Assembly: GCA_012519925.1 (NCBI GenBank)
Contig: JAAYPF010000148.1
Coordinates: forward strand, 1-45,058
Origin: Clostridiaceae bacterium
Lineage (GTDB): Bacteria > Bacillota > Clostridia > Acetivibrionales > Acetivibrionaceae
Direction: 5' to 3'
DNA length: 45,058 nt
The translations under genes were made by a program, and so were the position numbers. Shown here in pieces: positions 1 through 45,058 of the stretch. The notes below the pieces were generated by a model, which saw only the letters and a list, made by a program, of their open reading frames with translations, ran no database searches and had not been told where the DNA came from. Position 1 is the stretch's first letter, and every line of letters starts with the position of its first letter.

Positions 1-181
1 ATTGGTAATTATGTATTATTTTGGTTGATAATATTTTACCATATTTCTGAGGATTTTGCCATGCTTTATGGTCGAAAATTATTGATTTTTCAAGGTTCAG
101 ACTACTTTTTTATGTGCGAAGTTTGAGAACTATAATTTATCTAGCTTCGAGTCCATGTTTTAATTCTTACTGTTTTTTGCT

Positions 182-310
182 TTTAGGCGTCTTCGACATA
201 TGCTATAGTAGATTTCTTAAATTTAGTGGGTTTTAGAAAGACCCTGTGAGGTGAATGGATACTTGCCGCCATGCAAGCCCATATTATTACATGAAATGGA
301 GAAGCCTAAA
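182..310 (+). ncRNA. candidate structured RNA (possibly 6S-like)
   Basis: The ends of this non-coding stretch are complementary: TTTAGGC at 182-188 pairs with GCCTAAA at 304-310, and the pairing extends inward with TCTTC/GAAG-type bases. Two inner hairpins are visible, GGGTTTT/AAGACCC (loop AGA) and CTTGC/GCAAG around a GCCGCC-containing loop. A TATAAT sits about 50 bases upstream (131-136) without a clear -35. The size and closed stem recall 6S RNA, but I cannot match a consensus from memory. The strand is a guess, because stems read both ways. Confidence 0.3.
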
Positions 311-324
311 AAAATCATAACAAA

Positions 325-361
325 TGCACCGATAAGGTAATACATATTCCTTACCGGTGCA
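325..361 (-). terminator. rho-independent terminator after mscL
   Basis: TGCACCG-TAAGG pairs with CCTTACCGGTGCA (one mismatch) around an 11-base loop. On the minus strand the stem is followed by a T-rich tract that includes seven consecutive T (308-314 region). It lies 16 bases past the mscL stop. Confidence 0.75.
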
Positions 362-376
362 CTTATTATGGTCAAA

Positions 377-814
377 CTATTTTTTTAACTCTGAAGTACA
401 ATTAGGACATCTTACGGCATCAATGTGAATTTCATTCAAACAGAACTTACATTGCTTTGTTTTCTTAGGAGCAGGCACTTCCTTCTTTCTATTGAGCTTA
501 TTTATTTGTCTGACTACAATAAATATTGAGAAAGCAATTATCAGGAAGTCAATAATATTGCTAATGAAAACACCGTAATTTAAAGTTGCAGCACCTGCTT
601 CTTTAGCAGCTGCTAAGGTTGTATAATTACTACCATCAAGGCTAAGAAATAGATTCTCAAAATCAAGCCCCTTAGTTAAAATACTAATTACAGGCATTAT
701 TATATCATTAACCAGGGATGTAACAATTTTACCAAAAGCAGCCCCTATTACAACACCAACTGCCAAATCCAAAACATTACCCTTCATGGCAAATTCTTTA
801 AATTCTTTTAACAT
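377..814 (-). CDS. mscL: large-conductance mechanosensitive channel MscL with zinc-ribbon tail
   Basis: MscL forms a homopentameric membrane pore that opens under membrane tension and releases solutes during hypo-osmotic shock. The N-terminus ([20 protein letters not shown]) is the family signature. It is followed by TM1 (about 16-42), a periplasmic loop rich in Gly/Ala/Thr, and TM2 (about 83-100). The 145-residue length is typical. The unusual part is the C-terminus, CKFC...CPNC (C-x2-C-x10-C-x2-C), a small zinc-ribbon motif where the usual cytoplasmic helix bundle ends. An AGGGG ribosome site lies 8 bases before the ATG. The start is 16 bases after the rubrerythrin stop, so the two genes are probably cotranscribed. 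Confidence 0.95.
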
Positions 815-830
815 TATAATCCCCTCTTAT

Positions 831-1424
831 TTAATAAGGTTGTGCATTCAACTCAAAATATGATTGTGGATGTGCACATGCAGGACATTTGTCTGGAGCT
901 TCAGCTCCTTCATGAATATATCCGCAGTTTGAACATTTCCAAACAACTTTTTCACTCTTCTTGAAGACTAGACCATTTGCTACGTTATCAGCAAGCTTTT
1001 TATATCTTTCTTCATGGTGCTTTTCAACTGAAGCAATCATTCTAAAAGCAGTTGCTATTTCTGAAAATCCTTCTTCATCAGCAACTTTCGCAAATTCAGG
1101 ATAAAGGTCTGACCACTCTTCATTTTCACCTGCAGCTGCTGCCTTTAGGTTGTCAAGTGTGGTAGCTAATGCAACAGGAAAATCTGCTGTAATCTCTATT
1201 GCTGTTGGAACCTCTCCTTCTAAACCTGCTACAAGAAATTTAAAGAATCTCTTGGCATGTTCCTTTTCATTATCTGCTGTTTCAAGAAAAATGTTCTTTA
1301 TTTGCTTATATCCTTCCTTGTCTGCAACAGAAGCATAAAATGTATAACGATTGCGTGCTTGGGATTCTCCCGCAAATGCCTTTAACAGATTTTCTGCTGT
1401 TTTAGTACCCTTTAAACTTTTCAT
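831..1424 (-). CDS. rbr: rubrerythrin
   Basis: Rubrerythrin is a cytoplasmic peroxidase of anaerobes that reduces hydrogen peroxide at a di-iron centre. The N-terminal ferritin-like four-helix domain (about 1-145) carries the expected Glu/His ligands in [19 protein letters not shown] and VEKHHEERY. The C-terminal rubredoxin domain (about 160-197) has the two Cys pairs WKCSNCGY and DKCPACAH that bind one iron. The length of 197 residues is normal for the two-domain form. The ATG is preceded by a strong AGGAGG. It is the first gene of a likely rbr-mscL unit, with an extended -10 promoter upstream. Strict anaerobes commonly carry this gene for oxygen defence. Confidence 0.97.
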
Positions 1425-1466
1425 TAATAAATTACCTCCTATTTTCTTATTATAGTTTTTAAAAGT

Positions 1467-1475
1467 ATTATATCA
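1467..1475 (-). promoter_or_regulatory. extended -10 promoter of rbr-mscL
   Basis: On the minus strand the bases read TGATATAAT, a perfect extended -10 (TGn-TATAAT), about 43 bases before the rbr ATG. No good -35 is present, which fits an extended -10 promoter. A second TATAAT at 1449-1454 could also serve. No PerR-type palindrome was recognised. Confidence 0.5.
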
Positions 1476-1569
1476 CTGATAAGTGGTTTAAAATACTTAT
1501 TATCACAATATAATTGGTTTCTCATACCATATTTATTACCACTAAGAATTTAAAATAAACAAGTAAATC

Positions 1570-1647
1570 AAGAAAATTTGCTTTGCACATGAATTTTCTT
1601 GTCCGCAATGGAATCCTATGGCTCCCTTCAGTGGATGCTTCGCATCC
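1570..1647. repeat. dispersed hairpin repeat, copy 1
   Basis: A perfect 9-bp stem AAGAAAATT/AATTTTCTT (1570-1578 with 1592-1600) is followed by a decayed GGA..CCTATGG..TCC hairpin and by GGATGC-TTC-GCATCC (1633-1647). The segment from CATGAATTTTCTTGT to GCATCC matches, with gaps, the sequence at about 36019-36066. A 72-codon open frame crossing this element is not a gene. The rest of the 1476-1874 interval shows nothing else I recognise. Confidence 0.6.
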
Positions 1648-1874
1648 GAGATTGCATAGGCACATAATATAGTGTAGCATAGCGAAACGACCAGCATTAG
1701 CACCCCTCCTAAACCCGAGAAAGTGGATAGCTCTTTCCAAACCCTAGTATGGAAATTTACAAGATTAGTTTTTTTATATTTTTATACTTTCAAAAAGCTA
1801 CAAGAAGACCCTACATATTTAAAAGTTTTGGTGTATCACAAGGAATATAAGACAAAAAATATTTCTTTAACATC

Positions 1875-1909
1875 AAAAAAGACATTAGCCTAAAGCAAAT
1901 GCCTTTTTT
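1875..1909 (-). terminator. terminator after csp
   Basis: AAAAAAG-CATT-GC pairs with GC-AATG-CTTTTTT, with small bulges. The stem is flanked by A and T tracts on both sides, so it could end transcription in either direction. The only gene running into it is csp on the minus strand, about 64 bases upstream. Confidence 0.75.
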
Positions 1910-1972
1910 CATTTCAGAAATCGTTAAACGAATTTCAAATAAATTGGTGCTAATGTACCTAAGTCTATAGGT

Positions 1973-2173
1973 TTAGCAAGGAGTTACGTTCTTTGCCTGA
2001 AGTCCACGTTGACCATCTTCAACCTCAAACTGGACTTTTTGACCTTCATTGAGAGATTTATAACCATCAACATTTATCGCTGAAAAGTGAACAAATACAT
2101 CTTCACCATCTTCTCTTTCAATAAATCCAAAACCTTTACCAGCATTGAACCATTTCACTGTACCATTTAACAT
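1973..2173 (-). CDS. csp: cold-shock protein, CspA family
   Basis: This is a 66-residue single-stranded nucleic-acid-binding OB-fold protein that acts as an RNA chaperone in the cytoplasm. RNP1 (KGFGFI) and RNP2 (VFVHF) are intact, after the usual [19 protein letters not shown] opening. The start at 2173 is chosen because AGGAGG lies 8 bases upstream, and because the promoter -10 at 2233-2238 puts the transcription start near 2226, after the longer in-frame start at 2233. The gene is monocistronic, with its own promoter and terminator. The end NVTPC, with a terminal Cys, is slightly unusual. Confidence 0.96.
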
Positions 2174-2232
2174 TATCCGCACCTCCTTCAGGGTGTATAT
2201 ATTCGCCCATTCAGAGCTTTTGACACATACCA

Positions 2233-2261
2233 ATTAAATCATATTTTCAGGTTCATGTCAA
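2233..2261 (-). promoter_or_regulatory. sigma-A promoter of csp
   Basis: On the minus strand TTGACA (2256-2261) is followed by a 17-bp spacer and TTTAAT (2233-2238). The predicted start, near 2226, leaves a leader of about 52 bases before the csp ATG, as is common for cold-shock genes. Confidence 0.65.
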
Positions 2262-2369
2262 GAATAAAATAGTCTAAAAGTTAATTTTATGAATTCTAAA
2301 ATTGCATATATTAAATTGCTTTAAAGCCAATTTAGTTTGTTTCTCGTGAGTTTTGCAGGCTTCATTATG

Positions 2370-4058
2370 CTATACAGATTGCGGATCGTTATGGAGCGGT
2401 CTATTCTCCTTGTCGTGTAAAATAGCCTCTGCAATGTTGTTACAATGGTCTCCAATTCTTTCCAGATTGTGTATAAGCTCAATAAATATTACTGTAGACT
2501 TTGGATTGCACAAGCCCGAATTAAGCCTTTCTAAATGTCTAACACGAAGCTTGTTCTCAAGATTATCCACTTCATTCTCCTCATAAAGAACTTTTTTAGC
2601 AAGTTCGATATTCTCATCTTGAAGTGAGTGAATAGCGTCATCTACCATTTGATTTAGTACGCTAAACGTTTCACTAACATCGGTTATAGCCTCTTTAGAG
2701 AAAGGAATTTTTTCATTCTCCTTTTGCATTGCAAATTCAACTACGTTCTTACAATGGTCACCCATTCTTTCAATATCATTTGCTATATGCATAAGTCCTG
2801 ACAATCTTATTGACTGTCGTTCTGTAAGTGTAGCTTCGGACAACATAGTAGAAAGGTATTTTACAATTTCGTCCTGAAGAATGTCGACAAGTTCTTCTAT
2901 TTCAAGCACATTTTTGGCTAGCTCCATATTAGCCTCAGTAAAAGCCTTTTTTGAATCTGCCATCATTTGCCGTACAAACGCAGCCATCCTTGTCAACTCT
3001 CTAGTTGCAAGATCCATGGCAATGGCAGGATTAGATAAAACTTTATAATCAAGGTACAAAACTCTTTTTTCAATATCGTCTTCTTTCCCTCTAACTAAAA
3101 AAGTAACGATTTTTGCCAAAAGCCATATAAATGGTAGCCATAATAAAGTATTTATTAAATTAAAGGAAGTGTGTGCATTTGCTATCTGTCTTGATATGAC
3201 CTCGGCTTCATTACCTCCTGGAGAGATTTTCTGAATAAACCATGCGAAGGTCGGAATAAAAAACATAAATATTATAGACCCTACAATGTTAAATACCGAA
3301 TGGGCTACCGCTGCTCTTTTTGCACTTATTCTAGCTCCAATAGAAGCAAGTAATGCAGTTATAGTGGTCCCTATATTTGTTCCATATAGCATCGGTAACG
3401 CTGTAGTCAAACTTATCAAAGCTTTTCCATCACTTCCCGTTTGTTTTGCAAGATTTTGAAGCACTGCAATAGTAGCACTACTGCTTTGAATCAATAGCGT
3501 AAACAAGGTACCAATAATGAGGCCTAGTATTGGGTACTCACTCAGCCTTGCCATCATCAGTGCAAATGATTGACTTTCAGCAAGAGGTGCCATAGCATCA
3601 CTCATAATATTTAATCCCATAAATAATAGTCCGAAAGCAAAGATTGTTTGTCCAATATACTTGACGAGATTTCTTTTGAAGAAAAAGAAGAGAATAAAAC
3701 CTAATGCTGCAATAGGATAAGCATAATGACCGATGTTAAAAGCTACAAGCTGAGCTGTCACTGTCGTACCAATATTAGCACCAAGAATAACTCCTATTGC
3801 CTGATTCAAAGTCATTAATCTTGCACTAACGAAACCTATAACCATAACCGTCGTGGCACTACTACTTTGAATAAGTGTCGTAACCAAAGCACCTACCAAT
3901 ACTGCTATAATTGGATTGCCGGTAAGTACCTCCAGTATCCTTCTCATACGTTCACCAGCGGCCTTTTGGAGTCCATCAGACATAAGGTTCATGCCGTAGA
4001 TAAAAACAGCAAGTCCACCAAGAAGGCAAAAAATCATACTAACTACTTCTGAAGACAA
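2370..4058 (-). CDS. Na/Pi cotransporter family protein with PhoU domains
   Basis: The protein imports or exports inorganic phosphate with sodium across the cytoplasmic membrane (NptA/YjbB, SLC34-related family). The two inverted QSSSATT repeats are visible: TTLIQSSSATTVMVIG near residue 65 and TLLIQSSSATIAVLQ near 190. Each lies in a hydrophobic half with several TM segments (through about 335). Residues 350-560 form two PhoU-like helical repeats (LMHIANDIERMGDHCKN and LIHNLERIGDHCNN), as in full-length family members. The start is TTG at 4058, with AGGAGGGG 5 bases upstream. Two promoters and a Pho-box-like array precede it, so phosphate-starvation control is likely. Confidence 0.93.
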   Translation of the reverse strand: MSSEVVSMIFCLLGGLAVFIYGMNLMSDGLQKAAGERMRRILEVLTGNPIIAVLVGALVTTLIQSSSATTVMVIGFVSARLMTLNQAIGVILGANIGTTVTAQLVAFNIGHYAYPIAALGFILFFFFKRNLVKYIGQTIFAFGLLFMGLNIMSDAMAPLAESQSFALMMARLSEYPILGLIIGTLFTLLIQSSSATIAVLQNLAKQTGSDGKALISLTTALPMLYGTNIGTTITALLASIGARISAKRAAVAHSVFNIVGSIIFMFFIPTFAWFIQKISPGGNEAEVISRQIANAHTSFNLINTLLWLPFIWLLAKIVTFLVRGKEDDIEKRVLYLDYKVLSNPAIAMDLATRELTRMAAFVRQMMADSKKAFTEANMELAKNVLEIEELVDILQDEIVKYLSTMLSEATLTERQSIRLSGLMHIANDIERMGDHCKNVVEFAMQKENEKIPFSKEAITDVSETFSVLNQMVDDAIHSLQDENIELAKKVLYEENEVDNLENKLRVRHLERLNSGLCNPKSTVIFIELIHNLERIGDHCNNIAEAILHDKENRPLHNDPQSV

Positions 4059-4109
4059 TAATAACCCCTCCTAATAAAATTGTATATCTCAAAAAATTAA
4101 TTAACTCGA

Positions 4110-4118
4110 ATTATAGCA
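4110..4118 (-). promoter_or_regulatory. proximal extended -10 promoter of the Na/Pi gene
   Basis: The minus strand reads TGCTATAAT (TGn-TATAAT) about 52 bases before the TTG start. A TTGAAT lies 19 bp upstream of the -10, a long spacer tolerated by extended -10 promoters. Confidence 0.45.
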
Positions 4119-4246
4119 ATTATTTTTGATCTATATTCAAAATAAACTGTGCAATACAAATGCTATTATGTCTAAAATTCTATTAATTTATAAATACTGT
4201 AATTAACTTCAAACTATATGTGTTTACATCTCATTTTACCCCGTTT

Positions 4247-4275
4247 ATAATACCAAATCCCCCTCTCAATTTCAA
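4247..4275 (-). promoter_or_regulatory. distal sigma-A promoter of the Na/Pi gene
   Basis: On the minus strand TTGAAA (4270-4275) and TATTAT (4247-4252) are separated by exactly 17 bp, with a TGG before the -10. The predicted transcription start is near 4240, giving a 5' leader of about 180 bases. The TTAACA array lies 38 bp further upstream of the -35. Confidence 0.6.
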
Positions 4276-4312
4276 GCTTATGAACCTTTAAACAACATAG
4301 TTTTACTAGCAT

Positions 4313-4340
4313 TTAACATGCACTTAACAAACTTTTAACA
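4313..4340. promoter_or_regulatory. PhoP-type Pho box, three TTAACA direct repeats
   Basis: TTAACA occurs at 4313-4318, 4324-4329 and 4335-4340, each followed by a 5-bp spacer, so the period is 11 bp. A weaker TTTACT continues the phase at 4302-4307. This is the arrangement of PhoP-P binding sites known from Bacillus subtilis. It lies between the uppP terminator and the Na/Pi promoters, so the Na/Pi gene is the natural target. The repeat reads on the strand opposite to that gene. Confidence 0.7.
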
Positions 4341-4445
4341 TTGCAGCTTATTCTAGGGTTATTATACCTCATACTACTTAAAATAGCCTTAAATCTTAAA
4401 TTTATTTGAGCTTATAGCCTATAACTTTCAGTATACACATGTACG

Positions 4446-4464
4446 CACTTCGTTCGAAAGATGC
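4446..4464. repeat. short dispersed repeat, CACTTCGTTCGAAAGATG copy
   Basis: The word CACTTCGTTCGAAAGATG, with flanking GTAATAAAAA-like bases, recurs at 11476-11493 and, with one change, at 11396-11413. A decayed copy (CACTTCGTTCAACGG) is at 5468-5482. The copies here and at 11476 begin just beyond the T tract of a minus-strand terminator. Confidence 0.6.
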
Positions 4465-4474
4465 GTAATAAAAA

Positions 4475-4503
4475 AAGAAGGAACAGAATTTACTGTCCTT
4501 CTT
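4475..4503 (-). terminator. terminator after uppP
   Basis: AAGAAGGA-CAG pairs with CTG-TCCTTCTT (one bulged A). On the minus strand it is followed by TTTTTTTATTA. It starts 16 bases past the uppP stop. Confidence 0.9.
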
Positions 4504-4518
4504 CTGTAATCTCTTCTA

Positions 4519-5373
4519 TTATCTGAATAATGCAAAGTAAGCAATTAAAACTAAGCCGAGTGCTATCCTATAATACCCAAAAGCCTTGAAGTCGTTTCTT
4601 TTTATGTAGCCTATAAGGAACTTTATTGCCAAAATGGATACTATAAAGGCAACAAACATACCTGTGATAAGGATTATCAATTCCTGACTTGAAAAAACAA
4701 ATCCAAACTTCATAATTTTAATAAGACTTGCTCCAAACATAACCGGTATAGACAAAAAGAACGAAAACTCCGCAGCTATTTCTCTTGAACATCCAATCAG
4801 GATTGCTCCTAAAATAGTAGAACCAGAGCGTGAAGTGCCGGGAATCAAAGATAATACCTGAAAAACGCCTATTATTAAAGCTGTCTTGTAAGTAAGCTGT
4901 TGGAAATTTTTTACCAAAGGCTTCTTTTTCTTATTTCGGTTTTCCAAAATTATAAACAAAATTCCATATATAATTAATGTTGCTGTGACCACCTTGTAAT
5001 TGTAAAAAACAGCATCTATTTTGTCTTCAAAGGGTATTCCAACTATTGCTGCAGGTATAATTGCAACCAAAACCTTTAACCATAATGAAACTGTATCCTT
5101 TTTCAGTTCAAAGCTTTTCCAAGATGGAACATTATTCTTTCCTGTACCAAGCTTTTTGTTAAAGGCTATTGGAAACAACTTGCTCCAATACAGCAGAACA
5201 ACTGCTAAAATAGCACCTAGCTGAATTACAACAATAAACATTTCCTTAAATTCATCACGCATATTAAGTCTTATAAATTCATCTGCTAAGATCATATGCC
5301 CGGTGCTACTAATCGGTAGCCATTCAGTAATACCTTCTATTATACCCAGAATTATTGCCTTAATTATTTCCAT
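4519..5373 (-). CDS. uppP: undecaprenyl-diphosphatase UppP (BacA)
   Basis: This integral membrane enzyme dephosphorylates undecaprenyl diphosphate to regenerate the lipid carrier for peptidoglycan, and also confers bacitracin resistance. Both family motifs are present: [18 protein letters not shown] near the N-terminus, with the catalytic (E/Q)E-type region, and [15 protein letters not shown] (about residues 178-193). About eight hydrophobic segments fill the 284 residues. The ATG at 5373 is chosen because GAGGAG lies 7 bases upstream. An in-frame GTG at 5388 would overlap that ribosome site. The gene is monocistronic, with a strong terminator. Confidence 0.96.
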
Positions 5374-5617
5374 AAAGACTCTCCTCACAGCTAATACTAT
5401 ACTCTGCTATACTCACATTTAGATTCAGTTCTACATAAATTATATGTCAGCTAAATTATATTATTATCACTTCGTTCAACGGAACAACAAAAAAGCAAAT
5501 CCTTATACGTTTTAAAAAAACTTTAAATAAATGTTCTAAACTATATGAAGTCATTTTTGATACGCAAACTACTTGCTTTTTATAATACATAAAATTCACT
5601 AAGTAATAGATTCCAAA

Positions 5618-6241
5618 CTATGAATTCTTCATTATCACACCTTCAATGGCATTTGAAACATCTTCACAAGCATCACAACATTTCTCCAAAAAATGAAATG
5701 TAGATTGCCAAGCAGATATATCTTTAAAATCAGTACAGTTCACAAATAAATCTCTCACAGCCTCAGTGTATAGCTTGTCCCCATCTTCCTCTAGCTTATT
5801 TACATCAACAATTAATTCGTGTAAAGTTTTAGATTTTCTGAAATTATGAAACTCGCTCATTGCCACCTTTAAAGAGTTACAGCATTTTACTATAATAGAA
5901 GTCATCTTTAAGGCGTAGGGACGTATACTTGTTATGTTATACATATACATACGTAGTACAACATCTTCGATTGCATCGGTAAGATTATCTATAGAGTTCG
6001 CCAAATCCATGATATCTTCTCTATCAATAGGCGTAATAAACTCTTTCATAAGCTTCTTTGTCATTACATGTCTTGCTTCATCAGCAGCATGTTCAATATC
6101 ATGCATCTCTTTTACTTTGTTCAGCAACTGTGATGCATTGAAATTATTCATAATCTGATTTAATAAATCTGCTGCTTTACAAGAATATTCAACTAACTCC
6201 ACAAAGGTGTCATAATAGTAATCATCTTTTTTTCTAGCCAT
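5618..6241 (-). CDS. DUF47 (PhoU-like) phosphate transport regulator
   Basis: DUF47 proteins (YkaA/Pit accessory family) are cytoplasmic PhoU-like helical bundles encoded next to PiT phosphate transporters, and are thought to control them. The 207 residues are almost entirely helical. They carry family-like acidic/His runs, such as MHDIEHAADEARHVMTKKL and TPIDREDIMDLANSIDNLTDAIED. The gene lies 108 bp downstream of the PiT gene on the same strand, in the reverse of the common DUF47-pit order. An AGAGGA ribosome site precedes the ATG. No good terminator was found: 5374-5617 holds only AT-rich sequence and a decayed copy of the CACTTCGTTC repeat. Confidence 0.93.
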   Translation of the reverse strand: MARKKDDYYYDTFVELVEYSCKAADLLNQIMNNFNASQLLNKVKEMHDIEHAADEARHVMTKKLMKEFITPIDREDIMDLANSIDNLTDAIEDVVLRMYMYNITSIRPYALKMTSIIVKCCNSLKVAMSEFHNFRKSKTLHELIVDVNKLEEDGDKLYTEAVRDLFVNCTDFKDISAWQSTFHFLEKCCDACEDVSNAIEGVIMKNS

Positions 6242-6349
6242 ATTACCAATCCTCTTTCGTTAAAATTATATTGTTCCGGTAAAGGAAAATTCCCTTTACA
6301 AACCCAGTATAGGATTTTGTACAACAGGGATTATATAAATTGCTATACT

Positions 6350-7402
6350 TTAAAATATATTCATAAATAATAATGCCATCAAAAAGCCTATAAGACCGCA
6401 TCCAGGGAAGGTCAAAATCCAAGCCGTTATCATTTCTTTAACAATTCCCCAGTTTACAGACGATACACGCTTTGCTGCTCCAACTCCCATAACAGCTGTG
6501 GTTTTTGTGTGTGTCGTGCTAACGGGCAACCCTGTAGAAGATGCAATGAACAAACAAATAACTCCTGCAAGGTCTGCCGAAAATCCTTGGTGTTTCTCAA
6601 GTTTAACCATATCCATACCTACAGCCTTTATTATACGGTATCCTCCTATGGAAGTACCAAATGCCATTACAGCCGAACAAAGGACAATAAGCCAGGGGGG
6701 TATTTGAAATGAAGTCACATTACTTTGACCCTTTGCAAGAAACATACCCAGCATAAACACTCCCATAAATTTCTGACCATCCTGTGCACCGTGCATGAAC
6801 GCCATCCCAGCACTGCCTAGTATCTGAGCATTCTTAAAAAAGGTAAAGGTTTTAGTTCTGTTGACTCCTCTAAACAAAAATTCAACTATCTTTACAATCA
6901 ACCATCCCATTATAAAACCCAAGCCGATAGATAGCACCAAACCATAAAGAACCTTAACCCATTCATCAAAATTAATCCCTTTTATGCCTCCCTGCAATGC
7001 AATAGCAGCACCACTTATTCCTGCAATCAAAGCATGACTTTCACTTGTAGGTATCCCAAACCACCAAGCAGCCGTTGCCCAAAGAACAATTGCAAAAAGA
7101 GCTGCACATAATGCTGTTAGAGATAAATTTGAATCTCCTCCAAAGTCAACCATGTTGAAAATTGTCTGAGCCACACTAGAATTCACCATTGTCATAACAA
7201 AAACGCCGAGAAAGTTAAATAATGCTGCTATGATAATAGCCGTTTTAGGTTTAACCGACCTTGTAGATACAGCAGTTGCAATTGCATTAGGAGCATCAGT
7301 CCATCCATTGACCAATATAACCCCCAATGTTAGTAGCGTTGTTATGACCAAAGCAGGATTTCCAATTAGATCATTTAAAAAAGAACTTAATGTCACTGTC
7401 AT
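6350..7402 (-). CDS. pit: PiT family inorganic phosphate transporter
   Basis: PiT (SLC20) transporters carry metal-phosphate or phosphate with H+ or Na+ through the membrane. The duplicated family signature is clear: GWTDAPNAIATAVSTRSVKP near residue 33, and GAQDGQKFMGVF near 205, where family members have GxNDxxK. Residue TGLPVSTTHTKTTAVMGVG near 293 is the second conserved block. About ten TM segments are present in 350 residues. The ATG at 7402 follows AGAAGGA at a somewhat long spacing. The DUF47 gene is downstream. A 17-bp palindrome made of TTAACA and TGTTAA lies at the predicted transcription start. Confidence 0.94.
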   Translation of the reverse strand: MTVTLSSFLNDLIGNPALVITTLLTLGVILVNGWTDAPNAIATAVSTRSVKPKTAIIIAALFNFLGVFVMTMVNSSVAQTIFNMVDFGGDSNLSLTALCAALFAIVLWATAAWWFGIPTSESHALIAGISGAAIALQGGIKGINFDEWVKVLYGLVLSIGLGFIMGWLIVKIVEFLFRGVNRTKTFTFFKNAQILGSAGMAFMHGAQDGQKFMGVFMLGMFLAKGQSNVTSFQIPPWLIVLCSAVMAFGTSIGGYRIIKAVGMDMVKLEKHQGFSADLAGVICLFIASSTGLPVSTTHTKTTAVMGVGAAKRVSSVNWGIVKEMITAWILTFPGCGLIGFLMALLFMNIF

Positions 7403-7470
7403 TTTTCATCATTTTCCTTCTGTCTAATAATTTAAAAATTTTTCCACTTAGCTTTTATACCATTAATAGA

Positions 7471-7487
7471 TTAACACAATATGTTAA
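7471..7487. promoter_or_regulatory. candidate operator palindrome upstream of pit
   Basis: TTAACA-CAATA-TGTTAA is a perfect 6-bp inverted repeat around 5 bp. It overlaps the predicted pit transcription start (about 7486). The half-site equals the Pho-box hexamer found upstream of the Na/Pi gene, but here it is inverted rather than direct. Confidence 0.4.
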
Positions 7488-7492
7488 TGTGT

Positions 7493-7521
7493 ACAATATA
7501 AATAAAAATTTCTTTCATCAA
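7493..7521 (-). promoter_or_regulatory. putative pit-DUF47 promoter
   Basis: On the minus strand TTGATG (7516-7521), a 17-bp spacer and TATTGT (7493-7498) form a moderate sigma-A promoter, about 91 bases before the pit ATG. Apart from this and the adjoining palindrome, 7403-7686 is very AT-rich and shows no gene I believe. Confidence 0.4.
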
Positions 7522-7686
7522 CTAGTTAACTATTTAATACAACCATTGTATATTATATGTGTGTCATATTTAAATTTATTTATTCCAGTAAAAAATAACC
7601 CGTTAGTAATATTTCCGAAAATTAGCAAGTTATTTATTTTCTTTTTCCTTTCCACAATAAAGATGGAAAAGATAACATCAATGAAA

Positions 7687-8625
7687 TTACGACAAAATAA
7701 TCAGTTCATTCTTTTTATCTTCAATATCTAAAATTTCTTGTGACAATTGTGCTTTGCTTTTTTCAAGAGAAACGACAATCTTATCAATTTCGTCTCTTAG
7801 GTTTCTTAATCGCTTGTTGTCATCACGAATTCTATCTCTTACAGCCATGTCGGTAAATATATTATCAAACCATAAATCCATTGCTCTTGTTGTAGAATCT
7901 ATTCCATAGAAAGATACATCTCCAATATTATCTATATCTTTAAGCTCTTTTTGTAAATCCTTTATCTGTGACTGTAAGCGATTTGCATTTTCCTGTGCCT
8001 CATCAATATGATCATACTTCGCCAAATAACTAAATATCCCGCCCCTTGTCCACGCATCATAGGTTGCCCATTCCTCTGCACTGTCAAGGTTCTTAATTGT
8101 ACAATTTGCTGTATCAATCACCTTTTTTGCTGCTTTTATTGCTTCATCGGTCTCAACAATTTGTCTTGTCAATAAATTTTGTTCCGCTTCAAGCTTTAAA
8201 TATTTTTCTGATACTGCATTAGCTGATTTATTCTTTATTAGTTCTTCACGCCTTTTTAACTCTTTCTCGTATAATTCTCTCTCTTTGCTCAATTTTGCTA
8301 TTCTATTTGTAAAGCTATCCTTCTCATTATTTAGCTCATTAACTCTTCCAATTGCCCTATCGTATTCCAATTTTGCCGTAAGCATTTCTTCTGTTTCTTT
8401 TGTAACCTTGCCTTCATACTTTCCAACGAACTTTAGAATGGTTACTGATAGGGAATCTTTTTTTAGATTCTCTACATCGAGTGTTTCTTTCTCGTATTTA
8501 TCCAGCAGCAACTGAACATTATTTTCCGCCTCACTAATTTCATCTTGAAGCTTCTCTAATCTATCTTGCAAAAGCGGCAGTTTTATAAGTTTATTCTTGA
8601 TTTCGATAAGAGTTTTCTTCTCCAT
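7687..8625 (-). CDS. coiled-coil protein of unknown function
   Basis: I do not recognise the family. The 312 residues are highly charged (Lys/Glu/Asp-rich) and form long heptad stretches at about 10-60, 85-185 and 215-245. A short break, YDAWTRGGIFSYLAKYDHID (about 190-210), contains aromatic residues and looks like the conserved core of the protein. Residues 250-285 (FYGIDSTTRAMDLWFDNIF) form a second non-coil patch before a last coil. There is no signal peptide or TM segment, so a cytoplasmic location is likely. The ATG at 8625 has GAGGAG 7 bases upstream; an upstream GTG overlaps that site. It is divergent from the protease gene. Confidence 0.88.
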   Translation of the reverse strand: MEKKTLIEIKNKLIKLPLLQDRLEKLQDEISEAENNVQLLLDKYEKETLDVENLKKDSLSVTILKFVGKYEGKVTKETEEMLTAKLEYDRAIGRVNELNNEKDSFTNRIAKLSKERELYEKELKRREELIKNKSANAVSEKYLKLEAEQNLLTRQIVETDEAIKAAKKVIDTANCTIKNLDSAEEWATYDAWTRGGIFSYLAKYDHIDEAQENANRLQSQIKDLQKELKDIDNIGDVSFYGIDSTTRAMDLWFDNIFTDMAVRDRIRDDNKRLRNLRDEIDKIVVSLEKSKAQLSQEILDIEDKKNELIILS

Positions 8626-8692
8626 AACTATTCTCCTCACATTTATGTATTTTCACTCAAACTGCTTTTTACATATATTAAAGCATTTATAT

Positions 8693-8701
8693 ATTATATC
8701 A
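8693..8701 (-). promoter_or_regulatory. extended -10 promoter of the coiled-coil gene
   Basis: The minus strand reads TGATATAAT, about 68 bases before the ATG. No good -35 is visible. Confidence 0.4.
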
Positions 8702-8809
8702 TAATATTTAGAACACTCTTATTTTTTTCTTAATTTGTGAGATAATATAATATTTCTGTGTATGCAAATTCATAAGCTTCTTTCAGATATGGGAAATAAA
8801 AAATTCTAT

Positions 8810-8837
8810 TTGAATTGAACAGCTTACGTGATACAAT
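8810..8837 (+). promoter_or_regulatory. promoter of the YhfC-lipoprotein pair
   Basis: TTGAAT (8810-8815), a 16-bp spacer and TACAAT (8832-8837). The predicted start near 8844 lies 20 bases before the ribosome site. Confidence 0.5.
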
Positions 8838-8879
8838 TATATAAATTTATTAATATAGAATTCGGTGGTGATTAATCTG

Positions 8880-9488
8880 ATGTTGAAGAGTGTTCTATGG
8901 CTTTTATTAGGTGCAGCATGTTTTATAGTATCTCAGCCATTGTTAAGATTACCTATTCTTCAACATATGCAAAACTCAACAGATTTTATGCTTGCATATA
9001 GCTTAAATCCTTTACTGATTTCTATTTTAATTGCATTGTCAGCAGGTGTTTTTGAGGAGAGTTTTCGTTTTTTATTTAAGCAATTTTTAATCAAACGAGA
9101 TAAATACAATTTTTCACAACCAGTTATTTTCGGATTAGGACATGGTATTGCGGAAGCATTAATTCTTTTAGTACCTGCTTTGTCCTTAGTCCCCATTTCG
9201 CAGTTAGGATTAGCAGTACTCGAAAGAGTTCTAGCAATTATCCTGCATGTGAACTTAACAATCATCGTTTGGAATGGGTTTTTGAAGAATAGAAGAGTTT
9301 TATATCTATTTATAGCAATAATAATTCATGGATTTGTAAACTCTTTGATACCTCTTCTATCGGCTTTCTCAAATTCGATACTATTGATTGAAGGTTCATT
9401 AGCTTTAATAGATTTGTTGTTAGTTTTTTATTCCTATAACTCAAAAAAATTATACAAGGAGGAACTTTATGAAGAACACGGCATTTAG
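8880..9488 (+). CDS. YhfC-like intramembrane metalloprotease
   Basis: Polytopic membrane protein with about six hydrophobic segments in 202 residues. The motifs EESFR (about residue 58), GLGHGIAEA (about 84), a His-containing HVNLT helix (about 123) and IIHGFVNSL (about 150) have the order and spacing of YhfC and CPBP/PrsW-type proteases. In those families Glu-Glu and several His residues coordinate a catalytic metal inside the membrane. Neither substrate nor function is known. GGTGGTGAT at 8864-8872 favours the ATG at 8880 over GTG codons that overlap it. The stop overlaps the next gene by 20 bases, which suggests translational coupling with the DUF3887-type lipoprotein. Confidence 0.75.
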   Translation: MLKSVLWLLLGAACFIVSQPLLRLPILQHMQNSTDFMLAYSLNPLLISILIALSAGVFEESFRFLFKQFLIKRDKYNFSQPVIFGLGHGIAEALILLVPALSLVPISQLGLAVLERVLAIILHVNLTIIVWNGFLKNRRVLYLFIAIIIHGFVNSLIPLLSAFSNSILLIEGSLALIDLLLVFYSYNSKKLYKEELYEEHGI

Positions 9489-9891
9489 ATCACTTGGACT
9501 TATAACACTTATTATTTTATTATCAATATCACTTCTTTGCGGATGCAGTCAAAAATTATCTAGTGATTTTGATGAGGAGGAGGTCAAAAAAGCCACCGAA
9601 AATGTAATTTCTCTTCTAAACGCTAGAGATTCGGAAGGAGTAAAACAATTATGTACTGCACAAATGAAAGACCTGCTTACCGATGATGTCTTTAGTAAAA
9701 TTTATGCTTCACTTGATGATGGCGGCAATTATCAAGAAATAAAAGATATAAGCATTGGAGGAACAACTGACAAATCAAGCGAAGAAGAATTCGCTGTTGT
9801 TGTTGCAAAAGCAAAATACGAGATTAGAACCTTTACCTTTACAATCACTTTTACAAAACAAATGAAACTTGCTGGGCTCTATTACAAGTAA
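9469..9891 (+). CDS. DUF3887-type lipoprotein
   Basis: A 140-residue protein with a lipoprotein signal peptide: positive N-terminus, hydrophobic run (about 10-23) and lipobox LLCGC, with the lipidated Cys at about 26. The mature part (about 40-140) fits the small alpha/beta fold of DUF3887. A helix ending near VISLLNARDSEGVKQLC is followed by beta strands (VVVAKAKYEIRTFTFTITFTK). Members are anchored outside the cytoplasmic membrane and have no defined role. AGGAGG lies 7 bases before the ATG, inside the protease gene's end. A strong terminator follows. Confidence 0.8.
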   Translation: MKNTAFRSLGLITLIILLSISLLCGCSQKLSSDFDEEEVKKATENVISLLNARDSEGVKQLCTAQMKDLLTDDVFSKIYASLDDGGNYQEIKDISIGGTTDKSSEEEFAVVVAKAKYEIRTFTFTITFTKQMKLAGLYYK

Positions 9892-9950
9892 ATATCGTAT
9901 AACTTACATGGAATTCACAGTCTGTCGCTACTTAAACTATTATTACAGTT

Positions 9951-9992
9951 CCCAAAGGAGTCTTTGTTAAATTATCCTTTGGGATTATTTTT
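9951..9992 (+). terminator. terminator after the lipoprotein gene
   Basis: CCCAAAGGA (9951-9959) pairs perfectly with TCCTTTGGG (9975-9983), followed by ATTATTTTTTATT. The 3' arm overlaps the last codons of the convergent glycerate kinase gene. Confidence 0.92.
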
Positions 9993-11111
9993 TATTAAAC
10001 GCAAAATATTATCTACAGCAAAAGCTAAATTTTCCGAGCTCTTTAATCGGCTTTTTTCAAGTTCTTCCGGTAATCTGTTAATTGTAAAAACAGAAGTCAC
10101 ACCTAAATTGTATGCTTCATCTATACCTAATTCAGCACCACCGGATATAACTATGACTGGTATGTTTTGCTGTCTTGCCCTTTTTGCTACCCCAATAACT
10201 ACCTTACCCCTTAAACTTTGGCAATCAATCTTTCCTTCACCAGTAAATATTATATCCGCATCAGATATCACAGAATTGAAGTTTACTGCATCTAATACAG
10301 TCTCTATGCCCATTTGAAGTTTTGAATCAAAAAAAGCAAGCATTCCTGCTCCCATAGCACCCGCGGCTCCACTTCCAGGTGTTTCTCCAAAATCCTTGTT
10401 CAAAGCTTTCTTAATAACCTTTGAAAGGTGCTTAAGTCCATTATCAAGATGCTGTACCATTTCTCCATCTGCTCCCTTTTGCGGTGCAAATACATGAGCA
10501 GCACCGGTAGGTCCGTACATAGGGTTATCTATATCACACATTGATATTATTTCTACACCTTTTAAGACTGCTGCTTTGCTAGACATATCAATTCTATTAA
10601 TCTCATGAAGTCTTCCGCCCGTAGGAACAAACTCATCCCCTTTTTTATTGAAAAACTTAATTCCTATTGCGGTAGCTGCACCACAACCGCCATCATTTGT
10701 ACAACTTCCCCCAAGTCCTACTATTATCTTATTTGCCCCCCTATTTGCAGCATCAAGTATTAATTGTCCCACCCCATAGGTAGTTGTCTTCGTTGGATCT
10801 TTTCTATCTTCAACAAGGGGCAAGCCCGCACAGGCAGCCATTTCAATTATTGCAGTTTTTCTATTGTCTATTAAACCATAAAATGCTTCCATATCTTCAA
10901 AATATGGATTTTTTACTTTTGTATTGATCTTCTCTCCACCAACAGCAGTTAAAAAGCAATCAACACTTCCTTCTCCACCGTCAGCTACTGGTATTGAAAT
11001 AACTTCACATAGGGGAAAATGTTCTTTTATTTTGTTGTGCATTATTTCACATACCTTTGAAGAGCTCAATGTGCCTTTAAAAGAATCTGGCACTAACACT
11101 ACTTTCTTCAT
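9972..11111 (-). CDS. glxK: glycerate kinase (GlxK/GarK family)
   Basis: Phosphorylates D-glycerate with ATP, usually to 2-phosphoglycerate, feeding lower glycolysis. The whole 379-residue length matches family I glycerate kinases. Signature blocks are VLVPDSFKGTLSS at the N-terminus, PVADGGEGSVD (about 43), GLGGSCTNDGGCGAATAIG (about 128) and PGSGAAGAMGAGMLAF (about 245), and FTGEGKIDCQSLRGK (about 290). The ATG follows GGGAGAAG. No partner genes of glyoxylate or glucarate metabolism are adjacent, so the physiological route is unclear. Its 3' end carries the arm of the neighbouring terminator. Confidence 0.95.
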   Translation of the reverse strand: MKKVVLVPDSFKGTLSSSKVCEIMHNKIKEHFPLCEVISIPVADGGEGSVDCFLTAVGGEKINTKVKNPYFEDMEAFYGLIDNRKTAIIEMAACAGLPLVEDRKDPTKTTTYGVGQLILDAANRGANKIIVGLGGSCTNDGGCGAATAIGIKFFNKKGDEFVPTGGRLHEINRIDMSSKAAVLKGVEIISMCDIDNPMYGPTGAAHVFAPQKGADGEMVQHLDNGLKHLSKVIKKALNKDFGETPGSGAAGAMGAGMLAFFDSKLQMGIETVLDAVNFNSVISDADIIFTGEGKIDCQSLRGKVVIGVAKRARQQNIPVIVISGGAELGIDEAYNLGVTSVFTINRLPEELEKSRLKSSENLAFAVDNILRLIKNNPKG

Positions 11112-11363
11112 AGATCTTCTCCCTTTTTATATTCGTTAATCATACCAAGCAAAGATTAATAAAGAAACATGTTCGATTATCTGCCAGTCATTATAGCACG
11201 ATTTTACAGCATCTGTAAACATTGCACTAACTAAAACATTAGCTGTGATATATCTAAAATAACTTAAGCTCCTCTTTTTATCTCAACTTCCTTCAGTTGT
11301 TATGATTTGCATACATTCCAGTTGTACTTTATTCGAATTATTAAGTCAACAGCAAAATCTCAA

Positions 11364-11505
11364 GGACATTGGGTTTCTTCGTTTTTACGTCTTTCGCTTC
11401 GTTCGAAAGACCTAAAATGAAACACCCTAAATAAAAAACTACGGGACATTGAGTCGCTCCGTTTTTGCCTCTTTCACTTCGTTCGAAAGATGGGGAATAA
11501 AAAGG
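11364..11505. repeat. imperfect tandem repeat, two units at 80-bp offset
   Basis: Two units of about 60 bp begin GGACATTG (11364 and 11444). They share CCGTTTTT/TCGTTTTT and CTTTCxCTTCGTTCGAAAGA, then an A-rich tail. CTTTC and GAAAG in each unit can pair as a hairpin. The inner word is the dispersed repeat also seen at 4446. The rest of 11112-11363 shows no gene. Confidence 0.7.
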
Positions 11506-11530
11506 TTACAGACCTAAATCCGTAACCTTT
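11501..11530 (-). terminator. terminator after the AMP-ligase gene
   Basis: AAAGGTTAC (11501-11509) pairs perfectly with GTAACCTTT (11522-11530). On the minus strand it is followed by TTTTTATT. It ends 10 bases beyond the stop of the upstream gene. Confidence 0.9.
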
Positions 11531-11540
11531 AAAACTAAAC

Positions 11541-13175
11541 CTATTTTGTTGTCTGTGCCTCAACGAGCCTTTTGCCGCAATACATTTCACGAAGCTTTGG
11601 CTTCTCAATCTTACCGGTAGGATTTCTCGGTACCTGAGCAAAAATTATTTTGCGTGGTCGTTTATAACGGGGCAGCTCTTTACAAAAATCATTTATGTCT
11701 TCTTCAGTGCAAACGACACCTTCTTTTAACTCGATTATTGCCGCTGCAATCTCACCTAACCTGTCATCAGGAAGTCCAATGACAGCAACGTCTTTTATAG
11801 CATTGTGTGTACGCAGAAAATCTTCTATCTGTACAGGATATAAATTCTCACCACCACTAATAATGACATCTTTTTTACGGTCTACCAAATATATAAAGCC
11901 ATCTTCGTCTTCACGTGCAACGTCACCGGTATATAGCCAGCCATCTTTTAGGATTTTCGAGGTAGCCTTTGGGTTGTTGAAATAACATTTCATTACCCCC
12001 GGTCCTTTGACAATCAATTCACCAACCTCGCCCGGTGCTACACGTTCACCATTCTCTTTGACAATAGCTGTTTCCCATAGATATCCCGCTTTTCCTATGG
12101 AACCAACCTTGTGAATATTTTCTATTCCAAGATGAACGCAACCAGGACCAATAGATTCACTAAGACCGTAATTGGTATCATATTGGTGATTCGGGAATAC
12201 CTGCTTCCATCTTTTGATAAGACTAGGCGGCACAGGCTGAGCTCCAATGTGCATAAGCCTCCACTGGTTTATGCGATAATCTTTAAGATTGATATCACCA
12301 CGGTCAATAGCATCTAAAATATCTTGTACCCAAGGTACAAGTAGCCATACAATAGTAGCCTTTTCTTCCGAAACTGCTTGCATTACCCATTCTGGCTTTA
12401 CACCTCTTAGGATAACAGCTCTACTGCCCGACATCAAACTGCCAAACCAGTGCATCTTAGCCCCTGTATGATAAAGAGGTGGAATACATAAAAACACATC
12501 TTCTCTACACTGCAAATGATGGTTTTGCTCTGTTATGCAAGAGGAAACAAGTGCACTGTGAGTATGTAATATCGCTTTTGGAAATCCTGTTGTACCAGAA
12601 GAGAAATAAATTGCCGCATCGTCATCGTCCTTGAGCTCCACTGCAGGTGCTGTAGAAGAACAATAGGACACGAGTTTGTCATAGCTATCGGCAAAAGTAG
12701 GCTGGGTTTCTCCAACATAAAAAAATGTCTTAACTCCATCGAGATTATCAAATACTTGCTCAACACGTCCGATAAATTCAGGTCCAAACACCAGTACATC
12801 TGCTTCAGATAAGTCGAGACAATATTTAATTTCCTCCGCTGTATAGCGGTAATTCATCGGTACAGCCAATGCCCCGGTTTTTAAAATACCAAAATATATA
12901 GGAAGCCATTCTAGGCAATTCATAAGCAGTATTGCAACTTTGTCACCCTTCTTAATTCCTCGAGTTAATAAAAGATTCGCAAAACGATTCGCCTTTATAT
13001 CGAATTCCTTCCAAGTCATTTCACGACGGTATTTTTCATTAGGGCTTGTCTCAATTAAATTGTACTCACGCCAGGTAACCGTGCGATCTGGTTGATTAGC
13101 CGGATTTATTTCAACCAGACTAATTTCCGATGGATAAAGCTTTGCATTTCTTTCAAGAAAATCAGTAATAGCCAT
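11541..13175 (-). CDS. AMP-dependent acyl-CoA synthetase/ligase
   Basis: Member of the ANL superfamily. It activates a carboxylic acid as acyl-AMP and then forms the CoA thioester. The 544 residues contain the P-loop-like motif IYFSSGTTGFPKAI (about 187-200), the substrate block NYGLSESIGPG (about 330), GWLYTGDV (about 405), the hinge DRKKDVIISGGENLYP (about 422) and the C-terminal catalytic lysine in RNPTGKIEK (about 520). The overall pattern resembles medium/long-chain fatty acid or aromatic acid ligases, but the substrate cannot be read from sequence. A repeated short block (TVTWREYN, then MTWKEFD) near residues 32-60 looks like a small internal duplication. AAAGGA precedes the ATG. Confidence 0.92.
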   Translation of the reverse strand: MAITDFLERNAKLYPSEISLVEINPANQPDRTVTWREYNLIETSPNEKYRREMTWKEFDIKANRFANLLLTRGIKKGDKVAILLMNCLEWLPIYFGILKTGALAVPMNYRYTAEEIKYCLDLSEADVLVFGPEFIGRVEQVFDNLDGVKTFFYVGETQPTFADSYDKLVSYCSSTAPAVELKDDDDAAIYFSSGTTGFPKAILHTHSALVSSCITEQNHHLQCREDVFLCIPPLYHTGAKMHWFGSLMSGSRAVILRGVKPEWVMQAVSEEKATIVWLLVPWVQDILDAIDRGDINLKDYRINQWRLMHIGAQPVPPSLIKRWKQVFPNHQYDTNYGLSESIGPGCVHLGIENIHKVGSIGKAGYLWETAIVKENGERVAPGEVGELIVKGPGVMKCYFNNPKATSKILKDGWLYTGDVAREDEDGFIYLVDRKKDVIISGGENLYPVQIEDFLRTHNAIKDVAVIGLPDDRLGEIAAAIIELKEGVVCTEEDINDFCKELPRYKRPRKIIFAQVPRNPTGKIEKPKLREMYCGKRLVEAQTTK

Positions 13176-13278
13176 TTTTATATCCTTTCTTTGCCTCTCA
13201 AAATAATTTATGCGTTAAATATAACTTGATATCATTATAATGTTTTTGTTCTTAAAAATCACTACTTATTAAAACTTT

Positions 13279-14283
13279 TTATGAAATCACCTTGTCAAAA
13301 AGCTTACGGTATTGTCCATATCCTTCACGTTCTAGATGTTCTACAGGTATAAAACGTATAGCTGCTGAGTTTATACAGTATCTTACACCAGTTGGAGTCG
13401 GACCATCACCAAATACATGCCCAAGATGAGAATCTGCATATTTGCTTCGTACTTCCGTGCGTATCATTGAGTGGCTTTTATCAAGCTTCTCCTTTATATT
13501 TTCCTTAACAAGAGGTTTATCAAAGCTTGGCCATCCACATCCCGAATCAAACTTATCAAGAGAACTGAATAGAGGTTCTCCGGAAACAATATCTACGTAA
13601 ATCCCATCTCTTTTGTTGTCCCAATATTCGTTGTTAAAAGGTCTCTCTGTGCCATTCTCCTGGGTCACCTGATATTGCAATGGGGATAACTTTTTCCTCA
13701 AAGTATCATCATCCGGTTTTGTGTATTTCTTTTTGACTGTATCTCTAATTGCACACACACGGTGAATAAACGCCTCACGTCCTGATCCGATTTTGTAACT
13801 TCTATAATGTTCCGGGTTTTTCAAATGGTAATCCTGATGATATTCCTCTGCAGGATAAAATTCTGATGCCTCTATTATTTTAGTTACTATAGGACTGTCA
13901 AATATGCCTTCGTTTTCCAACTCTCTTTTGGAAGCCTCAGCAAGTATTCGCTGTTGCTCATCATGATAAAATATAGCGGTATAATACTGGGAACCTTTAT
14001 CAAAAAATTGCCCTTGTGGATCTGTTGGATCAATCTGACTCCAAAAAATCTCCAAAAGCTTTTCATATTTAATTATTTCAGCATCATATTTAATCATTAC
14101 AGCCTCATAATGCCCTGTATTTCCAGAACATACTTGCTGGTATGAAGGGTTTTCTATGTTTCCGCCAGTATAACCGGCAATTACTTCAATTACACCTGTA
14201 AGCTCCTTGAAAGGAGGAACCATACACCAAAAACATCCGCCCGCAAAAGTAGCAAATTTATATTCCTTGGCATTGCTATTCAT
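13279..14283 (-). CDS. msrAB: bifunctional methionine sulfoxide reductase MsrA-MsrB
   Basis: Repairs both S- and R-methionine sulfoxide in oxidised proteins. Residues 9-160 are MsrA, with the catalytic motif GGCFWC (Cys17). Residues about 190-325 are MsrB, with GCGWPSF and the catalytic Cys in RYCINSAA. The MsrB part lacks the CxxC zinc pairs (the position reads IVSGEPLF), so it is the non-zinc form. The ATG at 14283 is preceded by GAGGAG at 8 bases, which makes a longer in-frame start unlikely. With rubrerythrin it adds to the oxidative-damage defence of the window. Confidence 0.96.
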
Positions 14284-14697
14284 AATTATCACTCCTCGTA
14301 ACAGTTTGCTTTGCAACGATTTTCTATAATATTAATACCCTTAAATAGCTTTTTTACAACTTTTATTGTTACAAACATGCATAAATATAGTAACTTTAGT
14401 TGCTTAATGGTTATTACTTCTTTCATAAAGACATGCTATTGGCTCAAGAATAATAAACAATGACGGTTCACAAACGATATGTACTACAAAAAATAATGGA
14501 TCATGGCAAAATTCGAATTTGACTGACTAAAGAATAATTAAAAAAACACTTAATGATAGTAGGAAACTCTAACAAAATATACTATAATTTTAGGAGTCAG
14601 CAATTATATTTTATACCCCATTGATTTTGTTACTATATGTTTCGTGAAAACTTCAATAGACAATAGCTTTATATCCTAGAAACAAAAGGAGGTAAAC
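14284..14697. other. intergenic region between divergent msrAB and SDR genes
   Basis: About 410 bases, strongly AT-rich. It must hold both divergent promoters. TATAAT at 14580-14590 is a possible -10 for the SDR gene but lacks a convincing -35. No coding frame, hairpin terminator or known riboswitch motif was seen. Confidence 0.5.
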
Positions 14698-15411
14698 ATG
14701 TTTTCTAACAAAGTAGCAGTTATAACCGGTGGTGCCGGTGGAATCGGGAAGATTATATGTGAAGAATTCCAAAAAGCAGGAGCACATGTGTGCGTTATTG
14801 ACAAACAGCCTAACAATTATTTTACAGGTGATGTTGCCAGCGAGGATGCCCTCAGAGCCTTTGCACACAAGGTTATAAATCAACATGGCAAGGTGGATTA
14901 TCTTATAAACAACGCCTGTCTATCCAAAGGCGGAATTGAAAACTGCTCCTATGAAGATTTCAACTATGTCCTTCGTGTTGGTGTATCAGCTCCGTTTATG
15001 TTGGCAAAACTATTTAAGAACAATTTTAACAATGGTGCTGCCATTGTAAATATTTCCTCGAGCAGAGATAGAATGAGTCAGGCAAATACCGAGAGTTATA
15101 CTGCTGCAAAAGGTGGGATTTCTGCATTAACCCACGCACTCGCAGTCAGCCTGTCGGGAAAAGTGAGAGTTAATTCCATAAGTCCAGGATGGATTGACAC
15201 CACAAACTCTGAATTTAGTGGTTCAGATATGCAGCAACATCCTGCAGGAAGAGTTGGAAATCCTCTTGACATTGCCAACATGGTACTCTTTCTTTGCAGC
15301 GATAAGGCAAGGTTCATTACAGGAGAAAATATCACCATCGATGGCGGTATGACGCGGCAAATGATTTATCATAATGATTGCGGCTGGACTTATAACATCA
15401 ACATTCCCTAG
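14698..15411 (+). CDS. short-chain dehydrogenase/reductase (SDR)
   Basis: Classical SDR of 237 residues, with an NAD(P)-binding Rossmann fold. TGGAGGIG (about 10-17) binds the cofactor, NNAC lies at about 73, the catalytic Ser is in the SSS run near 120, and the YxxxK pair is Tyr134/Lys138. NSISPGWIDT and a C-terminal DGG(M)TRQM complete the family pattern. Asp35-like residue in VIDKQ suggests NAD(H) preference. The substrate is unknown. A strong AAAGGAGG precedes the ATG, and no operon partner is seen. Confidence 0.93.
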   Translation: MFSNKVAVITGGAGGIGKIICEEFQKAGAHVCVIDKQPNNYFTGDVASEDALRAFAHKVINQHGKVDYLINNACLSKGGIENCSYEDFNYVLRVGVSAPFMLAKLFKNNFNNGAAIVNISSSRDRMSQANTESYTAAKGGISALTHALAVSLSGKVRVNSISPGWIDTTNSEFSGSDMQQHPAGRVGNPLDIANMVLFLCSDKARFITGENITIDGGMTRQMIYHNDCGWTYNINIP

Positions 15412-15480
15412 CTTGCTTTAGTCTTTGTACGCAATAAATATTTGTTCTAATCAAACGTTAAATAATAACTATTCTCCTCC

Positions 15481-15509
15481 TTGACATGTTGAAAAAACTG
15501 GCATATATT
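15481..15509 (+). promoter_or_regulatory. sigma-A promoter of glgB
   Basis: TTGACA (15481-15486), a 17-bp spacer and TATATT (15504-15509). It gives a 5' leader of about 185 bases before the glgB ATG; no known leader RNA was recognised in it. Confidence 0.65.
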
Positions 15510-15702
15510 TATCAGTAGGTATGCAAAAAAATTACCCATAACCAATGACAAGGAATACAAAATATATTATTACTATTTGTCCTTATGTTCAAAAGGTATC
15601 GCAGTATCAGTTGTTCCTTGTTATTTCATAAATAAAGTTGCGAAACAAAATTATTGCAATAAGTCTGTAAGATAAAACACCAAATACTAGGAGAAGATAC
15701 TT

Positions 15703-17724
15703 ATGACAAACACTTTAAACCCCGAAACTACACTTAAAATTCTGGAAATCGATCCTTGGTTGGAGCCTCACAGGCACGATTTAGAAGAAAGAATGAAACG
15801 TTATTATGGTGTGAAAAAAGCACTACTTGGGGACGGTCAAAGTTTTAAAGATTTTGCAAACGGTCATCTTTTTTTCGGTTTTCATCAAACTGAAGATGGT
15901 TGGTATTATCGTGAATGGGCACCTGCCGCAGAAGCTTTATTCCTAATTGGAGATTTTAACGGCTGGAACCGTGAATCCCATCCTCTTACAAGAAAAGATA
16001 ATGGTGTTTGGGAAATATTTCTTCCGGGGAAGAATGCTCTATCTCATAAATCCCTTGTCAAGGTACATATAAAGAGCCAAGGACAAGCAAGTGACCGTAT
16101 ACCGCTTTATATAAGAAGGGTTATACAAGATCCGGAAAACCACAATTTCAGCGGGCAAATATGGGAGCCGGAAGAGCCTTTCAAGTGGACAGATTCCGAA
16201 TACCAGGTTGATACCTCAAAAGCTCCGTTAATTTATGAGACTCATATAGGAATGGCTCAAGAAAAGTGCGGCATGGGTACCTATAAAGAGTTTGAAGACA
16301 ATATGCTACCTAGAATAAAAGAATTAGGCTATAATACCATTCAAATTATGGCTATAATGGAACATCCCTATTATGCCTCTTTTGGCTATCATGTTACCAA
16401 CTTTTTTGCTGCTTCTTCATGGTTCGGGACTCCTGAGGAACTCAAATCCCTTATAAATAAGGCTCATGAAATGGGAATTGCTGTCCTTATGGATATCGTG
16501 CATTCCCATGCTGCTAAGAATCTTGCAGAGGGTATAAATGAATTTGACGGTACAGATTATCAGTTCTTTCATAGTGGAAGTCAAGGCACCCATCATGTTT
16601 GGGACTCAAAACTTTTTAACTATGGAAAGTACGAAGTTATACACTTTTTGTTATCCAACATTAAATTCTGGATTGAGGAATATCATTTTGACGGCTTCCG
16701 TTTTGACGGTATAACCTCAATGATTTACCATGACCACGGTTTAGGAACAGCCTTTGACAATTATAACAGGTACTTCAGTATGAATACACATGTTGAGGCG
16801 GTAACTTATCTTCAATTTGCAAATGAGCTTATAAAAGAAATAAAACCAAATTCCATTTGCATTGCAGAGGACATGAGTGGAATGCCGGGAATGTGTCTCC
16901 CGATAGAATATGGTGGTATCGGCTTTGATTACAGATTAGCTATGGGGATGCCCGATTTTTGGGTTAATACCTTAAAACTCAATGATTACGATTGGGATAT
17001 GCAGGCAATGTACCACGAGCTTTCTACAAGTCGTTATATGGAGAAACGTATAGCTTATGTGGAATCCCATGACCAAGCCTTAGTTGGAGATAAAACCTTT
17101 ATTTTCAGGATGGCAGACAAAGAAATGTACTGGCACATGAATAAGGAAAGCCATAACTTAGTGATCGAACGTGCAATTGCTCTCCACAAGATGGCCCGAT
17201 TTATTACTATTTCCCTCGGTGCAGAAGGGTATTTGAATTTCATGGGCAATGAGTTCGGGCATCCTGAATGGATTGACTTCCCAAGGCACGGTAACGAATG
17301 GAGTTTTAAACACTGCCGAAGACAATGGACTCTAGCCGACAGTGATTATCTGAGATATTTCGATTTGAATCAATTTGATAAAGCCATGGTAAATTTCATG
17401 TCGAATGAAAGCCTTGTAGGAGGTGGTGCACCTCAATGTCTTTGGATAGATCAGGACAAAAAATTAATTGCCTATAGGAAGAAAGATTTTCTATTTATTT
17501 TTAATTTTCATCCGACAGAATCTTATACTGATTTTGAGCTTCCCATACACCAAGATGCTCATTTTCAAGTAATCCTTGACACGGATGAGGCAAGGTTTGG
17601 CGGATACGGTCGCATTTCTCATGATGTGATATATAATACTCACACTCTTAATATGAACAATGACTTCACCGGAATCACCATATATTCGCCAAGCAGAACA
17701 GCAATGGTATTAAAGAAAATATAG
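15703..17724 (+). CDS. glgB: 1,4-alpha-glucan branching enzyme, eukaryotic-type (GH13_8)
   Basis: Transfers alpha-1,4-glucan segments to alpha-1,6 branch points in glycogen-like storage polymer. Residues about 50-150 are a CBM48-like N-domain (YYREWAPAAEALFLIGDFNGW). The GH13 barrel follows, with nucleophile Asp335 (DGFRFDG), acid/base Glu389 (IAEDMSG) and Asp457 (VESHDQALVGDK). The C-terminal beta domain ends with YTDFELP and SPSRTAMVL. Wording such as GTHHVWDSKLFNYGKYEV and NFMGNEFGHPEWIDFPR is close to animal and plant branching enzymes rather than to Escherichia coli GlgB. AGGAG precedes the ATG. No other glg genes are adjacent. Confidence 0.95.
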   Translation: MTNTLNPETTLKILEIDPWLEPHRHDLEERMKRYYGVKKALLGDGQSFKDFANGHLFFGFHQTEDGWYYREWAPAAEALFLIGDFNGWNRESHPLTRKDNGVWEIFLPGKNALSHKSLVKVHIKSQGQASDRIPLYIRRVIQDPENHNFSGQIWEPEEPFKWTDSEYQVDTSKAPLIYETHIGMAQEKCGMGTYKEFEDNMLPRIKELGYNTIQIMAIMEHPYYASFGYHVTNFFAASSWFGTPEELKSLINKAHEMGIAVLMDIVHSHAAKNLAEGINEFDGTDYQFFHSGSQGTHHVWDSKLFNYGKYEVIHFLLSNIKFWIEEYHFDGFRFDGITSMIYHDHGLGTAFDNYNRYFSMNTHVEAVTYLQFANELIKEIKPNSICIAEDMSGMPGMCLPIEYGGIGFDYRLAMGMPDFWVNTLKLNDYDWDMQAMYHELSTSRYMEKRIAYVESHDQALVGDKTFIFRMADKEMYWHMNKESHNLVIERAIALHKMARFITISLGAEGYLNFMGNEFGHPEWIDFPRHGNEWSFKHCRRQWTLADSDYLRYFDLNQFDKAMVNFMSNESLVGGGAPQCLWIDQDKKLIAYRKKDFLFIFNFHPTESYTDFELPIHQDAHFQVILDTDEARFGGYGRISHDVIYNTHTLNMNNDFTGITIYSPSRTAMVLKKI

Positions 17725-17757
17725 TATGTATCTAAAAATAAAACAGTACCGCTTTAT

Positions 17758-17802
17758 CCCCTAGCCATAATTTTTCATTTATTGTAAAATCTATGGCTAG
17801 GG
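17758..17802 (+). terminator. terminator between glgB and the DUF3788 gene
   Basis: CCCTAGCCATA (17758-17768) pairs perfectly with TATGGCTAGGG (17792-17802) around a 23-base AT-rich loop, followed by CTTGTTATTATT. It may work for both convergent genes. The 3' arm overlaps the end of the DUF3788 gene. Confidence 0.75.
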
Positions 17803-18252
17803 CTTGTTATTATTCTGATAGGGTTTGGGCTTGACCCTTATTTCCACTAGACTCTTAACATCATTGAGTACAGACTTATCTTTTACCTCTATCATTAGCC
17901 AACGTCCACCACAGGAAGAAGATGTATTGCGGTATAGGTTTTGAACATATGGAGTAAATGTTCCCAAAGCCAATTCTGCCTCTGGTTCCTCCTTTGATCC
18001 TATCACGACTAGTGCAATAAAATACCCTTCCATTGGATATAGCATACATAATGATTTGCTACTTTTCTGATATTTTACATTCCAACCGGGCTGTGCAGAA
18101 CATTTACTGTATGACATTTTAGGTTGAACCTTATATTTTAGTTCAATATATGAAAGTAGTTCAGACCAAAGTGGCTCCCCTTGTCCAATAAATTCTTTTA
18201 TGTCTTCATAAGACGGCTGTTGGTCAATATTAAACAACTCGCTCCATTTCAT
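17797..18252 (-). CDS. DUF3788 family protein
   Basis: A 151-residue cytoplasmic protein resembling DUF3788, a family of unknown function related to small DUF1801-type domains. The family look is in W-x-EL at the N-terminus, PLWSELLSYIELKY (about 27-40), then PGWNVKYQKSSKSLCMLYP (about 54-72) and GGRWLMIEV (about 114). No catalytic residues are evident. AAAGGAG precedes the ATG. The gene lies 88 bp downstream of the nitroreductase gene, probably in the same transcript. Confidence 0.8.
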   Translation of the reverse strand: MKWSELFNIDQQPSYEDIKEFIGQGEPLWSELLSYIELKYKVQPKMSYSKCSAQPGWNVKYQKSSKSLCMLYPMEGYFIALVVIGSKEEPEAELALGTFTPYVQNLYRNTSSSCGGRWLMIEVKDKSVLNDVKSLVEIRVKPKPYQNNNKP

Positions 18253-18340
18253 AAACTTACTCTCCTTTATCCGACTTTGTTCAGAAAATCTAGCTCTATA
18301 CCTAAAATCTCCTCTATCACATGACAGTCCCCGTCATAAC

Positions 18341-18970
18341 TTACCAAACATCTTTATGTATTCTTTCGCTTATAGAGTATTCTTTTTGCTTCACGCATGA
18401 AGCGTTTGCACTCGCTTTTCCCAAAGCTATAAAGCACGGCATAAGGTAATCCTTTGGAAAATTTAAAACTTTTCTTGCCCAATCTCCCTCATCTCCTAAA
18501 GGAATACGTAAAGCAGATGCATATCCCTCAGCAGTTATAGCTAGAAGCATATTCTCAATACAACACCAAATGGACGCATAACCATTCAAATGAGAAAGAT
18601 TTTCTGGATGCAAAATATCCGTCTTTTGCTTTAACAATGGAATAATAACGCAAGCTGCCTCTGCAAACATTTGATACTGTTTTGGAATTGCATCTTTGTA
18701 GGCATTCTGTTGACAAGTATCATTTAAATTCCAGTCTCTCAATATAGCGTTAATTTCCTCATCAGATATTTGCTTTGGTATTTTATTGATTAATTTAGCG
18801 ACAGTATCCTTATTCTTAATAACAATGAAATGCCAATCTCTCATGTGATCATTTGTAGGTGCTTTCATTCCTGCTGAAATAATTCTTTCAATGACCTCAT
18901 CCTCTACGAAAGCATTTTCGAAATCTCTAATCGTCCTTCTTGAATTAACTACATCATAAAAATCTTTCAT
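18341..18970 (-). CDS. nitroreductase family protein
   Basis: FMN-dependent oxidoreductase of the nitroreductase fold, 209 residues. The opening SRRTIRDFENAFV (about 10-22) and APTNDHMRDWHFIVI (about 37-51) are the FMN-phosphate and flavin-contact regions. The centre, GYASIWCCIENMLLAITAEGYAS, is the conserved helix ending in the G-(Y/L)-(G/A)-S flavin site. The C-terminus is short and Cys-containing. The physiological electron acceptor cannot be inferred. GGAGG precedes the ATG. Confidence 0.9.
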   Translation of the reverse strand: MKDFYDVVNSRRTIRDFENAFVEDEVIERIISAGMKAPTNDHMRDWHFIVIKNKDTVAKLINKIPKQISDEEINAILRDWNLNDTCQQNAYKDAIPKQYQMFAEAACVIIPLLKQKTDILHPENLSHLNGYASIWCCIENMLLAITAEGYASALRIPLGDEGDWARKVLNFPKDYLMPCFIALGKASANASCVKQKEYSISERIHKDVW

Positions 18971-19437
18971 AATACAACCTCCGTAAGAAATGTTATTTAG
19001 AGACGCAAAGAAAATCGCCTCTTCTTAAATATTTTGTTATAAAAATCCGTTCATTTTGCTTGTAACATATTTCTGCAATTCGTATATGACTTAAATTTTG
19101 TTGCATTACCAATATGCATATATGTAGATTATAGAACAATGCTTCTTTTCTATATATTTTTACAAATAATTCTATCATATTTTCTTACAATATTTAAAAT
19201 ATCTTTATAATTTAGTAGTTTTATAGTCTAATTTAGTTTTTTTCTGAAGAACTCAAATATAATGCCCCCATAATGTGCTGTGCTACGCCAAAACAACTAG
19301 ACCATCCATGCTAAAAATACTTATACCTTTATCCTATATTTTGGAAAATATCCTTGAGAAACCTCTTGATACTTTGGGGCTTTTTATATTTATTGTATTA
19401 TGATACTGTAATAGCAAATAATAAAAATATATCATAT
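18971..19437. other. intergenic region between divergent nitroreductase and acyl-CoA synthetase genes
   Basis: About 470 bases of AT-rich DNA. A 61-codon frame (19178 to 18993, minus) ends 22 bases before the nitroreductase gene. It has a poor ribosome site and no recognisable motif, so I do not call it. No hairpin or leader RNA was recognised. Confidence 0.5.
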
Positions 19438-19466
19438 TTGATTTTTTAGGGTATAGATTATATAAC
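19438..19466 (+). promoter_or_regulatory. promoter of the long-chain acyl-CoA synthetase gene
   Basis: TTGATT (19438-19443), a 17-bp spacer and TATAAC (19461-19466). The predicted start leaves a leader of about 18 bases that carries AGGAG. Confidence 0.5.
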
Positions 19467-19490
19467 AACGCCTTATAGGAGATGGAATAT

Positions 19491-21332
19491 ATGAAAAAAT
19501 GTGTAGATATATACTCAGAGGACGGAAGACTAATTGTAAAAGGTACGGGATGTTATGAGCCTAAGAAAGTACATGACCTTAAAGAACTTATAAAAGAAAG
19601 TGCTAAAAGGTTTAATAATTTGCCGGCTTTTAAATTTAAGGATAAAAACGGAAATGTAGTTGTAAAAAGTTATACTGACTTTGAAAAGGATATTAATAAC
19701 CTCGGTACCTCTCTAATTTCCATTGGATTGAAGGGTAAAAGAATCGCTATAATTGGAGAAAACAGGTATGAGTGGGGCGTTGCTTATTACTCCATAATAA
19801 ATGGTACAGGTATAGCTGTTCCCATGGACAAACATCTTCCTTCCGTTGAAATTGAAAACCTGATTGAAAGAGGTAAGGTAGAAGCCCTTTTTTATAGTCC
19901 CACTTATCATGAAACGATGATCAACATCGCAAAAAGCAACAGCAGAATAAAGCATTATATTTGCATGGAGGACGTTGGCGAAAATAGTGATCCCAAGTTC
20001 TTAAATCTACCTGACCTTATTGAAAAAGGACAACAACTTGTTAACAATCGAGATATGAGTTTTATAGAATGTCCAATTGACAGGGAAGTTATGTCAATAT
20101 TACTTTTTACATCGGGAACTACAAGCCTTGCTAAAGGAGTTATGCTCTCCCATGCCAATATCGCTGCTAATGTTTCAAGCATTTCAAGTGCCATAAAAGT
20201 TCTACCGCGAGATGTTCACCTATCACTTTTGCCCTTACACCACACCTTTGAAAATACGATAGGTTTGGCTTTTATGGTTCATAGCGGTGTATGCGTCGCA
20301 TTTAGTGATGGTATAAAACATATTGCACAAAATCTTCAGGAATATGGAGTTTCAATACTTGTTGCAGTTCCAGCTATTTTAGAAGCAATGTATAGAAAAT
20401 TGCAGAGCGGAATAGAAAAGTCTGGGAAAGCAAAATCCTTCAGTATTCTTATAAAGTTCTCAGAAATATTACGTTCAATAGGAATTGATTTGCGAAAAAA
20501 GCTTTTTAAAAGCATCTTTAATAAGTTAGGTCCGAGATTGAGACTAGTTGTATCTGGAGCTGCCCCCCTTGATCCTGAAGTTGTTATTGGCTTTGACAAA
20601 TTAGGTCTGACCCTCTTACAAGGCTATGGTCTTACTGAAACATCTCCGGTGGTATCAGTAAACAATGATTTTGTAAACAAACCCGGCACTATAGGACCAC
20701 CACTTAGTGATATTGAAGTTGCACTTGACAATCCGGATGAAAACGGAATGGGTGAAATAATTGTTAGGGGCAAAAACGTAATGTTGGGTTATTACGAGGA
20801 TATAGAAACCACAAAAGAGGTTCTTGATACAAAGGGTTGGTTTAAAACAGGAGATCTTGGCAGCATTGATGAGGATGGAGTTATTAAAATTTCCGGACGT
20901 GCTAAATCAATGATTGTGTTTGCAAATGGTAAAAAGGCATTTCCTGAAGAGTATGAAGTTTTATTAAATGATATTCCCTATGTTAAAGATTCTTTTGTTT
21001 GGGGGTATGAAACTCAAGATGGAGATATACAGGCTTGTGCAAAACTGGTCATTGACTTAGGTGGGCTTAAATCAGACAAAAATTCTATACCCTCGGATGA
21101 AGAATTGGCAGCTTTGTTTGGAAAAGCAATAAAAGATATAAATAATTTACTTCCTAAGTATAAAATTATAAGGTATTTTATACTTACTAAGGAGGATTTG
21201 GTTAAAACTACTACACTTAAAATAAAAAGACCTGTGGAGTTGGAAAAAATAAATTCAGTTCTAACTAAAGTGGGTATCGATATGAGAAAAGCAAGCGGGA
21301 AGTTTGTAGAGAAATTGGACTCCATGAAATAG
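19491..21332 (+). CDS. long-chain fatty acid-CoA ligase (AMP-forming)
   Basis: ANL-superfamily enzyme of 613 residues, of the FadD/ACSL type. ATP motif LLFTSGTTSLAKGVML (about 203-218), GYGLTETSPVVS (about 380), GWFKTGDLG (about 450) and the long-chain hinge SGRAKSMIVFANGKKAFPEEYE (about 466) are present. The order and the SMIVFANGKK type of hinge are those of membrane-associated long-chain ligases. The C-terminus carries KTTTLKIKRP with the catalytic Lys. The ATG at 19491 is preferred over 19482 because the AGGAG (19478-19482) would overlap the earlier codon. It is monocistronic, with its own terminator, and is distinct from the ligase at 11.5-13.2 kb. Confidence 0.93.
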   Translation: MKKCVDIYSEDGRLIVKGTGCYEPKKVHDLKELIKESAKRFNNLPAFKFKDKNGNVVVKSYTDFEKDINNLGTSLISIGLKGKRIAIIGENRYEWGVAYYSIINGTGIAVPMDKHLPSVEIENLIERGKVEALFYSPTYHETMINIAKSNSRIKHYICMEDVGENSDPKFLNLPDLIEKGQQLVNNRDMSFIECPIDREVMSILLFTSGTTSLAKGVMLSHANIAANVSSISSAIKVLPRDVHLSLLPLHHTFENTIGLAFMVHSGVCVAFSDGIKHIAQNLQEYGVSILVAVPAILEAMYRKLQSGIEKSGKAKSFSILIKFSEILRSIGIDLRKKLFKSIFNKLGPRLRLVVSGAAPLDPEVVIGFDKLGLTLLQGYGLTETSPVVSVNNDFVNKPGTIGPPLSDIEVALDNPDENGMGEIIVRGKNVMLGYYEDIETTKEVLDTKGWFKTGDLGSIDEDGVIKISGRAKSMIVFANGKKAFPEEYEVLLNDIPYVKDSFVWGYETQDGDIQACAKLVIDLGGLKSDKNSIPSDEELAALFGKAIKDINNLLPKYKIIRYFILTKEDLVKTTTLKIKRPVELEKINSVLTKVGIDMRKASGKFVEKLDSMK

Positions 21333-21333
21333 T

Positions 21334-21366
21334 AAAATCTACAAGGCTCAATACCCTGTAGATTTT
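21334..21366 (+). terminator. terminator after the acyl-CoA ligase gene
   Basis: AAAATCTACA (21334-21343) pairs perfectly with TGTAGATTTT (21357-21366), followed by ATTCTAAT. The A and T tracts make it possibly bidirectional, so it could also stop uppS transcription from the other side. Confidence 0.85.
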
Positions 21367-21461
21367 ATTCTAATGCTCTCAGCTCATACAATTATACTCT
21401 CTGATACTAAAACCAGTTGTGAACGTAATTTGGCTTTTGTATTGGTTTGTTTTTAATACAA

Positions 21462-22094
21462 CTAGCCTCCCAAAGTTACGTCACAATTCTGGTACCAACG
21501 GAGTGCTTCGATAAAATGTGAGTTCTTAAAACTTGGCCAATAATCATCGATAACATAAAAATCCGCATAGACAGATTGGAAGGGTAAAAATCCGCTTAAA
21601 CGCCGCCTTCCTCCCCAACGTATTATTAGGTCTACCCTTGGGATATCGTAGGATTGTAAACGCTTATTTGCTACAAGACCTCTCAAATCCCATTCCCAAT
21701 CGTAATTTACAAGAAAATTTATGTTTATTAATCCTTGCCCGAAATGGACTCTCTTATTGGCATATTTATATAACTCTGGAGGAAACGCAGAAGACTTTGT
21801 GTTTCCAATTACCAATAAATTTGCATCCCTTCCGCTTAAAAGCTCCACTGCGTCCACGCAGGCTTTCGTAAAGGCCTCTCTTTGCCTCTTCTCTCTTTTA
21901 TTATTGTCTTTTGTAAAACCATAAAAGGTAGCTTCCTTTATGCCATATTCAAGCATCATTTCATAAAGCTCAAACCCAGGTTTGATGCCATAGGAATATC
22001 CATCCTTTTTTTGGTATCCGTTTTCTTGTGCCCATCTTCTATTGCCATCAGGTATTATCCCTATATGTGCCGGTACTCTACTCATTAATCTCAT
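21462..22094 (-). CDS. cis-prenyltransferase (undecaprenyl diphosphate synthase family)
   Basis: Condenses isopentenyl diphosphate onto an allylic diphosphate to give Z-polyprenyl chains, normally the cell-wall lipid carrier. Residues 10-21 carry HIGIIPDGNRRW with the catalytic Asp16. GFTKDNNKR replaces the common AFSTENWKR. The C-terminal diphosphate-binding block is RWGGRRRLSGFLPFQSVYADFYV, followed by WPSF. With 210 residues it is shorter than typical UppS (about 240-250), so it may be a paralogue rather than the housekeeping enzyme. No cdsA or dxr lies nearby. The ATG at 22094, with AAGGGTGG upstream, is preferred to a TTG at 22145. Confidence 0.85.
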   Translation of the reverse strand: MRLMSRVPAHIGIIPDGNRRWAQENGYQKKDGYSYGIKPGFELYEMMLEYGIKEATFYGFTKDNNKREKRQREAFTKACVDAVELLSGRDANLLVIGNTKSSAFPPELYKYANKRVHFGQGLININFLVNYDWEWDLRGLVANKRLQSYDIPRVDLIIRWGGRRRLSGFLPFQSVYADFYVIDDYWPSFKNSHFIEALRWYQNCDVTLGG

Positions 22095-22360
22095 TGGAAC
22101 CACCCTTGATATCTTGAATTTTTTTCCTATATAGATTTTGCCCAAATCGCAAAAAAATATAAGGTTTTTTCCAATTATCTATATATGTTCCAAAAAAGAT
22201 TTTAGGGATGATGTTTTGCTTAGCAATATTCGTTCTCCGTTGCGTCTACATTCCCTATGACTATTCGCAATGTTCTCTTCATATTATGCCTTTGCACTAA
22301 TTTAAATTGTGCTTTTGTTTGAAAGTTGTTTAGGAAAAGCATTGTAATATTTTATATTAT

Positions 22361-22468
22361 TTAGTGTTTCCCCTTGCTTGTAAAAAGATATATAATCAAA
22401 ACTAGAATACTTCCCCCTACTAAAACTGCCAATCCTATTAGTATGAACAATACACTAAAGTTCATCAT
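22361..22468 (-). CDS. small single-pass membrane peptide
   Basis: A 35-codon gene, opening MMNFSVLFILIGL. Nearly the whole peptide (about 4-28) is one hydrophobic membrane segment with Gly residues in the middle, followed by a short positive tail (TSKGKH), so an N-out/C-in orientation is likely. GGAGG at 22475-22479 lies exactly 6 bases before the ATG at 22468; ATG codons at 22465 and 22474 are less well placed. An extended -10 promoter sits about 40 bases upstream. The gene lies between uppS and the anti-sigma gene. I do not recognise the family; a role as a toxin-like or regulatory membrane peptide would be a guess. Confidence 0.65.
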   Translation of the reverse strand: MMNFSVLFILIGLAVLVGGSILVLIIYLFTSKGKH

Positions 22469-22509
22469 TTCCATCCTCCCCCCCAAAACATAGTAAATTG
22501 CTTTAGTAT

Positions 22510-22518
22510 ATTATAACA
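22510..22518 (-). promoter_or_regulatory. extended -10 promoter of the small membrane peptide gene
   Basis: The minus strand reads TGTTATAAT (TGn-TATAAT), placing the transcript start near 22503, 24 bases before the GGAGG site. Confidence 0.5.
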
Positions 22519-22549
22519 TTAATCTTTTTGTACTTATACGTTTTTTGCT

Positions 22550-23953
22550 TCATTTTTGGTATATGCCAGCATTGTAAGTTATATAAACATAATCTTCACT
22601 AACGCATTCTATTTGCCATGGTGCTACACCAACTGGTCTGGTTTTCAGAATTTTTATTGCTTCTTTAACATCAATAAATTCAGGCATATTAGTTGTTATA
22701 TCTTCAACATTTTCAAAGGCAGCTTCTTCTACAATATATTTTTTTAGACTGTATTCACTCTTTTCTTCCTCAATGCTGCCATTCATGATAACATAGTATA
22801 AAGTGTCCGGGGATTTGCTCCAAGTTGAAAAAATACAATAGGAATATTTTCTGTCAGTACTACTATCCTTTGAAGGATCTACAATAGTTATCTTTCTATT
22901 CTTCTCAATATCATAAACATACAAATCAATAGGGGTCTTTCCAAGTTGATATAAAATCTTACTATTATCAGGTGACACCTTCATATTCACTATATATGAA
23001 AAATCCTCTAGCGGAATATCCCTAATAATCTCTCCGTTTTTATTTACTATTACAGTTTTTTGTTCCACATCTATATAAGAGATTAAATAGTCCTCACCAA
23101 CAAAGTCAATTCCTCTACACATTACAGCATTCCAGGGCGTAAAAGGAAGTTCAACAAATCTATAGTTCTTTTCCTTCAGGTCTATTTCAAGAAGCCTATT
23201 TGTTTCAAGTTTCGTATCATTTCCATCCACATCTTTCACAAACGAACCGATAATTGCAACAAGCCTGTCGTCATCATAGGAGAACAGTGAAATATGCCCG
23301 TCAAGCTCAATTCCCATTTTTGTGAGAAGGTCATAGTTCTTACCGCTATCAATGTCATAACCCATTATTCTTCCTAAAACGCCATTGAAGTTTGTATTGT
23401 AATAAATTGTGCTCAGGTCTTCCGACACAAAAGCCTGATGTGAGTATATATTACCTGGCAGGTTAATTTTAATCTCACGTCCATCCGGGTAAACAAGATA
23501 ATAATCTGAACCTATCTCATAGAACAGTGCCTCACCTTTTTCAACTGGAACTGTAGTATTCTGCTGCTTCTGCTCAACTATCTTAGAAATTTCAGATCTA
23601 ATAAAAGTGCCGGTATATTCGTTCCCTAGAATAAATGCCGCTAGAAAAACACATGCACCTGCAACTACCAACTTCTTTAACAAGCCCGTTTTATTTCCTA
23701 TCCATCCTAACCTAAATAAAATCTTCTTTCTTTTATATCTTTCCATATCTATGCTTTCAAGGACTTTTATGTGCATATCACATTTCATGTCCATATTATT
23801 CTTTATGTATTTTTCTGTAAGAACAATAGAATCATAATATTTACGACATGGTTTGCATGCTTCTAGGTGTTCTTTGATCTCATCAGCTCTCTCCTCAGGT
23901 CCTGCACCATCAGCATATTCATTTATATCATCGAACGTATAGCTGCATCTCAT
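22550..23953 (-). CDS. transmembrane anti-sigma factor with beta-propeller-like outer domain
   Basis: Probable regulator that holds the cognate ECF sigma factor at the membrane. Residues 1-45 form a zinc-binding anti-sigma domain with His29-x3-Cys33-x2-Cys36 in EHLEACKPC. One TM segment lies at about 93-110. The outer part (about 130-467) repeats strand patterns of the kind YDIDSGKNYDLL, LEIDLKEKNYRFVELP and LYVYDIEKNRKITIVD, as in TolB-like or WD-like propellers. The ligand is unknown. The ATG overlaps the sigma stop as TAATG, which is tight translational coupling, and GGAGG lies just upstream. Confidence 0.85.
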   Translation of the reverse strand: MRCSYTFDDINEYADGAGPEERADEIKEHLEACKPCRKYYDSIVLTEKYIKNNMDMKCDMHIKVLESIDMERYKRKKILFRLGWIGNKTGLLKKLVVAGACVFLAAFILGNEYTGTFIRSEISKIVEQKQQNTTVPVEKGEALFYEIGSDYYLVYPDGREIKINLPGNIYSHQAFVSEDLSTIYYNTNFNGVLGRIMGYDIDSGKNYDLLTKMGIELDGHISLFSYDDDRLVAIIGSFVKDVDGNDTKLETNRLLEIDLKEKNYRFVELPFTPWNAVMCRGIDFVGEDYLISYIDVEQKTVIVNKNGEIIRDIPLEDFSYIVNMKVSPDNSKILYQLGKTPIDLYVYDIEKNRKITIVDPSKDSSTDRKYSYCIFSTWSKSPDTLYYVIMNGSIEEEKSEYSLKKYIVEEAAFENVEDITTNMPEFIDVKEAIKILKTRPVGVAPWQIECVSEDYVYITYNAGIYQK

Positions 23954-24510
23954 TAAAAAGCACCTCCATTCATTTTATTAAGACTCTTACCTATTTTCCT
24001 CCTTGCTCTATTAACCCTCATCTTTGCATTTTGGGGCGAAATTCCTAGCATTTCTCCTATTTCTTTATAGGAAAAGTCCTGAATACACTTTAAAATTATC
24101 GCAATCCTATATTCTTCCTTTAATGAGTTTATGATTTTTACAATTTCACGGAATTCTTCTCTAGTTTCAAGATCTATTTCTAATTGATTTGTTTGCTTCA
24201 CTCCTGTGTTTATTTCATCGTCAAAGGAACATATCGCAAGCTGTTTCTTCTTTCTTTTAAAATGGTCCTTAAAGGTATTAACTGCTATGCTGTATAGCCA
24301 TGATGAAAATTTCATACTGCTATTATAAGTGTAAAGATATTTATATACTCTAACAAAAACATCCTGTAGTAATTCCTCTGCATCCTCCCTGCATAAAGTC
24401 AGCCTGAACAGAAAATTAAATATATCTACCTGATATTTTTCTACAAGGATGGAAAAAGAATGCACATCCCCATTCAGCGTGCTCGATACCAGTCTATTAT
24501 CAATATCCAA
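23953..24510 (-). CDS. ECF RNA polymerase sigma factor
   Basis: A 185-residue group 4 (extracytoplasmic function) sigma factor. Region 2 is present at about 25-90 (DIFNFLFRLTLCREDAEELLQDVFVRVY, KFSSWLYSIAVNTFKDHFKRKKK), and region 4 at about 125-175 has the helix-turn-helix YKEIGEMLGISPQNAKMRVNRARRK. Start is TTG with GGGAG 8 bases upstream; the site lies in a run of seven G. Promoter motif is not readable, and the gene has its own sigma-A-like promoter. The downstream anti-sigma gene overlaps by one base. Confidence 0.93.
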   Translation of the reverse strand: MDIDNRLVSSTLNGDVHSFSILVEKYQVDIFNFLFRLTLCREDAEELLQDVFVRVYKYLYTYNSSMKFSSWLYSIAVNTFKDHFKRKKKQLAICSFDDEINTGVKQTNQLEIDLETREEFREIVKIINSLKEEYRIAIILKCIQDFSYKEIGEMLGISPQNAKMRVNRARRKIGKSLNKMNGGAF

Positions 24511-24582
24511 TCAAAAGTCTCCCCCCCTCTTTTAGTATCAGCATGAAAAACACCCCTTTTTATTACGAACATGATCAATACC

Positions 24583-24610
24583 ATTGTATTAGTATTTTTG
24601 ATCCTTTCAA
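24583..24610 (-). promoter_or_regulatory. sigma-A promoter of the sigma/anti-sigma operon
   Basis: On the minus strand TTGAAA (24605-24610), a 16-bp spacer and TACAAT (24583-24588), with about 72 bases of leader. No typical ECF AAC/CGT autoregulatory promoter was recognised. The rest of 24611-24875 shows no gene. Confidence 0.5.
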
Positions 24611-24875
24611 TATACTACTACATATAGATTTGAAAAAAGGTAACAGCTTCATATAAGTATTTCAAATAATTATTAATTTTTCACTATAAGTGCACTGATT
24701 AAGATGACAAGTATTCATAAAGCTCCTAAACTAAAACTTATCAAACCCTTGTGTATCATTGCTTTGTATCTGGAAGTTTATTTTTATTAATAGTTTAATA
24801 AAAAATACCGATTAAAATAATAATAGTATAAATGTATTATAATAATCTACTGTCATTAAAGGTAGGTAATCTAGT

Positions 24876-27494
24876 ATGTTCTGTAATTATGATTCTACAG
24901 CAGCATTAGATAAGAAAGCCTCACGTCGACTAGCCATTGGAGTAATAAAAAGCAATATGTCTGATCAGAGGGATATACTTTTTGTTGAAGGATTGAAAGA
25001 TGCTGCTGATGAAAATGGTGTAAATTTAATAGTATATCGCGGAGGTATGATTGTCTCTCCAGAGGATATAGATCTACAAGCCATTTCAATTTTTGATTTT
25101 GTTGATAAAAACAGATTGGATGGGCTTATTATATGGACTGGAAATATATGTTGGCATGCAAGTGAAGAATTCACTGAGATGTTTGTTAAAAAATACAATT
25201 TTCTACCGGTTATAAGCCTTGAAAACAAAATAGAAGGTATAACAAGCATTTTGTGGGATAATTACAATGGTATGAGGGAGGCTTTGAAACATCTTATAGA
25301 AGTACATAAATACAAAAGAATCGGAGCTTTTGTTGATAATGCACCTTCAAGTTTATACCAAAGACATAAAGCTTATACTGAAACACTTACTGAATACGGA
25401 ATACCTATAGACCCTAATATTGTTATTAACCACAATGAATTATATGACTTTGAGAATACATTTCAATATGCCATTAATATGGATCGAAGTATTTTTGTTG
25501 AACAAGGAATAAAAAACAATTTTAAAAAGAGTATCTCCATAATTGAAAAATTATACGAAACAGGCATCGATGCTCTGGTATGCTGTAATGATTTGAGTGC
25601 AAGAACAGTAATCAGGATTTTGAAAGCAAGAAATCTTCCCTTAATACCTATAGTTGGTTTTGACGATGATCCAGAGAGCAGGGCAAGCAATCCTTCGTTA
25701 ACAACAGTACGGCCACCAGTTTATGAGATGGGTAAACGTGCAGTAGAAGTAATAATCGCTAAAATAAAAGGACATAACACTTTAGAAACAGAATACATTC
25801 CATGTGAATTAATAGTTCGTCAAAGCTGTGGATGTCCTGGCAGTTTATTTATGAAGGAAGATTTGTATAAGGAAAAATCGAATCAATATATAAGTTTTCA
25901 AGGTTTAGACAATATAAATGCTGATAAATTCGAAGAATTCTTAAATTGTTATGTTTCTGCTCCTAATGATATAGATCCTAACTGGTCTAAAGAACTTCTC
26001 AAGGCTTTTTGGGATGATATTCAGGGAAATGAGGGTGTTTTTGCTGAGTACTTGAGAAAGTTGCTCCTATGTGCACAGAGCAAAAAAAACATAGAGTTTT
26101 TTCAGGATATTATTATAGTAATGCACTCTTTTATAGATTCATTAATTAAGAATAACACTTTCGATTATTATAAGGCAAAAAAGCTTTTACAGCAAGGAAC
26201 AGTTCTTGCTGCAGATATTAGGATTCGATTGGAAATGAGCAAAAGATCAAAACAGACCCAAAGGCATTATGATAGTATTACATTTTCACAGATGCTAGCC
26301 AATACATATGACATGGATGAAATTATGGAAAGAACAGTAAATGGATTAAGATATTTAGGAGTGTCATCCTGTTATCTCTCATTATATGAAAACGGAAAGA
26401 CTTCAACTGAAATAGCACGCCTCTTGATGGCTTATAGCGAAAACAAAAACATAGAAATCTCAAAGGCGGCTTGCACTTATCCTTCAAAACTACTTTTACC
26501 AGAAGAATTACTGCCCATTGATGAACGATTTCATTATGTTTTAAAGCCTCTGCATTTTAGGAAAAGGAACATCGGATTTGTATTATTTGCCGATACTTTA
26601 AGGGATTATACAGAATATGAACGACTGACTGAAATAATCAGCAATGTTATACACAGCTCTATCTTGGTAGATGAATTGAAAAGCAAGACCCAGGAATTAA
26701 CAAAAACTAATAGTGAGCTTGAATCGGCATACCGCTTACTAAAAGAAAACCAGCAAAAGCTTTTGATTTCAGAAAAAATGGCCTCACTAGGTCGTCTTAC
26801 AGCGGGAATAGCACATGAAATGAACACACCACTTGCTTCTGTGCGAACATCCCTTAAGGAACTTAGTGATTTTATTCATGAGTACAACGAATCAATAGGA
26901 AATCCTAGTGTTCTGCCAGAAGACCACAGGTTAATAAAAGAGGACATGATAAGATGCTTAAAATTAGCAACTCAGTCTGCAGAAAAGAGTGCAGGTTTTA
27001 TAAAAGCCATTAATTCTCAAACAACAAATGCAAGTGCTTCAAATTTTCAGCTATTTAATGTCGCACAGGTTATCAAAGAAGCCCTTACAGTATTGGAGTT
27101 TGCGATAAGAAAAGGAAATTGCAGGCTTATTACGAATTTTGATAACTCAATTAATCTTTATGGAGATCCCAATAAGCTTGCTCAGGTGGCTACAAATCTT
27201 GTAATAAATTCTATTGATGCCTGTGAACCTGACGGAGGAACTATAACAATACTAATAGAGAATAATGGATATGGCTTTGCCAAGCTCACTTTTCAGGATA
27301 CAGGATGTGGAATACCTGAGGAAGTAAAATCACGGATTTTTGATCCAATGTTTACGACCAAACCCTTTGGAGAAGGAACTGGGTTGGGACTTAGTATAGT
27401 TCACGACTTGATAAATGAGTTTAAAGGAAGTATTAATATAGAGAGCCAAAAAGGATTGACCTCGTTTTATATATTTTTACCTACAAAACCTTAA
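24876..27494 (+). CDS. cytoplasmic histidine kinase with LacI-type sugar-binding sensor domain (paralogue 1)
   Basis: An 872-residue kinase with no signal peptide or TM segment. Residues about 17-320 are a periplasmic-binding-protein fold of the LacI/PurR type but without the DNA-binding helix-turn-helix: [48 protein letters not shown] and LIVRQSCGC. Residues about 480-600 resemble a GAF-like sensor. The kinase core has His647 ([10 protein letters not shown]), Asn774/778 (NLVINS), Asp808 (DTGCGIPEE), FTTKPFGEG and GTGLGLS. The predicted role is to autophosphorylate when a cytosolic sugar or related ligand binds. It is followed by a paralogue and a REC-GGDEF regulator. The ATG follows GGTAGG, weaker than usual. 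Confidence 0.88.
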   Translation: MFCNYDSTAALDKKASRRLAIGVIKSNMSDQRDILFVEGLKDAADENGVNLIVYRGGMIVSPEDIDLQAISIFDFVDKNRLDGLIIWTGNICWHASEEFTEMFVKKYNFLPVISLENKIEGITSILWDNYNGMREALKHLIEVHKYKRIGAFVDNAPSSLYQRHKAYTETLTEYGIPIDPNIVINHNELYDFENTFQYAINMDRSIFVEQGIKNNFKKSISIIEKLYETGIDALVCCNDLSARTVIRILKARNLPLIPIVGFDDDPESRASNPSLTTVRPPVYEMGKRAVEVIIAKIKGHNTLETEYIPCELIVRQSCGCPGSLFMKEDLYKEKSNQYISFQGLDNINADKFEEFLNCYVSAPNDIDPNWSKELLKAFWDDIQGNEGVFAEYLRKLLLCAQSKKNIEFFQDIIIVMHSFIDSLIKNNTFDYYKAKKLLQQGTVLAADIRIRLEMSKRSKQTQRHYDSITFSQMLANTYDMDEIMERTVNGLRYLGVSSCYLSLYENGKTSTEIARLLMAYSENKNIEISKAACTYPSKLLLPEELLPIDERFHYVLKPLHFRKRNIGFVLFADTLRDYTEYERLTEIISNVIHSSILVDELKSKTQELTKTNSELESAYRLLKENQQKLLISEKMASLGRLTAGIAHEMNTPLASVRTSLKELSDFIHEYNESIGNPSVLPEDHRLIKEDMIRCLKLATQSAEKSAGFIKAINSQTTNASASNFQLFNVAQVIKEALTVLEFAIRKGNCRLITNFDNSINLYGDPNKLAQVATNLVINSIDACEPDGGTITILIENNGYGFAKLTFQDTGCGIPEEVKSRIFDPMFTTKPFGEGTGLGLSIVHDLINEFKGSINIESQKGLTSFYIFLPTKP

Positions 27495-27506
27495 TAAGGT
27501 AATTAG

Positions 27507-27530
27507 AAAATCAACTGGTCAATTGATTTT
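27507..27530 (+). terminator. hairpin between the two kinase genes (weak terminator or attenuator)
   Basis: AAAATCAA pairs with TTGATTTT around an 8-base loop, just past the first kinase stop. It is followed by AAAAAATAG rather than a T tract, so it would reduce rather than end readthrough into the second kinase. Confidence 0.4.
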
Positions 27531-27701
27531 AAAAAATAGTGGATTTACATTCTTTGCATTGCAAAGTAATGCTCCTCTTTTTGAAAGCTTTCATCCTTGA
27601 GTTATAACAATATATTGACTAATGAACTTTTTTTGAAATACTCAAACCATAATTATATAGATTCAATTTCAACTTTTTAGCTATTAAGGTAGGTATAAAA
27701 C

Positions 27702-30242
27702 ATGAGTCTAAGCTTTAAAACTGATGGTTTACTTGATACAAAAGGCTTACGCCCAACTATCGGAGTCATAAAAAACAATAGGGTAAGTTACAGGGAGATG
27801 CTTCAAATTGAAGGTCTTAGAAGTGCTGCTCAAAAAAATGATGTGAATCTTATCCTTTATTCTGGAGGTATGATCAATTTTCCTGAGGATTTGGAATCCA
27901 CTACAATATATGATTTTGTAGACAAGAATAGATTGGATGGACTTATTATCTGGACTGGAAATATTAACTGGCTTTCCAGCCATGAGGATACAGAAAGCTT
28001 TGTCCACAGGTATAATTATCTACCAGTTATAAGTCTTGAATCTAAGATTAACGGTGTAACCAGTATAGTACGGGATGATTTTAATGCAATGTCCGAAGCC
28101 CTTATTCATCTTGTAGAAGTGCATAAATTTAGACGAATTGCTTTTATACGTGGAATAGCAACACATTCCGGTGTAGAATCAAGATATAAAGCATATCTCC
28201 ATACACTCAAAGAATATGGAATTCCTATTGACGAAAGCATTATACTTACCGACATATCCTTTAATAATGAAGAAGGTATAATGAATCTTAAAAATTTATG
28301 GGAGTCGGATATTGATGCCATTGCAGCTTATAATGATATGAATGCAAGGTTTGCAACCTCTTTGATGGAAAAGTATAACCTCCCATTTATGCCTATTATA
28401 GGCTTTGACGACGAGGTAGAGGGAGATGCAGATAAGCCTTCTTTAACAACCGTACGCCCCCCCTTCTTTGAACTAGCTAATCGCGGCATGGAAGTTCTAC
28501 TTAAGAAAATAAAGGGTGTTCAGGTTGATGAACTTGAAGTACTGCCGTGCAGATTGATTGTCCGCCAATCTTGTGGTTGTAAAGCTAATTCGGTAATGAA
28601 AGAGGATGTATTCAGAGAAAAATCTGTCGTACAAAAAATTCCCGAGCTAATGAATAATATAACCACTGTTGAATCGGAAGAACTTGTAAGGAAGATACTA
28701 AATATACCGGAACATGTGGAAACATCGTGGTTCTATGAATTTATGTCTGAATTCTTTAAGGAGGTAAATAGCGATAAAGCCCCAGTTACTATAAACCTCC
28801 TTGAAAAGACCCTTACAAAGAAGTATAATCAAAACTATAATATTGAAATATTTTTAGACACCATATTGCTATTATATTATATCTCGGACTATATCTTCGA
28901 AAATAACAGTACAGGTTATTTAAAAGCACAGAATATTTTAAGACAGGCTACAAATCTTATTGCAGACATGCAGATACGTTCAGAATTAAATAAAAAACTT
29001 CTAGGAAATCATAGGTATTTTTGCATTATTTCCTTCAAGCAAATAATCAGTAATGCTATTGATATGAAGGATCTTATAAACAGAACCATAACCGGCTTCA
29101 AGATAATAGGTATTTCATCCTGCTATATTTCGTTTTATGAAAATGAAGGTTTATCAACAGATAAAGCTCGGCTAATACTAGCATACAAGGAAGAAAAGTG
29201 CTTGAATATAAACCCGGACACTGCAATTTATCCTTCAGTACAACTTCTTCCCGAGGGAATAATTTCATATGAAAAGCGCTTTAGTCTAATTTTAAAGCCC
29301 TTGTATTCTCAAAATAGACAAATAGGATTTGTGTTATTCAAAGATACTCTTAAGGATTCTTCAGAATATGAACAACTGAGTGAAATTATGAGTACTGCAA
29401 TTAATGGCGTAATGCTCAGAGAAGATATGGAGAATAAAGCACTAGAGCTCAGAGAAAGCAATAACGAACTTGAGTTTGCTTACTCTACACTGAAGGAAAA
29501 TCAACAAAAACTACTAGTGTCAGAAAAAATGGCATCTCTTGGGCGTCTTACAGCTGGTATAGCTCATGAAATGAACACTCCATTAGCTACGTTACTCTGT
29601 TCACTAAAAGAGCTTGATGAACTTGTTTATGAGTATGACAAATCGATAGGAAATGATCAGGTTCTTACTGATGACCACAAGTTAATTGCTCAAGATATGA
29701 TGAAATTCTTAAAAATTGCTGAGCAGTCAGCTGAAAAAAGTACTGGCTTTATTAAAGGGATTAAGGCTCAAACAATAAATATTAATACTTCAAATTCTCA
29801 AGTGTTTAATGTTAAAAATGTTATCTCAGATGCTTTATCAGTATTGGATTTTGCACTAAAAAACGCCAACTGCCAACTTATTACAGACTATGATGATTCT
29901 ATAAGTCTATATGGCGATCCGAAAAGACTTATACAAGTTATAACAAACCTTGTAATAAACTCTATTGACGCCTGCAAACCTAATGGTGGAACCATATTAA
30001 TAAAGCTTGAAAGGGATAAAGATAATTATGCAAAGCTCACAGTACAAGATAGCGGATGCGGTATTCCTGAGGAAATCCTACCTCGAATTTTTGAACCCAT
30101 GTTTACGACTAAACCGTTTGGAGAAGGTACAGGATTGGGTTTAAGCATAGTTCATGATATAATAAATGAATTCAAAGGGAGTATAGAAGTAAGCAGCGAA
30201 AAAGGCTTGACATCATTTGTTGTTTACTTGCCAACAAAATAG
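27702..30242 (+). CDS. cytoplasmic histidine kinase with LacI-type sugar-binding sensor domain (paralogue 2)
   Basis: An 846-residue paralogue with the same order of domains as the preceding gene: LacI-type ligand domain without helix-turn-helix (about 15-300, ending LIVRQSCGC), GAF-like region, then HisKA/HATPase. His622 (AHEMNTP) is the phospho-acceptor; [28 protein letters not shown] and GTGLGLS are intact. Long stretches are near identical in the kinase half and more different in the sensor half. This is what one expects of an old duplication that now senses another ligand. The leader (AAGGTAGG) resembles that of paralogue 1. The next gene starts 12 bases after the stop, so cotranscription is likely. 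Confidence 0.88.
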
Positions 30243-30254
30243 GAGGAATAAAGT

Positions 30255-31307
30255 ATGGCCAGAATTAACTCCAGAAAAGCTTTAAATGGAAAGAGAATTT
30301 TAATTGTAGATGACCAGGAAAACTATAGAATAGCAACTCAAACATTATTGGAAAGGGAAGGCTATGAAGTTAAAACTGTCAGCAATGGTGCAGATGCTAT
30401 TGAAATGGTGAAAAATCAACATTTTGACCTTGTACTTTTAGATTTCTTTATGCCTGGAGGAATGACAGGTGAGGAAGTCGTCAAAGAAATTCGTAAATTT
30501 AATGATTATATACAAGTTATACTTCAGACAGGCTATTCTGGCGAACATCCTCCAAGAGAAATGATGCGGACTCTTGATATACAAGGATATCATGATAAAT
30601 CTGATGGTCCGGAAAAGCTTTTGCTTTGGGTAGACGTGGGTTTGAAATCGGCATACACATTGCAAATGCTTTACAAAAGTCGCCAAGGCCTACGATATAT
30701 CCTTGATATAACTCCAGAATTGCATAAAATACAGATGATAGAAAACTTAATTCAAGGTATTCTATTGCAAATAACAGGATTACTAGGAATAGTAAATTCC
30801 TTTTTGGCAGTTTTGCCTGAAGAAGATAATACCGCTGATAAGCTTTCTACATCAGATGTTTTTCTTGCGACGCTTGAAGAGGGAACTAATCTGGAGATTC
30901 GTGCAGCTACAGGGAAATTTTTTAATCAGACCGCAATTGAAGATTGTCTTGAAAGTATAAAAGTAATGAAAATCAAGGATGTACTTATAAAAAGCGAAGT
31001 ATATTTCTCTGATAAGTATTCAGTTATACCTTTGGCTGTCGGTGAAACAGTGCTAGGAATCATATATCTTGAGCAGAACGATATTAAGCCTGAGGATGTT
31101 GAACTAGTTAATATCTTTGCTAATCAGGCTGCTGCCGCCTTACAGAATGCATATTTATACTCTACAGCTACAATAGATAAATTAACAGGTGTTTATGTAA
31201 GGGGCTTTTTTAGCCAACAATTGATGAGAGATTCGTTCATGTTTACATCAAAAGATCCCGTTAAGCTTAATTTTGTTAGATGTAGATTATTTGAAGCAAA
31301 TCAATGA
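30255..31307 (+). CDS. response regulator REC-GAF, N-terminal part of a frameshifted REC-GAF-GGDEF protein
   Basis: Probable output partner of the two kinases. The receiver (about 12-125) has the acidic pair Asp19/Asp20, phospho-acceptor Asp63 (LLDFFMP), QTGYSG and the conserved Lys in HDKS. A GAF-like domain follows (about 150-305). Residues 306-345 start a GGDEF domain (TIDKLTGVYVRGFF), but the frame is lost after TSK at 31251-31253 and stops at 31307. The continuation is in the next frame. An intact protein would run 30255-31731, about 491 residues. It follows AGGAGG. A real frameshift, a sequence error and +1 recoding are all possible. Confidence 0.85.
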   Translation: MARINSRKALNGKRILIVDDQENYRIATQTLLEREGYEVKTVSNGADAIEMVKNQHFDLVLLDFFMPGGMTGEEVVKEIRKFNDYIQVILQTGYSGEHPPREMMRTLDIQGYHDKSDGPEKLLLWVDVGLKSAYTLQMLYKSRQGLRYILDITPELHKIQMIENLIQGILLQITGLLGIVNSFLAVLPEEDNTADKLSTSDVFLATLEEGTNLEIRAATGKFFNQTAIEDCLESIKVMKIKDVLIKSEVYFSDKYSVIPLAVGETVLGIIYLEQNDIKPEDVELVNIFANQAAAALQNAYLYSTATIDKLTGVYVRGFFSQQLMRDSFMFTSKDPVKLNFVRCRLFEANQ

Positions 31308-31731
31308 TACTGCAGGCCATCTCGGAGGTGACCGTGCTCTGTCAATTATAGGCTCAATACTAAAAAAATCTACCCGTCCTAATGATATTATCGGTCGTTA
31401 TGGCGGAGATGAGTTTGCAATTCTTTTACCAAACACCCCTTTGGAAAATGTGATTATTGTTACAAACAGAATCTATGAGTATTTACAAGGTAAGAAGGTA
31501 GAAGGTGATTTTGGCAATATCCCTATTAGCTGCAGTATGGGGGTCTGCGGGATAAAAATACAGGATACAGGCTTTGCTAATATTTCACTACCAATCCCCC
31601 AATCAAAAATAGAAGAAATCTCAAAAATGCTTATAGATGGGGCAGATAAAATGCTTTATCAAGCGAAAAATAACGGACGTTCACATGCAGTTATAGGGGA
31701 ATATATTAATATTTTCGACAAACACAAATAG
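31273..31731 (+). CDS. diguanylate cyclase (GGDEF) domain, C-terminal part of the frameshifted response regulator
   Basis: Continues the previous protein in the +1 frame. The frame is open from about 31228. Joining at the AAAA run of 31250-31253 gives TSK-IPLSLILLDVDYLKQIND, a normal GGDEF beginning. The active site is RYGGDEF at 31396-31416, and the RPND sequence five residues earlier is a canonical RxxD allosteric inhibition site. The domain would make cyclic di-GMP from two GTP. The start given here is a TTG that has no ribosome site, so independent translation is unlikely. The last 25 residues are a short tail. Confidence 0.75.
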   Translation: MLDVDYLKQINDTAGHLGGDRALSIIGSILKKSTRPNDIIGRYGGDEFAILLPNTPLENVIIVTNRIYEYLQGKKVEGDFGNIPISCSMGVCGIKIQDTGFANISLPIPQSKIEEISKMLIDGADKMLYQAKNNGRSHAVIGEYINIFDKHK

Positions 31732-31827
31732 TGCAAAATGTCAATATACACCATTTCTTGCAAGGATTTAGACTATCAGATATATCTTGTAAATGTATTG
31801 TTATTGGGATTACGTGGGAGTCCAATC

Positions 31828-31856
31828 TTGACATATTCACTCTCCTATAGTAATAT
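31828..31856 (+). promoter_or_regulatory. possible sigma-A promoter upstream of the CBM6 protein gene
   Basis: TTGACA (31828-31833), a 17-bp spacer and TAATAT (31851-31856). It would give a 5' leader of about 260 bases before 32122. The interval 31732-32121 contains no c-di-GMP riboswitch consensus or other gene that I can recognise. Confidence 0.45.
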
Positions 31857-32121
31857 ATAAATATAATACAGTAATTTTTTATCGTAATATTATAAAGACA
31901 TTTTGACACCACTTCTAAATGCAAATCAGGAATTCTTTTAGATTTTTGCAGACAAAACTTTACTTTCAATAATATACTTTTGACTATAATGACTATAAGA
32001 TATGCTCTATTAACTTTTCGACCCCTATATAGTATAGATAGTTTTTATTTTTTACATTTTTTCTTAATTAATTTAGGTTTATATGTTGATTAATCAATCA
32101 AGTTATAAGTGGAGGTATTCT

Positions 32122-35100
32122 ATGTTACACAAATTTTTTAAAAAAGTCTTAAGTTCTTTTGTTTTAATTGTTTTCATTATTACAACCTTAACACTATCGG
32201 GTGTTGGCTTTATGAGCGAAAATGCATATGCCGCTATAAATGCTTTTTCTCGAATTGAAGCTGAGAATTTCAGCAGTATTAATTCGTCCACCATTGAACA
32301 AATTTCTATTCCTTCAGGAGGATATGCACTAGGTTATATCACAAGAGGTGATTATATAGCGTATAATAACATAGACTTTGGTAGTATCGGAACCTCTGCA
32401 TTTAAAGTAAGGATTGCAACAGGCGATCCAATTTACATACAGTTAAGGGCTGGGAGTCCAACGGGTACACTTTTAGCTAGTGCAAACGTATATCCTACAG
32501 GTGGCTATGATAGCTATCAGGAAATTTCCTTTAGTACAAGCAATATTACAAATGTTATCGATTTATATATTGTCTTTGGTGGTCCGTTAAACTTTGACTG
32601 GTTTACGTTTACTCAAGCTGATACAGCATCAAATACTCCAAAAAATGCTTTTTCACGAATTGAAGCTGAAAACTTCAGTAAAATTAGCGGTTCTGAAATT
32701 CAAACCGTATATACTCCTACTGGAAATGGGCTAGGTTATATGGCAACTGGAGATGAAGCCATATACAATAATTTGAATTTTGGTGACGGTGCCTCCCTAT
32801 TTAAAGGAAGTTTCTCAACAGACTCAGATACCTATATTGAAATAAGAGCAGGCAGTTCATATGGTCCCCTTGTTGGTAAGATACCAATATCGTCTACAGG
32901 AGATTTTAATACATACGCTGAAATGTCCAGTACTATAAACGCTATATCTGGTGTCAACGATATATATATAATATTAGGAGGTCCTGTTAACATCGATTGG
33001 TTCACCTTTGCAGCCGATGAAAACCTTAGTAATGTCCCAATTATAACTCCTCCACCTGAACTAAAAGTGAAAAGTGCCTTTTCTCAAATTGAAGCTGAAA
33101 GTTATGATAGCAAAAGTTCTTTATATATTCAAACCTTTGGAATAGGCGATGGGTTTGCTACAGGCTATATCCTGCCTGGAGATAGTATACAATTCAACAA
33201 AATAGATTTTAGCAGTGGAGCAAAATCTTTCAAAGCAAGAGTAGCTACAGCAGAAAGCTGTAGCTTAGAAATCAGAGCAGAAAGTTTGACAGGCAGTCTT
33301 ATAGGTACAATCCCCATATCTTCAACGGGAAATTGGGATACATACGAGGAAATTTCTTATGATGTATCTAGTATTACTGGTGTACAAAATTTATACATTA
33401 TATTTAAAGGTTATGTTAATATTGATTGGTTTATGTTCACACCTAAAGCAGCAGAAATAAAAATAGATGCCTTTAAAAAGATACAAGCGGAAGACTATAC
33501 AAATGTCAGCAATGACAACATTAGTACTATAAAATATACCCCTAGTGATAGTGCAATTGCCTATATTCAAAGTGGAAACTACATAAACTTCAACAATGTT
33601 GATTTTGGAACTGGTGCATTATCATTTAAGGCAAATGTCGTATGTGCTTCAGGTTCAACTACCGATATTCAGATTAGATTAGGTAGCACAACTGGTACTA
33701 TTTTAGGCACTTTATCTGTTCCATCAACAGAAAGTTGGGATATATACAATGAGTTATCCTGTAATATAAGTAATGTTATAGGGACCCATAATCTGTATCT
33801 AGTCTTTACTGGACCCATTAACTTTGACTGGTTTATGTTTTCTAAAGACGAATTATCTGCTTCACCAACACCAACACCTACTCCTGTTTCTCATACTAAT
33901 ACACCTACAAGCACTGATTCCTATACACCTACTCCTTCTGCTACTATCATGCCCACAGACACTATTATTGAGCAAATAGATATAAATTCTTCAAGAGTTG
34001 GACCTGCTATAGCAGAGTTAGCTTCCATTAAGGATATCTCGTATCTACAAAGTGGTCATATCTCTCTAAACGGTTTAGGTGCTCTAAAAGGTAAAAAAGA
34101 AATAGTACTACTCGTTGATAATGGCATAAGTACAAACTATCTAAGCATTAATAGTTTAACTCCATTAGATTATGGCATATTTGCTAATAGAAATATACGT
34201 GGCGTTGGAAATCAAGCAATTGTAAAAGGAAGTGTTCATGCAAACAATAATATAGAGTCGTATATTGCTAATTTAAATGTATTAGGAAGTTGTACAGCCT
34301 CATCCTTTACCATTGGATATGGTTCGGTAATTGAAGGAGGTACTTCAACCATTGCAGCTCCTTTGGAAATGCCTGTATTTCACGATAAGCTAATTGAAGA
34401 AGCCACTGCAAATTCAATGGTATTTGACCCGTCGGATTTTCAAATTGGTAGTAATTATGATTTCCCTGGGCAGCCCGGATTTAATATAAGGTTTGAAAGC
34501 AATAATACCTTTGTTATAACCGGCAGCGGGACTTTTAATATGTCTTCCTCAATGTATTTTAAGGGAAATGTCCGAATCTCTGTCCCATATATAATTAACA
34601 CAGATTCAAACTTTTTAGTTGCCGATGGTTCTGTTAATATTGAAGGTCATGATATAAATAGTGATGGACTTGATGAAGATGAGATTAGTGATACTACAAA
34701 TCTTCTTAATATATACTCTATACACGGCAGAATATTTGTAGCTACCGAAAGGAGTAAGATATACGGAAATCTTTATGCTGCTGGTATTGAAGGAAACCCA
34801 TTATATACACATGATGTAGGAGTTGTTCTTCTTCAAGGAATGAGTAACGATATTTACGGCTCAGTAGTTGCCGGTAGCGATGTAAGAATTGAAGGAAGTT
34901 CATCTAGCTTTAACAGTAATTCAGGAATAGGTTCAAAAGTAGAAACAAAATATTTAAAGGTTGATACTCCCATATCATCAAAGGAACTTACTAAACAAAT
35001 TGTTAACTCTTTTTTAGGAACTGACACAAAAATGTCAGTGTTGCAGTATTCAGATTCAGCAAATTTAAACACCTTTGAGTTGTTCGACCTTTCGCAAGAA

Positions 35101-35952
35101 GAAAATGCTATTGCATTAGAAAATATTATAGATGAGTTCCCTGAAAACACAACTGGTTTTAGTAATTTAGGAGATGCTCTAAGACGTGGATATTATCTTC
35201 TAAAAGATTCTTCAAAGTCTTCTGTTGATGCTTCTAAATATATAGTTGTGCTTGCTGCTAACGCTCCAAATAAGTGGACAAGCGTTGGAGATATAGATTT
35301 AACTCCTAAAACAACATCAGGTACTGCTTTATTCATAGAAGGTGATGGCACTATAGATTCCGATGAAAAATCCCTTGGTTATGCAGTTACTATAGGAGAT
35401 ATGATAAAATCCAGCGGCATTAAGACTTTATTTGTAGACGCTTCAAAGGATGAAATATCTGATAAGATTGAAAAAGTTGCACTAGCTTCAGACTCAATCA
35501 AATCACCTATAGGGAAAAACTACTTTACATTAGGCTCAATGCCAGATCTTTCAACGATATTTAAGACAGTAATGCTAGATCCACCTAAAAATGCTGTGTT
35601 ACGCAATGCTTATTTCGAAGAAATTTTCCCGAAAGGAATTAAGTTAATAGAAGGACCTCCCGGCTCGGTTATTGGCACAGAAATAATAGATGGTTATACA
35701 AGATACAAGCTTTCTGCAAACATTGATATAAATCTTTCTTATGACGGAACAAAGTATAAAATTCAGCTCTACGCCATGAATGTAAAGGTTCGTCCATTAG
35801 TGCTAGGCGATATAACATTCCTAGGTGAAGACTCAAAAATTGTTTATTATATTGATTACATTGATGCTAATGGTAACGAACAAACTGCATTCTGTGAAAG
35901 TAATTTCAATAGCTTTATTATGAATGTATTTATGACAATAGATATTTCTTAA
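32122..35952 (+). CDS. secreted four-CBM6 protein with split vWA-like and bactofilin-like domains
   Basis: A 1,276-residue exported protein. The signal peptide ends after Ala37 (NAYA). Four CBM6-like beta-sandwich repeats follow at about 38-175, 175-318, 318-449 and 449-580, each opening with AF-x-x-I/IEAE-type residues and ending FDWF-x-F. A Pro/Thr linker (about 580-615) leads to a vWA-like opening (EIVLLVDNGIST, about 658). Next come about 270 residues of repeated beta turns resembling polymer-forming/bactofilin sheets. The vWA continuation (MSVLQYSDS, GFSNLGDALRRG, YIVVLAANAPN, about 969-1043) follows, then a C-terminal beta region. There is no catalytic, SLH, dockerin or sortase motif. 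GGAGG lies 6 bases before the ATG. Confidence 0.8.
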   Translation: MLHKFFKKVLSSFVLIVFIITTLTLSGVGFMSENAYAAINAFSRIEAENFSSINSSTIEQISIPSGGYALGYITRGDYIAYNNIDFGSIGTSAFKVRIATGDPIYIQLRAGSPTGTLLASANVYPTGGYDSYQEISFSTSNITNVIDLYIVFGGPLNFDWFTFTQADTASNTPKNAFSRIEAENFSKISGSEIQTVYTPTGNGLGYMATGDEAIYNNLNFGDGASLFKGSFSTDSDTYIEIRAGSSYGPLVGKIPISSTGDFNTYAEMSSTINAISGVNDIYIILGGPVNIDWFTFAADENLSNVPIITPPPELKVKSAFSQIEAESYDSKSSLYIQTFGIGDGFATGYILPGDSIQFNKIDFSSGAKSFKARVATAESCSLEIRAESLTGSLIGTIPISSTGNWDTYEEISYDVSSITGVQNLYIIFKGYVNIDWFMFTPKAAEIKIDAFKKIQAEDYTNVSNDNISTIKYTPSDSAIAYIQSGNYINFNNVDFGTGALSFKANVVCASGSTTDIQIRLGSTTGTILGTLSVPSTESWDIYNELSCNISNVIGTHNLYLVFTGPINFDWFMFSKDELSASPTPTPTPVSHTNTPTSTDSYTPTPSATIMPTDTIIEQIDINSSRVGPAIAELASIKDISYLQSGHISLNGLGALKGKKEIVLLVDNGISTNYLSINSLTPLDYGIFANRNIRGVGNQAIVKGSVHANNNIESYIANLNVLGSCTASSFTIGYGSVIEGGTSTIAAPLEMPVFHDKLIEEATANSMVFDPSDFQIGSNYDFPGQPGFNIRFESNNTFVITGSGTFNMSSSMYFKGNVRISVPYIINTDSNFLVADGSVNIEGHDINSDGLDEDEISDTTNLLNIYSIHGRIFVATERSKIYGNLYAAGIEGNPLYTHDVGVVLLQGMSNDIYGSVVAGSDVRIEGSSSSFNSNSGIGSKVETKYLKVDTPISSKELTKQIVNSFLGTDTKMSVLQYSDSANLNTFELFDLSQEENAIALENIIDEFPENTTGFSNLGDALRRGYYLLKDSSKSSVDASKYIVVLAANAPNKWTSVGDIDLTPKTTSGTALFIEGDGTIDSDEKSLGYAVTIGDMIKSSGIKTLFVDASKDEISDKIEKVALASDSIKSPIGKNYFTLGSMPDLSTIFKTVMLDPPKNAVLRNAYFEEIFPKGIKLIEGPPGSVIGTEIIDGYTRYKLSANIDINLSYDGTKYKIQLYAMNVKVRPLVLGDITFLGEDSKIVYYIDYIDANGNEQTAFCESNFNSFIMNVFMTIDIS

Positions 35953-35997
35953 TGCTCTTAGATTAGTAATATGGATTCCAAAAGCAACTGACTATAG

Positions 35998-36066
35998 GAC
36001 AAGTGAATTCGCTTCGCTCATGAATTTTCTTGTTCTATAGGGAACCCTATGGTTCCCTTCGCATCC
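35998..36066. repeat. dispersed hairpin repeat, copy 2
   Basis: ACAAG-GAATTC pairs with GAATTT-CTTGT (36002-36034 region) around GCTTCGCTCAT. A perfect hairpin AGGGAACC-CTAT-GGTTCCCT (36039-36058) and TTCGCATCC follow. It matches copy 1 at about 1570-1647, but lacks the extra AGTGGATGC-type segment. It lies between the ends of two convergent genes and may stop transcription from either side. Confidence 0.6.
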
Positions 36067-36190
36067 TATTATTTTCTATATTCAACGCTCCATGTGAATT
36101 GAAATCTTATGATCTACCAAATGTATGTACTACTGTAATCAAACCTAGTATTTACTCTCGATTTTTCCCTTTTTTCATACCACCTACTGA

Positions 36191-38416
36191 TCACTCCAAC
36201 TTTTCAAAATACACCTCGGGTAAAATAATCCTAATCTCATACTCTGAATCTTCCTTCTGCCAATAAACGATAAATCTGATTTTAGCTTTTTTAAGAACAT
36301 AGTTTTTTTGCTTAATATTCTCAATTTTACTCATAAACTGTTTTGAGAATTTTAAAACCACCTGACCTTTTGAATTAAGGCAGCAGTTCTCAAGTGCTAT
36401 AAGCTCATCTCCACTATTGAGTTGTGCAATTAAAGATTGTGTAGATAGAAAAAAGTCCAGCCACACATCCTTGAAACCAAGCTGCATTCCCAATTCTTTC
36501 GGAGGCAAATAAATATTATCATCTCTTATCATCTCTACATTCTCTACGTTCTCTAGATTTGAAGAATTAAAACAACTTCCGTTATAATGAATGGTCAGGT
36601 TTTGTTTCGCCCTTGTCATTGCAACATAGAGAAGTCTTTTAGCTTGATCGGACTGTAACTCAAATTGATTTAAAATTAGATAAACATTGTCAAATTCTCT
36701 GCCCTTAGCTTTGTGAATGGTTGAAACAAATATCGTATCCACCTTTTCCCCATAAAAGTCTTCAAGCTTGGATTCCCGTATAAAGCTCTCAAAATCCGAC
36801 TTGTATTTACTCTTTGAATTAGTTATCTCAAAATCCCTTATGATATTTAGGCATATTTCATAATTTAAGCTGTTCTGAAATTTGTCTTTCAGCTTTCGTT
36901 TTGCGTTTTCCCAAAGTTCATTGTCTATAATGTACTCAGCTTCACTAAAATTAAGCTGGCTTAGGAAAAAACGCACCTCTAAAAGATCAAGAAGATTAAA
37001 ACCTTCATTGGACTGGATAAGTCTTGCCTTTAGACCTTTTTTAATAAGCAATCCAGCTATCTTCAATGCCTCATCATTAGTTCTTGTCAAAATACATGTT
37101 GTTCCGCAAAGATCTTCAGTCAATATGTCTTTGACCAGCGGTGTAATAAGGTTCATGCCTTTGTAGCAAACCAGTTTGATTTTTCCATTGTCTCCCTGCA
37201 TAGCATAAATCGGCTTACTCTTTAAACGACGGGAAATTTTCTTAACAAAATTGTTTGTGAAATCAACTAAGTTTTTATAACTCCTGTAATTTTCAACCAG
37301 CTCGTACTTAACTGCATTTTGATCTTTAATCATATTCTCTAAATATTTTGAACTGGCACCCCTGAATTCATAAATGTTCTGGTCATCATCTCCAACTGCA
37401 ATAACCCGCATATCCTCGTTTTTCTCCATCAAAGTTGAAACCAATTCAAATTCATCAGCGTTCATATCCTGAGCTTCATCTATAACCAAAACAGTCTTTG
37501 TAATTCTACCAATCTCAACTTCACTGTTTCGAATTTTTCCGACCGCCTCTTTTATTATCTCATCCGACTTTTCGATTGTTCCTACTCTTCCTAGCAAATC
37601 AAAACAATAGGAATGAAAAGTTTTTATTTCAATAAAATTAGCAGCATTGCCCACAAGCTTTAGCAGGCGTTTTTTAAACTCAGTTGCAGCCGCTCTAGAG
37701 AAAGTTAGCATGAGCAGCTGATCATGTTTGACATCTTCCATCAGCAACAAGGATGCAAGCTTATGAACTAAAACACGGGTCTTTCCACTCCCTGGACCTG
37801 CTGCCACAACAATATTCTTTGTCTTATTATCTGTAATAATACTTAATTGAGCTGGTGACAACTCCCCAAAAAGTTGCTTAAATTTGGCAGGAGTAATGCT
37901 TCTTTTAATTTCATTCTGGCGGCTTCTCCCAAAGTACTTATTTAGGAAAGTGGAATAATTCAATTGAAAGTAATCGTCTACAAATTTAAGAGCAACTTCA
38001 TAATCACTGGCCATTTTCCTGGCATATTCACCCACAATATGAATTTGCTTCATTTTATTTTCATAAAACTCCTTTAGCTTTTGGTAATCCTCAACCTTAT
38101 AACGTTTTTTATTGTCAAGTTCTATACGCCGTATTTCCATAGGATTATACAGCACCAAAAAACCACCCTCTATATTCAACGCTCCTATTTTTGATAAATA
38201 AAAGAGTGCATTCTCAATATCTTTTACACTGCTTTCAAAATTAAACATTGTGAGTCTTAGATTAAATTCATCCTTCAACTCAAATACCGAAAACTCAACC
38301 ATCACTTCGTCTTTCAGAGCTCCATCTAGTTTAATAATTTCCTCGCTCTTATCATAAAGATACTCTAATATAAACTGTGATAACTCATGTCTTTTTAAGA
38401 GCTTATCTTCAAGCAC
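36191..38416 (-). CDS. UvrD-like superfamily I DNA helicase, C-terminal part of a split RecQ-UvrD protein
   Basis: A DNA helicase module of 741 codons. About 180 residues of winged-helix/helical leader precede the motor. Walker A is AAGPGSGKTRV (Lys212), motif II VIDEAQDMN, motif III GDDDQNIYEFRGA, and motif VI YVAMTRAKQNL. The given GTG start has no usable ribosome site. The same frame is open for a further 41 codons to 38539, where it meets the RecQ gene and contains no ATG, GTG or TTG. The added residues (KGVTPRDIKTIINLWRIKGW) look like a RecQ winged-helix continuation. I infer one ancestral protein of about 1,555 residues. Confidence 0.85.
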   Translation of the reverse strand: MLEDKLLKRHELSQFILEYLYDKSEEIIKLDGALKDEVMVEFSVFELKDEFNLRLTMFNFESSVKDIENALFYLSKIGALNIEGGFLVLYNPMEIRRIELDNKKRYKVEDYQKLKEFYENKMKQIHIVGEYARKMASDYEVALKFVDDYFQLNYSTFLNKYFGRSRQNEIKRSITPAKFKQLFGELSPAQLSIITDNKTKNIVVAAGPGSGKTRVLVHKLASLLLMEDVKHDQLLMLTFSRAAATEFKKRLLKLVGNAANFIEIKTFHSYCFDLLGRVGTIEKSDEIIKEAVGKIRNSEVEIGRITKTVLVIDEAQDMNADEFELVSTLMEKNEDMRVIAVGDDDQNIYEFRGASSKYLENMIKDQNAVKYELVENYRSYKNLVDFTNNFVKKISRRLKSKPIYAMQGDNGKIKLVCYKGMNLITPLVKDILTEDLCGTTCILTRTNDEALKIAGLLIKKGLKARLIQSNEGFNLLDLLEVRFFLSQLNFSEAEYIIDNELWENAKRKLKDKFQNSLNYEICLNIIRDFEITNSKSKYKSDFESFIRESKLEDFYGEKVDTIFVSTIHKAKGREFDNVYLILNQFELQSDQAKRLLYVAMTRAKQNLTIHYNGSCFNSSNLENVENVEMIRDDNIYLPPKELGMQLGFKDVWLDFFLSTQSLIAQLNSGDELIALENCCLNSKGQVVLKFSKQFMSKIENIKQKNYVLKKAKIRFIVYWQKEDSEYEIRIILPEVYFEKLE

Positions 38417-38532
38417 TTCCCTTTCTATAAGAGAAACTACATAGATGTGATCTGTAGAATATACTGTTCTTTGGCTTTTTATCCAACCTTTTATCCTCCA
38501 AAGGTTTATGATAGTTTTAATATCACGCGGTG

Positions 38533-40854
38533 TTACACCTTTGCAGCCAAATCCTTTGTATAGGCTAAAATTTTTTCTTCACGGAGTAGATTTACAATAT
38601 GAATTACTTCTGCTTTTTCAATAGCTAGTCGCTCTGAAATATAATCCAATCTGTCTTCTGCTTCCTCTTGTAAAGCAATTTTTCTACTCTTGCTGGAAAT
38701 AAGGCTCCTTATTATACGAATTGCCTTTTCTTTTTCCTTATCATCAAATTTATCTGAAGAATTAATCTTATATATAGCCTCTGCTGCATTTTTAGCTAGA
38801 ATACCGTCGGCAAAAACTCTTGGCATATTTTGTCCTCGCTTTAAATACCCGGCCTCTTCTAATGCAGCGATAGCTGTTTTTACCCTTGTTTCTATATCAC
38901 CCATATTTTCATCCCATCCAGCTTTTTTTGCAACTTCCAATGCCGATTGGGACACCCGAGCTCTATGCCTTGTAATATCTTTAATAGCTTTCCATACCTG
39001 CTGGATTTCCTCAATATTTATCTTGGTTTGGTTTAACAACATAAAATGCTTGTTCAAATCTTCCTCATTAAACAACACATAGCAGTCGGCAGAGATGTTT
39101 TCATCCCTTCCTGCCCTTCCGGCTTCCTGAACATAGTTTTCAAGAGAATCGGAAATTTCATAGTGAATAACCATGCCCACATCCTTTTTATCCACTCCCA
39201 TCCCAAAAGCAGATGTTGCAACCATTATATCAATTTCACCGTTAATAAACTTATCCTGGTTTTCACTCTTTTCCTGCTTATCCATTTTACTATGGTACGG
39301 CTTTGAAGGATAACCGTCCCTAGTTAAGCGTTCTGCTAACACATAAGCTTTCTTTGTCCGTGAGACATAAATTATGGTGGGGCATTTCTTTTCCTCAAGC
39401 AAATTCCTTAGGGTATTATACTTTTCTTCATCGTTATCTTTTTCAAACACTTTGTAATGAAGGTTGCTTCTAGATGCATTAGAAGTAAAAAGCTCCATGT
39501 CAATAGAAAGCTTTTCTTTAAAATATTGACGAATATCCTCAATAACTTTTTGCTTTGCTGTAGCTGTAAAGCAAGATACGGGTATACTATCCTCAAGATT
39601 CTTTTTCTCCTGTAAGGATTTTACAAAGTCTCCTATATATAAATAATCTACCCTAAAATCTTGCCCCCACGCCGAAAAACAATGTGCCTCATCAATTACA
39701 AACCTAACTACCTTCCTTCCTAACAACAAGCGTTCAATAGTCCTAGAACGTAAAGATTCCGGTGAAATATATAAAATAGATGCAGAGCCGTTTTCAACTC
39801 TTTCAAGGGATTTAGCCCTTTCAATGGGATTTAGCAAACCGTTTACAGTAACCGCATCTGTAATTCCTGATCTTTCTAAATTATCAACCTGATCCTTCAT
39901 TAGGGATTGTAGTGGTGAAATTACAACCGTCAAGCCCTTTAAACTATCTCCACTCATTAATGCAGGTACCTGAAAGGTAATGGACTTTCCCCCTCCTGTT
40001 GGAAATACAGCAAGAAGAGATTTTCCATCAACAGCAGCTTTCACGGCCTTCTCCTGCAATGCTTCACCTGCATATTTCCTGTAGGAATCAAAGCCAAAAA
40101 AACGTTTCAATCCTTTATAAATATCAAGTGCCTCGCTGCAGTATGCACAGCCCTCTAAACAGGGCTTTCCTCTTAGTAAATACATCACATTCTCAACGGC
40201 AGGGAAATTCTTCAGAACCCAGGGTGGAGTAATAGAATATCGGCTCCTTGCATTTATCAAAGCTAGGGAATAAGCCAATTCAATGGGGTAATCGGTTACT
40301 AAATTCTTAAGATTTACCTTCTCACAAATGTGAGCACTAAACTTATGATGGATCGTTTTATATATGTCTATAACATTTTCATTAAAGCCTACAAATTTGA
40401 AGAAAGAACAAACCTCCTTTTTATCTTTTAGCAACTCATAAAAGATTTGCTTTAAAGTATTATCTAAGTTTTTAAATGCGGAAACTTCATCAAAGAAAAG
40501 TTCTCTCGCTTTGATAGAATCATTCAAGGGATTATTGAGTTCTTCCGTTTGAAGTTTATCATCCTTTAGCAAGGCATGGTAAGGTCTAGTAGGGAACAAT
40601 AATGGCGAAAAATATAGGGTATCTATATAATTAAGGTCATCAATAACATCTTTATAAATTGTATTGTGTAAATATTTCAAATCATGATTAAATATGTTGT
40701 GACCACAAGCATATTCCGAACCTTTAATAAATTCCACAAAATCAACTACAGAAGCAGAGTGAAAGGAAGCACCATTTCCCTTAATAGCCCCTATATCAAG
40801 TACTTTTTCCCTATTTGGATCAATTTCGGTATCAAAAAAGACAATAGAATTCAT
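38533..40854 (-). CDS. exonuclease-RecQ DNA helicase, N-terminal part of a split RecQ-UvrD protein
   Basis: A 773-residue DNA repair helicase. Residues 1-170 carry a DnaQ-like 3'-5' exonuclease pattern: FFDTEID (Asp7, Glu9), GHNIFNHDLKYLH and HHKF. A Cys cluster CLEGCAYC lies near 228. The helicase core has FPTGGGKSITFQVPAL (Lys290), VIDEAHCFSAWGQDFR, SRTKKAY and HYEISDSLENYVQEAGRAGRD. The tail (about 610-773) is a RecQ C-terminal region. It stops with KDLAAKV. Re-reading one A at 38541-38543 joins it in frame to the UvrD-like gene. GGGGG lies 7 bases before the ATG. No other repair genes adjoin. Confidence 0.88.
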   Translation of the reverse strand: MNSIVFFDTEIDPNREKVLDIGAIKGNGASFHSASVVDFVEFIKGSEYACGHNIFNHDLKYLHNTIYKDVIDDLNYIDTLYFSPLLFPTRPYHALLKDDKLQTEELNNPLNDSIKARELFFDEVSAFKNLDNTLKQIFYELLKDKKEVCSFFKFVGFNENVIDIYKTIHHKFSAHICEKVNLKNLVTDYPIELAYSLALINARSRYSITPPWVLKNFPAVENVMYLLRGKPCLEGCAYCSEALDIYKGLKRFFGFDSYRKYAGEALQEKAVKAAVDGKSLLAVFPTGGGKSITFQVPALMSGDSLKGLTVVISPLQSLMKDQVDNLERSGITDAVTVNGLLNPIERAKSLERVENGSASILYISPESLRSRTIERLLLGRKVVRFVIDEAHCFSAWGQDFRVDYLYIGDFVKSLQEKKNLEDSIPVSCFTATAKQKVIEDIRQYFKEKLSIDMELFTSNASRSNLHYKVFEKDNDEEKYNTLRNLLEEKKCPTIIYVSRTKKAYVLAERLTRDGYPSKPYHSKMDKQEKSENQDKFINGEIDIMVATSAFGMGVDKKDVGMVIHYEISDSLENYVQEAGRAGRDENISADCYVLFNEEDLNKHFMLLNQTKINIEEIQQVWKAIKDITRHRARVSQSALEVAKKAGWDENMGDIETRVKTAIAALEEAGYLKRGQNMPRVFADGILAKNAAEAIYKINSSDKFDDKEKEKAIRIIRSLISSKSRKIALQEEAEDRLDYISERLAIEKAEVIHIVNLLREEKILAYTKDLAAKV

Positions 40855-40926
40855 GCCACGCCCCCTGATAAAAGGTTTGAACTACTAGTAAAATTGCCTT
40901 ATATTAATAATAATGCCTTTATTTTA

Positions 40927-41160
40927 TTAGGTCAAATTAATACAAAACTTTACACATTCTGTACCTTCCTTAAGTTCTATGCCAATTTTGGGATATCTAA
41001 TCATTGCTGCAAAAACCACAGCCTCTTTAATTATTTCTTCTAGGAATCCTATGTAATCTAAAAGTTTTACCGCATTACTCGAAGTTGGTGCACCGTAATA
41101 AATTTTATAGTCAAAAGTAATATCCTTATCTTTTAAAAGAAATAAATATGCAACATTATC
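40927..41160 (-). pseudogene. gene remnant of unknown identity, no start codon
   Basis: A stop-free frame of 77 codons with protein-like composition, e.g. KIYYGAPTSSNAVKLLDYIGF and EGTECVKFCINLT at the end. An in-frame TAG at 41161-41163 cuts it off, and no ATG, GTG or TTG lies at the front. It does not match a family I know. It sits between recQ and the MCP terminator. It could be the 3' part of a decayed gene or a chance open frame; 40855-40926 and 41164-41284 hold nothing else but the terminator. Confidence 0.35.
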
Positions 41161-41168
41161 CTAAACAA

Positions 41169-41210
41169 ATGTGTTTGATGCACGACTTTTGAGTTATACA
41201 TCAAACACAT
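41169..41210 (-). terminator. terminator after the chemotaxis receptor gene
   Basis: ATGTGTTTGATG (41169-41180) and CATCAAACACAT (41199-41210) are a perfect 12-bp inverted repeat with an 18-base loop. On the minus strand a TTTGTTT tract follows. It lies 75 bases past the MCP stop. Confidence 0.7.
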
Positions 41211-41284
41211 TATAAGAACCTCTTATCTTTATAATATAATAATAAAATGTTTATTGCAAAATATATAGTTTATACAGCCATCAG

Positions 41285-43840
41285 TTAGTATTTACCATAA
41301 TCACTTTCGCTTAGGTTTATAGGATTTTTATTGCTAGATCTTGATTGCTTTGATTTGCCTTTATACTTTGTACTCTTTTCTTTTTTAATTGTATTTTCAA
41401 CCTGCTTCAAAATTTCCGGTTCGATATCATATGAGTTCTTAGCATATTTCTCATAAGCATTTTTGCTTCTAAGCCTAAATTGCCCAACTAGATTATTAAG
41501 TACTTCTGCCTGACTTGCCATTTCTTCACTCGCAGCAGCACTTTCCTCAGCTGTTGCAGAATTATTCTGAACAACTTGCGATACTTGATTTACAGCTAAA
41601 TTTATTTGTACAATACCATTGGCTTGCTCACTTGTAGCAGTCGTAATTTTGTTTACAAGTTCTGATGCTTCTGCTATTCCTGACACAATATTATTAAGAG
41701 CATCCGCAGTACCCTTTGCTATCATCAACCCATCCTCTGTTTTCATAATCGAACTTTCAATAAGAGCTGTTGTTTCTTTTGCAGCATCAGCACTTTTAGC
41801 AGCAAGGTTTCTAACTTCATCTGCTACAACAGCAAAACCTTTTCCATGTTGTCCTGCTCTAGCAGCTTCTACAGCCGCATTCAAGGCCAATATATTAGTC
41901 TGAAAAGCAATGTCATCGATAACCTTAATTATCTTTGAAATGCTACCGGAAGCATTATTTATATCATTCATTGCCTTAAGCATTTCACCCATTTGAGAAT
42001 TACCTTTGACAGCATCTTCTTTTACTTTAGCTGCTACTGTGTTAGCCTTTTCTGCACTTTCAGCATTATATTTTGTTTGGTCAGCTATTTGCTCCATTGA
42101 AGTAGTTAATTCCTCAACTGTACTTGCCTGCTCTGTTGCTCCCTGCGATAGCACTTGAGCTGAATTTGAAATATGCTTTGCTCCATTTGCAACTTGCTGT
42201 GCTGCAACATTGATTTCACCTAAAACTTCATTAAAAGTGTTAATTATATTGTCAAGAGATGCCTTTATTTTAGAAAACTCGCCTTTATAATTATCTGAAG
42301 TTAAGACTTCAAAATTGCCTTCTGTCATTTGTGTCAATACTCTCGTTATTTCATCCACATATCCCGAAAGTGCATCTATTGTATCGTTAAGGGAGTTTTT
42401 TATCATTGCATGGTGGCCCTTGTACTCACCTCTCACTTTTACGTTCAAATTCCCCTCTGACATCTCGCCTAAAACGTCAGCTGCTTCTTTTACTGGCTGT
42501 ATCACAGCTTCAATAGTTCTATTTATACCATCGATAATTTCTTTATATTCACCATCAAATTTTTCAGAATTGCCTCTTACATCCAAGTCACCTTCTATGG
42601 AAGCGGCAGTTATCATTTTCATTTCACTTACAAGTCCTTTTATCGAATTTGAAACTGACAGCATACTTTTCGAAAGTACATCTTTGTCAGATCTTGATTT
42701 TATATCCAAACTCAGCTCACCTTTTGCAATTTGCTCTGCCACATAGGATTTTTCCTGTAAGCTTGAAACAATATTATTCATTGCTACAGATAACTTTCCT
42801 ATCTCATCCTTAGAATTTAAATACTCTTTTGGAATGTTTACCTCCAAATCACCAGTTGCCAATTGATCAAGATTTTCTGTTATGCAAACTATAGGCTTAG
42901 AAATTTTCCTTGAAAAAATAAAGCCGATTAGCGACGCAATTATTACTATTATGAGTTCAGCTATTCCAACTAGAGCCCACATCTGCATCAATGGGGCTAA
43001 AATCTCCTTTTCTTCAGCCGCACCTACTACCACCCAGCTTGTATCATTTATTACAGAATACGCTCCTATCATCTTTTTTCCTTCATGATTAAATTGAACC
43101 ATAGAAGAACCTATAGTTTCACCCTTGTTTAGGGTTGCAATAACATCGGAAATCTCCTGTATCTCGTTAGGCTTCCCTATTTTTTCCGCATCTGCCATCC
43201 AAACATAGTTGCCTTGTTTATCAACAACAAATCCCATGCTTGTCTTAGCATTATTTATATTTAGGTCAACCATATGATTTACTAAACCCTGTGCTTTTAT
43301 AGGAGTTGCGACAAAACCTATTAATTCATTATTATCTGGATTGATAATAGGTTGAGTAAATACAACAATAGGCTCTCCTGTCTTTTTTGAAATCAAGGTT
43401 TCGCTTATCTGAGTTTTTCCCGCTGATAATGTTGCTTTCGCATAGTCTCTATCACTTAAGTCTGCTCCTAACATACTAGAGTCAGAATTGGCAATTATAA
43501 TGGCATTTGCATCCGCTATAAATATACCATCCAACATAGAATTTTCTTTTGCATAATCCTCCAATAATTCATTTATGTTTTTAACATCCTTAGGCGTATT
43601 GTCTCTAGATAACTCTTTTAAGATATTTTCGTTCATAGTAAAAATACTAGGACGAATCTGTTCCTTAGCTATAACTTCCGATATAATATCTCTCTCTTGG
43701 TTAACTATAGAAAGTGCCGATGTTTCTGTCTGCATAATCTGAATGCTGTTTGTTTTAAAGTAGATAAATGTACCTGTTGTGAGTACAGCAAAAAAAAGTA
43801 AAACGGTTATGGTCAGTGTTAATTTAATTTGGATCTTCAT
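41285..43840 (-). CDS. methyl-accepting chemotaxis protein with dCache sensor
   Basis: A 851-residue transmembrane chemoreceptor. TM1 lies at about 8-28 and TM2 at about 270-293, enclosing a dCache-type sensor ([44 protein letters not shown]). HAMP and two or three HAMP-like repeats follow (about 300-530; GDLDV and GNLNV motifs). The MCP signalling hairpin (about 560-790) has [37 protein letters not shown], which contacts CheA/CheW. The tail is Lys/Ser-rich with no CheR pentapeptide. The ATG at 43840 follows AAAGGA; a TTG six codons upstream overlaps this site. A FIST protein gene lies upstream. Confidence 0.95.
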
Positions 43841-43984
43841 AGTAATCTTTCCTTTCAATTAGAACAAATTTATTTAATATAGTGCTTCATTTACTGAACC
43901 ATTTTAAAAAAAACAAAATATGTAATTTTATAATCATAAAGCCCTCAAAATAACACTTTTATCAAATGTAAAGGACAGTTTTAC

Positions 43985-44950
43985 CTAAATCCCTTTCATT
44001 AATGCAAGGATCGTTGATTTGTTATGAATTACTATTTTGCCGTTTTGAAGAGTTGCAATTTCTCCAATAGAAAGAGTGCCTTCAACTCGGTATTTTAATT
44101 TGTTTTGTATATTTGAAAGTTCGTTCTCAAAATGTTCTTCTAAAAACATTGCTCTCGATATACAATCAAAAAGTATTGGAGTATATTTATCCGGGGCTTT
44201 TTCAGAGCAATCCTCGGCAATTCGCTCAGAAGATGCAAGAAGTGTGTCAGTATCTCCTTTAAGTATATATATTTCACTCCCTTCAGGAATTGTCGCAACA
44301 CATTTTATCCCTCCATCTTCATTTACACTTATAGGATCTCTAACAATAATACTTCCATTGCTCTCTCTAATGCCAAAGGGATGGTCTTTTGCGAACATAA
44401 AGAAATCCGACTTGTACAATGTTATTCTTTCTATATCTTCGATAGCAGATTTATATACATCAAACGCGTTATAATTATCTAATTGACATAGTGTGTTACC
44501 CACTGTTTTTGTAGCAATAAAAGGACCTTCTAGCTTTTTCCACCCATGTTCCACTGCAAAGCAAGTAGGAGCTTTAATGATGCAAACATAAAGTGCATTT
44601 TCATACATTCCTTTGTTGTCAAATATGCATTTTCTATGGGTTAAATCATAGAAGCCTGCTCCGCCTCCTATATATGTTAAATTATTTCCTACTTTTTGAT
44701 TAATAGTTTCTATCAACTCGTTCATTTGACTTGAAAGACCGTCAACTAGTACAATGGCCGTACAATCCTTATACTCTTGAGGTTCTACCTCTATACCCAT
44801 TAAATACGGAAAAACTAATGAACAATAAACGGGTTGATGTTTTTGTAGAATAAATCCCGTTCGTCTACTTTTACTCCCAACAAGAAGGCTTGGATAAACC
44901 CCTCCAAAAAATGTTATATTTTTGCTATTTAAATAACTCAAGTTTCCCAC
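43985..44950 (-). CDS. FIST domain sensory protein (5' end uncertain)
   Basis: Contains FIST_N (FFGGVYPSLL, DGLSSQMNEL, GGGAGF) and FIST_C (FMFAKDHPFGIRE, VNEDGGIKCVATIPEGSEIYIL), small-ligand sensor domains often found with signalling proteins. 321 residues from the GTG at 44950, which has no ribosome site. The same frame stays open upstream to about 45039 and encodes RTILVLFCRSKYC, a typical FIST_N strand, so the true start lies further up. No ATG, GTG or TTG is present in that extension, so the gene may carry a frameshift or have an unusual start. It lies 144 bp upstream of the MCP, and a functional link is plausible. Confidence 0.7.
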   Translation of the reverse strand: MGNLSYLNSKNITFFGGVYPSLLVGSKSRRTGFILQKHQPVYCSLVFPYLMGIEVEPQEYKDCTAIVLVDGLSSQMNELIETINQKVGNNLTYIGGGAGFYDLTHRKCIFDNKGMYENALYVCIIKAPTCFAVEHGWKKLEGPFIATKTVGNTLCQLDNYNAFDVYKSAIEDIERITLYKSDFFMFAKDHPFGIRESNGSIIVRDPISVNEDGGIKCVATIPEGSEIYILKGDTDTLLASSERIAEDCSEKAPDKYTPILFDCISRAMFLEEHFENELSNIQNKLKYRVEGTLSIGEIATLQNGKIVIHNKSTILALMKGI

Positions 44951-45058
44951 TTCAGAAAGTGAACTGAACCTTGAAAAACAATATTTTGATCTACAAAATA
45001 ATACAAGAATCGTCCTTTCTGTGGTAAAATAGGAATTGACTAAAAACTAATTTCAACA

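What the first reader, a model, noticed from the sequence alone, without database searches (positions are those of the whole stretch)
38410..38560. RecQ and UvrD-like helicases are one split open reading frame
RecQ ends at TAA 38533-38535, but the -1 frame is open without any start codon for 41 codons into the UvrD-like gene. The site GCA-AAG-GTG (minus strand, A_AAG at 38541-38544) allows -1 slippage on lysine, as in the A_AAG sites of some insertion sequences. The joined protein, exonuclease-RecQ-UvrD of about 1,555 residues, would combine three DNA-processing activities.
Basis: partly seen in the sequence, partly recalled or inferred. Interest (0 to 1): 0.65.

Follow-up and report, generated by a model that had tools for sequence, protein, structure and literature searches.

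The report
Deletion-broken helicase fusion, not programmed frameshift
Two neighbouring genes that look like halves of one protein are the remains of a single large DNA-processing enzyme gene that lost about 151 bases, probably between two short repeats, so the frame change looks like a deletion scar and not a built-in ribosome slip.

Summary
The two abutting frames are real. RecQ (38533-40854, minus) ends at TAA 38533-38535; the UvrD-type helicase goes on in the -1 frame with no ATG/GTG/TTG until GTG 38416. Relatives confirm one ancestral gene: a single ORF of about 1,600 codons in the same genus (80%/72% identity), in the order, and in other phyla.

The cause is not a one-base slip. The 15 related loci read here carry 138-156 nt at this point that the window lacks; spacing implies a loss of 151 nt (1 mod 3). 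The break lies on 10 nt (TTTGGCTGCA, 38551-38542) that read DLAA upstream and FGC downstream, each fitting close relatives on its own side, as expected if two short direct repeats recombined. The A_AAG "slippery site" belongs to that scar. The downstream RNA folds no better than shuffles.

No sampled relative had two intact neighbouring genes; several were broken by other lesions. Most likely this is a recent natural deletion that breaks the fusion. A wrong assembly join is the main rival and needs reads to exclude. Slippage could rejoin the frames but the product would still lack about 50 linker residues. Programmed frameshifting is not supported.

The parts
38533..40854 (-). exonuclease-RecQ part of the broken fusion gene, 773 codons plus stop TAA 38533-38535
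40120..40854 (-). N-terminal DEDD-exonuclease-like domain (residues 1-245)
   Evidence: no Pfam match
38998..40110 (-). RecQ-type helicase core (about residues 249-619)
38542..38551 (-). deletion scar: TTTGGCTGCA, 10 nt that fit both sides; about 151 nt present in relatives are missing here
38539..38542 (-). A_AAG letters proposed as a slippery site; part of the scar's right side
36191..38542 (-). UvrD-type part of the fusion gene in the -1 frame (frame open from 38578; first start codon GTG 38416)
36581..37858 (-). UvrD-type helicase core (residues 229-654 of the UvrD part)

Best explanation
The window holds a broken copy of a single gene for a fused exonuclease-RecQ-(winged-helix linker)-UvrD protein of about 1,600 residues. 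About 151 nt were lost from the linker, probably by misalignment or annealing between two copies of a 10-nt direct repeat (TTTGGCTGCA) in the parent gene. Because 151 is not a multiple of three, RecQ now runs into a stop codon and UvrD continues in another frame without a start codon at its head. SHOWN: the fused gene in relatives, the missing segment, and the fit of both reading frames on the same 10 nt. INFERRED: that the parent had both repeat copies, that the loss happened in the organism, and that it is recent and abolishes the fusion protein. A 773-residue exonuclease-RecQ protein is the most likely product.
For: Order sample: 15 of 58 genomes have the gene, own included; of 15 loci in the 14 others, 14 have a readable junction and all 14 run through it in one frame, one (G041) ends at a contig edge. 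Phylum sample: 15 of 398 genomes, own included; of 15 loci in the 14 others, 11 run through, 2 are broken in or just after the segment by other lesions (G441b, G194), 2 cannot be read across it (G382, G462). The gap in 15 related loci (14 of the order, plus G097) is 138-156 nt; spacing gives 151 nt in G002, G043, G038, G018 and 145 in G006. The scar codes FGC in the UvrD frame; [FY]GC stands there in 5 of 15 relatives, G002 included, and occurs in shifted frames of nine relatives only 8 times in 28,946 codons. The missing segment was not found elsewhere in the own genome (one weak match, E 0.17). Neither half has a further stop or frame break; dN 0.12 and 0.175 against near-saturated dS. Other members are broken by unrelated lesions.
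Against: No second strain or reads were available; the deletion rests on one draft assembly of 253 contigs. The window departs from only 5 of 235 and 1 of 140 near-invariant columns, so it shows little decay, which an assembly error would also give. Against that, it has more private amino-acid changes than G002 in both halves (23 v 6, 27 v 6; no difference between halves, Fisher p 1.0), and its dN excess over G002 towards three outgroups is larger in UvrD (0.057-0.079) than in RecQ (0.023-0.028). The parent repeat is inferred, not seen.
Confidence: 0.7

Rival explanations
1. The organism's gene is intact and the assembler joined two places wrongly at the 10-nt overlap, dropping 151 nt.
For: Draft genome of 253 contigs; both halves clean of further stops or frame breaks and nearly all conserved columns kept.
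Against: A 10-nt overlap is short for an assembler (general knowledge). The missing segment was not found on any other contig of this genome. Broken copies also occur in other genomes, one of them a single-contig assembly (G402).
Confidence: 0.23
2. The split is real and kept: exonuclease-RecQ of 773 residues and a UvrD-type protein restarted at GTG 38416 work as separate proteins.
For: Both halves look constrained; two other broken copies (G441b, G194) also leave an intact exonuclease-RecQ half.
Against: No sampled relative shows two intact genes side by side. The GTG lies 42 codons inside the conserved frame. About 50 residues of the linker are gone.
Confidence: 0.05
3. Programmed -1 ribosomal frameshifting on A_AAG makes the joined protein of about 1,555 residues.
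For: A_AAG just before a zero-frame stop with the -1 frame open.
Against: The frame change is absent from all 25 order and phylum loci that run through the site; RNA fold z -0.66; the product would lack about 50 residues, placed by the model in two winged-helix units.
Confidence: 0.02

Closest known systems
Fused 'RecQ family ATP-dependent DNA helicase' of about 1,600 aa (product name on plasmid records NZ_OY725908.1 and NZ_CP043858.1)
   Same: Same order of domains over the whole length in those records (tblastn with the G002 protein, 99-100% covered); the window is 80% (RecQ half) and 72% (UvrD half) identical to G002
   Different: The window lacks about 151 nt of the linker and is out of frame from there on
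A_AAG -1 frameshift sites of insertion sequences
   Same: The four letters A_AAG before a zero-frame stop
   Different: No conserved frame change or site in relatives, no stimulator found; the frames differ because of a deletion
WRN (named 'Bifunctional 3'-5' exonuclease/ATP-dependent helicase' in PDB records)
   Same: Exonuclease and RecQ-type core in one chain
   Different: The match found is to the helicase core only; that WRN has no UvrD-type helicase is recalled

Membership tests
Fused exonuclease-RecQ-UvrD helicase | RecQ-type and UvrD-type cores homologous to one continuous protein | tested here: met
Fused exonuclease-RecQ-UvrD helicase | DEDD exonuclease-like N-terminal domain | tested here: met
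   same conserved domain as relatives, with invariant D8, E10, D58, D112; the exonuclease identity itself rests on the model and Foldseek at E 1.5e-3, with no Pfam match and only E 1.4 to a PolC-type chain
Fused exonuclease-RecQ-UvrD helicase | Single open reading frame through the linker | tested here: not met
   scar 38542-38551 and stop 38533-38535: the window copy is a broken member
Programmed -1 frameshift gene | Frame change and slippery site conserved in relatives | tested here: not met
   25 of 25 order and phylum loci that run through the site do so in one frame
Programmed -1 frameshift gene | Stimulatory stem-loop downstream | tested here: not met
   z -0.66, 55 of 200 shuffles fold at least as well
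Programmed -1 frameshift gene | Joined product made in the cell | not testable with these tools
   needs a reporter or proteomics

The most novel reading that the evidence does not exclude
The fused exonuclease-RecQ-winged-helix-UvrD protein is an undescribed, horizontally moving antiviral or anti-plasmid effector found near defence genes. It is gained and lost often, and the window shows one of several independent inactivations, some of which leave a possibly working exonuclease-RecQ half behind.
Probability: 0.2. Interest if true: 0.5.

Novelty: new member of a known kind. Interest (0 to 1): 0.18.

Why it matters
It removes a false case of programmed frameshifting: comparison with relatives shows that an attractive slippery site can be the scar of a deletion between short repeats. 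It also points to a widespread, patchy and often broken protein of about 1,600 residues that joins a DEDD-type exonuclease, a RecQ and a UvrD helicase. I saw no description of it in the listings of three searches of the open-access library (15 of 48 papers, 12 of 27, 10 of 76), which misses most subscription journals. Its role is worth testing.

Tried and rejected
A one-base indel or slip at the A run was rejected when tblastn left 138-156 nt between the two matches in the 15 related loci read.

Programmed frameshifting was tested by conservation of the site and RNA folding and rejected. The promoter and terminator scan gave three promoter-like sites (1.5 expected) and no terminator, not informative.

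The missing segment elsewhere in the genome was sought and not found.

Decay of the UvrD half, which would prove an old real deletion, was tested. Conserved columns show none; dN towards outgroups hints at faster change in UvrD; private changes do not differ between halves. This leaves recent deletion and assembly error both open.

Foldseek of the linker model gave no match at E 0.001; single winged-helix proteins appear with probability up to 0.99.

No phage record matched at E 1e-100; three plasmid records matched at E 1e-150.

The order and phylum samples were searched with the RecQ half and the named genomes with the fusion, so lone UvrD halves would not have been seen.

Full report
WHAT IS THERE. 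On the minus strand a RecQ-type ORF of 773 codons (40854-38533) ends in GCA AAG GTG TAA. The UvrD-type ORF continues in the -1 frame, which is open from 38578, has its first ATG, GTG or TTG at 38416, and stops at 36191. Pfam and NCBIfam find a RecQ-type DEAD and Helicase_C pair in the first half and UvrD N- and C-terminal domains in the second.

ONE GENE IN RELATIVES. The window is a whole contig of a draft genome of 3.91 Mb in 253 contigs. In the same genus (G002) the pair is one open frame of 1,615 codons, 80% and 72% identical to the two halves; the other genome of the genus (G001) had no match at E 1e-60. In the order sample 15 of 58 genomes, own included, have the gene. Of the 15 loci in the 14 others, one (G041) ends at a contig edge before the junction and 14 run through it in one frame. 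In the phylum sample 15 of 398 genomes, own included, have it. Of 15 loci in the 14 others, 11 run through; G441b has a one-base frame break at residue 796/797 and G194 a large deletion from about 798 to 1430; G382 ends with its contig at residue 782 and G462's match ends at 669. In 80 of 80 named loci of several phyla the two motifs lie in one ORF; these are the best of 579, so the count favours intact copies, and at least two (L109, L095) repeat G013 and G215. No locus examined had two intact neighbouring genes, but lone UvrD halves would have been missed.

THE JUNCTION IS A DELETION. Between the end of the RecQ match and the start of the UvrD match, 15 related loci (14 of the order, plus G097) carry 138-156 nt that the window lacks. 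The spacing gives 151 nt in G002, G043, G038 and G018 and 145 in G006, each 1 modulo 3 (others not computed). The window reads AAG GAT TTG GCT GCA on the left, like KDLxA in relatives, and TTT GGC TGC AAA GGT GTA ACA CCG on the right, like FGCKDVTP in G002. Ten bases, TTTGGCTGCA (38551-38542), serve both. At this place [FY]GC stands in 5 of 15 relatives (G002, G006, G013, G018, G050) and GC in 9 of 15; the lysine after it in 4 of 15. [FY]GC appears in shifted frames of nine relatives 8 times in 28,946 codons, and in the shifted frames of the window's RecQ gene only at this place, so the double fit is unlikely by chance. The simplest reading is a deletion between two 10-nt direct repeats, a familiar type of mutation in bacteria (recalled; of papers I saw only listings and starts of abstracts). 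The AAA of A_AAG is then an ordinary codon of the downstream frame.

FRAMESHIFTING. The frame change is absent from the 25 order and phylum loci that run through. The 106 nt from the site fold no better than shuffles (z -0.66). The shifted product would still lack about 50 residues. A model of the linker from A. straminisolvens (L109, mean pLDDT 78.5, pTM 0.49) has a row of helix-and-strand units that I read as winged helices; Foldseek's matches to single winged-helix proteins agree, though none reaches E 0.001. The lost residues, about 173-222 of the model, hold the end of one wing strand, a long helix, and the first strand and helix of the next unit.

REAL OR ARTEFACT. Neither half has another stop or frame break. 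dN against G002 is 0.12 and 0.175 with near-saturated synonymous change. The window departs from 5 of 235 near-invariant columns in RecQ and 1 of 140 in UvrD; 15 of the 87 relatives tested the same way depart from 0-4 and 0-5, so the RecQ figure is the highest of 16. Results that point the other way: the window has more private changes than G002 in both halves (23 v 6, 27 v 6; Fisher p 1.0 between halves), and its dN excess over G002 towards three outgroups is larger in UvrD (0.057-0.079) than in RecQ (0.023-0.028). The missing piece was not found elsewhere in the genome. This fits a recent real deletion and also an assembly join; only reads can decide. I lean to a real deletion because lesions are common in this family: G215 and G402 carry stop codons, G462 is truncated, and L109 (= G013), L110, L119, L124 and the second G032 copy carry frame breaks; G402 is a single-contig genome. 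Drafts and metagenome assemblies among these may hold errors of their own.

THE FAMILY. The N-terminal 240 residues of the window have no Pfam match at E 5 and one weak sequence match to a PolC-type chain (E 1.4). D8, E10, D58 and D112 are invariant in 68 sequences. A confident model (pLDDT 89, pTM 0.86) has as best structural matches a family B DNA polymerase and S. aureus DinG (E 1.5e-3 and 1.6e-3, probability 1.00), none at E 0.001. I take it as a DEDD-type exonuclease with moderate confidence. The gene is patchy, and a Bacteroidia copy (L053) is 71% identical to the G002 protein over residues 4-1599, which suggests horizontal transfer; no tree was made. Among 116 neighbours of 20 loci (of 30 in the order and phylum samples; nearest three ORFs of 100-1,199 aa each side), 65 PADLOC families match at E 1e-20, against 9 families among 115 proteins of 20 control stretches from 15 of the same 19 genomes. 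One protein can match many families and helicases cross-match, so the number of defence genes is not known. An earlier scan of 102 neighbours of 26 named loci gave 90 families at E 1e-10 without a control. The window's own neighbours are a chemotaxis receptor and a carbohydrate-binding protein, not defence genes. This is suggestive only.

VERDICT. The frameshift mechanism is not supported: the window holds a deletion-broken copy, or a mis-joined assembly, of a database-named but, in my searches, undescribed fusion helicase.

Noticed in passing
window:38542-38551; L153 (G441b); L151 (G194): Three different lesions (the window's deletion, a one-base loss in G441b, a large deletion in G194) fall in the same stretch of about 50 residues and leave the exonuclease-RecQ half intact. 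Rough post hoc p 0.006 with the window, 0.048 without, from hand-entered positions of 12 lesions.
   Followed up: partly
L185-L204 v L165-L184: Neighbours of the fused helicase match more PADLOC families than control stretches (65 v 9 at E 1e-20), among them PsyrT and PsyrA, OloA and OloB; whether these stand as pairs at one locus was not checked.
   Followed up: partly
L053-L132: Copies of the fused helicase in Bacteroidota, Deltaproteobacteria and Clostridia; L053 (Bacteroidia) is 71% identical to the G002 protein over nearly its whole length, suggesting horizontal transfer.
   Followed up: no
window:32083-35952: A 1,289-residue protein with four family 6 carbohydrate-binding modules and a von Willebrand A domain.
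   Followed up: no
window:24876-30242: Two neighbouring genes each with a LacI-like sugar-binding domain and a histidine-kinase ATPase domain.
   Followed up: no
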